Shown here: piece by piece, positions 1 to 59,754 of the stretch | How positions within the stretch are numbered: the first letter of the stretch is position 1 | Layout of the letters: every line of letters begins with the position of its first letter | Assembly (NCBI GenBank): GCA_016842045.1 | Contig: JAEVEY010000044.1 | Span: 1-59,754, forward strand | Source of the DNA: Candidatus Thermoflexus sinensis | GTDB taxonomy: Bacteria; Chloroflexota; Anaerolineae; Thermoflexales; Thermoflexaceae | Length of the DNA stretch: 59,754 bases | Reading direction: 5' to 3' | Notes under the pieces: generated by a model | The model's database searches: none | What the model saw: the letters and a program-made list of their open reading frames with translations, nothing else | What the model was told of the DNA's origin: nothing | Made by a program: the position numbers and the translations under genes

Positions 1-2
1 TG

Positions 3-203
3 GGCGGGGCCGATGTGTTTTTGTTCCCCGAAACCGAAGGTCCGGAAGCGCTGGCGGCAGCAATCGCTCGCTTCCTGGAAACCGATCCCATCGCCCGCCT
101 GCGCCGGCGGGTCCGCCAGAGGTTCACCTGGCCCGCTCTAATTCAGAACCGGGTGATCCCGATCATCGAGGGCAGGGTGGAGAATCTCCCCGCGCGTTTC
201 TGA
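3..203 (+). CDS. C-terminal fragment of a glycosyltransferase (5' end outside window)
   Basis: The frame is open from the first bases of the window and ends in TGA at 201-203, so only the last 66 codons are present. The residues GADVFLFPETEG followed by EALAAAIARFL resemble the nucleotide-sugar binding end of GT-B family 4 glycosyltransferases, where a G-A-D-x-x-x-x-P segment precedes an E-x-x-G/P-x-A-x-x-E motif. The GTG at 15 is internal, not a start. Substrate and pathway cannot be judged from this fragment. It converges on the DUF523-DUF1722 gene, with only about 50 bp between the stops. Confidence 0.6.
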   Translation, partial: GGADVFLFPETEGPEALAAAIARFLETDPIARLRRRVRQRFTWPALIQNRVIPIIEGRVENLPARF

Positions 204-254
204 ACGCGGCCCCCGACCTAGTATTCCAGCATTCGCAAGCCGGAGCGCCGCTGA

Positions 255-1283
255 CTATCTTTCGCGGGATGGTCGTCCTTTCCCGGAATCTTCTAAGGAG
301 ATCAAAGGACGAGGGAAGGGCTCAAAGAACGCTTGCTCGAGCAGATAGGATTCCTCAAAGCGGATGGCCCAGGATTGCAACAGGCGAAGGGGCGCGCTCA
401 GGGGCGCGCGGCCTTCCCGATAATCCATCAGAAGATCCAGGAAATGCGCCTTTTCCCGGGAAGTCAGGCGCGCGGAGACATACCCCATTCCATGCATAAG
501 CGCGTTAACGACAGCCGGACGTCGGGGTGGATGCGATAAGGCGGCCCGGAACATGGTCGCATAGCGCTGAGACACCTCCCGGACAGGCAGATGTTCTGGA
601 TTGGCCAGGAGGCGGCCCAGCTCCCGGAGCGCTTTCTGGTTGTAAGCCATCAGCAAGAATTTATAGCGGGCGTGGAAGTCCATCAGGGATCGGATGCGTC
701 CCTCCCGGATCGCGCAGCGCAAGCGAGCCAGTGCGAAGATGACGGTTAGAAAGTGCTCTCGGAGCTCCCGGTTGGTCAGGCGACCTTCGTCTTCTATGGG
801 GACGTTCGGAAAGAAGCGACGGGCCGCTTCGGCGAAAAGCCCTGCCCTTCGCCCCCCGGAGGTCCCCTTCCCGGATTCGGTATAAACCCGCGCATCTCGA
901 GGCGCGCACGAAGGAGAGCGGCTCTTCAGGATCAGTCCATCCACATCTCCCACCTGACTTAGAAAAGACTCACTGAACCGCCTCATTGTCTCCGTGAGAT
1001 CCTGACGCATGTCGGGCTGAAGGAGACGAATCCCCTCCCCGGTTTCCACGAGGCGAATGGGCGGCCGAGGAACCCCCAGCCCGATCGCCATTTCCGGGCA
1101 GATGGGGAGGAATTCCACGTAAGGCTTCAAGGCCTCAATCAAGGCATTCGGGATGCGGCTTCCATCGTAGCGAACATCGGCAAAGCCCAGACACGCGCTG
1201 ACCACCAGCCGTGGTTTCGGCCACTCCGCTGTCGCTGGGACCCCACATCCGAGGTGTTCCTTCATTGCTTTGCTGTCAACCAT
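255..1283 (-). CDS. DUF523-DUF1722 fusion protein (TudS/YbgA-like)
   Basis: This is a 342-residue protein. The N-terminal half is DUF523: the three cysteines of that family are at Cys31 (SACL), Cys62 (CPE) and Cys126 (SPSC). In the family member TudS, a thiouracil desulfurase, they hold a [4Fe-4S] cluster. From about residue 180 the DUF1722 (YbgA) domain follows, with the KFLLMAYNQ segment typical of it. The start is set by an AGGAGG five bases before ATG 1283. It lies 74 bp downstream of crtB on the same strand, so the two are probably co-transcribed. In E. coli ybgA sits beside the photolyase gene, so a link to light or UV response is reasonable; the actual reaction here is unknown. Confidence 0.85.
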   Translation of the reverse strand: MVDSKAMKEHLGCGVPATAEWPKPRLVVSACLGFADVRYDGSRIPNALIEALKPYVEFLPICPEMAIGLGVPRPPIRLVETGEGIRLLQPDMRQDLTETMRRFSESFLSQVGDVDGLILKSRSPSCAPRDARVYTESGKGTSGGRRAGLFAEAARRFFPNVPIEDEGRLTNRELREHFLTVIFALARLRCAIREGRIRSLMDFHARYKFLLMAYNQKALRELGRLLANPEHLPVREVSQRYATMFRAALSHPPRRPAVVNALMHGMGYVSARLTSREKAHFLDLLMDYREGRAPLSAPLRLLQSWAIRFEESYLLEQAFFEPFPRPLISLEDSGKGRPSRER

Positions 1284-1357
1284 TGCTCCTCCTAACTGAA
1301 GGCCCCAAGAGGACTTTTTCTGACCACCGGAGTCGGTTCAGTCTGGAAATTTTCAAT

Positions 1358-2323
1358 TCATTCGTTGGTGAGACGGGCATAGAAACCTGTCCGAACCCGC
1401 CACCAGATCCGGGGAAGGCGGGCGAGCATCGCACCGAAGCTCAAATGGGCCCTTCGTCGGAACACATCGTAATCATGGGCTTCGATGTCTTCCAGAATCC
1501 CACGGTATAGCTCGGCTGCGGCTGCGATGGCCAGACGTCCATCGGGATTTAATCCCATCACGCCCGGTAGCGCTTCCGCGTAGAGACGGCGAACCCGGAC
1601 GATCTGGAAGCGCATGAAATCCCGCCAGCGCCCATCGACTCGTCCCATCGCGATGTCATCTTCAGTGAGACGAAATGTGCGCAACTCTTCCCGCGGCAGA
1701 TACAGCCGCTGGCGCCTCCAGTCCTCCCCCACATCCCGCAGGATGTTGGTCAGCTGCAACGCGATCCCCAGGCGGATCGCATAGGGAATGATCTCGGGGT
1801 CGGAAAAGCCAATGATATGCATGCTCATCAGCCCGACAGTGGAGGCGACCCCGTAGCAATAGCCTGCCAGCTCCACAAACGTTTCGTAGCGGGTTTGTTG
1901 AAGATCTCGAGAAAGCGCGTCAAAAAATTGTTCCACGTAGGTTGTTGGGATCCGATAGCGGATGCGGGTGTCGGCCCACGCCAGCGCTATCGGCTCGCTA
2001 TCTGGTGGGGGATCGGCGTGAATGATCTGACGCCAGCGAGCGAGTTCCGCCTTCGGATCCCCCCGGGGCATATCCACGATGTCGTCGGCTACACGGCAAA
2101 GCGCATACAGCGCGCGCACGGCTTGTCGCTTGGGATAAGGCAGCAGCATCGAAGCCAGATAAAACGAGCGACTGTGCCATCGAATGATTTGCTCGCATGC
2201 CTTATATGCCTGGCGCAGCTGTGTGTCGCTGAGGATATGTGCACGGAATGAGCCAGAAGAATTCAGGGCTGCTTGGGCTTGCTCAACCAGCGGCTGTTCC
2301 CAATCCGCCAAGGCAAGAGCCAT
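1358..2323 (-). CDS. crtB: Phytoene synthase
   Basis: Condenses two geranylgeranyl diphosphates to phytoene, the first committed carotenoid step. The protein has 321 residues, normal for CrtB. The two aspartate-rich motifs that bind diphosphate-Mg are visible: DDIVD at residues 80-84 and DVGED at 197-201, the latter inside LTNILRDVGED, typical of squalene/phytoene synthases. The frame stays open upstream to 2596, but the start at ATG 2323 is preferred because GGAGG lies five bases ahead and the family length then fits. It is first gene of a leftward unit with the DUF523-DUF1722 gene and is read from a promoter whose -35 overlaps the 11-bp repeat operator. Confidence 0.95.
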   Translation of the reverse strand: MALALADWEQPLVEQAQAALNSSGSFRAHILSDTQLRQAYKACEQIIRWHSRSFYLASMLLPYPKRQAVRALYALCRVADDIVDMPRGDPKAELARWRQIIHADPPPDSEPIALAWADTRIRYRIPTTYVEQFFDALSRDLQQTRYETFVELAGYCYGVASTVGLMSMHIIGFSDPEIIPYAIRLGIALQLTNILRDVGEDWRRQRLYLPREELRTFRLTEDDIAMGRVDGRWRDFMRFQIVRVRRLYAEALPGVMGLNPDGRLAIAAAAELYRGILEDIEAHDYDVFRRRAHLSFGAMLARLPRIWWRVRTGFYARLTNE

Positions 2324-2609
2324 ACGATCCTCCATAATCGATGAACTCTGCCCCTCAATTGGCGGGAACCGCGCTTCCGGATTCTCCCTTTGTGGCCCTT
2401 CCAGGCACGGGAAGGGGAACCCGGAGCTTTTGGGAAGCGGAACATCCGGTAGCAACCCCACGCCCCAGAATCCCCCAAAGGAGAGACCGACTTCAGAGCT
2501 GGGCATCGGTCGGCGAACAGGCGGATTGCCCCTTCTGCCAGACCGATTCACAGGCCGGAAATCGTGGCCCCTCCTCCCCCAGGTGGCTCGCCACATCGGG
2601 GCAGGCTAC
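2324..2609 (-). other. Long 5' leader of crtB
   Basis: The predicted crtB start point near 2609 lies about 286 nt before the chosen start codon. The leader is GC-rich. It is open in the crtB frame from ATG 2596, but that codon has no ribosome site and sits about 13 nt from the transcription start. No riboswitch class was recognised. It could carry post-transcriptional control, or a second promoter could exist closer to the gene. Confidence 0.35.
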
Positions 2610-2615
2610 GGCTTC

Positions 2616-2645
2616 ACTATATCACGATTGTCCATATTTTGTCAA
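2616..2645 (-). promoter_or_regulatory. crtB promoter
   Basis: On the minus strand TTGACA (complement of 2640-2645) is followed after 18 bp by TATAGT (complement of 2616-2621). The -35 hexamer is itself the core of the middle 11-bp repeat of the proposed CarH operator, so repressor binding would block sigma access directly. Confidence 0.7.
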
Positions 2646-2660
2646 TATTATGTCAATAAT
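2628..2660. promoter_or_regulatory. Three 11-bp direct repeats, probable CarH/LitR operator
   Basis: Read on the minus strand there are three abutting 11-mers: ATTATTGACAT (2660-2650), AATATTGACAA (2649-2639) and AATATGGACAA (2638-2628). Thermus CarH is known to bind tandem repeats of about 11 bp overlapping a -35 box as a tetramer in the dark with adenosylcobalamin. The same geometry is seen here, between divergent crtB and crtI promoters and about 2 kb from a carH-like gene. The binding assignment is inferred. Confidence 0.75.
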
Positions 2661-2663
2661 ATC

Positions 2664-2692
2664 TTGACAAAATGAGGCGATTGGGATAAGAT
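2664..2692 (+). promoter_or_regulatory. crtI promoter
   Basis: TTGACA at 2664-2669 and TAAGAT at 2687-2692 with a 17-bp spacer, a near-consensus sigma-70 promoter pointing toward crtI. Its -35 starts three bases from the edge of the 11-bp repeat array, so the same repressor could silence both directions. Confidence 0.75.
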
Positions 2693-2711
2693 AGAGCGGG
2701 GTGCAGGAGGC

Positions 2712-2745
2712 GGGCGGGTCTTCGGCAGTTGCCGGAGACCCGCCC
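2712..2745 (+). other. Strong hairpin in crtI leader
   Basis: A 10-bp perfect stem (2712-2721 with 2736-2745) is extended by an inner CGGCA/TGCCG stem with a tiny loop. It begins about 12 nt after the predicted start point of the crtI transcript. No T-run follows, so it is not a typical intrinsic terminator; it may protect the RNA 5' end or modulate elongation. Confidence 0.55.
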
Positions 2746-2951
2746 AATCGTCCGGGTTCTTTCCTCCCTCCATGCGCGGCGCTCTTTGGATGGGTCTCGA
2801 TCCCGGGGGGATCATCCCCGGAACTCGAAGGGCGCCCCTTCCTCTGAAAACCGGTCAGAACCTGGAATGGTTTGCTGATGGGGCGAAAAATCGTTTGCTC
2901 TTCCCTTAAAACTGATGGGGGCCGTCAACTTGATGGAAAGGAGCTTCTGAG

Positions 2952-4481
2952 ATGAATTCCAAGCGAGTGGTTGTCGTTGGGGCGGGGATTGGCGGGCTGG
3001 CGGCGGCAGCCCGATTCGCACGCCTGGGCTTTTCGGTATTCGTGCTGGAAAAAAACCACGAGCCCGGGGGTCGTTGCGGGCGCCTTGTGCGAGATGGCCA
3101 TCGTTTCGATACAGGGCCCACCTTGCTGCTGATGCCGGAGGTCTTTGAGCAGACATATGCCGATCTGGGGGAGCGGATGGAGGATCATCTGGATCTGATC
3201 CGTGCGGATCCCCTCTATCAGATCTTCTTCCCGGATGGCTCCCGGCTGACGATGACCAGCGACCTGGTTGCGCTTCGGGAGCAGATAGAGGCGCTGGCCC
3301 CGGGAAGTTTTGAGGGCTTTGTGCGCTATCTCACAGACGGTTATCGTTTCTACCAGATCGCTATGGAACGCTTTATTGGTCGGAACTTCTTGTCTTTCTT
3401 CGATTATTTCAATCCGACTCACCTGCGATTCCTTTTTGAGCTACGAGCTCTTACGCCTCACCACCAAGAAACCGGGCGGTATGTGCAGGATCCCCGCTTG
3501 CGAGCGGCGATGACGTTCCAGGACATGTATCTGGGGCTAAGCCCCTACGAGGCTCCGGCAACCTATGCGATGCTGGCTGCGGCGGAATTCATCCGCGGTA
3601 TCTGGTTGCCTCGAGGTGGGATGTATCGCCTTGTGGAAAGCCTGGAACAGATCGCCAGAGGGTGGGGCGCCCACGTCATCTATCAAGCCCCTGTGCGGCG
3701 AATTGAAATCGACGGCGATCGGGCCACAGGGGTAATCCTGGAAAGCGGGGAACGTATCCCGGCGGATTTTGTGATCGTGAACGCGGATCTGCCTTACGCA
3801 TATCGTCATTTATTGCCCCCGGGGCCGGAGGTTCGCCGAATCGAGCGCTATCGCTACACGTGTTCGGCGATCACATTTTACTGGGGGTTAAATGCTCCTC
3901 TATCACAGCTCTTCGCACACAACCTGTTCCTCGCTGGTGATTACCGGGCGAGTTTCGACCGGATCTTCCGTGATCGCACTCTGCCCGATGAGCCCAGCTT
4001 TTACGTCCATGCGCCGGCGCGTCTGGACCCATCGGCCGCTCCTTCCGGTGGAGATACGTTGATGGTGCTGGTGCCGATGGGACATCTGGATCCGGCACGA
4101 CAGGACATGGATGCTCTTGTCCAGCACGCCAGGATAAAAGTGGAGCAACGATTGAGGGAGGAGCTTGGGGTTCAGGTCGGTGAGCTACGTCGCTTTGAGG
4201 TGACTTATAATCCCGAGGCCTGGCAGCGCCTCTATAATCTGGAAAAAGGAGCGGCCTTTGGCCTTAGCCATCACTTTTCACAGATGGGCTATCTACGGCC
4301 CTCGAACCGTCATCCCCGATATCGGAATCTGTATTTTGTGGGCGCCAGCACCCATCCCGGAACCGGCCTGCCGATGGTACTGATTTCCGCCCGGCTCACG
4401 GTGGAGCGCCTGATCGAAGAGCACGGAATCGATTTCCCACTTCACCAGCATGTTCTCGCGCGGGCCCATGCAACGTCCTGA
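2952..4481 (+). CDS. crtI: Phytoene desaturase
   Basis: FAD-dependent, membrane-associated desaturase that turns phytoene into lycopene or a partly desaturated carotene. It has 509 residues, usual for CrtI. The N-terminal dinucleotide-binding loop VVGAGIGGLAAAARFARLG is followed by E-K and PGGRCG, and the C-terminal carotenoid/FAD segment reads GASTHPGTGLPMVLISARL. An AAAGGAG lies eight bases before ATG 2952. It is the first gene of the rightward light-controlled unit and is divergent from crtB. The number of desaturation steps cannot be read from sequence. Confidence 0.95.
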   Translation: MNSKRVVVVGAGIGGLAAAARFARLGFSVFVLEKNHEPGGRCGRLVRDGHRFDTGPTLLLMPEVFEQTYADLGERMEDHLDLIRADPLYQIFFPDGSRLTMTSDLVALREQIEALAPGSFEGFVRYLTDGYRFYQIAMERFIGRNFLSFFDYFNPTHLRFLFELRALTPHHQETGRYVQDPRLRAAMTFQDMYLGLSPYEAPATYAMLAAAEFIRGIWLPRGGMYRLVESLEQIARGWGAHVIYQAPVRRIEIDGDRATGVILESGERIPADFVIVNADLPYAYRHLLPPGPEVRRIERYRYTCSAITFYWGLNAPLSQLFAHNLFLAGDYRASFDRIFRDRTLPDEPSFYVHAPARLDPSAAPSGGDTLMVLVPMGHLDPARQDMDALVQHARIKVEQRLREELGVQVGELRRFEVTYNPEAWQRLYNLEKGAAFGLSHHFSQMGYLRPSNRHPRYRNLYFVGASTHPGTGLPMVLISARLTVERLIEEHGIDFPLHQHVLARAHATS

Positions 4482-4725
4482 ACAGGATGGACATGGCGAG
4501 ATCGGATGCGCCGTTGACCTTTACCTGTGGTTTGGGGCGCGGGCGCCTTCATTCAGCCCACATGGCCCTGGGCTTCATATACGACGCTTTTACAATTTTG
4601 CAATCAATGAAGGGCGACCTGCCAATTCGGAGGATGTTAGGGATCCCTCCGGGGATCCTGGGATGGCGTGATCGTCTGCCGTGCGACAGGTCTGCCGAAA
4701 CTGTCTGATCCGGCTGGGGTGACCA

Positions 4726-6033
4726 ATGGAGCGCGAGGAAGAACGGCCGGCATATGGCTTGCAGGTGGTCGTGCGGGAGACGGGGATCCGTCCGGATACA
4801 TTGCGAGCCTGGGAGCGAAGGTATGGGCTACCTCGACCCCATCGGACTCCAGGCGGACACCGTCTGTATTCCCGGCGGGATATCGAGATGATCCGCTGGT
4901 TGCTGGCCCGCCAGGCGGAGGGCATGCGCATCCAGCAGGCGATTGCCCTGTGGCGAGCGCTGGAAGCGGCGGGTCAGGATCCCCTGCGGGGGATGCCGGT
5001 TTCCCCTCCCCCTCGTGAGATGGGCCCGGCCTCCATGGAGGCCCTCCGACAGGCCTGGGTGGAGGCGGTGTTGAACTTTAACGAAGAGGAGGCAGACCGG
5101 GTCTGGAGTCAAGCCCTGGCCCTGTATTCTGTGGAGCAGGTGTGCATCGGCCTGGGGATTGCCGGGATGATTGAGGTAGGCGAGCGCTGGTATCGAGGAA
5201 CCGCTACGGTGCAGCAGGAGCATTTCGCCTCGGCGCTGGTGAGCCGTCGCCTCCATGCAATGATTGCGGCAACCCCTCCTCCCATTCGCCCGGAGCGGAT
5301 CCTGGTGGCCGGGCCGCCTCAGGAGATCCATGCATTGCCGGGCCTGCTCATCACACTGCTGCTTCGCCGCCATGGATGGATAGTCGTGGACCTGGGGGCT
5401 GACGTCCCCTTCGTTCAGATGGAGGAAGCCCTGGAGGCCACGCGGCCGCATCTGATCGTGATGACGGCTCAGACGCTGTATACCGCAGCCACCCTGGCCG
5501 ATGCAGCCGAGTTCATCCGGCGCCGTGGGATTCGCTTTGCCTTTGGTGGGAGGATCTTTCAACGATATCCGGAAGCCCGACGATATATCTGGGGACATTA
5601 CCTGGGGGATCGATGGGAGGAGGTGCCTCAGCAGGTCCTGGGAATCCTGATGGGTTCGGATTCCCCACCCACCCTCTCACTGCCCACGGAGTATCTCGAA
5701 GCTCTCCGTCGTTATCGCCTTCATCGGCCGCAGATCGAGTTCAGGCTGGCCCAACAGGCAGGAGAGGAATTTCGAACCCTGCAGGAACTGGACCTGGATC
5801 TTGTCAGCCCCGACCGCATGCTGGAGGCTTCGCTGCGCCTGGGGGTGGTTGAACTGACCCGAGGGGAGATGCGATGGCTCGCGGATTTCTTCCGCTATCA
5901 TCAGCTGCCGCTCCCGGCGCTGCGATCCGTTTTGCTTGGATACGCGGCGGGCTTGCGGCAGATCGCGGATCCTGGGGATCCGCTGGCGCGTCTGGCCTCC
6001 ATCCTGGAGGAGGAAGCCAGCGACCTGCAATAA
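4726..6033 (+). CDS. carH: CarH/LitR-type MerR regulator with B12-binding photosensor, C-terminally extended
   Basis: Light-sensing repressor: in this family adenosylcobalamin stabilises a DNA-binding tetramer in the dark and light breaks it. A MerR helix-turn-helix occupies residues 11-60 (TLRAWERRYGLPRPHRTPGG). The cap-domain signature Trp-x9-Glu-His is present at Trp155, Glu165 and His166. The B12 lower-ligand region reads EIHALPG, giving Glu200 and His202; the usual Gly of ExHxxG is Pro here with Gly just after. LGADVP at 223-228 fits the Rossmann fold. At 435 residues it is about 120-150 longer than Thermus CarH; residues from about 315 onward match no domain I recognise. It lies 244 bp after crtI with no clear own promoter. 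Its likely target is the 11-bp repeat array at 2628-2660. Confidence 0.88.
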   Translation: MEREEERPAYGLQVVVRETGIRPDTLRAWERRYGLPRPHRTPGGHRLYSRRDIEMIRWLLARQAEGMRIQQAIALWRALEAAGQDPLRGMPVSPPPREMGPASMEALRQAWVEAVLNFNEEEADRVWSQALALYSVEQVCIGLGIAGMIEVGERWYRGTATVQQEHFASALVSRRLHAMIAATPPPIRPERILVAGPPQEIHALPGLLITLLLRRHGWIVVDLGADVPFVQMEEALEATRPHLIVMTAQTLYTAATLADAAEFIRRRGIRFAFGGRIFQRYPEARRYIWGHYLGDRWEEVPQQVLGILMGSDSPPTLSLPTEYLEALRRYRLHRPQIEFRLAQQAGEEFRTLQELDLDLVSPDRMLEASLRLGVVELTRGEMRWLADFFRYHQLPLPALRSVLLGYAAGLRQIADPGDPLARLASILEEEASDLQ

Positions 6034-6150
6034 AAGTTAGCTTGAAACCTGACCGATCCCCGGCTCGGATCCGCCCATCGCAATCGGGCTGGATGCCCGG
6101 GCCGGGCACTCGGCGAGTCTCGGAACCAACGTTCAGGTTTGGAGCAGACG

Positions 6151-6594
6151 ATGAGATTTCGCTATGCCCTGATCGTGAAGGCACCCATCGAAAAAGTCTC
6201 CGCGCTGCACCGGGATCCGGCAGTTCTGGAACTTCTGACCCCATCTTTCCTGGGGTGGAACTGGGAGCATCGGGAGCCGGTGGCGGAGGGATCCATCGCG
6301 CGCTTTGTGATCGGCCGTGGTCCATTTCGGATTCGATGGACGGCCCGCCATCGGGCGGTTTCGGAGCTGGGGTTCACGGATGAGCAGCTGGAAGGCCCGT
6401 TCCGGCGCTGGGTCCATACTCATCGCTTTGAACGAGAGGGCCCCCAATGCACCCGGATTATTGAGGAAATCGAAGCCCGCTGGCCCTCACATCCGATTCG
6501 CTGGATCCTGGCGACCGCGATATGGATCAGTCTTCCGCTTTTATTCGCTTATCGGGCCCGGAGGATTCGTAAGTTGCTGGAGGTTCGGGCATGA
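6151..6594 (+). CDS. SRPBCC-family protein with C-terminal membrane segment
   Basis: The protein has 147 residues. The pattern FRYALIVKAPIEKV near the N-terminus and later HTHRFE/TRIIEEI strands fit the START/polyketide-cyclase (SRPBCC) helix-grip fold, which binds hydrophobic ligands. A hydrophobic stretch near residues 119-134 (WILATAIWISLPLLFAY) followed by arginines suggests a membrane anchor. ATG 6151 is preferred to TTG 6139 because GGAG is six bases ahead of it. The stop overlaps the next gene's ATG by four bases, implying translational coupling with the desaturase. A role in presenting carotenoid to the desaturase is only a guess. Confidence 0.75.
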   Translation: MRFRYALIVKAPIEKVSALHRDPAVLELLTPSFLGWNWEHREPVAEGSIARFVIGRGPFRIRWTARHRAVSELGFTDEQLEGPFRRWVHTHRFEREGPQCTRIIEEIEARWPSHPIRWILATAIWISLPLLFAYRARRIRKLLEVRA

Positions 6595-8144
6595 AACCGG
6601 TCGTGGTGGTGGGCGCAGGGATCGGTGGGCTTACGGCCGCGGCGTTGCTCGCCCACGCTGGATGTCCGGTTGTGGTCCTGGAAGCCCACTGGGACCCGGG
6701 AGGGTGCGCCGCCACATTCGTTCGAAGGGGGTTCCGATTCGATGCGGGCGCCACCCTGGCTGCAGGATTCGAGCCCGGGATGCCCCTGGCTCTTCTGGGC
6801 GAGGTTCTGGGCATCGATTGGGGGGTTCGGCCCGAGGCCATCGCCATGCAGGTTCATCTCCCGGATGGGACCTGTGTGACCCGATGGGTGGACCGCGAGC
6901 GCTGGCGGGAGGAACGGCGCGCTCGCTTCGGCCTCGCAGCCGAGCCCTTCTGGTCCTGGCAGGAGCAGACGGCTCATGCGTTCTGGGCAATAGCGCTCCG
7001 GAGGCCGCCATGGCCTCTCCAGACGTGGAGCGATGCCTTTCGTCTGGTTTACGAAGGGGCCCGATGGCTCAGCGAAGATCGGGCGCGGATCAGGGTCCTC
7101 TCAGATCTGTTCCGACGGGTAACCGATCATATGCCCAAAGATATTCCACGACTTCGTGAATTTGTGGATGCCCAGTTGCTGATCAGCGCACAGGCGCTGG
7201 CCGATCGGGTTTATGCTGCATACGGGGCGGTGGCGCTCGATTTGCCGCATACGGGAGTGGGATCCGTCCGCGGAGGGATGGGAGGGCTGGCGGTCCAGCT
7301 GGCCGGGGCGATCCAGCGGTTCGGAGGTCAGATCTTTTATCGTCAGGAGGTTGTGCGCGTGCGGGCAGCGCGGCCGAGCGGGTGGCTGGTGGAGACGCGC
7401 ACGGCCATGGCCGTGGAGGCCAGTCACGTGATCTTCAATCTCACGCCTTTCGATACGGCGCGGTTGCTGGGCGACGAAGCCCCCGCATCCTTGCGGAATA
7501 CCTCCCCTGCGTCAGCGGATGGATGGGGCGCTTTCGTCATCTATGCGGGGATCCGGGATGATGGTTCAATGATCCGGTTGCCTCTTCATCACCAGATCCT
7601 CGGGGGGACCGGATGGGGCGAGGGGCGTACGATCTTTCTTTCTATCAGCCCCGCATGGGATTCCATGCGAGCTCCTCCGGGTCATCGCGCGCTGAGCATC
7701 AGCACCCATACGGCCCTTGCGCCGTGGTGGAAATGGTGGGAAAGCGATCGGGAGGCCTACCTGGAACAAAAGGCCCGGATGGAGGAACGCATGCTGGATC
7801 TCGCCGCTCAGGTCATCCCGGATTTGAAGAACCGGCTGGTCTTCCGGGAATCCGGCACTCCGATCACCTTTCAGCGGTTCACCCGACGTTCCCTGGGATG
7901 GGTGGGCGGCTTTCCCCAGACCGGAATCGGGCGGAGCCGGGGGCCTCGCCTGGGTCCCCAACTGTGGCTCGTCGGCGATAGCGTGTTTCCCGGGCAATCG
8001 GTTCCCGCCGTCGTGCTGGGCGCCTGGCGGGCAGCGGAAGCCATCCTGCGGGCGCTGGCGGAAACCCCATCGTTCCGGGTGTTCCCGATGCCGGGCCTCT
8101 CCAACGCACAGATAACTTCGTCGGAAAGGGGAAAACTCCAGTAA
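6591..8144 (+). CDS. CrtD-like carotenoid desaturase / CrtISO-family FAD oxidoreductase
   Basis: A second CrtI-superfamily flavoprotein of 517 residues. It starts with VVVVGAGIGGLTAAALLAHAG, then PGGCAATFVRRGFRFDAGA and an E-P-G, an arrangement seen in cyanobacterial CrtD (C-3',4' desaturase) and CrtISO rather than in phytoene desaturase. The C-terminus has LWLVGDSVFPGQSVPAVVLGA, the equivalent of the GDS-x-x-PG motif. It probably introduces a terminal double bond or isomerises a carotene. A ketolase of the CrtO type is an alternative. It overlaps the SRPBCC gene by four bases. Confidence 0.8.
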   Translation: MKPVVVVGAGIGGLTAAALLAHAGCPVVVLEAHWDPGGCAATFVRRGFRFDAGATLAAGFEPGMPLALLGEVLGIDWGVRPEAIAMQVHLPDGTCVTRWVDRERWREERRARFGLAAEPFWSWQEQTAHAFWAIALRRPPWPLQTWSDAFRLVYEGARWLSEDRARIRVLSDLFRRVTDHMPKDIPRLREFVDAQLLISAQALADRVYAAYGAVALDLPHTGVGSVRGGMGGLAVQLAGAIQRFGGQIFYRQEVVRVRAARPSGWLVETRTAMAVEASHVIFNLTPFDTARLLGDEAPASLRNTSPASADGWGAFVIYAGIRDDGSMIRLPLHHQILGGTGWGEGRTIFLSISPAWDSMRAPPGHRALSISTHTALAPWWKWWESDREAYLEQKARMEERMLDLAAQVIPDLKNRLVFRESGTPITFQRFTRRSLGWVGGFPQTGIGRSRGPRLGPQLWLVGDSVFPGQSVPAVVLGAWRAAEAILRALAETPSFRVFPMPGLSNAQITSSERGKLQ

Positions 8145-8324
8145 TAGCCCCCAGAACTTCTGAAAACAGGAGTTGCGCTATCGACTTCCCGAATGGACTT
8201 TGGAGGTGGGGCGAGACGCTGAAGAAGCTTTCCTTCGCTCCCAACGATCGTTTGGTCGAATCCGCGACAGGCAGGCCACCTGAAGTTTTGTTCGCAGGAC
8301 GATCAGTCAGGGAGGAGGCGCTTC

Positions 8325-8909
8325 ATGTCTGCCTTTCGGATCCTGGATGATTTCTACAAGGACGTTCTATCATCTTATCCCCCTCAGGGAGAGGCGTTGC
8401 TCCGGCAGCTTACCCCGGAAGCGTGGCGTCATATTGCATTTCGCTACATCCTTTCGGTGGCAGCCATGACTTCGGTCAGCCACATTATTGAGGAAGCGGC
8501 CGCTCAGAGTCGGGGCACCGCCCATCTTCACGTTTCATTCCAGTTCATGTCCCGTTTTCTCCCTCAGGTGGAGCGCTATCGCACGATTTCGCTCGGAATC
8601 GCCAGGGGATGGATCTACGGCGCCATGGATGTTCATGAGCCCGGAGGGCCTATCCTTCCCGCTTCTCTACGCTGGATCAATACCGAAGGGACTCCGCTGG
8701 TCCAGTACTGGTTCGTTATTGCTTATGGTCCCGGGCTCTTTATGTCTCTTCTGGCTCGGGAGATCTCGGCCCTGCACGGAGCGGGGCGCTATTATGAAGG
8801 CTTTTACGCCTTTGATCGCGATATCTCTTACCAGTTGCTGTTGATTCTGCACATGTGTTTTCCTGAGGATGTGCCTATGCCCCGTCGGCCCGAGGAGTTG
8901 CAATGGTGA
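8325..8909 (+). CDS. Probable stand-alone DICT-domain sensory protein
   Basis: A 194-residue protein of uncertain identity. The segment SVSHIIEEAAAQ, followed by SFQFMSRFLPQVERYRTI and a short hydrophobic strand, resembles the DICT domain, where SHxIE-x and FQ-x-x-x-F-x-x-x-x-x-RY patterns occur. DICT is found in cyanobacterial signalling proteins and fused to MerR regulators in actinobacteria. There is no DNA-binding or enzyme domain attached. GGGAGGAGG precedes ATG 8325. The end overlaps the photolyase start by seven bases, so the two are co-translated. This supports a role in light or redox response; the assignment rests on pattern memory only. Confidence 0.6.
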   Translation: MSAFRILDDFYKDVLSSYPPQGEALLRQLTPEAWRHIAFRYILSVAAMTSVSHIIEEAAAQSRGTAHLHVSFQFMSRFLPQVERYRTISLGIARGWIYGAMDVHEPGGPILPASLRWINTEGTPLVQYWFVIAYGPGLFMSLLAREISALHGAGRYYEGFYAFDRDISYQLLLILHMCFPEDVPMPRRPEELQW

Positions 8910-10285
8910 TCGCTCTATGGTGGATCCGTCGAGATCTGCGCCTTCATGATCAGATCGCCTTAACCGCCGCCTTAAGGGCAGCGGACGCGGTCATTCCCGT
9001 CTTTATTCTGGACCCGGTTCTCCGGAGTGTATCGCCCCGTCGGCAAGCGTTTTTGATGGCCGCCCTTCAGGCGCTGGATCATGCCCTTCGGAAGCGGGGA
9101 AGCTACCTGGTGGTTCGCGCCGGACCTCCCCTCGAAACGCTTGGGGCTCTCATGGCGGAAACCGGAGCCCGGCTGATCTTCGCGGAAGAGGATTTCACTC
9201 CCTATGCTCGTGAGCGGGATGAGCGGATCGCTCACCAGCTACCTCTCCATCGTATAGGTTTCCCGACCATTCGCCATCCGGCTTCCATAGTGAAACCGAA
9301 TGGGATGCCGTATCGAGTGTTCGGCGCCTTTCGACGGATGTGGCGAAGTACCACCGCGCTCAACCCGAACTCGCTGCAACCGGCTCCTGTTCGGATTCCA
9401 ACCCCTCCAGGGATCCCTTCGCTTCCGCTGTTCCTCGAACGTGCGGAGCGCTTCGATGATTTCCCGCCTTCGGAGGAAGCCGCTCTGGAGCGCCTGCGAT
9501 CGTTTACAGAAGGAGAGGAGGCGCCGATCTATCGTTATCATCGGGATCGAAACTGGCTGGATCGGGAGGGGAGCGCCCGTCTCTCGCCCTACCTGCGTTT
9601 CGGGATGCTTTCCCCCCGTCGGGCGGCGATCGCTGCATGGCAAGCGATGGAGCGCGCGCCGCATGAGGAGGCGCGTCAGGGAGCTTCGGCGTGGCTGGAC
9701 GAGCTGATCTGGCGCGAGTTTTTCATCACATTGTTCTTTCACTTCCCGAACCTGGCGGAACGTCCTCTTCGGCCGGAGGAAGGAAGGATACGGTGGCGGG
9801 AGGATCCGGAAGCGCTCCAGGCGTGGATCGAGGGCCGCACCGGATATCCGCTGGTGGACGCCGGGATGCGGCAGCTTCGGGCCACCGGATGGATGCCGAA
9901 TCGCGCGCGGATGGTCGCTGCCTCCTTCCTGACTCGTGCGCTAAGGGTGGATTGGCGCCTGGGGGCCCAGGTGTTCTTCGAGGAGCTTCTGGATGGAGAT
10001 CCGGCCGTCAACGTGGGGAACTGGCAATGGGTCGCCGGCGTCGGCACGGATTATGCCTCGGGGTTTCGCGCCTTTAATCCAACAGTTCAAGCGCGAACCT
10101 GGGATCCAGCGGGCCGTTACATCCGGCGATGGGTGCCTGAGCTGGAACACGTTCCGGACTCTTACGTGCATGCCCCGTGGACGATGCCTGAAGAGGTCCA
10201 GAGAACCGCGCGTTGTCGGATCGGAGTGGACTATCCGGCTCCGATGGTCGGCGGGGCACACGGGCAATCGAAGGTGGAAGAATGA
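8903..10285 (+). CDS. phr: Deoxyribodipyrimidine photolyase
   Basis: Repairs UV-made cyclobutane pyrimidine dimers with blue light and FADH-. It has 460 residues. The N-terminal antenna domain begins ALWWIRRDLRLHDQ, the classic WFRxDLRxxDN start. The FAD domain includes RYHRDRNWLDREG, LSPYLRFGMLSPR, WLDELIWREFF, TGYPLVDAGMRQL and GNWQWVAGVGTDY, where the conserved Asn and Trp electron-chain residues lie. Its start is nested in the end of the DICT gene and its stop overlaps the P450 start, so it is translationally coupled on both sides. Placing it in the carotenoid unit fits B12/light-regulated photoprotection as in Thermus. Confidence 0.95.
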   Translation: MVIALWWIRRDLRLHDQIALTAALRAADAVIPVFILDPVLRSVSPRRQAFLMAALQALDHALRKRGSYLVVRAGPPLETLGALMAETGARLIFAEEDFTPYARERDERIAHQLPLHRIGFPTIRHPASIVKPNGMPYRVFGAFRRMWRSTTALNPNSLQPAPVRIPTPPGIPSLPLFLERAERFDDFPPSEEAALERLRSFTEGEEAPIYRYHRDRNWLDREGSARLSPYLRFGMLSPRRAAIAAWQAMERAPHEEARQGASAWLDELIWREFFITLFFHFPNLAERPLRPEEGRIRWREDPEALQAWIEGRTGYPLVDAGMRQLRATGWMPNRARMVAASFLTRALRVDWRLGAQVFFEELLDGDPAVNVGNWQWVAGVGTDYASGFRAFNPTVQARTWDPAGRYIRRWVPELEHVPDSYVHAPWTMPEEVQRTARCRIGVDYPAPMVGGAHGQSKVEE

Positions 10286-11622
10286 AAACCGGGAGTCAGC
10301 CATCGATGAGCTCGCTATATCCTCACGCGGTTCCGGGAGTTTACGCGCGCTGGCAGGCCCTGCGCATTCTGCTTCGAGAGCGCTTCCTGTTAGAGGCCTT
10401 GCGTCCGTTGCGGGAGGATGCGGGGGATGTTTTCTTCCTGCCGTTGCCCGGGATGCAAGTGGCCGTGGTAGCTGGCGCGGAGGCTGCACGGATGGCTCTG
10501 GTGACCCTTCGCCCTTTGCTCTCCTCGCGCCTGCAGTCTGATCCGGTGGTCCAGCTCCTTCGGAGCGGCATGCTGGTGATCGATGGGGAGGCCCATGATC
10601 GGATGCGTCGGATCGCGGAGCCTTTCTTCCGGCCGGAATATCTGGAGGCTCATGCGGGCCGCATGCTGCAACAGATCGACCGTCGGATCGATGCCTGGCC
10701 GGATGGGGGCGTCGTGGAGATGGATGTCGAAATGCGCCGGCTGGCGCTGGAGATCCTGCTGGATGTTCTTTTTAAGTTGCCGGAGGAAGCAGCGGAAGAG
10801 CTCTGGGAACCCTTACAAGCTGCTCGTGCATATATTGCGCCTGGAGCATGGCTGCTTTGCCCCCGGATCCCCCGGCCAAGTTACAGAAAACCCCTTCAAC
10901 GGCTGGATACGTTGATTCGGGAATTCATCCGCCAGCGGCGCTCGGAGCCTGATCAGGGCGACCTTTTCTCCGCATGGGTTCAGAGGACGGATATGAACGA
11001 CGAAGAGATCCGGGATCAGATGACGACCATGCTGATCGCTGGCCACGACACCGTCGCCACCTGGCTGGCGTGGACGATCGCGTTGCTGGCGTGGCATCCG
11101 GAGATTCAGACTCGTGTCCGGGAGGAGATCCGGGAACAACTGGGGGAGAATATGCCCGATCCCCGGTTCATCCATCGACTGCCCTTGCTGCGCGCGGTCG
11201 GTATGGAATCCTTGCGGTTATTCCCTCCCATCCCGGTTCTGAACCGACGAGCCCTTGTCCCCCTAAGGATGTGTGGCGTTTCGATCCCATCCGGGACACG
11301 TTTACTGATATCGATTTATACCATCCATCGGCATCCCAAGTTATGGAAAGCCCCCGAATCCTTCCAGCCAGAGCGCTTTCTCAACCCGGAGGGGGAAGGG
11401 ATGGGGTTTCGATATCTTCCTTTTGGGGGAGGGCCGCGGTTTTGCATTGGGGCCCCCTTGGCCCGGCTGGAAGGATTTCTGGCCCTGGCCCGGATGCTTC
11501 AGCGGGTGATCTTTACGCCGCTCGCTTCGCCTCCGCGTCCCCATCTTCGGGCCACGCTGGATCCATGGCCAGGGGTATGGGTGCGCGTCCAGCGAATCGC
11601 AGTTCGGGGTTCGACTGCCTGA
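10282..11622 (+). CDS. Cytochrome P450, probable carotenoid (beta-ring) hydroxylase
   Basis: Haem-thiolate monooxygenase of 446 residues. Visible motifs are the I-helix oxygen-activation AGHDT (253-257), the K-helix E309-S-L-R312 and the haem loop FGGGPRFCIG (381-390) with Cys388 as thiolate ligand. The cluster position beside crtB/crtI, phr and a lycopene cyclase and the AGH(D/E)TV-A pattern point to the CYP175 type, which in Thermus hydroxylates beta-carotene to zeaxanthin. No membrane anchor is seen. The start at ATG 10282 overlaps the photolyase stop by four bases and has a GG-rich ribosome site; an upstream in-frame ATG at 10213 lies within phr and is less likely. Confidence 0.88.
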   Translation: MKTGSQPSMSSLYPHAVPGVYARWQALRILLRERFLLEALRPLREDAGDVFFLPLPGMQVAVVAGAEAARMALVTLRPLLSSRLQSDPVVQLLRSGMLVIDGEAHDRMRRIAEPFFRPEYLEAHAGRMLQQIDRRIDAWPDGGVVEMDVEMRRLALEILLDVLFKLPEEAAEELWEPLQAARAYIAPGAWLLCPRIPRPSYRKPLQRLDTLIREFIRQRRSEPDQGDLFSAWVQRTDMNDEEIRDQMTTMLIAGHDTVATWLAWTIALLAWHPEIQTRVREEIREQLGENMPDPRFIHRLPLLRAVGMESLRLFPPIPVLNRRALVPLRMCGVSIPSGTRLLISIYTIHRHPKLWKAPESFQPERFLNPEGEGMGFRYLPFGGGPRFCIGAPLARLEGFLALARMLQRVIFTPLASPPRPHLRATLDPWPGVWVRVQRIAVRGSTA

Positions 11623-11655
11623 TTTGAATTCCGGATGGGGCTTTTCAATAGAAGC

Positions 11656-11794
11656 AGGACTTACGCAGTTCGTTTCCCATGGGGGCAAAGATTTTTCTCC
11701 CCCCTCCCCACGGCCCAAAGGGCCGTGGGGAGGGGGGAGAAAGGGGGGTGGGGCCATTCCGTCCCACCTTAGAGCTTTCAACTGCGTAACTCCT
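11656..11794. mobile_element. MITE-like element with 15-bp terminal inverted repeats
   Basis: AGGACTTACGCAGTT (11656-11670) and the inverted AACTGCGTAACTCCT (11780-11794) match at 14 of 15 positions. Between them is a perfect 21-bp stem (11696-11716 with 11720-11740) made of the CCCTCCCCACGGCCC core. A second element with the same ends lies at 56067-56232. There is no coding capacity, so any movement would need a transposase elsewhere. No clear target duplication is seen. Confidence 0.65.
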
Positions 11795-11808
11795 AAGAAG
11801 TAGAAGTC

Positions 11809-11853
11809 TTTGGGGCTGGGATGGGCACCAGAGGTGTCCGTCCTAACCCCCAA
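11809..11853. repeat. GCTGGG-type palindromic hairpin
   Basis: An imperfect inverted repeat of the form TTTGGGGCTGGG...CCTAACCCCCAA with an AGA loop. It belongs to the same loose family as hairpins at 43936-43986 and 56309-56355. It sits just upstream of the glycosyltransferase and would be transcribed in the P450-to-glycosyltransferase gap. Confidence 0.45.
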
Positions 11854-11897
11854 CTCCATTTTTGATTACTACGTTCTCTTATCCGGAGCGTTCAAAG

Positions 11898-12962
11898 ATG
11901 CGCTGGATGCTGATGCATGCGGGCGTCAAGCTGGGCCTGGCGCTTTATGGATTTCACCGGACTCAGCGCCTGCCGGTTTTGCCCGTCTGTCCGGTTTCCG
12001 GCCCGTTGCCTTCCCTTTCCATCATCGTTCCCGCCCGTAACGAGGCGGAGAATCTCCGTCGCCTGCTCCCTTCTTTGCGTCAGCTTCGTTATCCGGGGCC
12101 GTTGGAGATCCTCGTGGTGGATGATCAGTCGCGAGATGATACCGCCCGGGTGGCCGCTGCCTTCGGGATCCCGGTGTTGTTCATCCGGGAGTTGCCGCAA
12201 GGCTGGTTGGGCAAGCCGTATGCCGCCCATCAGGGAGCTCTGGCGACCCGAGGGGAGTGGTTGCTGTTCACCGATGCGGATACATGGCACGCGCCGGATA
12301 GCGCAGCCAGTGCGGTCGCCTGGGCGCTGACCCATGAGGCAGATGGATTGACGCTGTTCCCAGCTTTCGATTTCAATAGCGCACTGGAAGCGGCAGCTCT
12401 GGCCGCGGCTTTCGCCGGCCTCTTTGCGGCGCTGCGCGCTTCGCATGGGATCGTGAACGGCCAATATTTGCTGATCCGCCGAGAGGTTTATGAGCGGATC
12501 GGTGGGTTTGTAGCCGTGCGGGACCAGATGCTGGAGGATCTGGCCCTCGGCGTTCGATTGCACGCCTCCGGCTATCGCGTTCCCATGCTGGACGGTCAAC
12601 ATGCGCTGCGGGTGCGAATGTATTCCGGCCTTCGACATATGCTGGATGGAATGTCCCGCCTGAGCGCAGGGACTCTGGTATGGCCCGGCCTGCGGCCATG
12701 GATCGCAGCGCTCCTGATCGCATGGCTGGCCACTCCGTTCTCAATCCCCCGGCTGGGGATCCGGGATCGAGGATGGACCGCGCTGATCAGCTGGGCAACC
12801 AGCGGGTTGTCTCTGCTTCCGTGGACCTGGCGGATGGGTCGCCCGGAGGCGGCCCTGCTGGCTCCTCTGGGGGCCGCCATCGTGGCCGTCGCCGGCCTGC
12901 GTGGCCTCTTTCAGCGCTGGATTGGGACAGGAATCCATTGGAAGGAGCGCCGGGTCCGATAG
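11898..12962 (+). CDS. Family 2 glycosyltransferase, CrtQ/CruC-like
   Basis: The protein has 354 residues. The GT-A fold is shown by VPARNEAEN (44-52), VVDDQSRD (73-80), the metal-binding TDADT (125-129) and an ED pair at 213-214 in QMLEDLALG. The segment GWLGKPYAAHQGA is typical of the subgroup that includes diaponeurosporenoate glucosyltransferase CrtQ and the CruC proteins of Chloroflexi. Two or three hydrophobic helices after about residue 270 suggest membrane attachment. ATG 11898 has GGAG nine bases ahead. Being between a carotenoid hydroxylase and a lycopene cyclase, it most likely glycosylates a hydroxycarotenoid; this is inferred from context. Confidence 0.8.
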   Translation: MRWMLMHAGVKLGLALYGFHRTQRLPVLPVCPVSGPLPSLSIIVPARNEAENLRRLLPSLRQLRYPGPLEILVVDDQSRDDTARVAAAFGIPVLFIRELPQGWLGKPYAAHQGALATRGEWLLFTDADTWHAPDSAASAVAWALTHEADGLTLFPAFDFNSALEAAALAAAFAGLFAALRASHGIVNGQYLLIRREVYERIGGFVAVRDQMLEDLALGVRLHASGYRVPMLDGQHALRVRMYSGLRHMLDGMSRLSAGTLVWPGLRPWIAALLIAWLATPFSIPRLGIRDRGWTALISWATSGLSLLPWTWRMGRPEAALLAPLGAAIVAVAGLRGLFQRWIGTGIHWKERRVR

Positions 12963-13002
12963 CCATGCCGCAAATCTTCCAGATCCCCTTTCGGAGCGAT
13001 CG

Positions 13003-13818
13003 ATGACCTATCTGGGATTTCTGGTTCTTTTTCTCATCCTTCCCACTCTCCTCTTAATGGCCATGCTGGTCCATCGCTGGCGCCGCGGTCAGCTATCTGT
13101 TCCTTTGCGGACGTGGTCTCTCTCCATCCTGATCCACACTGGAATCGCACTGACCTATACCACGCCATGGGATAACTTTCTGGTGGCTCACGGAGTATGG
13201 ACGTATGATCCAAACCGCGTGACCGGTTGGCTTGTTGGCTGGGTCCCGCTCGAAGAATATCTGTTCTTCATACTTCAGCCGATCCTTGTCGGGCTGTGGT
13301 TGGGGATCCGGTGGAAAAATCCTCGAAACCCCCATGGATCCCTACACCGGGCAGGCCCTCGATGGCGATGGGGCATGACCGCTGTGGGTATCGGACTCTG
13401 GGTGGCGAATCTGGCGATCTGGCGCTGGGGAGGGCCATCCTGGACGTATATGGGCCTGATCCTGGTCTGGGGTCTTCCGCCTTTCATCCTGCAGATGGCC
13501 TTCGGTGGAGATCTGTGGTGGGATCAGAAGAAGAACTTTCTGAAGATCTGGCTTCCGCCGGCTCTCTATTTATCCGTCGCGGATGCCCTCGCCATCCGGG
13601 AGGGGATCTGGCGGATTTCCGTGAACTGGAGCACGGGATGCCATATTCTGGGGTTGCCCATCGAGGAAGGGGTGTTCTTTTTTCTGACCACCGGATTGCT
13701 GACGAGTGGAAGTCTCTTGATGATCCTTCCCGAATCCCAGACCCGATTGCAGCGCATTCACGAACGGGTTCGCGATGGAATCCGGATGGTCTGGGGGAAA
13801 GCTGATCCTATCGGGTGA
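13003..13818 (+). CDS. crtYcd: Fused CrtYc-CrtYd type lycopene cyclase
   Basis: Membrane protein of 271 residues with about seven hydrophobic segments. The two halves each carry the domain signature of the heterodimeric cyclase family: PLEEYLFF at 82-89 and PIEEGVFF at 219-226, whose glutamates are needed for catalysis. Such fused forms occur in Archaea, Bacteroidetes and Deinococcota and convert lycopene ends to beta-rings. ATG 13003 with GGAG eight bases ahead gives the family length; upstream codons in frame overlap the glycosyltransferase end. It would supply the ring substrate for the P450. Confidence 0.88.
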   Translation: MTYLGFLVLFLILPTLLLMAMLVHRWRRGQLSVPLRTWSLSILIHTGIALTYTTPWDNFLVAHGVWTYDPNRVTGWLVGWVPLEEYLFFILQPILVGLWLGIRWKNPRNPHGSLHRAGPRWRWGMTAVGIGLWVANLAIWRWGGPSWTYMGLILVWGLPPFILQMAFGGDLWWDQKKNFLKIWLPPALYLSVADALAIREGIWRISVNWSTGCHILGLPIEEGVFFFLTTGLLTSGSLLMILPESQTRLQRIHERVRDGIRMVWGKADPIG

Positions 13819-13874
13819 GCGGTTTCTCGGTTCTGGCAATTTCCATAAACCCATAAGGATCCACAGGCAGGCTT

Positions 13875-14435
13875 ATGATCGCGGTGCTATGGACGGTTAT
13901 CGCGTTCTTGTCCGGCTCGCTTCCCCTGGCCTGGTGGATCGGACGATGGGGGATGGGTGTGGACATCCGACAATATGGAGATCACAATCCCGGGGCGATG
14001 AACGTGTGGCGGGCGGGGGGACGAGGCTGGTTTGTGCTGGCATTGCTCCTGGAATTCCTCAAGGGGGCATGCCCGCTCTGGTTGGCCCAGGTCCTGGCTG
14101 GTCTATCGGGCTGGTGGCTGGTCCCGCTGGCGATCGCTGCGCCGCTGGGCCATGCGTTCTCTCCATGGCTGGGCTTTCGCGGGGGGAAGGCGCTGGCGGT
14201 CACCTTCGGGGTGTGGAGCGGGTTGACCCTGTGGAAGATCCCTATGCTGCTGGGCGGGCTCTTTGCCCTTTTCCTGAGGTGGATGCCTCCGGAAGCTCGG
14301 GCGGTTCGGATGGGGATGTTGAGCCTGGATGGATTGCTCGCCCTGGCTGTGGCTGCCGGGTGGGCTTCTCCAGCATGGCTGATCGTGGCGCTGGGACATA
14401 CGGTTTTGCTGTTCTGGACGCACCGCCGAGGATAG
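13875..14435 (+). CDS. PlsY-like glycerol-3-phosphate acyltransferase family protein
   Basis: An integral membrane protein of 186 residues with five to six hydrophobic segments. The three PlsY motifs are recognisable: SGSLPLAWWIGR near the N-terminus, GDHNPGAMNVWRAGG (canonical form GSGNPGATN) and GHAFSPWLGFRGGKALAVTFG. The second motif is altered at three places, so it may be a paralogue rather than the housekeeping PlsY that uses acyl-phosphate to acylate glycerol-3-phosphate. It closes the carotenoid unit, 57 bp after the cyclase. Acylation of a carotenoid glucoside is a context-based possibility only. The ribosome site is weak. Confidence 0.75.
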   Translation: MIAVLWTVIAFLSGSLPLAWWIGRWGMGVDIRQYGDHNPGAMNVWRAGGRGWFVLALLLEFLKGACPLWLAQVLAGLSGWWLVPLAIAAPLGHAFSPWLGFRGGKALAVTFGVWSGLTLWKIPMLLGGLFALFLRWMPPEARAVRMGMLSLDGLLALAVAAGWASPAWLIVALGHTVLLFWTHRRG

Positions 14436-14529
14436 CGGAAACGCCCTGTTGGCTTTTGCCTCCCTCTCTTATGTGGATCAGAAGGGATGGTCAGCTAAAT
14501 GGGTTCCTCTCTCCGGAAAGCCCTCCGAA

Positions 14530-14580
14530 TCGAAAAGCGGCCAGGCCCGAGGAACCGTGCGACGCCGATACGCTTTTCGA
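14530..14580. terminator. Inverted repeat between convergent units
   Basis: TCGAAAAGCG (14530-14539) pairs with CGCTTTTCGA (14571-14580) around a loop of about 30 nt. It lies in the 186-bp gap between the ends of the PlsY-like gene and the leftward dehydrogenase-like gene and may help end both transcripts; the stem is modest and lacks a long T-run. Confidence 0.3.
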
Positions 14581-14621
14581 AACACAGGAGGAAGGCGATC
14601 CAGCGCAGGGATTGCCTGTGA

Positions 14622-15395
14622 TCAGCTCCAAGGATAAAACCCACGACCAGCCTTGCGGCCCAGGTGGCCGGCCCGGATCATCTGGCGGAGCAGCGGGGCG
14701 GCCCGATAGGCTCCATTCCGGTGCTCGGCCTCCAGAGCGTCCAGGACGGCGACCACGAGATCCAGCCCGAGGAGATCCCCCCACTCCAGCGGCCCGCGTG
14801 GATAGTTCGTCCCCAGTTTCATAGCGGTATCAATGTCCTCCGGTGAGGCGACCCCTTCCATCACCGCGAAGGCGGCTTCATTGATGAGCGCGCAGAGGAT
14901 CCGTGGAAGCACCATCCCCACCGCGTCGCGGACGACCTCAATCTGAAGCCCAATCCCTTCCAGATACGCCTTTGCGGGTTTCAGGGCCGTGGAATCCCCA
15001 GACAGCGGGATCGCCAGCTCGGCCGGGGCTCCCCGGGTCAAAGGGGGCAGCGCCGCGAATCCCACCACCCGGCCCGGCCGCCGGGTCCAGCTGGCTACCT
15101 GCGTCGCCGAGACGGTGAGGCACAGGGAGAGCAATGGCGTTTCCGGGGGAAGCGCCTGGTCGAGAATGGCAATCAGCGTCTGTTTCGCTTCCAGGGGGGA
15201 GGGGAGGACCTCCAGGGCGAGGGCGGCGCTTCGGGCTTCGGTCTCCAGGGCTGGCGAAAGGGTGGAAGGAACCTCCCCCTCGCAGGTCAGGACGGCCGTT
15301 GGGTAACCCTGCTCCAGGAACAGCCCGCCGAGGTCCTCAGCGAAGGCGGGGGCGCCCACGATCAGGATGCGCTCCTTCAAGGGCTGGGTTCCCAT
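14622..15395 (-). CDS. Degenerate 3-hydroxyacyl-CoA dehydrogenase-like protein
   Basis: The protein has 257 residues. The C-terminal half fits the 3-hydroxyacyl-CoA dehydrogenase helical domain (INEAAFAVMEGVASPEDID, NYPRGPLEWGDLLGLD). The N-terminal Rossmann half is altered: the glycine loop reads IVGAPAFAEDLGG instead of GxGxxG, and the HFFNP motif holding the catalytic His is replaced by FAALPP. It is therefore probably not an active NAD-dependent dehydrogenase and may bind acyl-CoA or pair with the intact paralogue just upstream. GGAGG stands five bases before ATG 15395; upstream codons in frame overlap the neighbour. Confidence 0.7.
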   Translation of the reverse strand: MGTQPLKERILIVGAPAFAEDLGGLFLEQGYPTAVLTCEGEVPSTLSPALETEARSAALALEVLPSPLEAKQTLIAILDQALPPETPLLSLCLTVSATQVASWTRRPGRVVGFAALPPLTRGAPAELAIPLSGDSTALKPAKAYLEGIGLQIEVVRDAVGMVLPRILCALINEAAFAVMEGVASPEDIDTAMKLGTNYPRGPLEWGDLLGLDLVVAVLDALEAEHRNGAYRAAPLLRQMIRAGHLGRKAGRGFYPWS

Positions 15396-15431
15396 GGGAT
15401 CCTCCCCGGCGATTCGCCGTGTCTGTTGTAA

Positions 15432-15451
15432 GGGCGAGGCATGCCTCGCCC
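15432..15451. repeat. 20-bp perfect palindrome GGGCGAGGCATGCCTCGCCC
   Basis: A perfect palindrome between the two dehydrogenase genes. A sister copy with two changed bases is at 50084-50103, also in an intergenic gap, indicating a dispersed repeat family rather than a gene-specific operator. Confidence 0.6.
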
Positions 15452-15456
15452 CTGCA

Positions 15457-16299
15457 TCAGTATTCATACCACCCCTTCCCGGTCTTCCGCCCCAGCCGGC
15501 CGGCCTGGACCATCTGGCGCTGCAGAGGGTGGGGACGAAAGCGGGGTTCCTCAAAAAACGCATGATAGACGCTCTCGCTGACGGCCAGATTCACATCCAG
15601 GCCGATCAGATCCATCAGCTCGAATGGGCCCATCCGGAATCCCAGGGCGCGAACCAGTCGGTCTATGGTGGGTGGATCGGCGATTCCCTCTCCCACCAGA
15701 CGCAGGGCCTCCAGGTAGAAGGGACGAGCGACGCGATTCACAAGGAATCCCGGGGTGTCCTTCACGATCACAGGGGTCTTTCCCCAACGTCGCGCAAGAT
15801 CCGCTAAGGCGCGCAGGGTCTCCTCGGAGGTCACCAGCCCCCGCACAACCTCCACCAGGCGCATGACCGGCGCCGGGTTGAAGAAATGCATCCCCGCCAC
15901 CCGTTCCGGGCGTCGGGTGACAGCCCCCAGGGCGGTGATGGGGAGCGAGGAAGTATTCGAGGCCAGGATGGTCTCGGGGGGGCAGATCGCGTCCAGCTGG
16001 CGGAAGATCTCCTGCTTGAGGGCCAGATCCTCCGGAGCGGCCTCGATAATCACATCCGCTCCGGCCAGGTCCTCCAGGGCGGTGCTGAGCTGAAGCCGTT
16101 CCCGGGCGCGCTGGGCCTCCGTTTCGTCGAGCCGGCCCTTCGCCGCGGCCTCGTGGAGCCACGCCTCGATCTGGGCCGCCGCGTTCTCCAGGGCGCCGGA
16201 TGCCACATCATACAGCGTGGTCTGAGCGCCATGGGTGATCGCCACATAGGCGATCCCCCGTCCCATTGTCCCCGCCCCCACAATCCCCACGCGCTCCAT
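15457..16299 (-). CDS. 3-hydroxybutyryl/3-hydroxyacyl-CoA dehydrogenase
   Basis: Oxidises 3-hydroxyacyl-CoA to 3-ketoacyl-CoA with NAD. It has 280 residues, as in Hbd/PaaH. The NAD loop GIVGAGTMGRGIA (4-16) is intact. The catalytic His lies in GMHFFNPAPVMRLVEVVRG with its partner Glu, and PGFLVNRVARPFYLEA plus GPFELMDLIGLDV mark the C-terminal domain. ATG 16299 has AGGAGG just ahead; a GTG five codons upstream lies inside the region of that ribosome site. It works with the enoyl-CoA hydratase upstream in a fatty or aromatic acyl-CoA pathway. Confidence 0.92.
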   Translation of the reverse strand: MERVGIVGAGTMGRGIAYVAITHGAQTTLYDVASGALENAAAQIEAWLHEAAAKGRLDETEAQRARERLQLSTALEDLAGADVIIEAAPEDLALKQEIFRQLDAICPPETILASNTSSLPITALGAVTRRPERVAGMHFFNPAPVMRLVEVVRGLVTSEETLRALADLARRWGKTPVIVKDTPGFLVNRVARPFYLEALRLVGEGIADPPTIDRLVRALGFRMGPFELMDLIGLDVNLAVSESVYHAFFEEPRFRPHPLQRQMVQAGRLGRKTGKGWYEY

Positions 16300-16389
16300 A
16301 AGCCTCCTCTCCACCTTTCGGCGTTTCGTTATTTATCTTATCTGCCCGGGGGCGATCCTGGCGGTGCCCGCTCGGGTTCCGCGTTTGCC

Positions 16390-16485
16390 CCTCCCTATGC
16401 CGCGAAGCGGCATGGGGAGAAATGAAAGTAAAAGCATCAAAGTGTCGGGTGATGGGGCGGCCAGCGAAGCTGGCCCCCCTCACCC
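16390..16485. repeat. Two adjacent palindromic hairpins
   Basis: The first stem (16390-16402 with 16406-16418) has a GAA loop and one mismatch and is a CTCCC(C/T)ATGCCGC version of the dispersed CCCTCCCC-type palindrome. The second (16447-16465 with 16469-16485) has the GCCAGC-GAA-GCTGGC core. Both lie in the 224-bp gap between the enoyl-CoA hydratase and dehydrogenase genes and would be transcribed, so they may tune distal expression. Confidence 0.55.
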
Positions 16486-16523
16486 AAAAAGCTCCAGGTT
16501 GGCAACAGAGCCGATCTTCGTTC

Positions 16524-17306
16524 TCATCGACGCCGCTGGAGGAAGGCCTCTACCCGTTCGCGATGCTCCGGGGTGCGGGCGGCGGCGTCCTGAAGATGCG
16601 CCTCATACTCCAGGGATTGCTCCAGCGTGAAGGTCAGCGCTCGGTTCAGGGCGCGCTTCAGCCAGCCCACCGCCCGCGGCGGCAGCTCCCGCAGCCGCGT
16701 GGCCCATTCCCGGGCGGTCGGCAGCACCTGCTCCGCCGGCGTCACCGCATTGACCAGCCCCCACGCCAGCGCCTGAGCGGCCTCCAGCCGATCGATCAGG
16801 GTTGCGGCCTCAAAGGCCCGGGCGTAGCCCACGAGGTGGGGAAGGAACCAGGTGGAGCCGGAATCCGGAATCAGGGCGATCTTCGCGAAGGCATTGAACA
16901 CGAAAGAGGCGTTCTCCGCCATCACCCGGAGGTCACAGGCCAGGGCCAGGCTGCAGCCCGCCCCTGCCGCCACGCCGTTGATCGCGGCGATGAACGGTTT
17001 CTCCGTGTTGCGGATGCGGAGGATCAGGGGGTTATATCGGGTCCGCAGATGCTCGCCGATCGAAGCTGCCTCCTCAGGGCGCTCGTACCGCTGTCGCATC
17101 TCCGCCAGATCCTGCCCGGCGCAGAATCCCCGCCCAGCCCCCGTGATGATCACCACACGCACCGCTTCATCACGCTCAACGGTGCGCAGGGCCTGTTGCA
17201 GTTCCTCGAACATTCGCTCGTTAAAGGCGTTCAGAACGTCCGGGCGGTTCAGGGTGATGAGCGCAACCCCATCCTGGACGTCGTAAAGTAGCGTCTCGTA
17301 TGCCAT
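16524..17306 (-). CDS. Enoyl-CoA hydratase/isomerase, PaaG-like
   Basis: Crotonase-fold protein of 260 residues. The oxyanion-hole segments are visible: TGAGRGFCAGQDLAEM and AAINGVAAGAGCSLALACDLR. The F-C-A-G-Q-D-L form with later IALIPDSGSTWFLP and an Asp in place of the usual second Glu resembles PaaG, the ring-opening 1,2-epoxyphenylacetyl-CoA isomerase, more than short-chain hydratases. AGGAGG precedes ATG 17306. It starts the acyl-CoA part of the leftward group; other phenylacetate genes (paaABCDE, paaK) are absent here, so a general beta-oxidation role remains possible. Confidence 0.85.
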   Translation of the reverse strand: MAYETLLYDVQDGVALITLNRPDVLNAFNERMFEELQQALRTVERDEAVRVVIITGAGRGFCAGQDLAEMRQRYERPEEAASIGEHLRTRYNPLILRIRNTEKPFIAAINGVAAGAGCSLALACDLRVMAENASFVFNAFAKIALIPDSGSTWFLPHLVGYARAFEAATLIDRLEAAQALAWGLVNAVTPAEQVLPTAREWATRLRELPPRAVGWLKRALNRALTFTLEQSLEYEAHLQDAAARTPEHRERVEAFLQRRR

Positions 17307-17370
17307 GGCACGACCTCCTGTTCGGTGTAGATCGGGAGGGATAGCCAGCTGGATAGGCCTGTCCCTCCGG

Positions 17371-20034
17371 TTAATCCCTTGTGGGGATCAGCGCCGTCAG
17401 CCCTCCGATAAGGAGGGCAACGAATCCGGACGCCAGCGGGAGAAACCCCTGAATCCCCGGGAAAGGAAGCACGGGCCGTCCGAGGATCAATAGCGTGTAA
17501 GCTACCCAGCCTGCGATCAGGCTCAGCAGAGCGGCTCGCCACGCCTGATCCAGATTGCGGCGCCGCCCCAGCGCAAAGGCGATCGCGCTGAAGCCCAGAA
17601 CGAACAGGTTGCTCCACCCGAAAGCCTGCCACCCGGATGAGGAAAACGGCCAGGCGATCAGGCTCGATGGACGCGGGGTGGGCGTCGGCGAAGGAGCAGG
17701 GGTCGGGATGATCGTGGGCTCCGGAGGACGAGTGGGCGTAGGCGGCACGACCGTCGCAATCCGCCCTGGACGGTTCTTCTCGATCTGAATTTGTAGTCGA
17801 TAAGAGAGGCGCGCCGGCTCGCTGACCGCCCGGATCTCCAGCGACCCCTCTCGATCCAGTGGGATATCCACTTCCGCGAAACCCTCGCGGGTTCGAGCGA
17901 CGAAGGGACCGATGGTCCCCTGGCCCGTGTAGACACCGGTAAACGACACCGGCGTTCCATCGGGGACCACATATCCGTCCCGATCGTAGATAGGGCCGGC
18001 CCAGACCCGCAGGGCTTGCCCGACCTGAACCGCAACCGGAGTCGGGGTGCCGGAAGGAGCGCCTTCGCGAGGGCCCGCCCCGAGAGGGATCACCTGATTG
18101 GGATCCGGCCGCAGGCGATCCGCCAGATCGTAGCCGATGGCCGCGATGGAGATCGGCGGGCGACTGCGAGGCGTGAGCGCGCCGAACAGCACACGGGCCA
18201 TGATCTCCACCGCCGGAGGCACATGGGTCCAGATGGCCTCGTACCGGCTCAACCGGGCGATCTCCCGCGCGGTCAGGGGGTAAAGCGCTCCAAACCCCCA
18301 GAAAACAACCTGCTTCCCCAGCAACAGCTCCGCATGTTCCCCAAGAAGGAAATGGGGGAAGCTGGAGGCGGGATACGCGGGATGCTCATCCAGGGCTGCG
18401 ATTACGATCCATGTGGAACGCTCGAACTCCGGCCGCAGATCCGGCGCCCCGGGGGTCTGGGTAAGAAAGGCCATCGCTTCCTCAAAGGTGTGCACAGAGA
18501 GCCGGGTGGGGTCCAGCGTGCCGCCGCTGGCCGTCAGCAGGGCCTGGGTCACGGTCTCCGTGGGCAATAGCGGCTGTTCCGGGCAGGCCGCACAGGCCCG
18601 TACCGTTCGCCCATCCACCAGCACCAGGATCGACTCCCCCGCCTGCGGGAGGGGGAGGGAGGTGGAGCCGGTGGGGTGGAGGCGCACCACCGCGCCTTCT
18701 AAGACCTGGCGGATCACCTGGAGATGTTCCGGGACGCCCACGGATTGACGGAGCCGCTGGCCGCTTGGAAACACTGCTCCCGTGGCGAAGCCCGGATAGA
18801 GCGCGTATTTCAGGCGCAGGATGCGGGCGACAGCGCTGTTCACCAGGTTCTGGAAGGCCAAATCCGTGGAATACTTTTCGCTGAAAAACCGGATGACCTC
18901 GACGGCGTGGCGGGCCGCCTCCGAGGGATTCGCGTGAAGGTCCCCCAGCCAGATCAGATCATTGCCCGCCAGGAAGGCATCCATGGCGGCCCGGCGGAAA
19001 TCAACCTCCCCCCGCTCATCGGTATACAGCGTGCGGAGGATGCGATGTCCCAGGGGAGGGGAGAGCAGAACGCCGCCGCTATCCCGCCAGGTTTTGATCT
19101 CCGGTAACGCCAGCAAGGCCCCCAGCGCGTTCCCATCCACGGCCAGGGGGCGAGTCCACTCCTGGGCGCTCCCCCCAAAGCCCCGGATCCGGACCGTCGA
19201 AACCTGGACCGCTCGAAGCAGCGGGCGGCCGGTCTCCGTGGGCGTTCGCATAAGCTCCAGGAAAGGGACGAGGTCAAAGGCGACGAGATCTTCTTTGGTG
19301 AGGATCGCGACCCGTTCAGCCCGGCCGTAGGCGCGGCCTTCGCCAGGGAAGGACCCGGGCGCCACCAGCAATCGCCCTCCGCTGCCGGCCAGCAGGCCGC
19401 TCAGGTAAGCCCGGGCGATGCGACTGACCCATTGCGGGTCTCCGCCGAAGGTTTGTGCGCCGACGTCTCCCATCTCCGGTCGGGGCTCCAGCAGGACGTC
19501 CAGGGGAGGGCCCAGGAGCAGATTCACCCCTACCGACTGGAGTTCCTCGCCCAGCGCCTGTCCGACCGCCTGAACACGCTCAGGATCCCAGCTGGCGCCC
19601 AGGGCCAGAGGGGAGGGCAGTGGCATCGCTCCGCTGGTCCACGCGGAAAAAGGAGGGCCATCGCCCTGCTGCCGTAGCCCAATGAACAGAGGGATGAAGG
19701 GGGTGAGCGTGGCGGCCTGTTGCTGGAGCGAGAGCGTGATGGAAAGCAATTCGGAGGGAGTATCGCCCAGATTGGTGAAATTCCCCTGTTCCGGGCTGAG
19801 GACCACGCCGCCAACCCGCTGTTCGGTGAGCAGCGAACGGAGCGGATGATCTGAACGGACGATCGAGCCGGGCAGCGTCACCAGGAACAGCTGCCCCACC
19901 TTGGCCTCCGGCGGCATCTGGGCCAGCAGGCGAGCGATGAATTCATCTTCACCCCCCTGTGCCATGGCCGGCGGGAGCGGGAGAAGCCCCACCGCCAGGG
20001 CGATCGCCAGCGCCCAGCGAATCCATCGGTTCAA
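17371..20034 (-). CDS. Membrane-anchored GH3-like protein, probably non-catalytic
   Basis: The protein has 887 residues. A signal peptide (residues 1 to about 25, ending AMA) is followed by a glycoside-hydrolase family 3 N-terminal-like domain (VGQLFLVTLPGS, then GVNLLLGPPLDV). The family's KHFPG equivalent reads LVAPGSFPGEG, and the position of the nucleophile Asp (VVTDD-type) reads GGVLLSPPLG, so both catalytic hallmarks appear lost. A Pro/Thr-rich spacer precedes three C-terminal membrane helices. TTG 20034 is chosen as start because GGAGGT lies seven bases ahead and a proper signal peptide then begins. It nearly abuts the CoA-binding gene. Role unknown: perhaps cell-envelope binding. Confidence 0.7.
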   Translation of the reverse strand: MNRWIRWALAIALAVGLLPLPPAMAQGGEDEFIARLLAQMPPEAKVGQLFLVTLPGSIVRSDHPLRSLLTEQRVGGVVLSPEQGNFTNLGDTPSELLSITLSLQQQAATLTPFIPLFIGLRQQGDGPPFSAWTSGAMPLPSPLALGASWDPERVQAVGQALGEELQSVGVNLLLGPPLDVLLEPRPEMGDVGAQTFGGDPQWVSRIARAYLSGLLAGSGGRLLVAPGSFPGEGRAYGRAERVAILTKEDLVAFDLVPFLELMRTPTETGRPLLRAVQVSTVRIRGFGGSAQEWTRPLAVDGNALGALLALPEIKTWRDSGGVLLSPPLGHRILRTLYTDERGEVDFRRAAMDAFLAGNDLIWLGDLHANPSEAARHAVEVIRFFSEKYSTDLAFQNLVNSAVARILRLKYALYPGFATGAVFPSGQRLRQSVGVPEHLQVIRQVLEGAVVRLHPTGSTSLPLPQAGESILVLVDGRTVRACAACPEQPLLPTETVTQALLTASGGTLDPTRLSVHTFEEAMAFLTQTPGAPDLRPEFERSTWIVIAALDEHPAYPASSFPHFLLGEHAELLLGKQVVFWGFGALYPLTAREIARLSRYEAIWTHVPPAVEIMARVLFGALTPRSRPPISIAAIGYDLADRLRPDPNQVIPLGAGPREGAPSGTPTPVAVQVGQALRVWAGPIYDRDGYVVPDGTPVSFTGVYTGQGTIGPFVARTREGFAEVDIPLDREGSLEIRAVSEPARLSYRLQIQIEKNRPGRIATVVPPTPTRPPEPTIIPTPAPSPTPTPRPSSLIAWPFSSSGWQAFGWSNLFVLGFSAIAFALGRRRNLDQAWRAALLSLIAGWVAYTLLILGRPVLPFPGIQGFLPLASGFVALLIGGLTALIPTRD

Positions 20035-20038
20035 CGTC

Positions 20039-20779
20039 TCAACCTCCAGAGCGCAGGAGCCGTTGATGCTCAATCTTCATACACCGGTCCATCACGACCA
20101 GCAGGCCGGCCTCGCGGGCGCGCTGGGCCGCCTCGAAATGGATCACCCCCAGCTGCATCCAGATCACCTTCGCGCCTTTGGCGATGGCCTGTTCCACGAT
20201 CTCCGGAACATAGCGGGCAGGCCGAAAGATATCCACCACATCCACCGGTTCGGGGACCGAGAGGAGATCCGGATAGGAAGGCTCTCCCAGGACCTCCTGG
20301 ATCGTCGGGTTCACCGGGATAATCCGGTATCCCTGACGTTGAAGATAGGAAGCCACCTGATGGCTGGGCCGTTCGGGGTCCGCTGAGAGGCCGACCACGG
20401 CGATGGTGCGGGCCTCGCTCAGGATACGGCGCAGCGTGGCATCATCCTGAACCGTGATCGGCTCCGGGATGATCACCTCCACCTGCTGGCGGTCCAGGAG
20501 GGCATCCTTTCCCAGAAGACGGGCTTCCACCCGATAGCGCGCGCCGGGGTCCGGCTGGCGGAGGTGAAGCACATAGGTCGGGTGGAAATCCATCACCCCC
20601 ATCACGGCCATCGAATGCACTTCCTCTCCCCGTTCATTATAAAGAATCAGCTCGAGCTCCGGGGGCTGAGGCGAGGGGGCGAGCTCCAGCTCAACCACTA
20701 CCCGTCGCCCATCCGGCATGGGGGTGGCCCGAAGCGCATGGATTCGGGGGGATTCCGCCCCACCGGGGTTTATGTCCAT
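20039..20779 (-). CDS. CoA-binding (YccU-like) protein with beta-rich N-terminal extension
   Basis: The protein has 246 residues. The C-terminal ~135 residues form a CoA-binding Rossmann domain of the YccU type: IAVVGLSADPERPSHQVASYL, GYRIIPVNPT, then VDVVDIFRPARYVPEI and KVIWMQLGV. This domain binds CoA or nucleotides in vitro but has no firm function. The first ~105 residues look like a beta-sandwich (YVLHLRQPDPGARYRVEARL) not usual in YccU. ATG 20779 is chosen by GGGAGGT five bases ahead. It precedes the GH3-like gene by four bases. Confidence 0.8.
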   Translation of the reverse strand: MDINPGGAESPRIHALRATPMPDGRRVVVELELAPSPQPPELELILYNERGEEVHSMAVMGVMDFHPTYVLHLRQPDPGARYRVEARLLGKDALLDRQQVEVIIPEPITVQDDATLRRILSEARTIAVVGLSADPERPSHQVASYLQRQGYRIIPVNPTIQEVLGEPSYPDLLSVPEPVDVVDIFRPARYVPEIVEQAIAKGAKVIWMQLGVIHFEAAQRAREAGLLVVMDRCMKIEHQRLLRSGG

Positions 20780-20905
20780 AGGCGACCTCCCTGAGGCTTT
20801 CGTAGCGCTCTTAGCTTCAGCGTCATCGCGATTGGGGATGAGAAAGATGGTTTGTTCTTTAAATGAAAAGGCCGGGCCTTTCCCGCGCCCGGCCGACCCC
20901 TTCAG

Positions 20906-20979
20906 CGCCCCCGGCGGGATTCGAACCCGCAACACAGGACTTAGGACGCCCTTGCTCTATCCTGTTGAGCTACGGGGGC
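20906..20979 (-). tRNA. tRNA-Arg (anticodon CCT)
   Basis: On the minus strand a 74-nt cloverleaf folds fully: acceptor GCCCCCG/CGGGGGC, D stem GCTC/GAGC, anticodon stem AGGGC/GTCCT with loop GTCCTAA, and T arm GCGGG-TTCGAAT-CCCGC. The anticodon CCT reads AGG. The discriminator base is G and CCA is not encoded, so it must be added after transcription. Confidence 0.95.
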
Positions 20980-21089
20980 ATCGCCCTTCTACAGTAATTA
21001 TAGCGCAACTGGCCGCTTCGCTCCCGGGGAGGGCCTCGAAGTCACGTGGCGAACTCTCCCCTGATGCTCAGGGCGGACGGCTTGCTTTT

Positions 21090-21554
21090 CTAACGAAAAG
21101 CGTGGGCCACCCAATCCCCAATCAGCCAGTAGCGGAAATCCTCCCCCCGGCTGCAGGCGATCCCGCCCACGACGCCATACACAACGGCTCCCAGCGGGAT
21201 CAGGGTAAACAAACAGGCGATCGGCATCAGGCAAAATCCCACGATCACAGCAGTTAAGAGCCCCGATATCACCCAGGTGATGGCCGCCAGCAAGCCGCCG
21301 CCCACCCATGCAACAAGCTGAAACACCAGGGATTGCATCGCATGAAAGCCAATATATCGCGACCTTTCCCGATAGAACATGTAGATCAGGAAAGCAGCAA
21401 TGGGGCCCCCCAGCGCCGTGACCAGATTGAGCAGCACGCTCAAATGGGCCAGCATCGCCCACTGTCGTTCCTCTGCGGAAGGGCCCGCGGGAGGAAGTTG
21501 CTCCCCGGTGGGGGGCTCAGACGCTGAGGGAGGAAGGGCAGTCGGCTCGTCCAT
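21090..21554 (-). CDS. DUF4870-family small membrane protein
   Basis: The protein has 154 residues. A Pro/Ser-rich hydrophilic N-terminus (about 28 residues) precedes three to four membrane helices. The motif WAMLAHLSVLLN, then GPIAAFLIYMFYRE and FHAMQSLVFQL are characteristic of DUF4870, a Tic20-like fold of unknown role. TCGGAGGAC lies ahead of ATG 21554. It is divergent from recJ. Possible -35/-10 (TTGTCG, 17 bp, CATGAT on the minus strand near 21736-21708) are weak. Confidence 0.8.
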   Translation of the reverse strand: MDEPTALPPSASEPPTGEQLPPAGPSAEERQWAMLAHLSVLLNLVTALGGPIAAFLIYMFYRERSRYIGFHAMQSLVFQLVAWVGGGLLAAITWVISGLLTAVIVGFCLMPIACLFTLIPLGAVVYGVVGGIACSRGEDFRYWLIGDWVAHAFR

Positions 21555-21923
21555 GTCGTCCTCCGATTGGGATGATTTCTTCAGATTTCCTGCGTGATCA
21601 CGATAGAGGGGGTGAAGCGATTCCGCAACAAGCCCATGGGACCCTGTGCTCGATCACTTAGCCTGACGGCCGGACGGGGTTTCGGATGGAGACCCTGTGC
21701 CTAGGGACTATCATGCCACAGGTTGAGCGATGCGACAATCGATGGAAGCCGGATCCGGCAGGCCAGGCTTTCAGGCTGTGGCCGCGCTCGCTGCTGTTCC
21801 TCGGAGGGCGCATCTCCTGACGTGGGAGGCCGGTGGGTCTGCCCCCGGAAGCGCCTGAATCCCGGAAGCCATCCCCGCGGCCTGCCGGCGATTTTGAGGG
21901 CGGGGGCTTTCCCAAGATCCGGG
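21555..21923. other. Intergenic region between DUF4870 gene and recJ
   Basis: Divergent gap of about 430 bp in all. Apart from a weak leftward promoter candidate near 21708-21736 and the strong recJ promoter at its right end, no conserved RNA or gene was recognised. Confidence 0.4.
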
Positions 21924-21952
21924 TTGACGGCGTGTTCCGGGTTTTCTACAAT
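21924..21952 (+). promoter_or_regulatory. recJ promoter
   Basis: TTGACG at 21924-21929 and TACAAT at 21947-21952 with a 17-bp spacer. The predicted start point near 21959 leaves a short leader before ATG 21987 and argues against the in-frame ATG at 21951, which would overlap the -10. Confidence 0.7.
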
Positions 21953-21986
21953 GGGCGTCGAAATCCTCTGGGGAACGTTTCACCCC

Positions 21987-23759
21987 ATGCGACATCCCGA
22001 TCACCGGATGGTGGGACGAGGACGTCGGGTCTGGTGGCTGGCCCCTCCGGCCCCGGAGATCGTTCGGGCGGCCCTGGGGCGATGGCCCCCTTTGCTTCAG
22101 GACCTCCTCTACCATCGGGGGATCACCTCGGCGGAGGCGGCGGATGAATTCCTGGCCCGCGCCTGGTCCGCCGGGGATCCGTTCCAGCTGAAGGGAATGG
22201 AGCAGGCGCTGGAACGCCTGGAGCGAGCGATCGCAAGGGGGGAGCCGATCGCGGTCTACGGCGACTACGATGTGGATGGCGTCACGGCAACCGCGATGCT
22301 GGTCCAGGTCCTCCAGGCCCTCGGCGCCCACGTTCGCCCCTACATTCCCCACCGGGAAACTGAGGGATACGGCCTCAACAGCGAGGCCCTGAGAGGTCTG
22401 GCGGAAGCGGGGATCCGGGTGGTCATCACCGTGGACTGCGGGGCACGGGCGGTGACGGAGGCGGCGCTGGCTCGCTCCATCGGCCTCGACCTGATCCTGA
22501 CGGACCACCACCTGCCCGGCGAGGTTCTCCCCGAGGCGGTGCTCATCAACCCGAAACAGCCGGATTGCCCTTATCCGTTTAAAGAACTGGCGGGGGTGGG
22601 GGTAGCCTATAAGCTGGTGCAGGCGCTGAAGGTCCTTTATCCGCACGCTCCCTTCGAACCGGAGGATTTCCTGGATCTGGTGGCGCTGGGGACCGTCGCC
22701 GATATCGTGCCGTTGCTGGGGGAAAATCGAGCGCTGGTGGCCCGCGGGCTGGAGCGGCTGCGGACGCCGGCGCGCGTCGGTTTACAGGCTCTCTATCAGG
22801 TCGCCGGCCTGGAAGCCTCGCGGGTGGATCCGTGGGCGATCTCCTTCATTCTGGCTCCGCGCCTGAACGCAGCGGGACGCCTGGAGCATGCCCTGGCGGC
22901 TTACCACCTCCTGATGACGGCAGATCCGGCGAAGGCGATCACGCTGGCGGAAGAGCTGGATCGCCAGAACCGGGAGCGCCAGGCCCTGACCCAGGCGACG
23001 GAGGAGGCCGCGCGCGCGATGGCGATCCCGGATGATCAGATCCCATGGTTGATCTTCGCCGCCTCCGAGGATTTCCGCCCCGGCGTGGTGGGACTGGCGG
23101 CCGGACGGCTGGCGGAGGCGTTCCACCGTCCGGCGGTGGTGATCAGTTTGATGGGCGAGGAGGGACGGGGGTCCGCTCGCAGCATCCCGGAGTTCCATAT
23201 CACCCAGGCCCTGGATGCCTGCGCCGATCTCCTGGTGCGTCACGGGGGGCACGCGGCCGCCGCAGGATTCGTCGTGCGGCGGGAGAATCTCGAGCGGCTG
23301 CGGGAGCGCCTGCAGGAGCTGGCGGCCCAGGCGCTCCGTGCGCAGGAGCTTCAACCCACCATCGTGGTGGAAGCGGTGTTGCCGCTCCGTGAGGTAACCT
23401 GGCGTCTTCACGAATGGATCGCCCGGCTGGAGCCTTACGGCTACGGGAACCCGGCCCCGCGCTTCCTGAGCCGCGGCGTGGTGGTCCGTAATGCCCGGAC
23501 GGTTGGCAACGATGGCCAGCATCTCCGCATGGTGCTGACGACGCCGGAGGGCGGTCCCGTCTGGGATGCCATCGCTTTCCGCCAGGGAGATCGGGCAGGG
23601 GAGGTGCAGGCGGGGATGCGGCTGGATGTGGTCTTCGAAGTGCGAGCGGAACGGTGGAATGGGGAACCTCGCCTGACGCTCTTCGTGGAGGACTTCGCCC
23701 CTGCGTCCGGACCCTCACAGGTTTCCCTTCCCTTCCCAGGCCTGGAGGGACACCGATGA
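21987..23759 (+). CDS. recJ: Single-stranded-DNA-specific exonuclease RecJ
   Basis: 5'-3' single-strand exonuclease of recombination and mismatch repair. It has 590 residues. DHH phosphoesterase motifs are clear: DYDVDGVTATAM (93-104), TVDCGARAV, and LTDHHLPG with Asp-His-His at 173-175. The DHHA1 domain carries GRGSARSIPEF and HGGHAAAAGF, and a C-terminal OB-like domain ends the protein. ATG 21987 is chosen from the promoter position; the ribosome site is weak. The stop overlaps the next ATG by four bases. Confidence 0.93.
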   Translation: MRHPDHRMVGRGRRVWWLAPPAPEIVRAALGRWPPLLQDLLYHRGITSAEAADEFLARAWSAGDPFQLKGMEQALERLERAIARGEPIAVYGDYDVDGVTATAMLVQVLQALGAHVRPYIPHRETEGYGLNSEALRGLAEAGIRVVITVDCGARAVTEAALARSIGLDLILTDHHLPGEVLPEAVLINPKQPDCPYPFKELAGVGVAYKLVQALKVLYPHAPFEPEDFLDLVALGTVADIVPLLGENRALVARGLERLRTPARVGLQALYQVAGLEASRVDPWAISFILAPRLNAAGRLEHALAAYHLLMTADPAKAITLAEELDRQNRERQALTQATEEAARAMAIPDDQIPWLIFAASEDFRPGVVGLAAGRLAEAFHRPAVVISLMGEEGRGSARSIPEFHITQALDACADLLVRHGGHAAAAGFVVRRENLERLRERLQELAAQALRAQELQPTIVVEAVLPLREVTWRLHEWIARLEPYGYGNPAPRFLSRGVVVRNARTVGNDGQHLRMVLTTPEGGPVWDAIAFRQGDRAGEVQAGMRLDVVFEVRAERWNGEPRLTLFVEDFAPASGPSQVSLPFPGLEGHR

Positions 23760-24754
23760 GGCGGCGGGGATTCCTGTTGCTCGGCGTGGCGCTTAGCACG
23801 GCCCTGCTGGCCTGGACGCTGCGGGGCATGCATCTGGAGGAATGGGGCCGTATCCTCCGGGAGGTGGAGATCCTGTGGCTTCTGACGGGAGCCATATTTT
23901 ATTTCGTCGCGGTGATCCTGCGGACGTGGCGGTGGGGGATTCTGCTCCATGGCCTGCAGCCTACCGGATTTCGGGAGCGCTTTGTGGCGCTCACCATCGG
24001 ATATATGGGGAATAATCTCTATCCAGCCCGAGCCGGAGAGCTGTTGCGGGCATATGTCCTTCAGCGTCGATGCGGACTCAGCCTGAGCGCATCCCTGGGG
24101 ACCATCGTGGTTGAACGGGTCCTGGATGGGCTGATGGTGGTGTTCCTGGCCCTGCTGGCCCTCATGTTCTTCCCCCTGCCCGTTTTGTTGCGGCCCGCGG
24201 TGATCGCCGGAGGGCTGGTGTTTGGCGGAGCATTGCTGATGCTTCTGGGGATGGCCCGCAACGCCAGCAAACTCCATGGCTTGCTGGAGCGGATCCTGCA
24301 ACAGCGATCTGGCTCGAGGGTCGAACGACCGCTCCGATTTCTCATGCAGTTCCTGGACGGATTAACCGTCCTGCAACGACCGATCCTGGCGCTGGCCGTG
24401 GGGAGCCTTACGGCTCTGATCTGGCTGGTGGAGGCCGGGACGTATTGGCTGGTCCTGATGGCGTTCCCCTTTCGCACCTCGTTTTTCTCCCTGCTGGTGA
24501 TGACCGCGGTGGTGAACCTGGCCACCGCGCTTCCCTCGGCCCCAGGCTATGTGGGCACCTTTGAGGCCCCGGGCGTGGCCGTGCTCCAGGCCTTCGGGAT
24601 CCCCTCCAGCATGGCCGTCGCGTATACCCTGACCCTCCATCTGGTGCTCTGGCTGCCGATCACGCTGCTCGGTCTTTCCCTGTTCCTTCGGGAAGGGCTT
24701 CGCGGGGTCGCCCATCCCCTGGATGCTTCAACCTCTTTTCCCTCCGCCCCATGA
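23756..24754 (+). CDS. Flippase-like integral membrane protein (LPG synthase TM / AglD2 family)
   Basis: The protein has 332 residues with about eight membrane helices. The motifs TWRWGILLHGL, GYMGNNLYPARAGELLRAY and ERVLDGLMVV are typical of the UPF0104/lysylphosphatidylglycerol-synthase transmembrane family; LPSAPGYVGTFE follows near the C-terminus. The soluble aminoacyl-transferase domain of MprF is absent. Such proteins are thought to move lipid-linked groups, but the substrate here is unknown. It is translationally coupled to recJ by an ATGA overlap. Confidence 0.82.
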   Translation: MRRRGFLLLGVALSTALLAWTLRGMHLEEWGRILREVEILWLLTGAIFYFVAVILRTWRWGILLHGLQPTGFRERFVALTIGYMGNNLYPARAGELLRAYVLQRRCGLSLSASLGTIVVERVLDGLMVVFLALLALMFFPLPVLLRPAVIAGGLVFGGALLMLLGMARNASKLHGLLERILQQRSGSRVERPLRFLMQFLDGLTVLQRPILALAVGSLTALIWLVEAGTYWLVLMAFPFRTSFFSLLVMTAVVNLATALPSAPGYVGTFEAPGVAVLQAFGIPSSMAVAYTLTLHLVLWLPITLLGLSLFLREGLRGVAHPLDASTSFPSAP

Positions 24755-25106
24755 TTTCCAGGCGGTGACGGGCGTGTCCCATTTTCGTCAGTGACTTCTA
24801 TTCGGCCCCTTACGCTCGCCTTTTGTCCCCTCCCGGAACCCCCACAGGTGTTAACCCGGGGCCTGTGCGGATAGGATCGCCGCTTCGGGAGCCGACTCAA
24901 GGCGACCGCTTAAGGTCTTCGCCGACCTCCTGAGAAGGGCGTCCACGAGGGTTGGCGCCCGGCTCGCCGCCCACATCCTTTTCATCTTCATCTCCTTCCC
25001 CACCGCCCTTCGGGCTGTGGGGAAGGAGGATCCAGAGGAGTGAGGCCATCCACTGGACCCACACGGGATGCTGATGGAAAAGCCCTGCACCGTTTTATCC
25101 AGGGTC
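24755..25106. repeat. Intergenic region with palindromic repeat (24992-25028)
   Basis: No gene seen. At 24992-25028 there is an inverted repeat CTCCTTCCCCAC...GTGGGGAAGGAG with a TTCG loop. Its right side continues into GGCCATCCACTGGACCC-type sequence that also follows the palindrome at 36332-36368 (GGCCATCCGCTGGACCC), so the two are copies of one dispersed element rather than simple terminators. Confidence 0.5.
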
Positions 25107-25135
25107 TTGACAAAATTTCAGGTTTATGCTATAAA
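25107..25135 (+). promoter_or_regulatory. ilv-leu operon promoter
   Basis: TTGACA (25107-25112), a 17-bp spacer and TATAAA (25130-25135), with TGC directly before the -10 as an extended element. It is the best promoter in the window. The start point would be near 25142, about 30 nt before the leader-peptide ATG and about 245 nt before ilvB. Confidence 0.85.
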
Positions 25136-25171
25136 CGAGGTCAAACCTTGAACCGGCAGGAACAGCGGCCC

Positions 25172-25282
25172 ATGGCATTCGGTCTGGTGGTTCTCTCCCT
25201 CATCCTTACCGTCCTCATTCTTCGGGGCATCCTTCGCCTCGGAGAGGCGATACCCGTTTGGGAGGGAACCACCCCCGGTTAG
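25172..25282 (+). CDS. Branched-chain amino acid leader peptide
   Basis: A 36-codon ORF right after the operon promoter. Sixteen of its residues are Leu, Val or Ile (8 Leu, 4 Val, 4 Ile), and 14 of the 19 residues from 5 to 23 are branched-chain. Its end (IPVWEGTTPG then TAG) overlaps the left arm of the antiterminator. This is the hallmark of ribosome-mediated attenuation: scarcity of charged tRNA stalls translation early. The ribosome site is a weak AGGA about 10 nt ahead. A small membrane protein is the alternative, but the placement before a terminator and ilvB makes leader function far likelier. Confidence 0.85.
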   Translation: MAFGLVVLSLILTVLILRGILRLGEAIPVWEGTTPG

Positions 25283-25341
25283 CCCGGACCGTATTCCACA
25301 TTCTGAACATCAGTGAATCGAGAGGGGGCCTCCCAAACGGG
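25253..25341 (+). promoter_or_regulatory. Antiterminator pairing of the ilv-leu attenuator
   Basis: CCCGTTTGGGAGG (25253-25265) is perfectly complementary to CCTCCCAAACGGG (25329-25341), the top of the terminator hairpin. The two structures are mutually exclusive. A ribosome stalled in the Leu/Val/Ile run (about 25184-25240) leaves 25253-25265 free to pair and allows read-through. A ribosome reaching the TAG at 25280 covers that arm and lets the terminator form. A small CGCCTC/GAGGCG stem lies directly upstream. Confidence 0.85.
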
Positions 25342-25358
25342 AGGCCCCCTCTCTTTTA
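25320..25358 (+). terminator. Intrinsic terminator (attenuator) before ilvB
   Basis: A perfect 15-bp stem (25320-25334 with 25339-25353), AAAC loop and TTTTA tail. It lies 38 nt after the leader-peptide stop and 28 nt before the ilvB start. Confidence 0.92.
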
Positions 25359-25385
25359 TCCCCACCCGCCGAAAGGAGGGATCCG

Positions 25386-27143
25386 ATGGATACGGCGACG
25401 ATGGCCCAGACCCAGGTAGCCCCTCGCACGATCCGACGGGAGCGCCGTCGGATGAAGACCGCATGGGCCGTGATGGAGGCCCTGGTCCGCGAGGGTGTGG
25501 AGGTGATTTTCGGCGTCCCCGGCGGCGCTTCCCTGCCCCTTTATGACGCGCTCTACGATTACCCCCAGATTCGCCACGTCCTCGTCCGCCACGAACAGTG
25601 CGCCATCCATATGGCCGAAGGCTACGCCCGGGCGACCGGGAAACCCGGAGTATGCTTTACTACCTCCGGCCCCGGCGCGACAAACCTGGTCACGGGCCTC
25701 ACAGACGCCATGATGGATTCCACCCCGCTGGTGGCGATCACCGGCCAGGTCCCCACATTTTTCATGGGCGGCGATGCCTTCCAGGAAGCGGATGTGATCG
25801 GCGTTACCATGTCGATCACCAAGCACAACTGGCTGGTGAGAACGCCCGCGCAAGCCCCCGAGGCCGTTCATATGGCCTTCCGCCTGGCCACCGACGGACG
25901 GCCCGGTCCGACCCTGGTGGACCTCCCCCGCGATGTGCTGCTCGCCGAAGCGGACTTCATCCTCGAGGACCCCGAGGCCTTCCGGCCCTCCCGGCCACGC
26001 CCGCCTTTCCCGGATGAGAGGGCTCTCCGACAAGCGGCCGATCTCATCGCTCAATCCCAGCGTCCGATCCTTTACGTCGGCGGCGGGGTCATCCATTCCG
26101 GCGCGGCCCCGGAGATCCGGGCGCTGGCGGAGAAGGCCCGCATCCCGGTAGCCACCACGCTGATGGGCCTGGGGGCCTTCCCCGAGGATCATCCCTACGC
26201 CCTCAAAATGCTGGGGATGCATGGGACCGTGTATGCAAACTTTGCAATCAACTTCTCGGATTTAATCATCGCCGTCGGCGCCCGTTTCGATGACCGGGTG
26301 ACCGGCAAGCTCTCCGCCTTCGCCCCCCATGCGAAGGTCATCCACATCGACATCGACCCGGCGGAAATCAACAAGAACCGCAGGGCCGACGTGGCCCTCA
26401 TCGGCGACGCCAAATCGATTCTGCGAGCGTTGCTTCCCCTGGTCCGTCCTCCGGATACCGAGGCCTGGTGGCGTCAGATCGAGGACTGGAGGGCGCGTTA
26501 TCCACTGCGCTACCGGCAGGGAGAGGACGTCATCAAACCCCAGTTCGCCATCCAGATGATCTACGAGCTGACGAAGGATTACCGGCCCATTGTGACCCTC
26601 GATGTGGGCCAGCATCAGATGTGGGCCGCCCAGTTCTTCACCTGGACCGAGCCGCGGACCTGCATTACCTCCGGGGGGCTGGGAACGATGGGCTTCGGCC
26701 TGCCAGCGGCGGTCGGGGCCCAGTTCGGCCGACCGGACCGTCTGGTGATCAACATCAATGGCGATGGATCTTTCCAGATGACCTTCCAGGCCCTGATCAC
26801 CGCCGTGGAATGGCAGCTGCCCATCAAGGTGTTCATCATCAACAACCAGTATCTGGGTATGGTCCGCCAGTGGCAGGAGCTGTTCTACAACCGGCGCTAC
26901 TCCGCGGTTTATCTGGCCAACCCGGATTTCGCCCGTATGGCGGAGGCGGTGGGCGCCGCCGGGATCCGGGTGGAACGGCCCGATCAGGTGGAGCCGGCCG
27001 TCCGGCAGGCTCTGGCCATCACGGATCGTCCGGTGGTGGTCGATATCCACGTGGATCCGGAGGAGAACTGCTTCCCGATGATCCCCTCCGGGATGACCGT
27101 GTTCGACACGATGATCGCCCCTGGCGTGAAGGCTGTCCCGTAA
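25386..27143 (+). CDS. ilvB: Acetolactate synthase large (catalytic) subunit
   Basis: ThDP-dependent enzyme joining pyruvate with pyruvate or 2-oxobutyrate, the common first step for Val/Leu and Ile. It has 585 residues. Visible features are VEVIFGVPGGASLPLYDAL and RHEQCAIHMAEGYARATG (activator Glu), AAVGAQFGRPDRLVININGDGSFQM (ThDP-Mg GDG...N motif) and NNQYLGMVRQWQELFY. AAGGAGGG lies five bases before ATG 25386. About 20 extra residues precede the usual start at MKTAWAVMEAL. It is the first structural gene after the attenuator. Confidence 0.96.
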   Translation: MDTATMAQTQVAPRTIRRERRRMKTAWAVMEALVREGVEVIFGVPGGASLPLYDALYDYPQIRHVLVRHEQCAIHMAEGYARATGKPGVCFTTSGPGATNLVTGLTDAMMDSTPLVAITGQVPTFFMGGDAFQEADVIGVTMSITKHNWLVRTPAQAPEAVHMAFRLATDGRPGPTLVDLPRDVLLAEADFILEDPEAFRPSRPRPPFPDERALRQAADLIAQSQRPILYVGGGVIHSGAAPEIRALAEKARIPVATTLMGLGAFPEDHPYALKMLGMHGTVYANFAINFSDLIIAVGARFDDRVTGKLSAFAPHAKVIHIDIDPAEINKNRRADVALIGDAKSILRALLPLVRPPDTEAWWRQIEDWRARYPLRYRQGEDVIKPQFAIQMIYELTKDYRPIVTLDVGQHQMWAAQFFTWTEPRTCITSGGLGTMGFGLPAAVGAQFGRPDRLVININGDGSFQMTFQALITAVEWQLPIKVFIINNQYLGMVRQWQELFYNRRYSAVYLANPDFARMAEAVGAAGIRVERPDQVEPAVRQALAITDRPVVVDIHVDPEENCFPMIPSGMTVFDTMIAPGVKAVP

Positions 27144-27207
27144 TCCGCGCGAGGTTTTCATCAGGGAGGCGGCTGGCGAATCCGCCCTCATCGATAAGGA
27201 GGTGAAA

Positions 27208-27726
27208 ATGCCTCACTGGCTGGCGGTGACGATTGAGAACTCGGTGGAGAGCCTGAATCGGGTGTTCCATTTGCTGCGCCAACGCCACCTCCCGGTGGGC
27301 CCCATCTCGATGTGCCGGACGGAGGATCCTCAGGATCTCCGCCTGCTGATCCCGGTGGATCCGGCCCGGGTGGATCCGCAACGGGTCCGGGCCAACCTGG
27401 AGAAGCTGCTCTGCGTGAAGGCTGTGGAGGACTGGGGGGAACGCCCACTGGTGATCCGCGATATGGCGCTGGTGAAGGTCCGGGCTCCCTCAGAAGCCTG
27501 GGTAGAGATCGCCCAGCTGGCGGAGTTCTATCGGGCCCGCATCGTGGACGTCGGCCCGGAGACCCTGATCGTGGAGGTCACGGGCTCGGCGGAAAAGGTG
27601 GATTCCTGCATCGCCCGCCTGCAGCGGTTCGGCGTGGTGGAGGTCACCCGCTCCGGACCTATGGCGATGGTCCGGGGTCAGGCCGAGGCCGCGCCGGCTG
27701 ACCGGATGGCGGAAGCCGCTGCATGA
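27208..27726 (+). CDS. ilvN: Acetolactate synthase small (regulatory) subunit
   Basis: ACT-domain partner of IlvB that gives valine feedback and full activity. It has 172 residues, the long IlvH-type form. The N-terminal ACT domain (LAVTIENSVESLNRVFHLLRQR) is followed by the ALS_ss C-terminal domain (RDMALVKVRA, AQLAEFYRARIVDVGPETLIVEVTG). ATG 27208 follows AAGGAGGT; an in-frame GTG at 27202 overlaps that ribosome site and is rejected. Confidence 0.94.
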   Translation: MPHWLAVTIENSVESLNRVFHLLRQRHLPVGPISMCRTEDPQDLRLLIPVDPARVDPQRVRANLEKLLCVKAVEDWGERPLVIRDMALVKVRAPSEAWVEIAQLAEFYRARIVDVGPETLIVEVTGSAEKVDSCIARLQRFGVVEVTRSGPMAMVRGQAEAAPADRMAEAAA

Positions 27727-27796
27727 CCCATCCCGCCCTGCACAGGGAAGATGTTGAACCCTTCTGCTGCCAGATCCCTCAACCGGAGGTCTTCCA

Positions 27797-28798
27797 ATGG
27801 CGCGGATTTACTACGATGCCGATGCGGATCTCAGCCTCCTGAACGGCCGCCGGATCGCTGTTCTGGGCTACGGCAGTCAGGGCCACGCCCACGCCCTGAA
27901 CCTCAAAGACAGCGGCTGCGATGTGTGCGTGGGCCTTTACCGGGGCAGCAAGTCCTGGGAGAAGGCCCGGGCCGACGGATTGCCCGTTTACGAGGTCGCG
28001 GAGGCGGTGCGGCAGTCAGACATCATCGTGATGCTGGTGCCGGATCCCGCTCAGCCGGCCCTCTACCGGGAGGCGATAGCGCCGAACCTGGCCCCAGGCA
28101 AGACCCTGATGTTCGCCCACGGCTTCAACATCCGGTTCGGCCAGATCATCCCGCCACCGGATGTCGATGTCAGTATGGTGGCGCCCAAGTCCCCCGGCCA
28201 CCGCATGCGGGAGGTTTTCCAGGAGGGCGGCGGGGTCCCTGCCCTGGTGGCCGTGCATCAGGACGCCACGGGGAAGGCCCTGGCCACAGCCCTGGCTTAC
28301 GCCAAGGGCATTGGCTGCACGCGAGCGGGGGTGATCGAAACCACCTTTGCTGAGGAGACGGAGACCGACCTCTTCGGTGAGCAGGTGGTCCTGTGTGGTG
28401 GAGTCAGCCACCTGATCAAGGCCGCCTTCGAGACCCTGGTGGAGGCCGGCTATCAGCCGGAGGTGGCCTACTTCGAATGTCTGCACGAGCTCAAGCTGAT
28501 TGTGGATCTGATCTATCAGGGCGGGCTTTCCTATATGCGTTACTCGGTCAGCGACACCGCTGAGCACGGGGACTATGTGAGCGGGCCGCGGGTGATCGAT
28601 GAGCATGTGCGGAACACGATGAAGCAGATCCTCGCGGAGATCCGCAACGGCTCTTATGCCGAATCCTGGATCGAGGAAAACGCGAAGGGACGCCCATGGT
28701 TCAACGCCAAACGGGAGGAGGAGCGCAGGCATCCGATCGAGGAAGTGGGCCGCCGGCTGCGGGCGATGATGCCCTGGATCAATCCCAAGGAAGTGTGA
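27797..28798 (+). CDS. ilvC: Ketol-acid reductoisomerase (class I)
   Basis: Isomerises and reduces acetolactate or acetohydroxybutyrate with NAD(P)H. It has 333 residues, the short class I form. The Rossmann loop [21 protein letters not shown] is followed by the cofactor-selecting loop GLYRGSKSW; Arg and Ser residues there favour NADPH. The metal-site region includes [17 protein letters not shown] and [20 protein letters not shown] precedes ATG 27797. Confidence 0.97.
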
Positions 28799-28810
28799 AA
28801 GGAGGGCTCC

Positions 28811-30394
28811 ATGGAGGAAGATGTGGTTCGCATTTTCGACACCACCCTTCGGGATGGGGAGCAATCGCCGGGCGCAACTCTTACGGTGGAGGAGAAACTG
28901 GAGATCGCCCGGCAGCTGGTCCGCCTGGGGGTGGACATCATCGAGGCGGGCTTCCCCATCGCCTCGCCAGGGGATTTCGAGGCCGTGCGACGGATTGCCC
29001 GGGAGATCGGACCGCTGGGGAAGGATCGCCCCAACGGCCCGCCGGTGATCGCCGGGCTGGCCCGGGCGAACAAAGAGGACATCGACGCCTGCTATGAGGC
29101 GGTGCGGGAGGCCCCCCGCCATCGGATCCATGTCTTCCTGGCCACCTCGGATATCCACCTCCAATACAAACTGCGCATGACCCGCGAGGAGTGCCTCGCC
29201 CGGATCCGGGAAATGGTCGCCTACGCCCGCCGCCTGTGCGACGACGTGGAGTTCTCCCCGGAGGATGCGGGGCGCACCGATCGGGATTTCCTGATGCAGG
29301 CCCTGACGGTGGCGGTGGAAGCCGGGGCGACCACCCTGAATATCCCGGATACCGTGGGCTATACCACACCGGAGGAATTCGGAAGCCTCTTCGCGGAGAT
29401 CCGCCATCGGGTCCCGGGGGCGGAGCGGGTGATCCTCTCCGCCCACTGCCATAACGATCTGGGCCTGGCCACAGCCAACACCCTGGCGGCCATCCGCAAC
29501 GGCGCCCGCCAGGTGGAGGTCACGGTCAACGGCATCGGGGAGCGGGCGGGCAACACCGCCCTGGAAGAGGTGGTCATGGCCCTCCACACCCGCCGGGATG
29601 TCTTCGGGGTGCGCACGTATATCGACACCACGCAGATCTACCGCACGAGCCGGCTGGTGAGCGCCCTCACCGGCATCCCGGTCCAGCCCAACAAGGCCAT
29701 CGTGGGGGCCAACGCCTTCGCCCACGAAGCAGGCATCCACCAGGACGGAATGCTGAAAAACCCGTTGACTTACGAGATCATGCGGCCCGAAACCGTGGGG
29801 GTGCCGGAATCCCGCCTGGTCCTGGGGAAGCACTCCGGACGGCACGCCTTCCGGGTCCGTCTGGAGCAGATGGGATATCACCTTCCCCCGGATGCCTTCG
29901 AGGAGGCGTTCCGCCGGTTCAAGGCCCTGTGCGATCGTAAGAAGTATGTGACGGATTTCGATCTGGAAGCGCTGATGGTGGACTTCACCCAGAGCAGCGG
30001 TCAGTCCTGGCGGCTGGACACCCTGCAGGTGACCTGCGGCACGCCTCTGATCGCCACCGCTACCGTCCGCCTGATCGGGCCGGATGGGGAGGTTCGCCTC
30101 GGCACCGGGACAGGGAACGGTCCGGTGGATGCAGCCTATCGGGCCATCGAGACCGCCCTGGGGATCCAGGCCCGCCTGTTAGAGTTCAACGTCCATGCGG
30201 TCACCCCGGGGCGGGACGCGATGGGTCGGGTCTTTGTTCAGGCGGAAGATCCGCACACCGGCGATCTGGCTGGCGGATTCGGCACGGACACCGATATTGT
30301 GGTGGCGGCGGCCAAGGCCTATCTTCACGCGCTCTTGCGGTTGAGCCGCGCGTCCCAGAACGCTCGGGTGGAGGTTTCCGTCCCCGTGCCTTAA
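28811..30394 (+). CDS. leuA: 2-isopropylmalate synthase
   Basis: Condenses 2-oxoisovalerate with acetyl-CoA, committing carbon to leucine. It has 527 residues. The TIM-barrel start [37 protein letters not shown] and [14 protein letters not shown] are LeuA signatures. The C-terminal LeuA allosteric domain (residues about 390-520, with [17 protein letters not shown]) is present, so leucine feedback is expected. It lies 12 bp after ilvC with AAGGAGGG ahead. It is clearly distinct from the cimA-type paralogue at 33529. Confidence 0.95.
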
Positions 30395-30488
30395 AGCCGA
30401 GAGCGGTGGAGGGGCTGGGGTCATAGCGCCCCACCTGTTCGGCTCTTCGTTGAGTGAGCTCTCCATATTTCTTTCCGGAGGTCGAGCG

Positions 30489-31769
30489 ATGGGCATGACC
30501 ATGGCCGAGAAGATCATCGCTGCCCACGCAGGACTGGAACACGTGGAGCCGGGGGAGCTGGTGGAGGTGCGGGTTGATTTCGTGATGGCCAATGACATCA
30601 CCGCCGCCCTGGCCATCCGGGAATTCGAGAAGCTGGAAGTCGAAGGGGTTTTCGATCGAGAGCGCGTGGCCTTCGTGGCCGACCACTTCGTCCCACCCCC
30701 TAACATTAAGGCCGCGGAGCAGTGCATGGCCGTCCGCACCTGGGCCCGTCGAAAAGGGATCCTCTACTTCGAAGGGGGGCGGGATGGCGGCATCGAGCAC
30801 GTCGTGTTGCCGGAGCAGGGCCTGGTGCTGCCCGGGGAGATCATCATCGGGGCGGACTCCCACACCTGCACCTATGGGGCGCTGGGCGCTTTCTCAACTG
30901 GCGTTGGCTCCACAGATGCCGCCGTGGCCATGGCCACCGGCCGGCTCTGGCTGAAGGTGCCTCCCACCATGCGCCTGTTCTACCACGGGACGCTCCGGCC
31001 CTGGGTAACGGCGAAAGATCTCATCCTGCACACCATCGGCCACATCGGAGTCGATGGAGCGCTCTATAGGGCGATGTTCTTCACTGGGCCGGTGATCCGG
31101 GCCCTCAGCATGGACGGACGATTCACCATCGCGAACATGGCGATTGAGGCGGGGGCGAAGGCCGGACTGATGGAGGTGGACGAGAAGACCCTGGAGTATG
31201 TCCGCCCGCGGGCGAAACGCCCCTTTGTAGTTTATCAGGATGATCCCGACGCTCGATATGAGATCGACCTGGATTTCAACGTGAGCGATTGGGAGCCAGT
31301 GGTGGCCGTGCCCCATCTACCCTCGAACGTGCGGCCGGTGAGCGAGCTCGCTGACGTTCGGATCGACCAGGTGTTCATCGGCTCCTGCACGAACGGGCGT
31401 ATAGAGGACCTGCGGCTGGCGGCCCGGATCCTCCAGGGACAGCGGGTGCATCCGGAGGTTCGCTGCATCATCATCCCGGGCAGCGGGCCGACTTACCGGC
31501 AGGCGCTGGAAGAGGGCCTCATTGACGTCTTCGTGGAGGCCGGCGCCGTGGTGGGTCTGCCATCGTGCGGCCCCTGCATGGGAGGATACTCCGGGGTGCT
31601 GGGGCCCGGGGAGCGTTGTGTTTCCACCACCAACCGCAACTTCATCGGCCGCATGGGCCATCCGACCAGCGAGGTGTATCTGGCGAACCCGGCAGTGGCC
31701 GCGGCCAGCGCGATCCTGGGCCGCATCGCCAGCCCGGAGGAGATTCGGCTGGAAGCCGTTCCCGTGTAG
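30489..31769 (+). CDS. leuC: 3-isopropylmalate dehydratase large subunit
   Basis: With LeuD it isomerises 2- to 3-isopropylmalate on a [4Fe-4S] cluster. It has 426 residues, the shorter archaeal/HacA-like form. Cluster-ligand motifs are VFIGSCTNGR and PSCGPCMGGYSGVL; GADSHTCTYGALGAFSTGVG is the aconitase-family signature. CGGAGG lies before ATG 30489; the frame is open upstream to 30450 but without a ribosome site. A 94-bp gap after leuA carries no terminator. Confidence 0.95.
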   Translation: MGMTMAEKIIAAHAGLEHVEPGELVEVRVDFVMANDITAALAIREFEKLEVEGVFDRERVAFVADHFVPPPNIKAAEQCMAVRTWARRKGILYFEGGRDGGIEHVVLPEQGLVLPGEIIIGADSHTCTYGALGAFSTGVGSTDAAVAMATGRLWLKVPPTMRLFYHGTLRPWVTAKDLILHTIGHIGVDGALYRAMFFTGPVIRALSMDGRFTIANMAIEAGAKAGLMEVDEKTLEYVRPRAKRPFVVYQDDPDARYEIDLDFNVSDWEPVVAVPHLPSNVRPVSELADVRIDQVFIGSCTNGRIEDLRLAARILQGQRVHPEVRCIIIPGSGPTYRQALEEGLIDVFVEAGAVVGLPSCGPCMGGYSGVLGPGERCVSTTNRNFIGRMGHPTSEVYLANPAVAAASAILGRIASPEEIRLEAVPV

Positions 31770-31797
31770 GGACGCTCTCTTCGTGCAGACGCTTATG

Positions 31798-31874
31798 ACG
31801 GGCACTCCGCTTCGCTTCGTGCCCTACTACAAACAGGGGGCTTTTCGTTCGTAGTAGGGCACGTGAGTGCCCGT
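31798..31874. repeat. GGGCAC/GTGCCC palindromic repeat within the leu operon
   Basis: Inverted repeat beginning ACGGGCACT and ending AGTGCCCGT, with inner GTGCCCTACTAC / GTAGTAGGGCAC arms around an AGGGGGC-type centre. Near-identical copies lie at 41799-41877 and 41897-42132. It sits between leuC and the 55-aa ORF, so it would be transcribed and form a long hairpin in operon mRNA. Confidence 0.75.
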
Positions 31875-31905
31875 TCTTTCCAAACATTCATTCAAAGGAG
31901 GAGCT

Positions 31906-32073
31906 ATGAACGCCCGCCGCTGGACCTGGGAGGAACTTCTGGAGGAAGCCCTTGCCTCCTCAGAGGCAGAGGATGAGGACCGTCCCGACAGCGCCCGCCG
32001 CCCAACCGATTGGGTGGTGGATTGCATGATGGGATGCTACAACTTCACGGATCTTCGCGAGGAAGAGGAATAA
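31906..32073 (+). CDS. Small acidic 55-residue protein between leuC and leuD
   Basis: I do not recognise this protein. A strong AAAGGAGGAG lies five bases before ATG 31906, and the stop is 11 bp before leuD. The protein is acidic and Glu-rich, with an N-terminal RRWTWEELLEEAL helix, a middle DEDRPDSARRP and a C-terminal VVDCMMGCYNF holding Cys40 and Cys44, then REEEE. The ribosome site and tight spacing to leuD suggest it is truly translated. It could assist the LeuCD iron-sulfur enzyme or couple translation to leuD; both ideas are speculative. Confidence 0.7.
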   Translation: MNARRWTWEELLEEALASSEAEDEDRPDSARRPTDWVVDCMMGCYNFTDLREEEE

Positions 32074-32084
32074 GGAGGGAGCTT

Positions 32085-32603
32085 ATGCGCTTCCAGGGGC
32101 GCGCCTGGGTTTTCGGAGACAACATCGATACCGACGTGATCATCCCGGGCCGGTATCTGAACACGACGGATCCCAAAGAGCTGGCGGCCCACTGTATGGA
32201 GGGGGTCGATCCGGAGTTCCCCCGCAAGGTGCAACCGGGCGATATTGTGGTGGCCGGCCGGAACTTCGGAAGCGGCTCCTCCCGGGAGCACGCACCGATC
32301 AGCCTGAAGGCGGCGGGGGTTTCCTGTGTGATCGCCAGATCCTTCGCCCGTATCTTCTTCCGTAACGCCATCAACATCGGCCTCCCGGTGCTGGAGTGTC
32401 CGGAGGCCGTGGAGGCCATCGCCCCGGGGGATGAGCTGGAGGTCCGCCTGGACACCGGGGAGATCCATAACCTGCGAACGGGCCAGGTCTTCCGCGCCAG
32501 GCCTTATCCGCCCTTCATGCTCGAGCTGATCCGCGCCGGCGGGTTGATCCCCTATACCCGGGCCCGCCTGGCGAAACCCCAGCCGGGCGCTCCGGGAGGC
32601 TGA
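32085..32603 (+). CDS. leuD: 3-isopropylmalate dehydratase small subunit
   Basis: Partner of LeuC carrying substrate-binding residues. It has 172 residues. Motifs FGDNIDTDVIIPGRYL and GRNFGSGSSREHAP are diagnostic of the swivel domain; IARSFARIFFRNAINIGLP follows. AAGGAGGGAG precedes ATG 32085. The next gene starts four bases after the stop. Confidence 0.96.
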   Translation: MRFQGRAWVFGDNIDTDVIIPGRYLNTTDPKELAAHCMEGVDPEFPRKVQPGDIVVAGRNFGSGSSREHAPISLKAAGVSCVIARSFARIFFRNAINIGLPVLECPEAVEAIAPGDELEVRLDTGEIHNLRTGQVFRARPYPPFMLELIRAGGLIPYTRARLAKPQPGAPGG

Positions 32604-32607
32604 AGCG

Positions 32608-33354
32608 ATGTCCTCTGTCTTTGAGTTCGACCAGGTTTTCGACGAGGACTATCTGTTCTTTTATGAAACCTTCCTGACCGCTGAGCGCAGCGACCAGGAG
32701 ACGGAAGCCATCGTCAAAATCCTCAATCTGACGCCGGGGATGCGCATCCTGGATGTGGGTTGCGGCCACGGGCGGATCGCGAACCGGCTGGCTCGACGAG
32801 GGTGTCGGGTTGTGGGGCTGGACCGTTCCCTCCGTTTCCTGAACCTCGCCCGCCAGGAAGCGCAGGCCCATGGGCTGGCCGCCCACTATGTGCAGGGCGA
32901 TATGCGCCGCCTGCCCATGACCGGGATCTTCGACGCGGCGATCAGCTGGTTCACATCTTTTGGTTACTTCGATGATCCGGAGAACCATCAAGTGTTGCGG
33001 GAACTATTCCGCATCCTGAAGCCGGGAGGCGGGGTGATCGTCGAGATGATGAACCGGGATCGCCTCCTGAAAGAGTTCCTTCCCTTCCTCGTAACGGAAC
33101 GGGAGGGCCACCTGATGGTGGATCATCACCGATATGATCCCCTGAGCGGACGGCTCGAGACGGAGCGCACGGTGATCCGCGAGGGACGGATCCGGCGTTT
33201 CCGGTTCTCCGTTCGGCTGTTCACCTTCCCGGAGCTCCGTGACTGGCTCCAGGAAACCGGCTTCCAGGAAGTTCGAGGCTTCGATGAGCGGGGGGAGCCT
33301 TATACCCTGGCCACCCGCCGGATGATCGTCACGGCAGTCAAGCCCGCGATGTGA
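32608..33354 (+). CDS. SAM-dependent methyltransferase (class I)
   Basis: The protein has 248 residues. Motif I ILDVGCGHGRIANRLARRG, then VVGLDRS, GDMRRLPM and ILKPGGGVIVEMMNRD define a class I methyltransferase of the Methyltransf_25/11 group. The substrate is not evident. It lies four bases after leuD and 175 bp before cimA, so it is expressed with the leucine genes. It has no known role in branched-chain synthesis and may be a passenger. Confidence 0.85.
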   Translation: MSSVFEFDQVFDEDYLFFYETFLTAERSDQETEAIVKILNLTPGMRILDVGCGHGRIANRLARRGCRVVGLDRSLRFLNLARQEAQAHGLAAHYVQGDMRRLPMTGIFDAAISWFTSFGYFDDPENHQVLRELFRILKPGGGVIVEMMNRDRLLKEFLPFLVTEREGHLMVDHHRYDPLSGRLETERTVIREGRIRRFRFSVRLFTFPELRDWLQETGFQEVRGFDERGEPYTLATRRMIVTAVKPAM

Positions 33355-33377
33355 GCCCTATCCGAAGGGAGGTTCCG

Positions 33378-33602
33378 ATGCATCGTCCGAAGAGGAGGTG
33401 GACCCGGGTTGCCCCGCGATGGGACCGCTGGGTGGAGGTCCTGAGCGGGGTCGCCCGCGCCATCGCCGCCGTTTTCGGCCGGATGATCTCCCCTGCTTCC
33501 CATCCCATACCGGTCGAGGAGGTGCGCGATGGAACCCGTTTTGCTTTACGATACCACGCTACGCGACGGCAGCCAGCGGGAAGGGATCTCGTTCACCGTT
33601 GA
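33378..33602 (+). CDS. Possible small basic ORF overlapping cimA start
   Basis: ATG 33378 is preceded by AAGGGAGG at good spacing, and the frame gives 74 residues (start MHRPKRRWTRVAPRWDRW), ending 74 bp inside cimA in another frame. It is Arg/Trp-rich with a hydrophobic middle. The ribosome site is better than expected by chance, but codon pattern and overlap make its reality uncertain. It may be a translated leader for cimA. Confidence 0.35.
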   Translation: MHRPKRRWTRVAPRWDRWVEVLSGVARAIAAVFGRMISPASHPIPVEEVRDGTRFALRYHATRRQPAGRDLVHR

Positions 33603-35082
33603 GGACAAGCTCCGGATCACCGAGAAGCTGGATGAGCTGGGCGTCCATTACATTGAGGGCGGCTGGCCCGGCTCCAACCCGAAGGATGCGGAATACTTCC
33701 GCCGGGTCCGCCATCTGCCCCTTCGCCATGCCCGCGTTGCCGCCTTCGGCATGACCCGGCGTCCAGGCCGTCGGGCTGAGGAGGATGAGAACCTGCGGGC
33801 ATTGCTGGAGGCGGAGACCCCGGTGGTGACCGTGGTCGGTAAGTCGTGGGATCTCCACGTCCATCGGGTGCTGGAGACCACGCTTGAGGAGAACCTCGCC
33901 ATGATCCGGGAGAGCGTGGCCTTTCTGAAGGCCCATGGACGGGAGGTGGTCTACGACGCCGAACACTTCTTCGATGGCTGGAAACGGAGCCCGGATTACG
34001 CCCTGGCCACTCTGCGGGCTGCTCAGGAGGGCGGGGCGGACTGGATCGTCCTCTGTGACACCAACGGCGGCTCCATGCCCTGGGAGATCGAAGCGGGGGT
34101 GGAGGCGGCAAAAGGGTCGGTTTCCGTCCCGCTGGGCATCCACACCCACAACGATTGCGAGCTGGCGGTGGCCAACTCCCTGGCGGCGGTCCGTCGGGGT
34201 GTGCGCCAGGTCCAGGGCACCATAAACGGCTATGGGGAACGAGTGGGCAACGCCAACCTGATCTCCATCATCGCCAATCTCAAGCTGAAGATGGGCATCG
34301 ATTGCGTGAGCGACGAACAGCTGGCCCGCCTCACCGAGATCTCCCGCTTCGTGGCGGAAGTGGCCAATCTCCCCCACGATTCCCATCAGCCCTATGTGGG
34401 GGCCAGTGCCTTCGCCCATAAAGGCGGCATCCATGTCGCCGCCATCCTCAAGATCGAGGAAAGCTACCAGCATATCGATCCGACCCGCGTGGGCAATGTT
34501 AAGCGGGTCCTGGTCTCCGAGCTTTCCGGACGAGGGAACATCGTCGCCAAGGCCATGGAGTTCGGGCTACAGCTGGATCCTGATGATCCGGCGGTGCAGG
34601 CAGCCGTGCGCCGCATCAAGGCCCTGGAAAACGAGGGTTTCTACTTCGAGGACGCCGAGGCCTCGGTGATCCTGATGCTGCGGCGCGCGCAGCCGGATTA
34701 CACCCCACCCTTCGAGGTCCTTGATTACGTCGTGATGGTGGAGCGGCGAGATGGTCGGGAGCCAGTGGCGGAGGCCGCGGTGAAGGTTCGGGTGGACGGA
34801 GAGACCGTGCACACCGCTGCGGAGGGCAACGGCCCGGTTAACGCCCTCGACCTCGCCCTGCGCAAGGCGCTCCTCCCCCGCTACCCAATCCTCGGCCGCG
34901 TGCACCTGACCAACTATCGGGTCCACATCCTGAACGGGGACGCCGGCACGGCGGCACGGGTGCGGGTATGGATCGAGAGCACCGATGGCCAGCGGGTGTG
35001 GCGGACCGTCGGGGCTTCCACCAACATCCTGGAGGCCAGCCGGCTGGCCCTGCAGGACAGCCTGGAGTTCGGAATCGGATAA
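33529..35082 (+). CDS. cimA: (R)-citramalate synthase
   Basis: Joins pyruvate with acetyl-CoA to citramalate, giving 2-oxobutyrate for isoleucine without threonine deaminase. It has 517 residues. YDTTLRDGSQREGISF, YIEGGWPGSNPKD and HTHNDCELAVANSLAAV fit the CimA/LeuA-like family. The Gly-Gly-Trp-Pro-Gly segment, FDGWKRSPDYAL and INGYGERVGNANL are typical of CimA rather than LeuA. The C-terminal allosteric domain is present, so isoleucine feedback is likely. GAGGAGGTG precedes ATG 33529. Confidence 0.93.
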   Translation: MEPVLLYDTTLRDGSQREGISFTVEDKLRITEKLDELGVHYIEGGWPGSNPKDAEYFRRVRHLPLRHARVAAFGMTRRPGRRAEEDENLRALLEAETPVVTVVGKSWDLHVHRVLETTLEENLAMIRESVAFLKAHGREVVYDAEHFFDGWKRSPDYALATLRAAQEGGADWIVLCDTNGGSMPWEIEAGVEAAKGSVSVPLGIHTHNDCELAVANSLAAVRRGVRQVQGTINGYGERVGNANLISIIANLKLKMGIDCVSDEQLARLTEISRFVAEVANLPHDSHQPYVGASAFAHKGGIHVAAILKIEESYQHIDPTRVGNVKRVLVSELSGRGNIVAKAMEFGLQLDPDDPAVQAAVRRIKALENEGFYFEDAEASVILMLRRAQPDYTPPFEVLDYVVMVERRDGREPVAEAAVKVRVDGETVHTAAEGNGPVNALDLALRKALLPRYPILGRVHLTNYRVHILNGDAGTAARVRVWIESTDGQRVWRTVGASTNILEASRLALQDSLEFGIG

Positions 35083-35142
35083 CCGGATGCGTAATCCCTA
35101 TCCCCAAAAAGCCAGAACCTTCATGGGAAAGAGGCACACATC

Positions 35143-36225
35143 ATGGGACGCTTCGTGATCGCTGTGCTACCGGGGGATGGGATCGGGCCGGAAGTGATGG
35201 CCGAGGCCCTGCGGGTCCTGGAAGCCGTGGGACACCGATTCGGGCATCGCTTCGAGTTCCACGAGGCCCTCATCGGGGGAGCCGCGATCGATGCGACCGG
35301 CTCCCCTCTTCCCCCAGAAACTCTGGAGCGTTGTCGGCGTTCGGATGCGATCCTCCTGGGGGCTGTCGGCGGACCGAAGTGGGATGACCCCACCGCGCCG
35401 ATGCGCCCGGAACAGGGGCTCCTGGGCCTGCGCAAGGCCTTTGACCTGTTTGCCAACCTCCGCCCGGTTCGCGTGTTCCCGGCCCTGGTCCACGCAACCC
35501 CGCTGAAAGAGGGGATCGTGCGGGGGGTGGATATTCTATTCGTTCGGGAGCTGACGGGAGGGTTGTATTTCGGCCCCCGACAGGAAGCTGGACCGGAAGG
35601 TGATGAGGCTTACGATACCATGCGCTATACTCGCCCGGAGATCGAACGGGTGGTCCGGCTGGCGGCCCGCTTCGCTCAGAGCCGCCGCAACAAGCTGACC
35701 TCGGTCGACAAAGCCAATGTGCTGGCCTCCTCCCGTCTCTGGCGCCGGGTGACCGAAGCTGTGGTCCGGCGGGAATTCCCGCATCTCGCCCTGGAGCACA
35801 TGCTGGTGGACGCCTTCGCCATGCACCTGATCCGGCGCCCGGCGGTCTTCGATGTGGTGGTGACGGAAAATATGTTCGGGGACATCCTGACCGATGAGGC
35901 GGCTGTGCTGGCGGGGTCGATGGGGATGCTCCCCTCCGCCTCGCTGGGGGAAGCGCCGCCCGGTCTTTTCGAGCCCGTGCATGGCTCCGCGCCGGACATC
36001 GCCGGGCGCAACCTGGCCAACCCGATCGGCGCGATCCTGAGCGGCGCCTTGATGCTGCGCTATGGCTTCGGCCTGGAGGCGGAAGCCCGGGCCATCGAAC
36101 AGGCCGTGGAGGAAACCCTCGAGGCAGGCTACCGCACCCGGGATATCGCGGATGGCGAGACCTGCATCGTCGGAACACGCGAAATGGGCGAGGCCATCGC
36201 CCGGCATATCCTGCGCGATGCATAA
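35143..36225 (+). CDS. leuB: 3-isopropylmalate dehydrogenase
   Basis: Oxidises 3-isopropylmalate, and in this setting probably also methylmalate from CimA, with NAD. It has 360 residues. [43 protein letters not shown] and [21 protein letters not shown] are the isocitrate/isopropylmalate dehydrogenase signatures. It closes the continuous part of the operon, 60 bp after cimA. Confidence 0.96.
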
Positions 36226-36657
36226 CCGATGGTCCCACCAGCCGTCCTCCTGCAAAGGGGCCTTCTGAAGCTGTTGGGGCGGCCGGAGCTGACCTCCCCC
36301 TGCTCTGTTGCAAACGGGGGGCTTTATTGACTCCCCTCCCCACGCCGCGAAACGGCATGGGGAGGGGGATGAAGGGAGGTGGGGCCATCCGCTGGACCCG
36401 AATGGGATGAGGGCTGAAAAGCTCCGGGCAAACGCTGAACCCGAGCAGGCGCCGCCAGGATCGCAATGGAGCAACCTCCGCTTCAAAGCAGCGTGGCGGC
36501 TCCTGTATCATAAAGGCAAGGTATTTCAGGGGCGCGCCTTTGGCGCGCCCCTGAAGCTTCTCTCCCCCACCAGGGGCGCAATAAGGAAAGGTCCTTCACC
36601 CTCCAATCAGGGACCAGCGGCGTAAGTCGGAACCAAACTGGATCAGGAGGTTCCCCC
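36226..36657. repeat. Intergenic region leuB-ilvD with two palindromes
   Basis: A 432-bp gap without a gene. 36332-36368 is a CCCCTCCCCACGCCG-type palindrome whose tail (GGCCATCCGCTGGACCC) repeats the one after 25028. 36525-36555 is a perfect 14-bp stem TTCAGGGGCGCGCC with TTT loop, not followed by a T-run. A weak promoter candidate (TTCAAA, 18 bp, TATCAT) overlaps 36483-36512, so ilvD may have its own start. Confidence 0.5.
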
Positions 36658-38343
36658 ATGAGCGTTCCTTTGAACGGGCGCAAGCATCGCAGCGCGCGGG
36701 TGACGGAGGGCCCGGAGCGGGCTCCGCATCGGGCGATGCTTCGGGCCGTCGGATTCCGGGATGAGGACTTCCGCCGGCCCTTCATCGGCGTCGCCAACAC
36801 ATGGTTCGAAGCCCAGCCCTGCAATCACCATCTCCATCGTCTTGCCGAGCTCGTCAAACAGGGGATCCGGGACGCCGGTGGGACGCCCATCGAGTTCAAC
36901 GCCGTCCCGGCCAACGACGCCATCGGGATGGGTCATGAAGGAATGAAGGCCTCGCTGGTCAGCCGGGAGCTGATCGCCGACTCCATCGAGCTGGCCGCTG
37001 TGGCCTATCAGCTGGACGCCCTGGTGACCATCGGGGGCTGTGATAAAACCCAGCCCGCCTGCGTGATGGCGATGGCCCGCCTGAACCTGCCCTCGATCTA
37101 CCTGTACGGGGGAAGCGTCCCCCCGGGAAACTGGCGCGGGCACGCGGTGACCATCCAGGATGTCTTCGAAGCGGTGGGCGCGGTGAGCCGCGGACGGATG
37201 AGCGTTGAGGAGCTGCAAGAGCTGGAGGAAGTAGCCGTGCCCACCTATGGCGCATGCGGTGGGATGTTCACCGCCAACACCATGGCCTCCGCCTTCGAGG
37301 CGATGGGGCTGACGCTTCCCAACGGGGCCGCCCCGGTCGCCCCCAGCCGGGCCCGGGAGGAGCTGGCCTATGAGACAGGCCGGGCGATCGTCCGCATCCT
37401 GGAAGCCGGCATTCGGCCCCGGGACGTGATGACCCGGGAGGCCTTTGAGAACGCCATCGCCGTAGCGGCCGCGATGGGCGGATCCACAAACCTCATCCTG
37501 CACCTGCTGGCCATCGCCCACGAGGCAGGGGTTCCCCTCGCCCTGGAGGACTTCGAGCGGGTCAGCGAACGGACGCCTTATCTGGCGGATCTGAAGCCCG
37601 CGGGCCGCTATGTGATGGCCGATGTGGATCGTATCGGCGGAGTGCCCGTGGTGATGAGGGCGCTGCTGGACGCCGGGTTGCTGCACGGGGAATGCCGCAC
37701 CGTCACCGGCGAGACCATCGCCGAGCGCCTGGCCAGCGTGGCCTTCCCTGAGGATCAGGACGTGGTTCGACCGGTGAGCCGTCCGCTGCATCCGACCGGC
37801 GGCTACGTCATCCTGCGAGGCAACCTTGCCCCGGAGGGAGGGGTCCTGAAGATCACAGGGACCACCAAACGCTATCACCGTGGCCCGGCGCGCGTCTTCG
37901 ATCGGGAGGAGGATGCCTTTCAGGCGATCAACAGCGGCCAGATCCGGCCGGGCGATGTCGTGGTGGTGCGCTATGAAGGCCCGAAGGGGGGGCCGGGGAT
38001 GCGGGAGATGCTGGTGGTCACCGCTGCCCTGGTAGGCCAGGGCTTGAAGGATGATGTCGCCCTCCTGACCGACGGACGGTTCTCGGGAGCCACCCATGGG
38101 CTGATGATCGGCCACATCTCCCCTGAGGCCGCCGTGGGAGGGCCGCTGGCATTGCTTCAGGATGGCGATATCATCGTGATCGACGTGGACCGTCGGGTGG
38201 TGAACGTGGAGCTCTCCGAAGAGGAGCTGGCCCGCCGCCGGGCAGTCTGGACCCCCCCGCCGCCGAAGTATCCGCAGGGGCTCTTCGCTAAATATGCCCG
38301 CCTGGTCTCCTCTGCAGCTCGGGGGGCGGTGTGCGAGGCATAA
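36658..38343 (+). CDS. ilvD: Dihydroxy-acid dehydratase
   Basis: Dehydrates dihydroxyisovalerate and dihydroxymethylvalerate, the last common step before transamination. It has 561 residues. The iron-sulfur ligands are in [17 protein letters not shown] and [38 protein letters not shown] is the C-terminal signature. AGGAGG lies ahead of ATG 36658. It is separated from leuB by the repeat-bearing gap and followed closely by asd. Confidence 0.96.
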
Positions 38344-38406
38344 CGGGATTACGCCCTCTGAAACAAAGGGTCCATCCATCTCATTGAACGGGAAGCGGAG
38401 GCGAAG

Positions 38407-39462
38407 ATGAGCCTGAAGCCCTCCTTCCGGGTTGCGGTACTGGGAGCCACGGGTATGGTCGGTCAGTGGCTGGTGCACCTGCTGGACCGTCATCCATGGT
38501 TCCGCGTGGTCGCGCTGACGGGGTCTGATCGCTCAATAGGCCGCCCGTATGGAGAGGCATGCCGCTGGCTGCTGAGCGCCCCGATGCCGGAATGGGCCGC
38601 CCGGATGATCGTGCAGCCGACCGAGCCGGGGTTCGACGCGGAGATCGTGATCTCCGCCCTCCCATCGGACATCGCCCGAGAGGTCGAGCCCCGGTTCGCC
38701 GCCGCGGGCTATCTGGTGGCCAGCAATGCCTCCGCTTACCGAATGGCGGCGGATGTGCCGCTGGTGATGCCGGATGTCAATTTCGACCACCTGGGGCTGC
38801 TACAACGCCAGCGGGAATCCCGGGGCTGGTCCGGCGCTCTGGTGACAAACCCCAATTGCACCACCACGGCGGCGGTCCTTCCGCTCAAAGCCCTGATGCC
38901 CTATGGAGTTCAGCGGGTGCATCTCGTGAGCTTACAGGCCCTCTCCGGCGCCGGCTACCCCGGCGTCCCGGCTGTCGAGATCGCGGACAACGTCCTTCCA
39001 TACATTCCCGGGGAAGAAGAGAAACTGGAGACAGAGCCCCGCAAGCTGCTGGGGCAGTTACGGGACGGTAAAGTGGAGGAGGCCCCGGTGCGCCTCAGCG
39101 CGCAGACGAACCGGGTGCCCACCCTGGATGGGCATCTGGTTTGCCTGTCGGTGGAGCTGAGGGAACCCATTGGCCCTGAGGAAGCGGTGAAGGCTATGGC
39201 GGATTATCGCCCACCGGAGGAGGTATCGGATCTCCCGTGCGCGGTGGCCCAGCCCATCGTGGTGCGGACGGAGCCGGATCGGCCTCAGCCTCGCCTGGAT
39301 CGCATGGTGGGAGGGGGGATGAGCGTGGTCGTGGGGCGAGTTCAGCGGTGCCCGGTCTTCACGCTGAAGTTCGTGGCCCTCACCCACAATACCATCCGGG
39401 GCGCCGCCGGCGCCGCCCTTTTCAACGCCGAAGCCGCCCTGCGATGGATGGGACAGGTATGA
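38407..39462 (+). CDS. asd: Aspartate-semialdehyde dehydrogenase, archaeal/fungal type
   Basis: Makes aspartate semialdehyde for Lys, Met and Thr. It has 351 residues. The NADP loop VAVLGATGMVGQWLVHLL and catalytic Cys in TNPNCTTTAAVLPLKAL are present; VSLQALSGAGYPGVPA and GHLVCLSVEL match the archaeal/fungal subgroup rather than the E. coli type. It follows ilvD by 63 bp, so Thr-derived and pyruvate-derived routes to Ile are transcribed close together. Confidence 0.93.
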   Translation: MSLKPSFRVAVLGATGMVGQWLVHLLDRHPWFRVVALTGSDRSIGRPYGEACRWLLSAPMPEWAARMIVQPTEPGFDAEIVISALPSDIAREVEPRFAAAGYLVASNASAYRMAADVPLVMPDVNFDHLGLLQRQRESRGWSGALVTNPNCTTTAAVLPLKALMPYGVQRVHLVSLQALSGAGYPGVPAVEIADNVLPYIPGEEEKLETEPRKLLGQLRDGKVEEAPVRLSAQTNRVPTLDGHLVCLSVELREPIGPEEAVKAMADYRPPEEVSDLPCAVAQPIVVRTEPDRPQPRLDRMVGGGMSVVVGRVQRCPVFTLKFVALTHNTIRGAAGAALFNAEAALRWMGQV

Positions 39463-39617
39463 GAGAGGTTCCGATCTCCGTTGGGGAGGTTTACGAGGGG
39501 ACGGGTCGCCTTCGACGGCCTGCTTCCACTTTTCTTCCCACCGCTTTGCGATGTGAGCGAGAGGAGGAGGGAAGCGAACCCCTCCAGCCCCCAAATTGCT
39601 TTTCCCTGTGAGGTCCG

Positions 39618-40478
39618 ATGACAGGTAGTGATCTTCTCCTTCTTTTCGCGCTGGGCGCGATCTGGGGCGGTTCGTATCTGTTTTTCGCGGTGGGGGTGAG
39701 AACCATCCCGCCCCTCACGTTTGTAGCAGGCCGGTTGCTGATCGGCGCGGCCTTGCTGATGTTGTTCCACAGCCGTCGGCGGCGGGAGCCCATCGGGGAT
39801 CCGCCCCCGGGGGTGTTCCTGGTGATGGGCTTTTTCAACGGGGCGCTCCCTCACACGTTGATCGCCTGGAGCGAGCAAACCATCGCCAGCGGGCTCGCGG
39901 GGGTGCTGATCGCCACCATGCCCCTCTGGGCCGCTGGCATGACCAGCTGGATGCTACGGGAAGAACGACCCTCCCGGCGTCAGCTCGCCGGCCTGCTCAT
40001 CGGGTTCCTGGGGATCATCGTTCTGCTCTTTCCGGATCTCCGTCGGGCCTCTCGCTCCCATCTGCTCGGGGAAGCGGCGGTGCTGATGGCCGCGATCTCT
40101 TACGCGGGGGCCACGGTGTTCGCCCGGCGGGCTCTGCGAGGCATTCCGCCGCTGGAGGCGGCCATCGGGCAGTTGCTGAGCGGGGGATTGATGGTGTTGC
40201 CCATGAGCCTGATCCTGGACCGCCCATGGGCGCTTTCCCCAGCCCCCGCCTCGATCGCCGCCCTGCTGGCGCTGGCCGTCCTGGGAACCGCGATTGCGTA
40301 TGTGATGTATTACCGCTTGCTGCAACGAGTGGGGGTGGTGGGCATCTCGCTGGTGACATATCTGAACCCGATCTTCGCGGTGATCTGGGGCGCTCTGTGG
40401 CTTGGGGAACCGCTCTCAGAATGGATCATAGGCGGTATGGCGCTGATCCTGACCGGGGTGTTCCTGGCGGGGCGTTAG
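39618..40478 (+). CDS. EamA/DMT-superfamily transporter
   Basis: The protein has 286 residues and about ten membrane helices in two EamA repeats. GAIWGGSYLFFAVGVRTIPPLTFVAGR opens the first and GEAAVLMAAISYAGATVFARRAL the second; LNPIFAVIWGALWLGE is the typical end. It is probably an exporter of amino acids or other metabolites; location after the amino acid genes is suggestive only. A GAGGTCC lies ahead of ATG 39618. Its stop overlaps that of the convergent glycosyltransferase by four bases. Confidence 0.88.
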   Translation: MTGSDLLLLFALGAIWGGSYLFFAVGVRTIPPLTFVAGRLLIGAALLMLFHSRRRREPIGDPPPGVFLVMGFFNGALPHTLIAWSEQTIASGLAGVLIATMPLWAAGMTSWMLREERPSRRQLAGLLIGFLGIIVLLFPDLRRASRSHLLGEAAVLMAAISYAGATVFARRALRGIPPLEAAIGQLLSGGLMVLPMSLILDRPWALSPAPASIAALLALAVLGTAIAYVMYYRLLQRVGVVGISLVTYLNPIFAVIWGALWLGEPLSEWIIGGMALILTGVFLAGR

Positions 40479-41680
40479 ATGCCCAGCCATCCTTCGAAGA
40501 TATCGGCCGCTTCCTCCGGTCCCCCTGCGATGCGCATACGCGCTGCCCAGCGTTGGGCCTGTTCGCGGAAGCCGCTTTCCCCTAACAAACCGGCGATGGC
40601 CTCCCGCCATCGATCCGGCGTGGCCTCGGAGGGCCGCAGTGCCCGCCCCACGCCGGCCGCCTCCACCCGCCGGGCTTGCAGGTGCTGTTCCCCCGCATGG
40701 GGGACGACCAGCTGGGGGACCCCGTGGACAAGGGCCGCATGGGTGGTCCCCATCCCCCCGTGATGGATCACCAGATCCAGCGTGGGGAAGACCCCGCTAT
40801 AATCCACCCAATCGTGCAGGGGGACATCGGGCAACGCACGGCGCACCGCTTCATGGAGCTCCAGCGCGAAGGGGCTGCGCCCGAGGACCAGGATGGGCTC
40901 CCCGCCCAGGCGCTGCACAGCGCGGGCCGCCCCGATAAAGAAGGCCGGATCCTCCGTGAAGGTGCTGCCCAGGGTAATCAGGACACGAGGACGAGAGCCT
41001 CGAGGGAGGTCCCGCGCACGGCCTTTCGGGCGGCCGCCGAAGAACCGGTTCTGGGGATCCAGGGCCTCGAAATCCGAGAACCAGGCGGCCGGGAAAAAGA
41101 CGATGTGGGCGAACGGGGAGACGATTTGGGGAAAGGGATCCGCCCGCCAGTAACGCCCGGTCAGGCCCAGCCTGGCCGCGACATCCGCCAGCCGATCCTG
41201 AGCCCGCCGGAGATCCTCTCGCGCTTCCGGGGTCTGAGGGGCGGGCCAGCGGCCCGCCGGGAAACCCACGACGATGAGGGGAAGGTCATGGCGCTCCGCC
41301 GCCCAGGCCGCCGCGCCGGCGAAGGGCTCCGCGACGATCCCGTCGGGCCGCCACGCCTCGATCCAGGACCCCAGAGCGCGCAGCGCCCGAGCGTGTTCCT
41401 CCGGATGAAGCCAGACATCCAGGGCGCGCGCTCGCCGCTGGCGCTGACGCTCCGCGGGAGGAAGCTCAGGGCGCAGCGGCGGCAGCCACCGCCAGCCCAC
41501 GGAGGGGAGCGGCACGAAGGGTAGACCACGACGGACCACTGTCTCCTGGACCATGGGGCCGCTGGCCCATAGCACGCGATGGCCTCGCCGGGCCAGGGCG
41601 ACCGCCAGCTCCAGATAGCCCCCGTAATCCAGATGCCCCCAGAGTGGCACCGAAACAAATAGCCAGCGTCGTGGCTTCAT
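40475..41680 (-). CDS. GT1/MGT-family glycosyltransferase
   Basis: The protein has 401 residues. The N-terminus (WLFVSVPLWGHLDYGGYLELA) and the C-terminal donor-binding segment VIHHGGMGTTHAALVHGVPQLVVP are those of macrolide-type/UDP-sugar glycosyltransferases; LITLGSTFTEDPAF marks the second Rossmann domain. Acceptor unknown: zeaxanthin glucosyltransferase CrtX belongs to this family, so a carotenoid acceptor is conceivable, but the gene is far from the crt cluster. ATG 41680 has GGAG five bases ahead; a GTG two codons upstream overlaps that site. Confidence 0.85.
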   Translation of the reverse strand: MKPRRWLFVSVPLWGHLDYGGYLELAVALARRGHRVLWASGPMVQETVVRRGLPFVPLPSVGWRWLPPLRPELPPAERQRQRRARALDVWLHPEEHARALRALGSWIEAWRPDGIVAEPFAGAAAWAAERHDLPLIVVGFPAGRWPAPQTPEAREDLRRAQDRLADVAARLGLTGRYWRADPFPQIVSPFAHIVFFPAAWFSDFEALDPQNRFFGGRPKGRARDLPRGSRPRVLITLGSTFTEDPAFFIGAARAVQRLGGEPILVLGRSPFALELHEAVRRALPDVPLHDWVDYSGVFPTLDLVIHHGGMGTTHAALVHGVPQLVVPHAGEQHLQARRVEAAGVGRALRPSEATPDRWREAIAGLLGESGFREQAQRWAARMRIAGGPEEAADIFEGWLGI

Positions 41681-41798
41681 CGGCACTCCGGAGAATCCAG
41701 CGGGAGGTTCCTGGCCAGGGCCTCGTGATGATGAACAAGAGACTCCCGTTTATAACAGGCAAGTAGCGAGGCGCCCGTTCCAGGCGTTCCCAAAAAGA

Positions 41799-41877
41799 AC
41801 GGGCACGGACGTGCCCTACTACGAACAGGAAAAACCCTTTGTTCGTAGTCGGGCACGGAGCGAAGCGAAGTGCCCGT
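41799..41877. repeat. GGGCAC/GTGCCC palindromic repeat, copy 1
   Basis: Runs from ACGGGCACG to AGTGCCCGT. Arms CGTGCCCTACTACGAACAGG and the inverted CCTTTGTTCGTAGTCGGGCACG form a long hairpin. Almost identical in sequence to copy 2 at 41897-42132 and related to 31798-31874. Confidence 0.8.
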
Positions 41878-41896
41878 CTAAGCGTTCACAAAAAGA

Positions 41897-42132
41897 ACGG
41901 GCACTTTCGTGCCCTACTACGAACAGGAAAAGCCCTTTGTTCGTAGTGCTCCCTCCAGATTTGATTTTTGGTTTTGGTCCCCTGGGGGTTTGGGGGCGAG
42001 CCGGGCGCCTTCGGCGCTCGGCTCGCCCCCAAAATCTCTTTGGGGTGGGGTCATTGGCCCACACCCTCTTATATCCTCAAAACAAATCTGGACGAAGCAG
42101 TAGTCGGGCACGGAGCGAAGCGGAGTGCCCGT
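41897..42132. repeat. GGGCAC/GTGCCC palindromic repeat, copy 2, interrupted
   Basis: The left part (41897-41946) and right part (42104-42132) together reconstruct copy 1 almost base for base once 41947-42103 is removed. The interruption is the 153-bp inserted element plus one copy of a GTAG duplication. Confidence 0.8.
41947..42099. mobile_element. MITE-like insertion of 153 bp with 17-bp inverted ends and GTAG duplication
   Basis: Ends TGCTCCCTCCAGATTTG and CAAATCTGGACGAAGCA are inverted with 15 of 17 matches. GTAG flanks both sides (41943-41946 and 42100-42103). Removing the element and one GTAG restores the uninterrupted sequence seen in copy 1, direct evidence for insertion. The interior carries a GGGGGCGAGCC...GGCTCGCCCCC hairpin with a CGCC-TTC-GGCG tip (about 41989-42034). 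It encodes no transposase. Confidence 0.8.
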
Positions 42133-42199
42133 CTAAGCGTTCCCCTAAAAAGCGGATGCCAGACGCATCCCACCACGATTGTGAATCCGGGCATTATGA

Positions 42200-42823
42200 T
42201 CACGGTCCCATTCGAATCGGCCCCCGGCCGACCTCCCGATGACAGCGCTCACAGGCCGGGATGACGATCTCCCGGATCGTGAAAAAGGCCTCCAGGCTTT
42301 CCTGATGGGCGCGATGGCAATCCACACAACGCACGGATGTGCGAAGGTCTGGTTGTAGCAGATCGGTGTGGAAATGGTTCTCAAAGCCCTCGATGGTCAC
42401 CGGGTTAAGCTCCCCCGGTTGAAGGCCTCCTCGTTCCGGCTCCCGAATGTGGCAGAGCCAGCATCCGGCTTCGGGGAGGGCAGGGAGACGCATGGGGTGC
42501 TGCGGGATGTCCGGAGGGACGAACGGGGTGCGGGCGGTGTTCCATGCTCCTAGGGTGAGGGCGAGGGCGCGCTGGGGGAGGGATTGATCGCCCCGGTGAC
42601 AACCCACACACGAGATCCCGGCGGCCGCGTGGGCGGCGGCGAGATCGACCGTCCGACCCGCCCGCGCGGCGATCGCCCGCCCCACATAGGTCTGCTCCGG
42701 GCGCAGGTGACAGCTCGCACAGAAGGGGTCCTCTTCCTCTGCCCGCGAAACCGCCAGCGCCGCGCCCAGCGCGCCGATGAAAACGGCGCCCAGGATCACG
42801 CCCGCTCCCCGTCGGATCGACAT
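42200..42823 (-). CDS. Membrane-anchored pentaheme c-type cytochrome (NapC/NirT-like)
   Basis: The protein has 207 residues. A single N-terminal membrane helix (about residues 8-25) is followed by five CxxCH haem sites: 35-39, 72-76, 121-125, 166-170 and 191-195. Several further His residues (for example in ENHFHTD and HRAHQ) could be distal ligands. NapC/NirT relatives pass electrons from quinol to periplasmic reductases, but they normally have four haems. No reductase gene is nearby, so the partner is unknown. It lies 148 bp after lgt on the same strand. Confidence 0.85.
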   Translation of the reverse strand: MSIRRGAGVILGAVFIGALGAALAVSRAEEEDPFCASCHLRPEQTYVGRAIAARAGRTVDLAAAHAAAGISCVGCHRGDQSLPQRALALTLGAWNTARTPFVPPDIPQHPMRLPALPEAGCWLCHIREPERGGLQPGELNPVTIEGFENHFHTDLLQPDLRTSVRCVDCHRAHQESLEAFFTIREIVIPACERCHREVGRGPIRMGP

Positions 42824-42971
42824 GAATGGATACTCCGAAGTGCCCTCCGAGGAGGCTCTGTCCTCCGAGCTCCTCCGCAGGCCAGCCGCTCACGCCCTGA
42901 TGGCAGACTGTCTTTCGCCGGAGAGGATCGCAGCCTCCCCGGAATGGTTCAGGAATAAGACGGCTCGATGG

Positions 42972-43817
42972 CTATTCCAGCGCCGGACCTCCACCGGTGG
43001 TGGGGACCTGCTTCCAGACCCGGTTGCGGATCAGGATCACCAGCCCGGCCGTTAGGGCGATCAGCGAGAAGATCTGGGCGGCGGCGATGTGACCGATCTT
43101 CCATGCATCCGGCCGCAGGCTCTCGATCCACAACCGCCCGATGGGATACCAGATCAGATAGAGCGCGAAAAGATCGCCTTCCCGTAACCGATGGCCGAGC
43201 CGCCGATTCAGGTTAAACAGGATCAGGAAGCCAATGGTGTTCCAGAGGGATTCATACAGGAACACCGGGTGGAACCGGGTCTCCGGCGGCAGGGTCAGGT
43301 GCTGGGGCAATCGATGTTCCAGGGGAATAGGGATCCCCCAGGGCAACGTGGTGGGCGGGCCGTAGAGCTCCTGGTTGAAAAAGTTCCCCCACCGCCCGAT
43401 GGCCTGGCCGACCAGGATCGAAGGGGCCACGATGTCCAGCCAGCGCCAGATGGCAAGGCGGTGCCGGTAGGCATAGAGAAAGAAGCCTATCAGCCCCCCG
43501 ATGAGGGCGCCATAAATGGCCAGTCCGCCTTCCCAGATATAGAGGATCTTAATAGGGTTCTCCCGATAGTAAGACCAGCCCACTGCGCCCTCAGGGTTCG
43601 AGAACACGTGGTAAAGACGAGCGCCGATCAGGCCCAGGATGAAGACCACCAGCAGGCCGTCCCAGACGTGATCCGGCTTCTCCCCTCGCCGTCGGGCCTC
43701 TGCGGCAGCCAGCCAGGCTCCTAACAGGATCCCGATCATCAGCAGGAGCCCATAGGCCCGAATGGCGAAGTTCCCAATGCACAGGATCGCTCCGGTTGTC
43801 CCCGGCGGACAGAACAT
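42972..43817 (-). CDS. lgt: Prolipoprotein diacylglyceryl transferase
   Basis: Adds diacylglycerol to lipobox cysteines of preprolipoproteins in the cytoplasmic membrane. It has 281 residues and about seven helices. Signatures IRAYGLLLMIGILLGAW, GLIGARLYHVFSNP, GGLAIYGALIGG and GQAIGRWGNFFNQELYG include the essential Arg/Asn/Glu residues, and FHPVFLYESLWN lies in the C-terminal half. GGGAGGT is four bases before ATG 43817. Its likely clients in the window are the lipoproteins at 45648 and 49991. Confidence 0.94.
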   Translation of the reverse strand: MFCPPGTTGAILCIGNFAIRAYGLLLMIGILLGAWLAAAEARRRGEKPDHVWDGLLVVFILGLIGARLYHVFSNPEGAVGWSYYRENPIKILYIWEGGLAIYGALIGGLIGFFLYAYRHRLAIWRWLDIVAPSILVGQAIGRWGNFFNQELYGPPTTLPWGIPIPLEHRLPQHLTLPPETRFHPVFLYESLWNTIGFLILFNLNRRLGHRLREGDLFALYLIWYPIGRLWIESLRPDAWKIGHIAAAQIFSLIALTAGLVILIRNRVWKQVPTTGGGPALE

Positions 43818-44334
43818 CGGGACCTCCCTGGCGAGAATGAAATCGCTCACGGCCCCCATTATAGTCCGAACGCATCCTGGAAGTTATCCTCTCAAAGGGC
43901 GACCCCGGGACAGGGCCTTTGGTCTTCTCCCCGGGTTTTTGAGGCTGGGTTGGGCGTCGAAGGCACCCGACCCAGCCTCAAAAAAATGGAAGAGGTGTTC
44001 CTCGGCTCCCTTTCGCCAGAGACCACCGGGTAAGTTCTAATGGATAGAGGCGTTTCACGCGGGTTTTTACATTATTTCCCCTGATATGATGGGGAGCGGG
44101 AATCGTGGGGATGCTGCAGAAGGAACGGATGGGCCTGGGGCGGGTGCCGGTCTTTCTGCGGACGGGGATTCAGGCCCATCGGGCGTGGTGGAAAGGAGCC
44201 TTGCGCCGGGCGACTTGATAAACAACATCCCCCTCCCCACGGCCCGAAGGCCCGTGGGGAGGGACATCCCCTCCGCGCATATTCATCGGGAAGTCCCGTG
44301 GCCTTTCCCACATGCGCTAACCCCTCCAAACCCC
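43818..44334. other. Intergenic region lgt-lacI with two hairpin repeats
   Basis: A gap of about 680 bp in total. 43936-43986 is a TTTTTGAGGCTGGGT / ACCCAGCCTCAAAAA inverted repeat of the GCTGGG family, able to act as a two-way terminator. 44231-44263 is a CCCTCCCCACGG / CCGTGGGGAGGG palindrome with a CGAA centre. No gene seen. Confidence 0.5.
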
Positions 44335-44363
44335 TTGACAAAGCCTCGGGACATGAATAAAAT
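44335..44363 (+). promoter_or_regulatory. Promoter of lacI-type gene and ABC importer
   Basis: TTGACA (44335-44340), 17-bp spacer, TAAAAT (44358-44363). The two operator palindromes begin at the very next base, covering the expected transcription start. Confidence 0.8.
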
Positions 44364-44388
44364 AAAAGCGCTTTTGTAAAGCGCTTTA
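44364..44388. promoter_or_regulatory. Two tandem LacI-family operators
   Basis: AAAAGCGCTTTT (44364-44375) and TAAAGCGCTTTA (44377-44388) are perfect 12-bp palindromes one base apart with the central CG step typical of LacI-family sites. They lie just after the -10, so the encoded regulator most likely represses itself and the downstream importer. Confidence 0.75.
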
Positions 44389-44493
44389 TCAAACCGCCGC
44401 GATGGATCTTCCTCCCCATCCTCTCCGGCCGCGGGGCAGCGCAGGATTGTCCTGGGGAAGGGCGGCGGGGACGGTTCGGGCACGGAGTCCCTT

Positions 44494-45504
44494 ATGAGCG
44501 GGAAGGGCATGCCCACCATTTATGACATTGCGCGGGAAGCGGGCGTTTCCATCACCACGGTCTCCAACATCCTGAACAACAAGGGCCGGTTCAAACCGGA
44601 GACCGTGGCCCGGGTGTTAGAGGCGGTGGAGCGTCTCCGATACCGTCCGAACTTCGCCGCCAGAAGCCTGGCGGCCCGTCGGACCTACACCGTGGCCCTT
44701 TCCGCGCTGTTGACCCCGGAATCCTTTGACCCCCTGAACCTCCAGTATTTCGGGGCCATCGCGCAGGTCGTCAGTCGCTCCGGGTTTAATTTCCTCCTCC
44801 ACATCAGCCACGATCGGGAATCCTTCGAGCGGTTTGCCTCCACCGGGATCTGCGAGGGCTGGCTGTTGATGATGATCCGCCGTCAGGATGAGCGTGTTTC
44901 CCTCCTGAAGGATCTGGGCGTCCCCTTCGTTTCCATCGGCCGGCCGGACGAGGTGGAGGGGATCGATGTGGTGGATACGGATTTCGAGCAAACGGCCCGT
45001 TTGGCGCTGGAGCATTTGCTGGCCCTGGGGCATCGACGGATCGCCTATCTGGCGGAGCCGCTCGAGTTCGGCTACTCCGCGATCCGCCTCCGGGCGTATC
45101 GGGCGCTCCTGCGGGAATACGGCCTGGAGGAGAACGCGGACCTAGTGGCGGAGACCGATGGGACGGAGGCGGGGACGGTGCGGGCGCTGGAGGCGCTGTG
45201 GTCCAAAGGGGAGCCGATCACGGCGATCATCACCCATGACATCCCGGCCCTCACGGTGCTGCAGACCCTCAAAAGCTGGGGACTGCGGGTTCCGGAGGAT
45301 GTTTCGGTGGTTGGGTGTTCGGACTCGCCGCTGGCGGCGCTGGCGGACCCGCCGCTGACCACGATCAACCTGCATGTGGACCGGATTGCCGAGGCGGCCG
45401 CGGAGGCCCTGGCCCGTCGTCTTCAGGAGCCGGAGGCCCCGCCGGTTTACACCCTGATCCCCGCCCGGCTGGTGGTGCGAGGATCCACTGGCCCATGTCG
45501 ATGA
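44494..45504 (+). CDS. LacI-family transcriptional regulator
   Basis: The protein has 336 residues. The helix-turn-helix is TIYDIAREAGVSITTVSNIL (about 8-27), followed by the hinge RPNFAARSLAARRT and a periplasmic-binding-like effector domain (RRIAYLAEP, PEDVSVVGCSDSPLAALADPPLTTI). It probably senses a sugar or oligosaccharide taken up by the MalEFG-type system next to it and binds the double operator ahead of its own gene. GGAG lies about eight bases before ATG 44494. Confidence 0.9.
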   Translation: MSGKGMPTIYDIAREAGVSITTVSNILNNKGRFKPETVARVLEAVERLRYRPNFAARSLAARRTYTVALSALLTPESFDPLNLQYFGAIAQVVSRSGFNFLLHISHDRESFERFASTGICEGWLLMMIRRQDERVSLLKDLGVPFVSIGRPDEVEGIDVVDTDFEQTARLALEHLLALGHRRIAYLAEPLEFGYSAIRLRAYRALLREYGLEENADLVAETDGTEAGTVRALEALWSKGEPITAIITHDIPALTVLQTLKSWGLRVPEDVSVVGCSDSPLAALADPPLTTINLHVDRIAEAAAEALARRLQEPEAPPVYTLIPARLVVRGSTGPCR

Positions 45505-45592
45505 ACGGCGAAAATAAGCGGGCTCCGCCCGGAGGCTATGGGGGAATTCAGGAGAGCCCATCGATGATGGGATGTTCCCTACCAGCAAGCTC

Positions 45593-45615
45593 CGGAGGCC
45601 TGCCTGCGGCCTCCG
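45593..45615 (+). other. Hairpin between regulator and binding-protein genes
   Basis: CGGAGGCC (45593-45600) pairs with GGCCTCCG (45608-45615), loop TGCCTGC. It sits in the 143-bp gap before the binding-protein gene. No T-run, so more likely an RNA-processing or stability element that separates the low-copy regulator from the abundant binding protein. Confidence 0.4.
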
Positions 45616-45647
45616 AAGCCGGAAAATCTGGAATGGGGAGGTGGAAG

Positions 45648-46967
45648 ATGGTTCCGCGACATTCCTATGTGTGGATGGCGGTGTTTGTGGCGCTGGGCCT
45701 GCTGCTGGCGGCCTGCGCTCAGCCGGCGACGCCCACACCGACCCAGGCACCGGCCCCGACGCAGCCCCCCCAGCCGACCCAGGCGCCGGCTCCCACTCCC
45801 ACCCCCGCCCCGAAGGTCAAGATCACCTACTGGGAGCAGGAGAACGAGGAAGTGGACGCCTTCCTGGATGAGCTGGTCGCCGACTTCATGAAAGCGCACC
45901 CGAACATCACCGTCGAGCGGGTGCATTACGGCAACGAGGAGCTGCGCGATCAGTTCCAGGCGGCCAGCCTGGCCGGGGCGGCCCCCGAGCTGGTGCGGGT
46001 GCCCAACGACTTCGCCGGCCCCTTCAGCGCCCTGGGCATCATCGCCAAAGCCACCGACGTGTTCGATCGCGCCTTCCTGGATCAGTTCATCCCTGAAGCC
46101 CTGAACGCCACCCGGGTGAAGGGGGAGATCTGGGGGGTGCCCGACAACTATGGCAACCACCTGATGTTGCTTTACAATAAAGACCTGGTCAAGGAACCCC
46201 CCAAGGATACCGATGAGTTGATCCGGATGGCCCAGGAGCTCACCAAAGGCGAGATCCAGGGCTTCGCCTACAACCTGAACGAACCTTTCTGGCTTGCCCC
46301 CTGGCTGGGTGCCTTCGGGACCTGGCCGCTGGATGAGAACGACAAGCCGACCTTCGACAACGAGGGCACGGTGGGGGCGCTTCAGTTCGTCCAGGACCTC
46401 AAGTTCAAGCACAAGGTGGTCCCCCAGGAGTGCGATTACAACTGTGCCGACACCCTCTTCAAGGAGGGCAAGGCGGCGATGATCATCAACGGCGACTGGT
46501 CCCTGGGCGGCTACGCGCAGGTCCTGGGCGACAAGCTGGGCGTGGCCCCGATCCCGAAGGTGACGGCCACCGGCAAATATCCTACCCCCATGACCGGTGG
46601 CAAATACTGGATGGTCTCCAGGGCTGTCCTCCAGGATCCCGCTAAGGTGGAGGCCGTCAAGACCTTCGTGGCCCACATGACCTCAGCGGACGTGCAGAAG
46701 AAGTGGATCGAGAAGTTCAAGCGCCTGCCCTCCCTGCAAGCCCTGAAGGATAATCCCGCGATTCAGCAGGATCCGATTCTGAAGGGCTCCTTCGAGCAGT
46801 TGCTGCTGGGTCGGCCCATGCCCGCCGCCCCCGAGATGCGCTGTGCCTGGGATGCCATGCGCCCGAACCTGGAGGGCGTGATGGCGGGGACCCTCAAGCC
46901 GGCTGATGCGGCAAAGGCCATGCAGCAGGCAGCGGATCAGTGCGTGGCAGAGCTGGGGAAGAAGTAA
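45648..46967 (+). CDS. Sugar ABC transporter substrate-binding lipoprotein (MalE-like)
   Basis: The protein has 439 residues. The signal peptide ends in the lipobox LLAAC, and a Pro/Thr/Ala-rich linker (TPTQAPAPTQPPQPT-like) follows. The family 1 solute-binding fold is shown by KITYWEQENEEVDAFLDELV, PNITVERVHYGNEELRDQF, GEIWGVPDNYGNHLMLLYNKDL and KAAMIINGDWSLGGY. It resembles maltose/maltodextrin-binding proteins; exact sugar unknown. GGGGAGG precedes ATG 45648. Confidence 0.9.
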   Translation: MVPRHSYVWMAVFVALGLLLAACAQPATPTPTQAPAPTQPPQPTQAPAPTPTPAPKVKITYWEQENEEVDAFLDELVADFMKAHPNITVERVHYGNEELRDQFQAASLAGAAPELVRVPNDFAGPFSALGIIAKATDVFDRAFLDQFIPEALNATRVKGEIWGVPDNYGNHLMLLYNKDLVKEPPKDTDELIRMAQELTKGEIQGFAYNLNEPFWLAPWLGAFGTWPLDENDKPTFDNEGTVGALQFVQDLKFKHKVVPQECDYNCADTLFKEGKAAMIINGDWSLGGYAQVLGDKLGVAPIPKVTATGKYPTPMTGGKYWMVSRAVLQDPAKVEAVKTFVAHMTSADVQKKWIEKFKRLPSLQALKDNPAIQQDPILKGSFEQLLLGRPMPAAPEMRCAWDAMRPNLEGVMAGTLKPADAAKAMQQAADQCVAELGKK

Positions 46968-47092
46968 GGCTTGAATCGGGCGCGGCGGGGGGCTGGTTCA
47001 GCCCCCCGCCCGCTGGTTGAATGAACACGCGCCATCGCAGCGGGCTGGGAGGACGGCCCCTGAGCGGCGGCGCAGGACAGGAGGGATGCGGA

Positions 47093-48457
47093 ATGGGTGC
47101 GTTAACCCCTTCGCTAATGATCCGCTCCCTGGGCCAGGTTCTTGGATTTGTCTTCGCCATCGCAGTCGTTCTGGCCCTGTTAGAAGGCTATGTGTATCTC
47201 CTCTTCTTCCGACGGCCCCGGAGTCTCCCCTCGGCTGTGTTCGCTCGAGGTGTCCAGAGTGCCATCGCAATCCTCTTGGTTTTGCTGACCCTGCGCTTTC
47301 TGGATCGGATGGGGCTTGTCGCCGACCTGGTCGCCGCATGGGGGTTAACCCCGGTGGTGACCCTGCCGGAGCGCCTTTGGGACGCCTGGGCGGCCCTCAC
47401 GCCGATGCCATGGCGCCTGATCCTCCCACCGGTAGCGGTCCTGGTTCTGGAGGCGGCGATCTACCTCACCGGGGAGCCCCGCCCCTCTCGTCTGGGGCTG
47501 GCCTATGTTCTCGTTCTTCCTGCCCTCGTCGGCATCAGCTTCCTGATCATCATCCCCTTCCTGTTCGAGGTGCGTCTGGCGTTCTCGAACATGGCGATGT
47601 ATACGGCTCAGAACCCTCAGTTTGGGCTTCAGTATGGCATCGAAAACTTTATTAAGGTGTTCACGGGACCTGTGGCGAAGGATGCCACATTCTTTGAGGT
47701 ATTGGGACGGACGGTCCTGTGGACTGTCATCAATGTTTCCCTCCATGTCACCGGGGGCCTGATCCTGGCGCTGTTGCTGAATCGCTCGATGCGGCTGCGG
47801 GGCCTTTACCGGACGATCCTGATCCTCCCCTGGGCGGTCCCTTCCACGATCACGGCGATGGCCTGGCGCAACGAGTTCGACTTCCGCTACGGGTTCTTCA
47901 ACATCCTGCTCCGAAACGCCCAGCAGTTCTTCACGGACCTGGCGGCGCAGACTCAGACGCTCCCCTTGATTTATGACCTCTTCAACTGGCTCTCCCAGGC
48001 CATCCATCCCGTCCCCTGGCGGCAGGACCCCACATGGGCCTTCATCTCAGTGGTTATGACCAATGTCTGGCTGGGGATCCCGTTTATGATGGTGGTGATC
48101 CTCGGGGGGTTGCAGAGCATCTCCCAGGAATACTACGAGGCGGCGGAGATCGATGGGGCCAGCAAATGGCAGCAGTTCCGCCACATCACCCTGCCGCTGC
48201 TCCGCCCGGTGCTGGTGCCGGCGACCATCCTGGGGACGGTGTGGACGTTCAACCGGTTTGAGGTGATCTATCTGGTGACGCAGGGCGGGCCTCAGGAGAA
48301 GACCGATATTCTGGTATCGTCGCTTTACAAAGCCATCTTCCAGTTTTACCGTTACGGCTTCAGCGCTGCGTTCGCGCTGGTGATCTTCCTCATCCTGCTT
48401 CTCTGGTCGATCATTTATCTGCGGATCACAAGGGGATTACGGGGGGTTTATGAATGA
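47093..48457 (+). CDS. ABC sugar transporter permease (MalF-like)
   Basis: The protein has 454 residues and about eight membrane helices. The N-terminal ~150 residues add three extra helices before the standard permease core, as in MalF. The EAA loop is EYYEAAEIDGASKWQQFRHI with LPLLRPVLVPA after it, the contact for the ATPase. CAGGAGGG is seven bases ahead of ATG 47093; an ATG at 47021 in frame lacks a site. The stop overlaps the next ATG. Confidence 0.9.
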   Translation: MGALTPSLMIRSLGQVLGFVFAIAVVLALLEGYVYLLFFRRPRSLPSAVFARGVQSAIAILLVLLTLRFLDRMGLVADLVAAWGLTPVVTLPERLWDAWAALTPMPWRLILPPVAVLVLEAAIYLTGEPRPSRLGLAYVLVLPALVGISFLIIIPFLFEVRLAFSNMAMYTAQNPQFGLQYGIENFIKVFTGPVAKDATFFEVLGRTVLWTVINVSLHVTGGLILALLLNRSMRLRGLYRTILILPWAVPSTITAMAWRNEFDFRYGFFNILLRNAQQFFTDLAAQTQTLPLIYDLFNWLSQAIHPVPWRQDPTWAFISVVMTNVWLGIPFMMVVILGGLQSISQEYYEAAEIDGASKWQQFRHITLPLLRPVLVPATILGTVWTFNRFEVIYLVTQGGPQEKTDILVSSLYKAIFQFYRYGFSAAFALVIFLILLLWSIIYLRITRGLRGVYE

Positions 48458-49398
48458 GGGGGAAAGGGATATGGTCTTCCATGGTAGAAGTCCCGGCGGC
48501 CCCGGCCCGGCTATGGCCGCGCCTTCAGCTGCGCGCGTTGTTTTACCGACCTCGTGGGGATAGCCCGATCAAGCGGTTGTTCATCCATCTGGCGCTGTGG
48601 GTCGCCTGTTTGATCGCGGTTTACCCCGTTCTGCGAGTGGTCACCATCTCCCTGCGGCCGGCGAACAAGCTGCTCACCACCAGTCTGGCCATTATCCCGG
48701 AAGACGCGACGCTGGCGAACTATATGGAGCTGCTGTTCGGACGGCCGGGGCGTCCGACGGAGTTCTATCTCTGGATCTGGAACAGCCTGGTTATCACCGT
48801 CACCACCGCGACGATTGGGTTGCTGCTTTCTGCGACCGCCGCCTATGCCTTCTCCCGCTTTCGCTTTCCGGGCCGCAATGCCGGGCTGATCTTCCTGCTC
48901 AGCACCCAGATGTTCCCGGCGGCGATGCTGCTTTTGCCTCTCTTCATCATGATCTCCCGCCTGGGTCTGATCAATTCCTACCTCGGGCTGGTTATCGCCT
49001 ACTCTGTGACCGCTGTGCCCTTCAGCATCTGGATGCTCAAGGGGTATTACGACACGATCCCCCGGGACCTGGAGGAGGCCGCCCTGATCGATGGCGCCTC
49101 CCGATTAGGAGTTCTCTGGCACATCATCCGCCCCCTCTCCACCCCGGCCCTGGCCATCGCCTTCCTCTTTAACTTTATGAGCAGCTGGAACGAATACATT
49201 GTGGCCCGCATTATCCTGAACAAGCGGGAGATGTACACCTGGCCTCTGGGGCTGTGGACTTTCACGGAGCAGTACACGGTATTGTGGGGGAAGTTCGCCG
49301 CCGCCTCCATCCTGGTGGCCGTCCCGGTCACATTGCTTTTCCTCTATTCCTCCCGCTGGCTGATCTCCGGATTGACGCTCGGAGGTGTGAAGGAGTAG
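48454..49398 (+). CDS. ABC sugar transporter permease (MalG-like)
   Basis: The protein has 314 residues and six membrane helices. YPVLRVVTISLRP is a MalG-type start of the core, and the EAA loop reads DLEEAALIDGASRLGVLWHI with RPLSTPALAIA after it. ATGA overlap with the MalF-like gene couples translation. No ATP-binding subunit gene follows; a shared MsmK/UgpC-type ATPase elsewhere must be assumed. Confidence 0.92.
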   Translation: MRGKGIWSSMVEVPAAPARLWPRLQLRALFYRPRGDSPIKRLFIHLALWVACLIAVYPVLRVVTISLRPANKLLTTSLAIIPEDATLANYMELLFGRPGRPTEFYLWIWNSLVITVTTATIGLLLSATAAYAFSRFRFPGRNAGLIFLLSTQMFPAAMLLLPLFIMISRLGLINSYLGLVIAYSVTAVPFSIWMLKGYYDTIPRDLEEAALIDGASRLGVLWHIIRPLSTPALAIAFLFNFMSSWNEYIVARIILNKREMYTWPLGLWTFTEQYTVLWGKFAAASILVAVPVTLLFLYSSRWLISGLTLGGVKE

Positions 49399-49422
49399 GA
49401 GTTCGTCCCCTCTCTTCTTCGC

Positions 49423-49468
49423 GGAAATTCGAAAGGGGACAGCTCAGCTGTCCCCCTTTCGAATTTCC
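49423..49468. terminator. Long palindrome between convergent operons
   Basis: GGAAATTCGAAAGGGGACAGC (49423-49443) is mirrored by the complementary strand up to 49468 with one extra C, giving a stem of about 21 bp. It lies in the 128-bp gap between the ABC importer and the lipoprotein gene and probably ends transcription from both sides, though no T-run is present. Confidence 0.5.
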
Positions 49469-49526
49469 GGGGGCGGTGCGGGCTGTTGCTCATCGCTCGC
49501 ACGTCCGGGGCTGGCGGAGCGGAGCG

Positions 49527-49991
49527 CTACCGATCCTGCCCTTCCACCGGCTCCTGCATCCGATCGGGAGGGCATAGGAAGGGGATGCCATCGCGCCCGG
49601 CATGGTAAGCATATCGCTGCCCCTGGGCCTCCAGGATCACCCGATAGCCGGGGGTGAGGACCTGCAGATACATCCGTCCGGGCTCCGGGCACCCCAGGCT
49701 GCTATCCGGCCAGGTCACCGCCCGCGCCTCGACCACCCGGATCTCATCGATCCGAAGGCCCAGGCGGGCGGCCAGATCCTGCCGGGCTCGCTCGCTGATC
49801 TCCCTCAGAGGAACCTCCACGGTTGGACCTCCTGGGCCCTTCAGAGGCGGGGCTGGAGTGGGAAACGCGGGGGCCGGAAGCGGCGAGAAACCTTCCAGGG
49901 GGGAAACCCCCGGGGTTGCCGGCGCGCAGGCCCCCAGCCAGATCCCTAAGAACCCGAGCCCCACGATTTGGAACCATCGCCAGCGCTTCAT
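49527..49991 (-). CDS. Small lipoprotein of unknown function
   Basis: The protein has 154 residues. A signal peptide with lipobox LGAC at about 17-20 is followed by a Pro/Ala-rich spacer and a ~75-residue domain (ARQDLAARLGL, TWPDSSLGCPEPG, YLQVLTPGYRVILEAQGQRY, AYHAGRDG). This domain pattern (W-x-DSSLGCP-x-PG ... TPGY) recurs in secreted proteins of Chloroflexota and cyanobacteria but has no known role to me. AGGAGG is seven bases ahead of ATG 49991. Last gene of the NurA-HerA unit. Confidence 0.75.
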   Translation of the reverse strand: MKRWRWFQIVGLGFLGIWLGACAPATPGVSPLEGFSPLPAPAFPTPAPPLKGPGGPTVEVPLREISERARQDLAARLGLRIDEIRVVEARAVTWPDSSLGCPEPGRMYLQVLTPGYRVILEAQGQRYAYHAGRDGIPFLCPPDRMQEPVEGQDR

Positions 49992-50083
49992 CGATAGGCC
50001 TCCTGGGAGGATTTCATCCAGAAAGACGATCCCAGGAAGCCATGGGTTCCTGTTTCCTGCACCTTCTGCTTTGGAAGCGGGGT

Positions 50084-50103
50084 GGGCAAGGCATGCCTTG
50101 CCC
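50084..50103. repeat. 20-bp palindrome GGGCAAGGCATGCCTTGCCC
   Basis: Perfect palindrome between herA and the lipoprotein gene; sister of 15432-15451. Both share the AGGCATGCCT centre and CCC-type flank. Confidence 0.6.
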
Positions 50104-50114
50104 CTACCCAATCC

Positions 50115-51821
50115 CTAATCCTCACCCTCCCCCCGCATCACGTTCAGGTAGTTCTCCACCAGATCCTCCCGTTGATTGCCCTGGGCCAGCTCCTTATAGA
50201 ACGAGGCGTCATAGGATCGGGTCCGCACCACCACCGGCATGGGCACCGCGTGCCCCAGAAGCAGGGCCTGCTGTTTGGTCTCCAGACGGGCCAGCACCTC
50301 GCGCAGCCGGGAGGCGCCGGAGATCCCCGCCAGGGCCGCCCGCACATCCTCCTCATGATCCAGCAGGCACAGCACCCGCGTCCCAATCTGGGAGAGCACC
50401 TCGCTGTCGATCTGGCTGGGCCGCTGGTCGACGATGAGCAGCGTGACGTTATACTTGCGCAATTCCCGGGCGATGGTCCCGAACACGGTATGCTCGGCGA
50501 TGCCCGGCTGCAGGAACTTGTGGGCTTCCTCCACGACGATCACCAGATGCGGCGGCTCCCGACCTGGATCTCCCAGGGCGGCCTCTTTGCGGCGGACGTA
50601 TTCCGCGTGGATGCGTCGGGTCAGGTAGTTGGCCACCAGCACGTAGGCGGCCATGTCGTTGCCGTAGCGGCCGAATTCGAGGACCACGCTCTGGCCATTG
50701 AGGATGCGGGAGAGGATCGCCTGGGCCGCGTCCTCGGAGGTCTGGGGGACCAGAAACCGGAACCGGTGGAAGAGGCCCAGCTTCCGCTGAAGGGCCCCCA
50801 GGGTGCTGCTGGTGATCAGGTCCCGCTCCACCAGCTCCGTCAGCGGATCCGCTATGGCTTCTTCCTCCCCTTCAACCGGCGCGCGCTCCTCCTCCAGAAG
50901 GATCCGTAGCCAGTCCCGGCCCAGCCGTCGCCGCAGCATGTAAAGGGCGCCAATCTGAACCTCGCTCAGGCCGATCACCCCGCGCAAAAGTTCCACATCT
51001 TCCGGCTCGATCTGGTCGTAGCCGATGCGGATCACGAGATCATACCGGCTGTTGCGGCGCCGGGAGGATTCCTCATCGAGGGTGGCGATGACGACGCGGG
51101 AGAAGCATCCGGGCAGTTGCTTCAGGCCATTCACCAGCCCTTCCTCGCCCGGCGCGCTCCATCCGTATTCGTTGTGCATATCGAACACCAGGGCCACCGA
51201 GGCGTTGTGGCGGATGACCCCGGCTAACAGCAGCCGGGTGAGGAACGTCTTCCCGGTCCCGCTCTTCCCAAACACGCCGCTCGAGCGCTCCACGAAGCGA
51301 TCCAGGTTGAGAGGGATGTGCACCCCCGGCATGTCCAGGGGCTCCCCGATAACGAAATAACGATCCTCCCGCCCTTTCACGCGAGGCCGGAAGATCGCGT
51401 GGACCTCTTCCTCGGTGGCCTCATAGACCGGGGAGAAGTGGGCGGGGACGGTTTTCACCGGCCGGGGGAGCGGATCGTTCTCCTCGAGGACCAGCATCGG
51501 CTGGACGTGGATCTGGCCGAAGACCCCGATGCCCGCCATCATCTCCCGGATCAGCGGATCGTCCGGATCCGGAGGCATCCGGGCGAGGTCCGGGTTGGCG
51601 CTGTCCAGCCGGATGTCCGTGATCATCCCGAAGAAGCGCCGTCGGTAGCCGCGGATCACCACGTAGCGCCCTACCGCCAGACCCTCGATGGCGATGCGGG
51701 GGTCCAGCTTGACCACCAGCCCTTCCGAGAGGGAGCCTCCGATCACCATCCCCAGCCGGCGTGCCTCCATAGGAGAGGGAGCCGATCGGGCTCCAAAGAC
51801 CACATCCGGTTCTGAAGCCAT
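50115..51821 (-). CDS. herA: HerA-like DNA helicase/translocase ATPase
   Basis: Hexameric FtsK/HerA-type ATPase that in Archaea works with NurA in DNA end resection. It has 568 residues. An N-terminal HAS-barrel (about 20-75) precedes the ATPase core with Walker A GKSGTGKT (185-192) and Walker B LVIVVEEAHKF; the arginine-finger region DQRPSQIDSEVLSQIGTR and C-terminal motif follow. GGGAGG lies ahead of ATG 51821. It is in one leftward unit with the nurA-like gene and a separate HAS-barrel protein. Confidence 0.88.
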   Translation of the reverse strand: MASEPDVVFGARSAPSPMEARRLGMVIGGSLSEGLVVKLDPRIAIEGLAVGRYVVIRGYRRRFFGMITDIRLDSANPDLARMPPDPDDPLIREMMAGIGVFGQIHVQPMLVLEENDPLPRPVKTVPAHFSPVYEATEEEVHAIFRPRVKGREDRYFVIGEPLDMPGVHIPLNLDRFVERSSGVFGKSGTGKTFLTRLLLAGVIRHNASVALVFDMHNEYGWSAPGEEGLVNGLKQLPGCFSRVVIATLDEESSRRRNSRYDLVIRIGYDQIEPEDVELLRGVIGLSEVQIGALYMLRRRLGRDWLRILLEEERAPVEGEEEAIADPLTELVERDLITSSTLGALQRKLGLFHRFRFLVPQTSEDAAQAILSRILNGQSVVLEFGRYGNDMAAYVLVANYLTRRIHAEYVRRKEAALGDPGREPPHLVIVVEEAHKFLQPGIAEHTVFGTIARELRKYNVTLLIVDQRPSQIDSEVLSQIGTRVLCLLDHEEDVRAALAGISGASRLREVLARLETKQQALLLGHAVPMPVVVRTRSYDASFYKELAQGNQREDLVENYLNVMRGEGED

Positions 51822-52010
51822 TGATAACCTCCCGTCAGCGGACGATCCTTCCGCTCGATTTTTGGGGCTGGCAAAGGCCGGTGGCGCGGCCTTCCTCCGC
51901 TCTGAGCGATGAATAGGGTGAGCCGGGCGCCGAAGGCGGCCGCTCCCCGTGAAAATATGACGCGCACCTGAGGAGACCGCTGAAGGCGGCCTCCTACCCG
52001 CATCCGGGAC

Positions 52011-52640
52011 TTAAGGCGCTTCCGCCGCCATCCGGATCCGGCGCAGCACCTGGCCCAGCCGGGTGGGCTCGTCGGCCAGCAGCCGCACCAGCTCCCGCCC
52101 GACCTGGATCAGGAAATCCTGCCGACGGGGGCCGGCCCGGATGGCGGCGGCGGTGCGGATGACCGCGGCGAGCACATCATCGGAGGTCTCCCGGGCCTCC
52201 ACCAGCGTGCGGATGAAATCCGGCTGTTCGGTGAATCGCTGGATCTGGGCCGGCGGACAGGTGTAAACCGGCTCCAGCAGGGCCGGGGGCTGATGGGGAA
52301 TGCCGTAATAGGTGAAGCGGTCCCGTATATAACCCAGCGTCAGCACCCCAATCTGGACCGGGATGTTACGGTTCTCGATCATATCCTGCTGGATCTCCTG
52401 CGGCGGGACATCCTGGAGCGCTACCATGCGGGTGAGCTCATCGCCCTGCAGGACCAGATCGTAGATCACCCCGATGATGGTCGTCTCGCCCCGGGCGGTC
52501 TGGACGAAGGAGCCGAAGGCCGGGATGTCCTCGGCGGTCAGCCGACAGCCCACCAGAAAGGTGCGGGCGCTGGATTCGATCACCCGCCCGATGAAGGCAG
52601 GCCCTGTGGATGGATTCCAGCGAGCTCGTGGGGTGGCCAT
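52011..52640 (-). CDS. Stand-alone HAS-barrel-like protein
   Basis: The protein has 209 residues. The N-terminal ~70 residues (FIGRVIESSARTFLVG, IPAFGSFVQTARGETTIIGVIYD) look like the HAS-barrel that normally caps HerA-type ATPases. The rest is alpha-helical (TLVEARETSDDVLAAVIRTAA, LVRLLADEPTRLGQVLRRI) and unfamiliar. It lies between nurA and herA on the same strand, so it is likely a third component of the complex. Assignment is by pattern only. Confidence 0.65.
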   Translation of the reverse strand: MATPRARWNPSTGPAFIGRVIESSARTFLVGCRLTAEDIPAFGSFVQTARGETTIIGVIYDLVLQGDELTRMVALQDVPPQEIQQDMIENRNIPVQIGVLTLGYIRDRFTYYGIPHQPPALLEPVYTCPPAQIQRFTEQPDFIRTLVEARETSDDVLAAVIRTAAAIRAGPRRQDFLIQVGRELVRLLADEPTRLGQVLRRIRMAAEAP

Positions 52641-52733
52641 CTCACACTCCTGCTCTGAATGTGTAGCGCCCCATTCCCCAATGAACGGGCTGACATATGG
52701 GGCTTACGCCGCTGGCCTCTGGGTTCCCTTCGC

Positions 52734-53921
52734 TTATCCTCCCAGCCACTCCTTTTGCCGGGCCTTGGCGGAGATCGAGACGCGCAGGCCGCGCCGGAGG
52801 AGGGCCTCCTGAATCATCTGCTCCAGTTGCCTTCGCTCCTCCGAGCGGATGCGGGCCAGCTCATGAGCCCGGGTGAGCAGATACGGATAGGGGGCTTCCG
52901 CCAGGATGCGACACTGATCCCAGATCGCGCGATGCAGCCGATCCAGGCGAGCCCGATCCTGGGCCACCCACTCGGGGATCTCCACGCGGGCGAGGTGCGG
53001 GCGGCCCTCCGTTCCCACGTTGAGATAGAAGAACAGGAGCCGGTGGCCCTCCTGACCCAGGTGATCGTTGATCGGCCAGGTGGGCGCGAAGAGGGCGGAA
53101 CGCTCCCCAGGCGCCAGCAGCTCCGCGAAGAGCGCCCGATCCCGTAGCTGCCCGAAGGGATAGTCCGCCACCTTCTCCCGGGTAATCTCATCCAGCACCC
53201 CCAGAGCCAGCAGGCGAAGCACCGCATGGCCTGTCGGCCGATCCACGTATCCGGCAATGGCGCCTCCTGTTTCCCTGGCCGATTCCAGGGCCTCCACCGC
53301 GCGTCGGAAGAGCTCACGATAGCGTTCAGCCGGGACAGCGGCGAAGGGCTCGCCACGGGCCAGGGCCCACGGGAGCAGCAGTCCATCCGCCAGCCCGACC
53401 GGCGGGCCGAAGGGATCGCCGGCCCGCTGGACCATCGCCGCCGCCAGCTGCTCCAGCTCCTGGATATCCCGCTCTGCCTCCAGGTCATTGAGGGCACGCA
53501 TCTCCCCGTCCTCGGTGAAAAGCTCCTCCTCCCGATACCAGAACACCAGGTGGTGCCGCGTTTGAGGCGGGGCGCCGGAGCCGGAGCGCATCTCGATGAG
53601 GCCGATGTTCAAAACAAAGTAGGGAACGGTCCCATGGCGGTCCGGATAGATCTGGGAGCCATCGGCCGCGATGACCAGAACCTGAGGCTGTTCGGATGGT
53701 AAGGGGAATCGGGCCGCGAGGGGCTCCCCCCATGGGATCGCCCCCCGCCATCCGGCTCGCAAGGCCTCCCGGGCCATCTGTTGCAGGCGCTCCAGATCCT
53801 CGGAGAAGCGGTGGAGCAGGCTCAGGGCATAGCGCAGGGTTGGAGGATGGGCGCGAAGGCGATCCCCTGCGTAATCCGCCATCTCCTGCACATATCGTCT
53901 CACCTGTCGCCAATCCAGCAT
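52734..53921 (-). CDS. nurA: NurA-domain nuclease
   Basis: The protein has 395 residues. The NurA fold is shown by VLVIAADGSQIYPDRH, where Asp87 is a metal ligand, and by a later GGAIAGYVDRPTGHAVLRLLAL segment with another conserved Asp. NurA is a 5'-3' exonuclease/endonuclease that partners HerA. It is the first gene of the leftward unit; a minus-strand TATAAT (complement of 53972-53977) about 50 nt upstream is a plausible -10 with a poor -35. Confidence 0.82.
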   Translation of the reverse strand: MLDWRQVRRYVQEMADYAGDRLRAHPPTLRYALSLLHRFSEDLERLQQMAREALRAGWRGAIPWGEPLAARFPLPSEQPQVLVIAADGSQIYPDRHGTVPYFVLNIGLIEMRSGSGAPPQTRHHLVFWYREEELFTEDGEMRALNDLEAERDIQELEQLAAAMVQRAGDPFGPPVGLADGLLLPWALARGEPFAAVPAERYRELFRRAVEALESARETGGAIAGYVDRPTGHAVLRLLALGVLDEITREKVADYPFGQLRDRALFAELLAPGERSALFAPTWPINDHLGQEGHRLLFFYLNVGTEGRPHLARVEIPEWVAQDRARLDRLHRAIWDQCRILAEAPYPYLLTRAHELARIRSEERRQLEQMIQEALLRRGLRVSISAKARQKEWLGG

Positions 53922-54636
53922 CGCGCCCCCTCTCGCCGGGTTCGAAAGCTCCGGCTCTTTTCCTGGTTCCCATTATAAGAGGGAGTTGCAGGATGGGAAG
54001 TCCCCTTTCATCCCCCTTCGCTCCCTGGGCCGGAGCCTGCGGCATAAACCCATTTCACTTTGACGGATTGGGCGTGGCCGGATATAATAAGGGTGCTTCT
54101 GCCGCTTGAGGCATCAACCCCGAAAATCACCAGGGCCCATCCGAGTTAGGGGTTACGCGCCGGATCTCCCCAGAGACAGGACGGGGGGATCACCCCTGTG
54201 GCGGGACAACGATTTTGCGACCTCCTCCCTGGGGGAGACCGGCGGGCATGTCCGGGAAGCATGCGGTCAGACTCCCAAAGGATTTTCTTCTCCCTCGTGC
54301 CTTTCCCTCCGGGGAGTCTAAGTTTCCCTCCTCCCCGTGGCCTTTTGAGCCATAGGGAGAGGGAAAGAGAGGAGGGGTCCTCTGCCCGGTATGGGAAAGG
54401 CGTCCCGGTAGCCAGCGGCGTGACCCTGGAGGCCATGGGTTATCGGGGTGTTCCCTCCTGCGAGGTGGACGGGGCTGGGGGAGTGTGGGACGGTCGAAGG
54501 TCATCCGGTTGGCCCCCAAAGCCCTCTCAGGGAATGGATGGCTCATCGGGTCAGGTATATCTCAGCTCTCCGGTCTGGTTCCCCAGCGGGCATGATGTCA
54601 GGGCGGTAATCCATCCTTATAAAGAGTGGAACGAAC
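53922..54636. other. Gap between nurA and rho, mostly long rho leader
   Basis: A 715-bp gap. A rightward promoter at 54060-54088 predicts a rho 5' leader of about 540 nt. Within it lies a CCCTCCTCCCCGTGGCC...GCCATAGGGAGAGGG-type inverted repeat (about 54326-54368). A TATAAA at 54619-54624 could be part of a second, nearer promoter. No known riboswitch was recognised. Short open frames inside have no convincing ribosome sites. Confidence 0.5.
54060..54088 (+). promoter_or_regulatory. rho promoter
   Basis: TTGACG (54060-54065), 17-bp spacer, perfect TATAAT (54083-54088). It is the only near-consensus rightward promoter in the gap. Confidence 0.75.
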
Positions 54637-55971
54637 ATGGAACAGGCACAGGTTCAGGTTCCCATCCTCGATTTTGATTACATCCATCTGGAATCCAAAA
54701 CCCTGGATGAACTCCGCGAGCTGGCTCGGGCGTTAAAGATCCCCAGCTACAGCCGCTTGAAAAAGCAGGATCTGATCATGCGGCTCCTCCAGGCCAAGGC
54801 GGAGCAGCAGGGTTACGCCTTCGGCGGGGGGACGCTGGAGATCGTGGAGGATGACGCCCTGGGCACAATCGGGTTCCTCCGGGTGAACCCGAATTTCCTC
54901 CCCAGCTCCCAGGACATCTACGTCAGCCAGTCCCAGATCCGGCGTTTCGGCCTGCGCCGGGGCGATTTCGTCGTTGGCCAGATCCGGCCGCCGAAGGAGA
55001 CAGAGAAGTATTTCAGCCTCCTGCGGGTCGAGGCGGTCAACGGCCTGGATCCCGAGCAGGCCCGCCTGCGGCCGCGGTTCGAGGAGCTCACCCCGATCTT
55101 CCCGAACGAGCTCTTCGATCTGGAGACCGACCCGAAGAACCTCACCACCCGCCTCATCAACCTGGTGGCGCCGATCGGCCGGGGGCAGCGTGGCCTGATC
55201 GTCTCGCCGCCCAAGGCGGGCAAGACCACCGTCCTTAAGCACATCGCCAACGCCATCTCCACCCGCTATCGCGATGTGCATCTGATGGTCGTGCTGGTCG
55301 GCGAGCGGCCGGAGGAGGTCACCGATATGGACCGCTCGGTGGAGGCGGAGGTGGTCCACAGCACCTTCGATGAGCCTCCGGAGAACCACATCAAGGTGGC
55401 CGAGCTCGCCCTGGAGCGGGCCAAGCGCATGGTGGAGGGCGGGAAGCATGTGGTGATCCTTCTGGACTCCATCACCCGGCTCACCCGGGCCTACAACCTG
55501 GTGGTGGAGCCCAGCGGCCGCACCTGGACCGGCGGTCTGGATCCGGCGGCGCTGTATCCCCCCAAGCGCTTCTTCGGCGCTGCCCGGAACATCGAGGGCG
55601 GCGGTTCCCTGACCATCCTGGCGACCTGCCTGATCGATACCGGGAGCCGGATGGACGATGTGATCTATGAGGAGTTCAAGGGAACCGGCAACTGGGAGCT
55701 GCATCTCTCCCGCAAGCTGGCGGAGCGCCGGATGTTCCCGGCCATTGACATCGAGCGCTCCGGGACCCGGCGGGAGGAGCTGCTGCTGGATCCGGACACG
55801 CTGGAGAAGGTGTGGCTGCTGAGGCGGATGATCGCCCGGATGATGGCCCCGCCGCCTGATGGGGGCGGCTACGATCTGACTCAGGTGATGGAATCTCTCC
55901 TCAACGCCCTCAGCAAGACCCGGACTAACGCTGAGTTCCTGGCCCGTATCAAGAAGGGGGACTGGAACTAA
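54637..55971 (+). CDS. rho: Transcription termination factor Rho
   Basis: Hexameric RNA-dependent ATPase that ends transcription. It has 444 residues without the long Asp/Arg insertion seen in actinobacteria. Rho_N helices ([19 protein letters not shown]) are followed by the RNA-binding cold-shock fold ([19 protein letters not shown]), Walker A PPKAGKTT (191-198), Q-loop region [10 protein letters not shown] and the R-loop [13 protein letters not shown]. The ribosome site (GAGTGGA) is weak. An intrinsic terminator follows about 50 bp after the stop. Confidence 0.96.
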
Positions 55972-56023
55972 GCTTCCGGCGTTCCGACCTTGCGGTGAAC
56001 GTGGGGGTTCGGGAAGAAGGGAT

Positions 56024-56063
56024 GGGGGGCAGGGAGCCAGGTCGGTTCCCTGCCCCCTTTTTT
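56024..56063 (+). terminator. Intrinsic terminator after rho
   Basis: GGGGGCAGGGA (56025-56035) pairs with TCCCTGCCCCC (56047-56057), an extra GCC/GGT step closing the loop, and TTTTTT follows at 56058-56063. Rho's own transcript therefore ends without Rho. Confidence 0.88.
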
Positions 56064-56066
56064 CTC

Positions 56067-56232
56067 ATAGAAGTTACGCAGTTGGTTTTCTCCTGGGGGT
56101 TTGGGGGGAGTCGCGCGCCTTCGGCGCGCGACTCCCCCCTCCCCACGGCCCAAAGGGCCGTGGGGAGGGGGGATAAAGGGGGGTGGGGCCATTCTACCTC
56201 TTCTCGCGAGCCCCAAACTGCGTAACTCCTAT
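56067..56232. mobile_element. MITE-like element with 17-bp terminal inverted repeats
   Basis: ATAGAAGTTACGCAGTT (56067-56083) and AACTGCGTAACTCCTAT (56216-56232) are inverted with 16 of 17 matches. Inside are two perfect hairpins: a 17-bp stem 56103-56119/56123-56139 and an 18-bp stem 56134-56151/56155-56172, which share bases and so exclude each other in part. Same termini as the 11656-11794 element. A further lone end, AACCGCGTAACT, is at 56372-56383. Confidence 0.65.
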
Positions 56233-56308
56233 CTTTCAGGAAGGGTTAGGTTAGGAGCCCCTTCCCCTCACCGCGGCCTTTCGGCCGCGGTGGGGGGGAG
56301 AAAATGAT

Positions 56309-56355
56309 TTTTGGGGCTGGGACGGGCGCTGAAGCCGCCCGTCCCAGCCCCAAAA
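56309..56355. terminator. 20-bp perfect hairpin between rho and thiolase genes
   Basis: TTTTGGGGCTGGGACGGGCG (56309-56328) pairs exactly with 56336-56355, loop CTGAAGC. T-rich ends on both strands allow two-way termination, useful for the leftward thiolase transcript. It is the best copy of the GCTGGG hairpin family; a smaller CACCGCGGCC-TTTC-GGCCGCGGTG hairpin lies just left at about 56271-56294. Confidence 0.6.
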
Positions 56356-56386
56356 CCCGGGCGGGAAGGTCAACCGCGTAACTCTC

Positions 56387-57619
56387 TTAATGAAGGCCCT
56401 CCACAATGGTGGCTTCCCCCTGCCCCACGCCGACGCAGAGGGTGGCCAGCCCATAACGGGCCTTCCGTCGGCGCATTTCGTAAAGCAATGTGGTCAGGAT
56501 CCGCGCTCCGCTGCATCCCAGAGGATGCCCCAGGGCGATGGCCCCTCCGTTCACGTTCACTTTGTTGAGATCCAGCCCTAACAGCTTGATACAGGCCAGG
56601 GTCTGAACCGCAAAAGCCTCATTGATTTCCACCAGGTCGATCTGCTCCAGGGTCAGCCCAGCCCGCTCCAGGACCTTGCGGGTGGCCGGAACCGGGCCGT
56701 AGCCCATCACGCGCGGGTTCACCCCTACGGCGGCGGAGGCCACCCAGCGAGCCATGGGCTGCAGGCCCAGCGCCCGCGCTTTCTCCGCGCTCATCAGCAG
56801 CAGCGCCGCGGCGCCATCGGACAGGCCCGAGGCGTTCCCCGCCGTCACCGTCCCGCCTTTCCGGAACACCGGAGGCAGGCGGGAGAGGCGCTCAAGATCC
56901 GTGTCCAGGACGATCGCTCCATTCTCCACCCGATAGCGCGGCCCTTCATCGGTGTCGATGACCAGAGGAGGCTGCCCCGGCCGTTCGATGATCACGGGGA
57001 CGATCTCCTCTTTGAATTTCCCGGAGCGGATGGCCTCCACCGCGCGCTGATGGGAGAGGAGGGCGAAGCGATCCTGTTCCTCGCGGGTGATCTCAGGATG
57101 CTCCTCCGCGATGTTCTCCGCGGTCTCCCCCATAGATTCCAGGGGGAACATGGCTTCCATCCGGGGGTTCGGAAACCGCCATCCCAGCGCGGTGTCGTAG
57201 ACGGTGAAGTTGCCCCGGGGGAAGGGGACAGCCGCCTTGGGCATCACCCATGGCGCCCGGGTCATGCTCTCCACTCCTCCCGCCACGATCACGTCCGCCT
57301 CGCCACACCGGATGGTCCGCGCGGCCAGGTTCACGGCCGTCAGCCCGGAGGCGCACAGTCGATTCACTGTTACGCCAGCCACGTGCTCCGGGAAGCCGGC
57401 CAGCAACAGGGCCATCCGGGCGACATTCCGGTTATCCTCCCCGGCCTGATTGGCGCAGCCCATATACACCTCATCCACCATCCCCGGGTCGATGCCGGCC
57501 CGGCGCACCACCTCGCGGATCACCAGGGCGGCCAGATCATCCGGCCGCACATCTTTTAAGATCCCCCCGTATTTGCCCATCGGCGTGCGCACCGCCGCGA
57601 CAATCACCACCTCCCGCAT
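56387..57619 (-). CDS. Acetyl-CoA acyltransferase (PcaF/PaaJ-like thiolase)
   Basis: Cleaves 3-ketoacyl-CoA with CoA. It has 410 residues. The nucleophile Cys89 is in [48 protein letters not shown] and CVGVGQGEA complete the family motifs. [14 protein letters not shown] and [12 protein letters not shown] resemble 3-oxoadipyl-CoA thiolases, so it could end an aromatic or fatty acyl pathway with the genes at 15-17 kb. GGGAGG is five bases ahead of ATG 57619. Confidence 0.92.
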
Positions 57620-57700
57620 CGATCCCTCCCGGCCAGGGATTGGCATGGAACAGCTCCCGTTTTCCGTGGCCCTCAGGGCCATCGAGAGGGGAACATCCGG

Positions 57701-58198
57701 CTATTGAAGCCGGTTGATATCCACCCACATCGATCCCCCTATGGTCCGAACTGGGTGAGCAGGCAGTGGAGTGGAACAGGAGCCCGCGATGGGGCGGCCG
57801 TCCGCGGCGAAGCGGCATCCCACGCACTCCGCCACCAGCTCCAGCCCCTCGATCTTCAGCAGGCAGGGGATGCCTGGCGGCTGCATCGGGAAGGCCCGGA
57901 TTTGCTCTCCGGTGCGCACCAGGATCAGGGGATAAATCCGGCCGCTCCGGTCCGACAGCGTGATGGGGAAGGGAACCCCTTCGCTCAAGCGGTCCGGCGG
58001 GATGCCGGTATCCAGCCACCGGGGCGTCCAGGGAGCGCCGAAGATCGCCAGCCCGAAGATCACACAGAGGCCCAGCCCCAGTAAGCTTCCAAAAAGGGCA
58101 AGGAACACTTTGCCTTTTCGACCTGCCTGGGAAGGCAACCCCTCCTCCTCAATCGGAAAAGGAACGCCCTCCCGTTGACCATCCCCTACCCATGTCAT
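57701..58198 (-). CDS. Membrane-anchored protein with Rieske-like Cys-rich C-terminus
   Basis: The protein has 165 residues and I do not recognise it. One membrane helix (about 30-54) is followed by an extracytoplasmic domain. ECVGCRFAADGRPIAGSC (Cys125, Cys128, Cys141) looks like the second half of a Rieske domain, where C-P-x-H-G-x-x-F-x-x-DG-x-x-x-x-G is usual, but the His ligand is replaced by Cys; a further Cys112 lies upstream. It may be a degenerate Rieske-like or other metal-binding fold. The start at ATG 58198 has AAGGAGAG upstream at a long spacing; the frame is open to 58255. Confidence 0.5.
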   Translation of the reverse strand: MTWVGDGQREGVPFPIEEEGLPSQAGRKGKVFLALFGSLLGLGLCVIFGLAIFGAPWTPRWLDTGIPPDRLSEGVPFPITLSDRSGRIYPLILVRTGEQIRAFPMQPPGIPCLLKIEGLELVAECVGCRFAADGRPIAGSCSTPLPAHPVRTIGGSMWVDINRLQ

Positions 58199-58431
58199 CG
58201 CCGATTTACTCTCCTTGAGGCGGGTGGAACCATCGAAGGCAGCCCTCCCCCCCAAACTCCCCCAGGTCTACCGATCCAGAAGAGCGTTCTATCCGTTACA
58301 GTGCAAGCGTTATCCGCGGTCTGATTCCCCGATATTTTGCTGAGGTCGGAGCCTGGGGAGCAAAGCCAGGCCCCTTCGACAGCCAGCTTCGCCCTCAAAG
58401 GGATCTGGATCTTCCCGGCCAGCCCGTGGAT

Positions 58432-58466
58432 AAAAAGCGCGGGGAGGAACTTTTCCCTCCCCGCGC
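58432..58466 (-). terminator. Intrinsic terminator of rpmF
   Basis: On the minus strand GCGCGGGGAGG and CCTCCCCGCGC form an 11-bp perfect stem (58466-58456 with 58447-58437), followed by TTTTT. It is 27 nt after the rpmF stop. Confidence 0.88.
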
Positions 58467-58493
58467 CGATTCCTCCCTCCGGATGAAAAGCGC

Positions 58494-58682
58494 TCATGCC
58501 CGTCCTTCGACTTCCAGGACCTGCACGCCCCGGTAAGTGCCGCAATACGGGCAGACGTGGTGCGGGAGGATCCGGTTCTTGCAGCGGGGGCATGGCACGA
58601 GATTCGGACGCTGGAGCGCATCATGCGCCCGGCGCATCCCCCGTCGCGTCCGGGTCACCCGGCGCTTCGGCAATGCACCCAT
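58494..58682 (-). CDS. rpmF: 50S ribosomal protein L32
   Basis: The protein has 62 residues. LPKRRVTRTRRGMRRAHD is the L32 N-terminus. A zinc ribbon with Cys31, Cys34, Cys44 and Cys47 is complete, so this is the zinc-binding form. GAGGTGATC precedes ATG 58682. It is transcribed alone and ended by an intrinsic terminator; the usual neighbours plsX/fabH or yceD are not here. Confidence 0.93.
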   Translation of the reverse strand: MGALPKRRVTRTRRGMRRAHDALQRPNLVPCPRCKNRILPHHVCPYCGTYRGVQVLEVEGRA

Positions 58683-59124
58683 CGGAGATCACCTCCTCTT
58701 CGTTTTTTGGTTTGGGTTGGTCGGGGCTGTCAAAGACAGCCCCACCCGAAAATCTCCCGGATAAAGGGATCGGCCTGCCGCAAAGCCTGGCCTCTTTCCC
58801 CGCATCGCTCCGGGGCACGAGGGAAAAGCCTCTTCAGGCCCGGGCAACAACATGCATCACTTAATGGTAATCGAGAGCCTGAAGAATCGCAACCTTCTTT
58901 CTGGGAGGCGCGTCCCCCTACGCTCCGGGCTTTTCCATCATCGGACAGACCGGGAAGCGAAAGGGCGCGCCACTGATCCGGCGGGCCGCCTGATGGCTCA
59001 CCCCGGCCAATCCACCCCTGGAGATGGGGATCAGGGATTGGGCCTGTCGGATCGAAGCCGCGCTATGGATTTGCCCCATGGATCGATGGATGGAAAAACC
59101 TGCCTGATCCTTCTGGTCATCTCA
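58683..59124. other. Divergent gap between rpmF and rpsL
   Basis: No gene seen in about 646 bp overall. A minus-strand promoter candidate for rpmF is TTGCGA (complement of 58887-58892), 17 bp, TACCAT (complement of 58864-58869), giving a leader of about 170 nt. A GGGGCTGTC-AAA-GACAGCCCC hairpin lies at about 58725-58745, in that leader. Confidence 0.4.
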
Positions 59125-59153
59125 TTGACAGGGTTCGTTTTATCGGCTAAAAT
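59125..59153 (+). promoter_or_regulatory. rpsL (str operon) promoter
   Basis: TTGACA (59125-59130), 17-bp spacer, TAAAAT (59148-59153). The predicted leader is about 170 nt and includes a TACCGCCCAAAGGGCCACGGTA imperfect palindrome at about 59251-59272. Confidence 0.8.
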
Positions 59154-59328
59154 ACCGCATGCTCTTTTGATCCCTGGACCCTGGGCGAAGCGGTCCATTC
59201 TCCTGTCCGGAGGATGGAGGCAGGGGGGTAGTAGCTGGCCAGCCCCCGAACTTCCTTTGCCTACCGCCCAAAGGGCCACGGTATATCGTCCGTTCGTCTA
59301 AAAGATATCTTGAGAGGGATAAGGAAGG

Positions 59329-59754
59329 ATGCCAACCATCAATCAGCTGGTCCGCAAGGGCCGTAAGCCGAAAGTTCGGAAAAGCAAGTCCCCTGCCCTT
59401 CACTGGGTGTATAACTCGCTGACCGGGGAGCGCTACTGGGATCCGAAAGGCGCTCCACAGCGCCGTGGGGTGTGTGTGGTGGTGCGCACGATGACCCCCA
59501 AGAAGCCCAACTCGGCGTTGCGGAAGATCGCCCGCGTTCGCCTGACCAGCGGGGTGGAGGTCACCGCTTACATCCCCGGCGAGGGCCACAACCTCCAGGA
59601 GCACTCGGTGGTTCTGGTGCGCGGGGGGCGCGTGAAGGATCTGCCGGGGGTGCGCTATCACATCATCCGGGGCGCGCTGGACGCAGCGGGCGTGGATAAG
59701 CGACGCCAGGGGCGCTCGAAATATGGCGCCAAGCGGCCCAAGGAGCAGAAGGGT
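59329..59754 (+). CDS. rpsL: 30S ribosomal protein S12 (3' end outside window)
   Basis: 142 codons are visible without a stop. [20 protein letters not shown] begins the protein; [39 protein letters not shown] and [19 protein letters not shown] are universal S12 segments with the streptomycin-region Lys residues intact. Between SPAL and GAPQRRGVC there are about 15 extra residues ([15 protein letters not shown]), comparable in place to the loop in Bacillus S12. It should lead the str operon (rpsG, fusA) beyond the window. Confidence 0.95.

What the first reader, a model, noticed from the sequence alone, without database searches (positions are those of the whole stretch)
50115..53921. Bacterial NurA-HAS-HerA module with a separate HAS-barrel protein
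HerA already carries an N-terminal HAS-barrel, yet a second stand-alone HAS-like protein with a helical tail lies between nurA and herA. This could be an adaptor or an anti-phage variant of the resection machine; bacterial HerA-based systems are known in defence. No other defence gene is nearby.
Basis: inference. Interest (0 to 1): 0.55.

Follow-up and report, generated by a model that had tools for sequence, protein, structure and literature searches.

The report
Third gene of bacterial NurA-HerA operon
Between the genes of a known DNA-end-trimming nuclease (NurA) and its motor (HerA) lies a small, usually unannotated gene whose product is shaped like the motor's docking domain; it travels with the nuclease through nearly a whole bacterial phylum and in salt-loving archaea, which suggests an overlooked third part of a DNA-break-repair machine.

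Summary
In a Thermoflexus-type Chloroflexota genome, nurA (53921-52734), a 209-aa gene (52640-52011) and herA (51821-50115) lie in that order on the minus strand. The middle protein misses Pfam's HAS-barrel cut-off (15.4 vs 25.2 bits). Its predicted fold nevertheless matches the N-terminal HAS domain of solved HerAs (E 1e-6, probability 1.0), and 12 of 21 orthologs hit that same family weakly.

It is not a local oddity. Among 251 Chloroflexota genomes a HAS gene (two divergent types) occurs in 146 of 160 NurA-positive genomes and 3 of 91 others, usually beside nurA, herA or both. The second type sits in mre11-rad50-nurA-HAS-herA operons, and the same five-gene order occurs on three haloarchaeal plasmids, where the gene is called 'hypothetical protein'.

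Best reading: a dedicated third subunit of the NurA-HerA resection machine, probably docking at the HAS/NurA interface. It keeps the helix that HerA uses to grip NurA, with a near-invariant Asp/Glu-x3-Arg motif. Contact is inferred, not shown.

An anti-phage role is not supported here. It stays open for haloarchaea, where a complete Shango system directly precedes the operon on two plasmids.

The parts
52734..53921 (-). nurA, 395 aa nuclease; DGS and YVDRP motifs present
   Evidence: PF09376 E 1.6e-24; motifs read from the translation
52011..52640 (-). stand-alone HAS-like gene, 209 aa: barrel (about 16-127) plus helical tail (130-206)
   Evidence: PF09378 E 0.02, 12/21 orthologs hit it, AlphaFold2 and Foldseek to HerA, conserved family A1
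52419..52445 (-). codons 66-74 of the HAS gene: helix in the place of HerA alpha1, with D67 and R71
   Evidence: R71 in 50/50 and D/E67 in 49/50 unique orthologs; helix 66-74 in the model but low pLDDT at 69-77
50115..51821 (-). herA, 568 aa: own HAS barrel (24-74), DUF87 ATPase with Walker A FGKSGTGKT and Walker B VVEEAHKF
   Evidence: PF09378 1.3e-5, PF01935 1.2e-25; motifs read from the translation
51822..52010 (-). 189-bp gap between HAS stop (TAA) and herA ATG, same reading frame, no start codon; GGAGG before herA ATG
   Evidence: no Rfam match
53972..53999 (-). promoter-like site TTCCCA-16-TATAAT about 50 nt before nurA
   Evidence: consensus scan, 10 of 12 positions; consensus match only

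Best explanation
The middle gene encodes a dedicated third subunit of the NurA-HerA DNA-end-resection machine. It is an ATPase-less relative of HerA's N-terminal HAS domain plus a helical tail. Most likely it sits at the HAS/NurA end of the HerA hexamer. There it would use the helix that HerA itself uses to grip NurA, and help couple the two-fold NurA dimer to the six-fold HerA ring or control loading and firing of the nuclease. Shown here by computation: fold, conservation, near-obligate co-occurrence with NurA, and gene adjacency. Inferred: physical contact, position in the complex, and the coupling or loading role. Sub-estimates: functional partner of NurA-HerA 0.9; physical subunit 0.7; located at the HAS/NurA interface 0.5; specifically a symmetry or loading adaptor 0.3.
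For: Fold: HAS domain of HerA for both types. Co-occurrence: HAS type 1 or 2 in 146/160 NurA-positive and 3/91 NurA-negative genomes; type 1 shares 98 genomes with its HerA subfamily (100 and 102). Adjacency: of 100 type-1 genes, 44 lie between nurA and herA, 37 have nurA only, 12 herA only, 7 neither; type 2 is next to nurA in 21 of 51, and in the 14 unlinked cases fetched it directly precedes herA. Joint absence: G296 lacks all three although congeners G086 and G212 have all. Resection context: mre11-rad50-nurA-HAS-herA in type-2 Chloroflexota and in haloarchaeal plasmids. Interface: HerA contacts NurA through HAS alpha1 and nearby loops (PMC12977600) and acidic residues (PMC9960219); the HAS protein keeps a helix there with near-invariant D67 and R71. 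Overlapping or near-overlapping HAS-herA genes in some lineages and in haloarchaea.
Against: No contact, structure or activity is shown. The alpha1 region is modelled with low confidence. Deinococcus and Thermococcus NurA-HerA work in vitro as two proteins (PMC9960219, PMC12977600). The direct profile match to this HerA family is not significant. Co-occurrence counts are not corrected for shared ancestry. 14 NurA-positive genomes lack a detected HAS gene, several of them with weak NurA hits or incomplete assemblies.
Confidence: 0.6

Rival explanations
1. Nuclease restrainer: the HAS protein mimics HerA's docking face, binds NurA when HerA is absent and keeps it inactive or stable; HerA displaces it at a DNA end.
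For: 37 type-1 genomes have HAS next to nurA with herA elsewhere; the HAS protein keeps an alpha1-like helix; G026 and G082 keep HerA but lack both NurA and HAS.
Against: In type 2 the HAS gene stays with herA when the operon splits (14 of 14 fetched), and 12 type-1 genomes have HAS beside herA only.
Confidence: 0.15
2. Anti-phage variant: the trio degrades invading DNA rather than repairing host breaks.
For: A complete Shango system (SngA 1e-89, SngB 1e-170, SngC 1e-272) directly precedes mre11-rad50-nurA-HAS-herA on two haloarchaeal plasmids. The T. kodakarensis study suggests HerA-NurA may destroy foreign DNA (PMC12977600).
Against: Chromosomal and near-universal with NurA in Chloroflexota; housekeeping neighbours in Thermoflexus; 77 type-1 neighbour genes show no consistent defence family; HerA far below anti-phage cut-offs; linked to mre11-rad50 in relatives; NurA is less often found with AddAB-like proteins (24/160 vs 52/91).
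Confidence: 0.1
3. DNA-binding or recruitment factor: the HAS barrel or the helical tail binds DNA or another repair protein and brings NurA-HerA to the break.
For: [quoted passage not shown] The tail is conserved (L188, L195, L199, E183), while the HerA matches cover only about 120-160 columns. RecJ-HerA and SSB-NurA/HerA interactions are reported (PMC4663267, PMC8910471).
Against: No direct evidence for a partner or for DNA binding; compatible with the best explanation rather than excluding it.
Confidence: 0.1
4. Decayed or split HerA piece without function.
For: HAS and herA are in one frame, separated by a TAA and 63 codons, in this window.
Against: HerA is complete with its own HAS barrel; the middle family is conserved as a separate gene in about 149 of 251 genomes and in archaea, with invariant residues.
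Confidence: 0.02

Closest known systems
Archaeal and Deinococcus NurA-HerA resection complex
   Same: NurA nuclease and HerA ATPase with its own HAS barrel, in one operon; Mre11-Rad50 linked in archaea and in type-2 relatives
   Different: A third, stand-alone HAS-like gene; no such subunit appears in the structures described in PMC9960219 and PMC12977600
HAS-barrel domain (PF09378)
   Same: Fold and the weak sequence match to the family
   Different: Stand-alone, below Pfam's cut-off, with a helical tail in place of the ATPase
Anti-phage HerA systems (HerA-SIR2, HerA-DUF4297)
   Same: HerA-type ATPase working with a separate effector
   Different: Partner here is NurA, an extra HAS gene is present, HerA is far below the anti-phage model cut-offs, and the locus is not in a defence neighbourhood
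TdtA-NurA of Thermus thermophilus ICEth1
   Same: nurA-like gene directly before a HerA-family gene in an operon
   Different: Mobile element with a type IIG enzyme, needed for DNA donation; no HAS gene mentioned in the passages read (PMC5365140)
Haloarchaeal plasmid mre11-rad50-nurA-'hypothetical'-DUF87 operons
   Same: Homologous HAS gene in the same place between nurA and herA (E 1e-29 to type 2)
   Different: Linked to mre11-rad50, on plasmids, two of three preceded by Shango

Membership tests
NurA-HerA end-resection system | NurA nuclease domain with its catalytic motifs | tested here: met
   PF09376 87.2 bits vs cut-off 21; DGS motif in the sequence
NurA-HerA end-resection system | HerA ATPase with Walker motifs and own HAS barrel | tested here: met
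   PF01935 91.4 bits vs 23.2; PF09378 25.7 vs 25.2
NurA-HerA end-resection system | nurA and herA in one operon | tested here: met
   Same strand and order, conserved in relatives; co-transcription itself not tested
NurA-HerA end-resection system | Linkage to mre11-rad50 (archaeal form) | tested here: not met
   sbcD lies on another contig here; linkage is found in type-2 relatives
NurA-HerA end-resection system | Physical NurA-HerA complex that resects DNA ends | not testable with these tools
   needs biochemistry
HAS-barrel family PF09378 (middle protein) | Score above Pfam's gathering cut-off | tested here: not met
   15.4 bits vs 25.2; so not filed as a Pfam member
HAS-barrel fold (middle protein) | Barrel fold of the HerA N-terminal domain | tested here: met
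   Foldseek E 1.2e-6, probability 1.0, all 50 listed hits HerA-type; type 2 likewise. Predicted model, not a solved structure
Anti-phage HerA systems | HerA above the curated anti-phage model cut-off | tested here: not met
   NF042943 76.2 bits vs 800; NF042944 66.6 vs 850
Anti-phage HerA systems | Defence effector partner or defence-type neighbourhood | tested here: not met
   Partner is NurA; neighbours are permeases, rho, thiolase; 77 type-1 neighbours lack a consistent defence signal. Contrast: Shango linkage in haloarchaea

The most novel reading that the evidence does not exclude
The Mre11-Rad50-NurA-HerA resection machine of Chloroflexota and of some haloarchaea has a previously undescribed third core subunit, a stand-alone HAS barrel that sits between HerA's HAS crown and the NurA dimer. 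On haloarchaeal plasmids this five-gene machine has been joined to the Shango defence system, so one resection engine serves both repair and defence.
Probability: 0.3. Interest if true: 0.8.

Novelty: new variant of a known kind. Interest (0 to 1): 0.6.

Why it matters
NurA-HerA is a model for how a nuclease and a ring motor trim broken DNA, and published structures treat it as two proteins. A third gene, present in 146 of 160 NurA-positive Chloroflexota genomes and on haloarchaeal plasmids, would mean that in these lineages one part of the machine has been overlooked. It makes directly testable how the two-fold nuclease is matched to the six-fold motor and how the machine is switched on. It also gives a likely role to a 'hypothetical protein' found in many genomes.

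Tried and rejected
Split or duplicated HerA fragment: rejected, because HerA is complete with its own HAS barrel and the middle family is conserved and distinct. Profile homology between the middle family and this HerA family: tried, not significant. PDB sequence search with the middle family: no hit even at E 10. In-frame TAA between HAS and herA as a broken fusion: rejected, since each gene has its own ribosome-binding-like site and relatives keep two genes, overlapping in some lineages. Mobile or viral origin: plasmid search with the window protein gave only two chance-level Azospirillum hits; phages, viral contigs and PHROGs gave nothing. RNA element in the operon region: no Rfam match. 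Search of archaeal genomes by kinship was not possible, so breadth outside Chloroflexota is known only from plasmids. The 2004 survey of the FtsK-HerA superfamily and the 2004 herA paper are not in the library, so an earlier mention of a solo HAS gene cannot be excluded.

Full report
What is there. The window lies in a Thermoflexus-type Chloroflexota genome (nearest named relatives Ca. Thermoflexus japonica and Ca. T. tengchongensis). On the minus strand, nurA (53921-52734), a 209-aa gene (52640-52011) and herA (51821-50115) follow each other. Domain searches confirm NurA (E 1.6e-24) and HerA (DUF87 1.2e-25, own HAS barrel 1.3e-5); the middle protein hits only PF09378, at E 0.02. The same block with the same neighbours (permease genes, a lipoprotein-like gene, rho, thiolase) is found in Thermoflexus relatives.

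The middle protein. Twenty-one sequences align well. Twelve of them hit PF09378 (best 0.0033), the only family with more than one hit. AlphaFold2 on that alignment gives pLDDT 83.7: a beta-barrel, then a tail of helices. Foldseek against the PDB returns HerA-type proteins in all 50 listed hits, best E 1.2e-6 and probability 1.0, over about 120-160 columns of much longer chains, which fits their N-terminal domain. A direct profile comparison with this HerA family is not significant, so the paralogy looks old. The protein has no P-loop in its sequence.

It goes with NurA and HerA. In 251 Chloroflexota genomes the type-1 middle gene is in 100 and its HerA subfamily in 102, with 98 shared. Of the 100 genes, 44 lie between nurA and herA, 37 have only nurA beside them, 12 only herA, 7 neither. 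Many NurA-positive genomes without it turned out to have a divergent form: ORFs of about 200 aa found after nurA align as A3, match type 1 by profile at E 8e-10, and give the same fold, with the T. kodakarensis HerA-NurA structure as best hit. Counting both types, the gene is in 146 of 160 NurA-positive genomes and 3 of 91 others. Where type-2 HAS is not next to nurA it directly precedes herA in all 14 such loci fetched. One genome (G296) lacks all three genes while two congeners keep all three. These counts are not corrected for shared ancestry.

Link to Mre11-Rad50 and to archaea. A NurA search of plasmids hit halophilic archaeon DL31. Its operon reads metallophosphoesterase, SMC ATPase, NurA, 'hypothetical protein', DUF87. 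The hypothetical protein matches type 2 over its full length at E 1e-29, and tblastn links a Chloroflexota type-2 protein to it at 2e-15. The same order occurs in Halobaculum and Natrinema plasmids; a Halorussus plasmid has HAS-herA. Searching back, mre11 and rad50 precede nurA in all eight type-2 Chloroflexota loci with linked nurA-HAS first examined and in several more. So mre11-rad50-nurA-HAS-herA is one arrangement shared by Chloroflexota and haloarchaeal plasmids. The window's own type-1 locus does not have this linkage; sbcD is on another contig.

Repair or defence. For repair: phylum-wide in Chloroflexota, linked to mre11-rad50 in relatives, and NurA negatively associated with AddAB-like proteins (PDDEXK_1 on ORFs of 700 aa or more: 24/160 NurA-positive vs 52/91 NurA-negative; a lower bound because the match list was truncated). 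The own genome has only short PDDEXK_1 ORFs. Against defence here: HerA far under the anti-phage cut-offs, no consistent defence genes among 77 type-1 neighbours, no phage or viral relatives. For defence elsewhere: in Natrinema zhouii and strain DL31, SngA, SngB and SngC of Shango lie directly before the five genes on the same strand.

How it may work. In the solved complexes NurA contacts several HAS domains of the HerA ring, in T. kodakarensis through helix alpha1 and the loops before it (PMC12977600); in Deinococcus three acidic residues of HerA are needed for binding NurA (PMC9960219). The middle protein has a helix in the matching place (66-74), with R71 in 50 of 50 and D/E67 in 49 of 50 unique orthologs, although the model is uncertain there. 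I infer that it docks at the NurA/HAS interface as a third subunit and helps to match or control the two partners. A restrainer of NurA and a recruitment factor are the main rivals. None of this contact is shown.

Novelty. No paper found in the library describes a third HAS subunit of NurA-HerA, but the key 2004 comparative survey is not held. I rate it a new variant of a known kind.

Noticed in passing
L100:10830-24959 and L102:10803-24791 (Natrinema zhouii NZ_CP084885.1; strain DL31 CP002989.1): Complete Shango (SngA, SngB, SngC) directly followed on the same strand by mre11-rad50-nurA-HAS-herA on two haloarchaeal plasmids; possibly a joint defence operon. The library search found no paper that links Shango with NurA-HerA.
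   Followed up: partly
L101:18057-20123 (Halobaculum plasmid NZ_CP119991.1): In place of Shango, a 688-aa phospholipase D family gene precedes the same five-gene operon; weak PADLOC match to ZacB (6e-7).
   Followed up: no
window 49527-50111, minus strand: A lipoprotein-like ORF starts 4 nt after herA and is kept in the Thermoflexus relatives at 56-99% identity; no Pfam match. Possibly co-transcribed.
   Followed up: no
Control genomes: PF09376 (NurA) rings in Haloferax volcanii over the cut-off, while a review states that HerA and NurA are not present in H. volcanii (PMC7776575).
   Followed up: no
L123-L136 (type-2 HAS-herA pairs away from nurA): In these lineages the operon appears split, with HAS-herA in one place and nurA elsewhere, in several genomes next to rad50; type 1 splits differently, as nurA-HAS and herA.
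   Followed up: partly
G026, G082 (phylum sample): Two genomes keep the HerA of this subfamily but show neither NurA nor HAS; both carry AddAB-like proteins.
   Followed up: no
L099:2710-2871: PLSDB lists a predicted 'DES-1 beta-lactamase' of 162 bases at the end of a haloarchaeal herA gene; looks like a spurious prediction.
   Followed up: no
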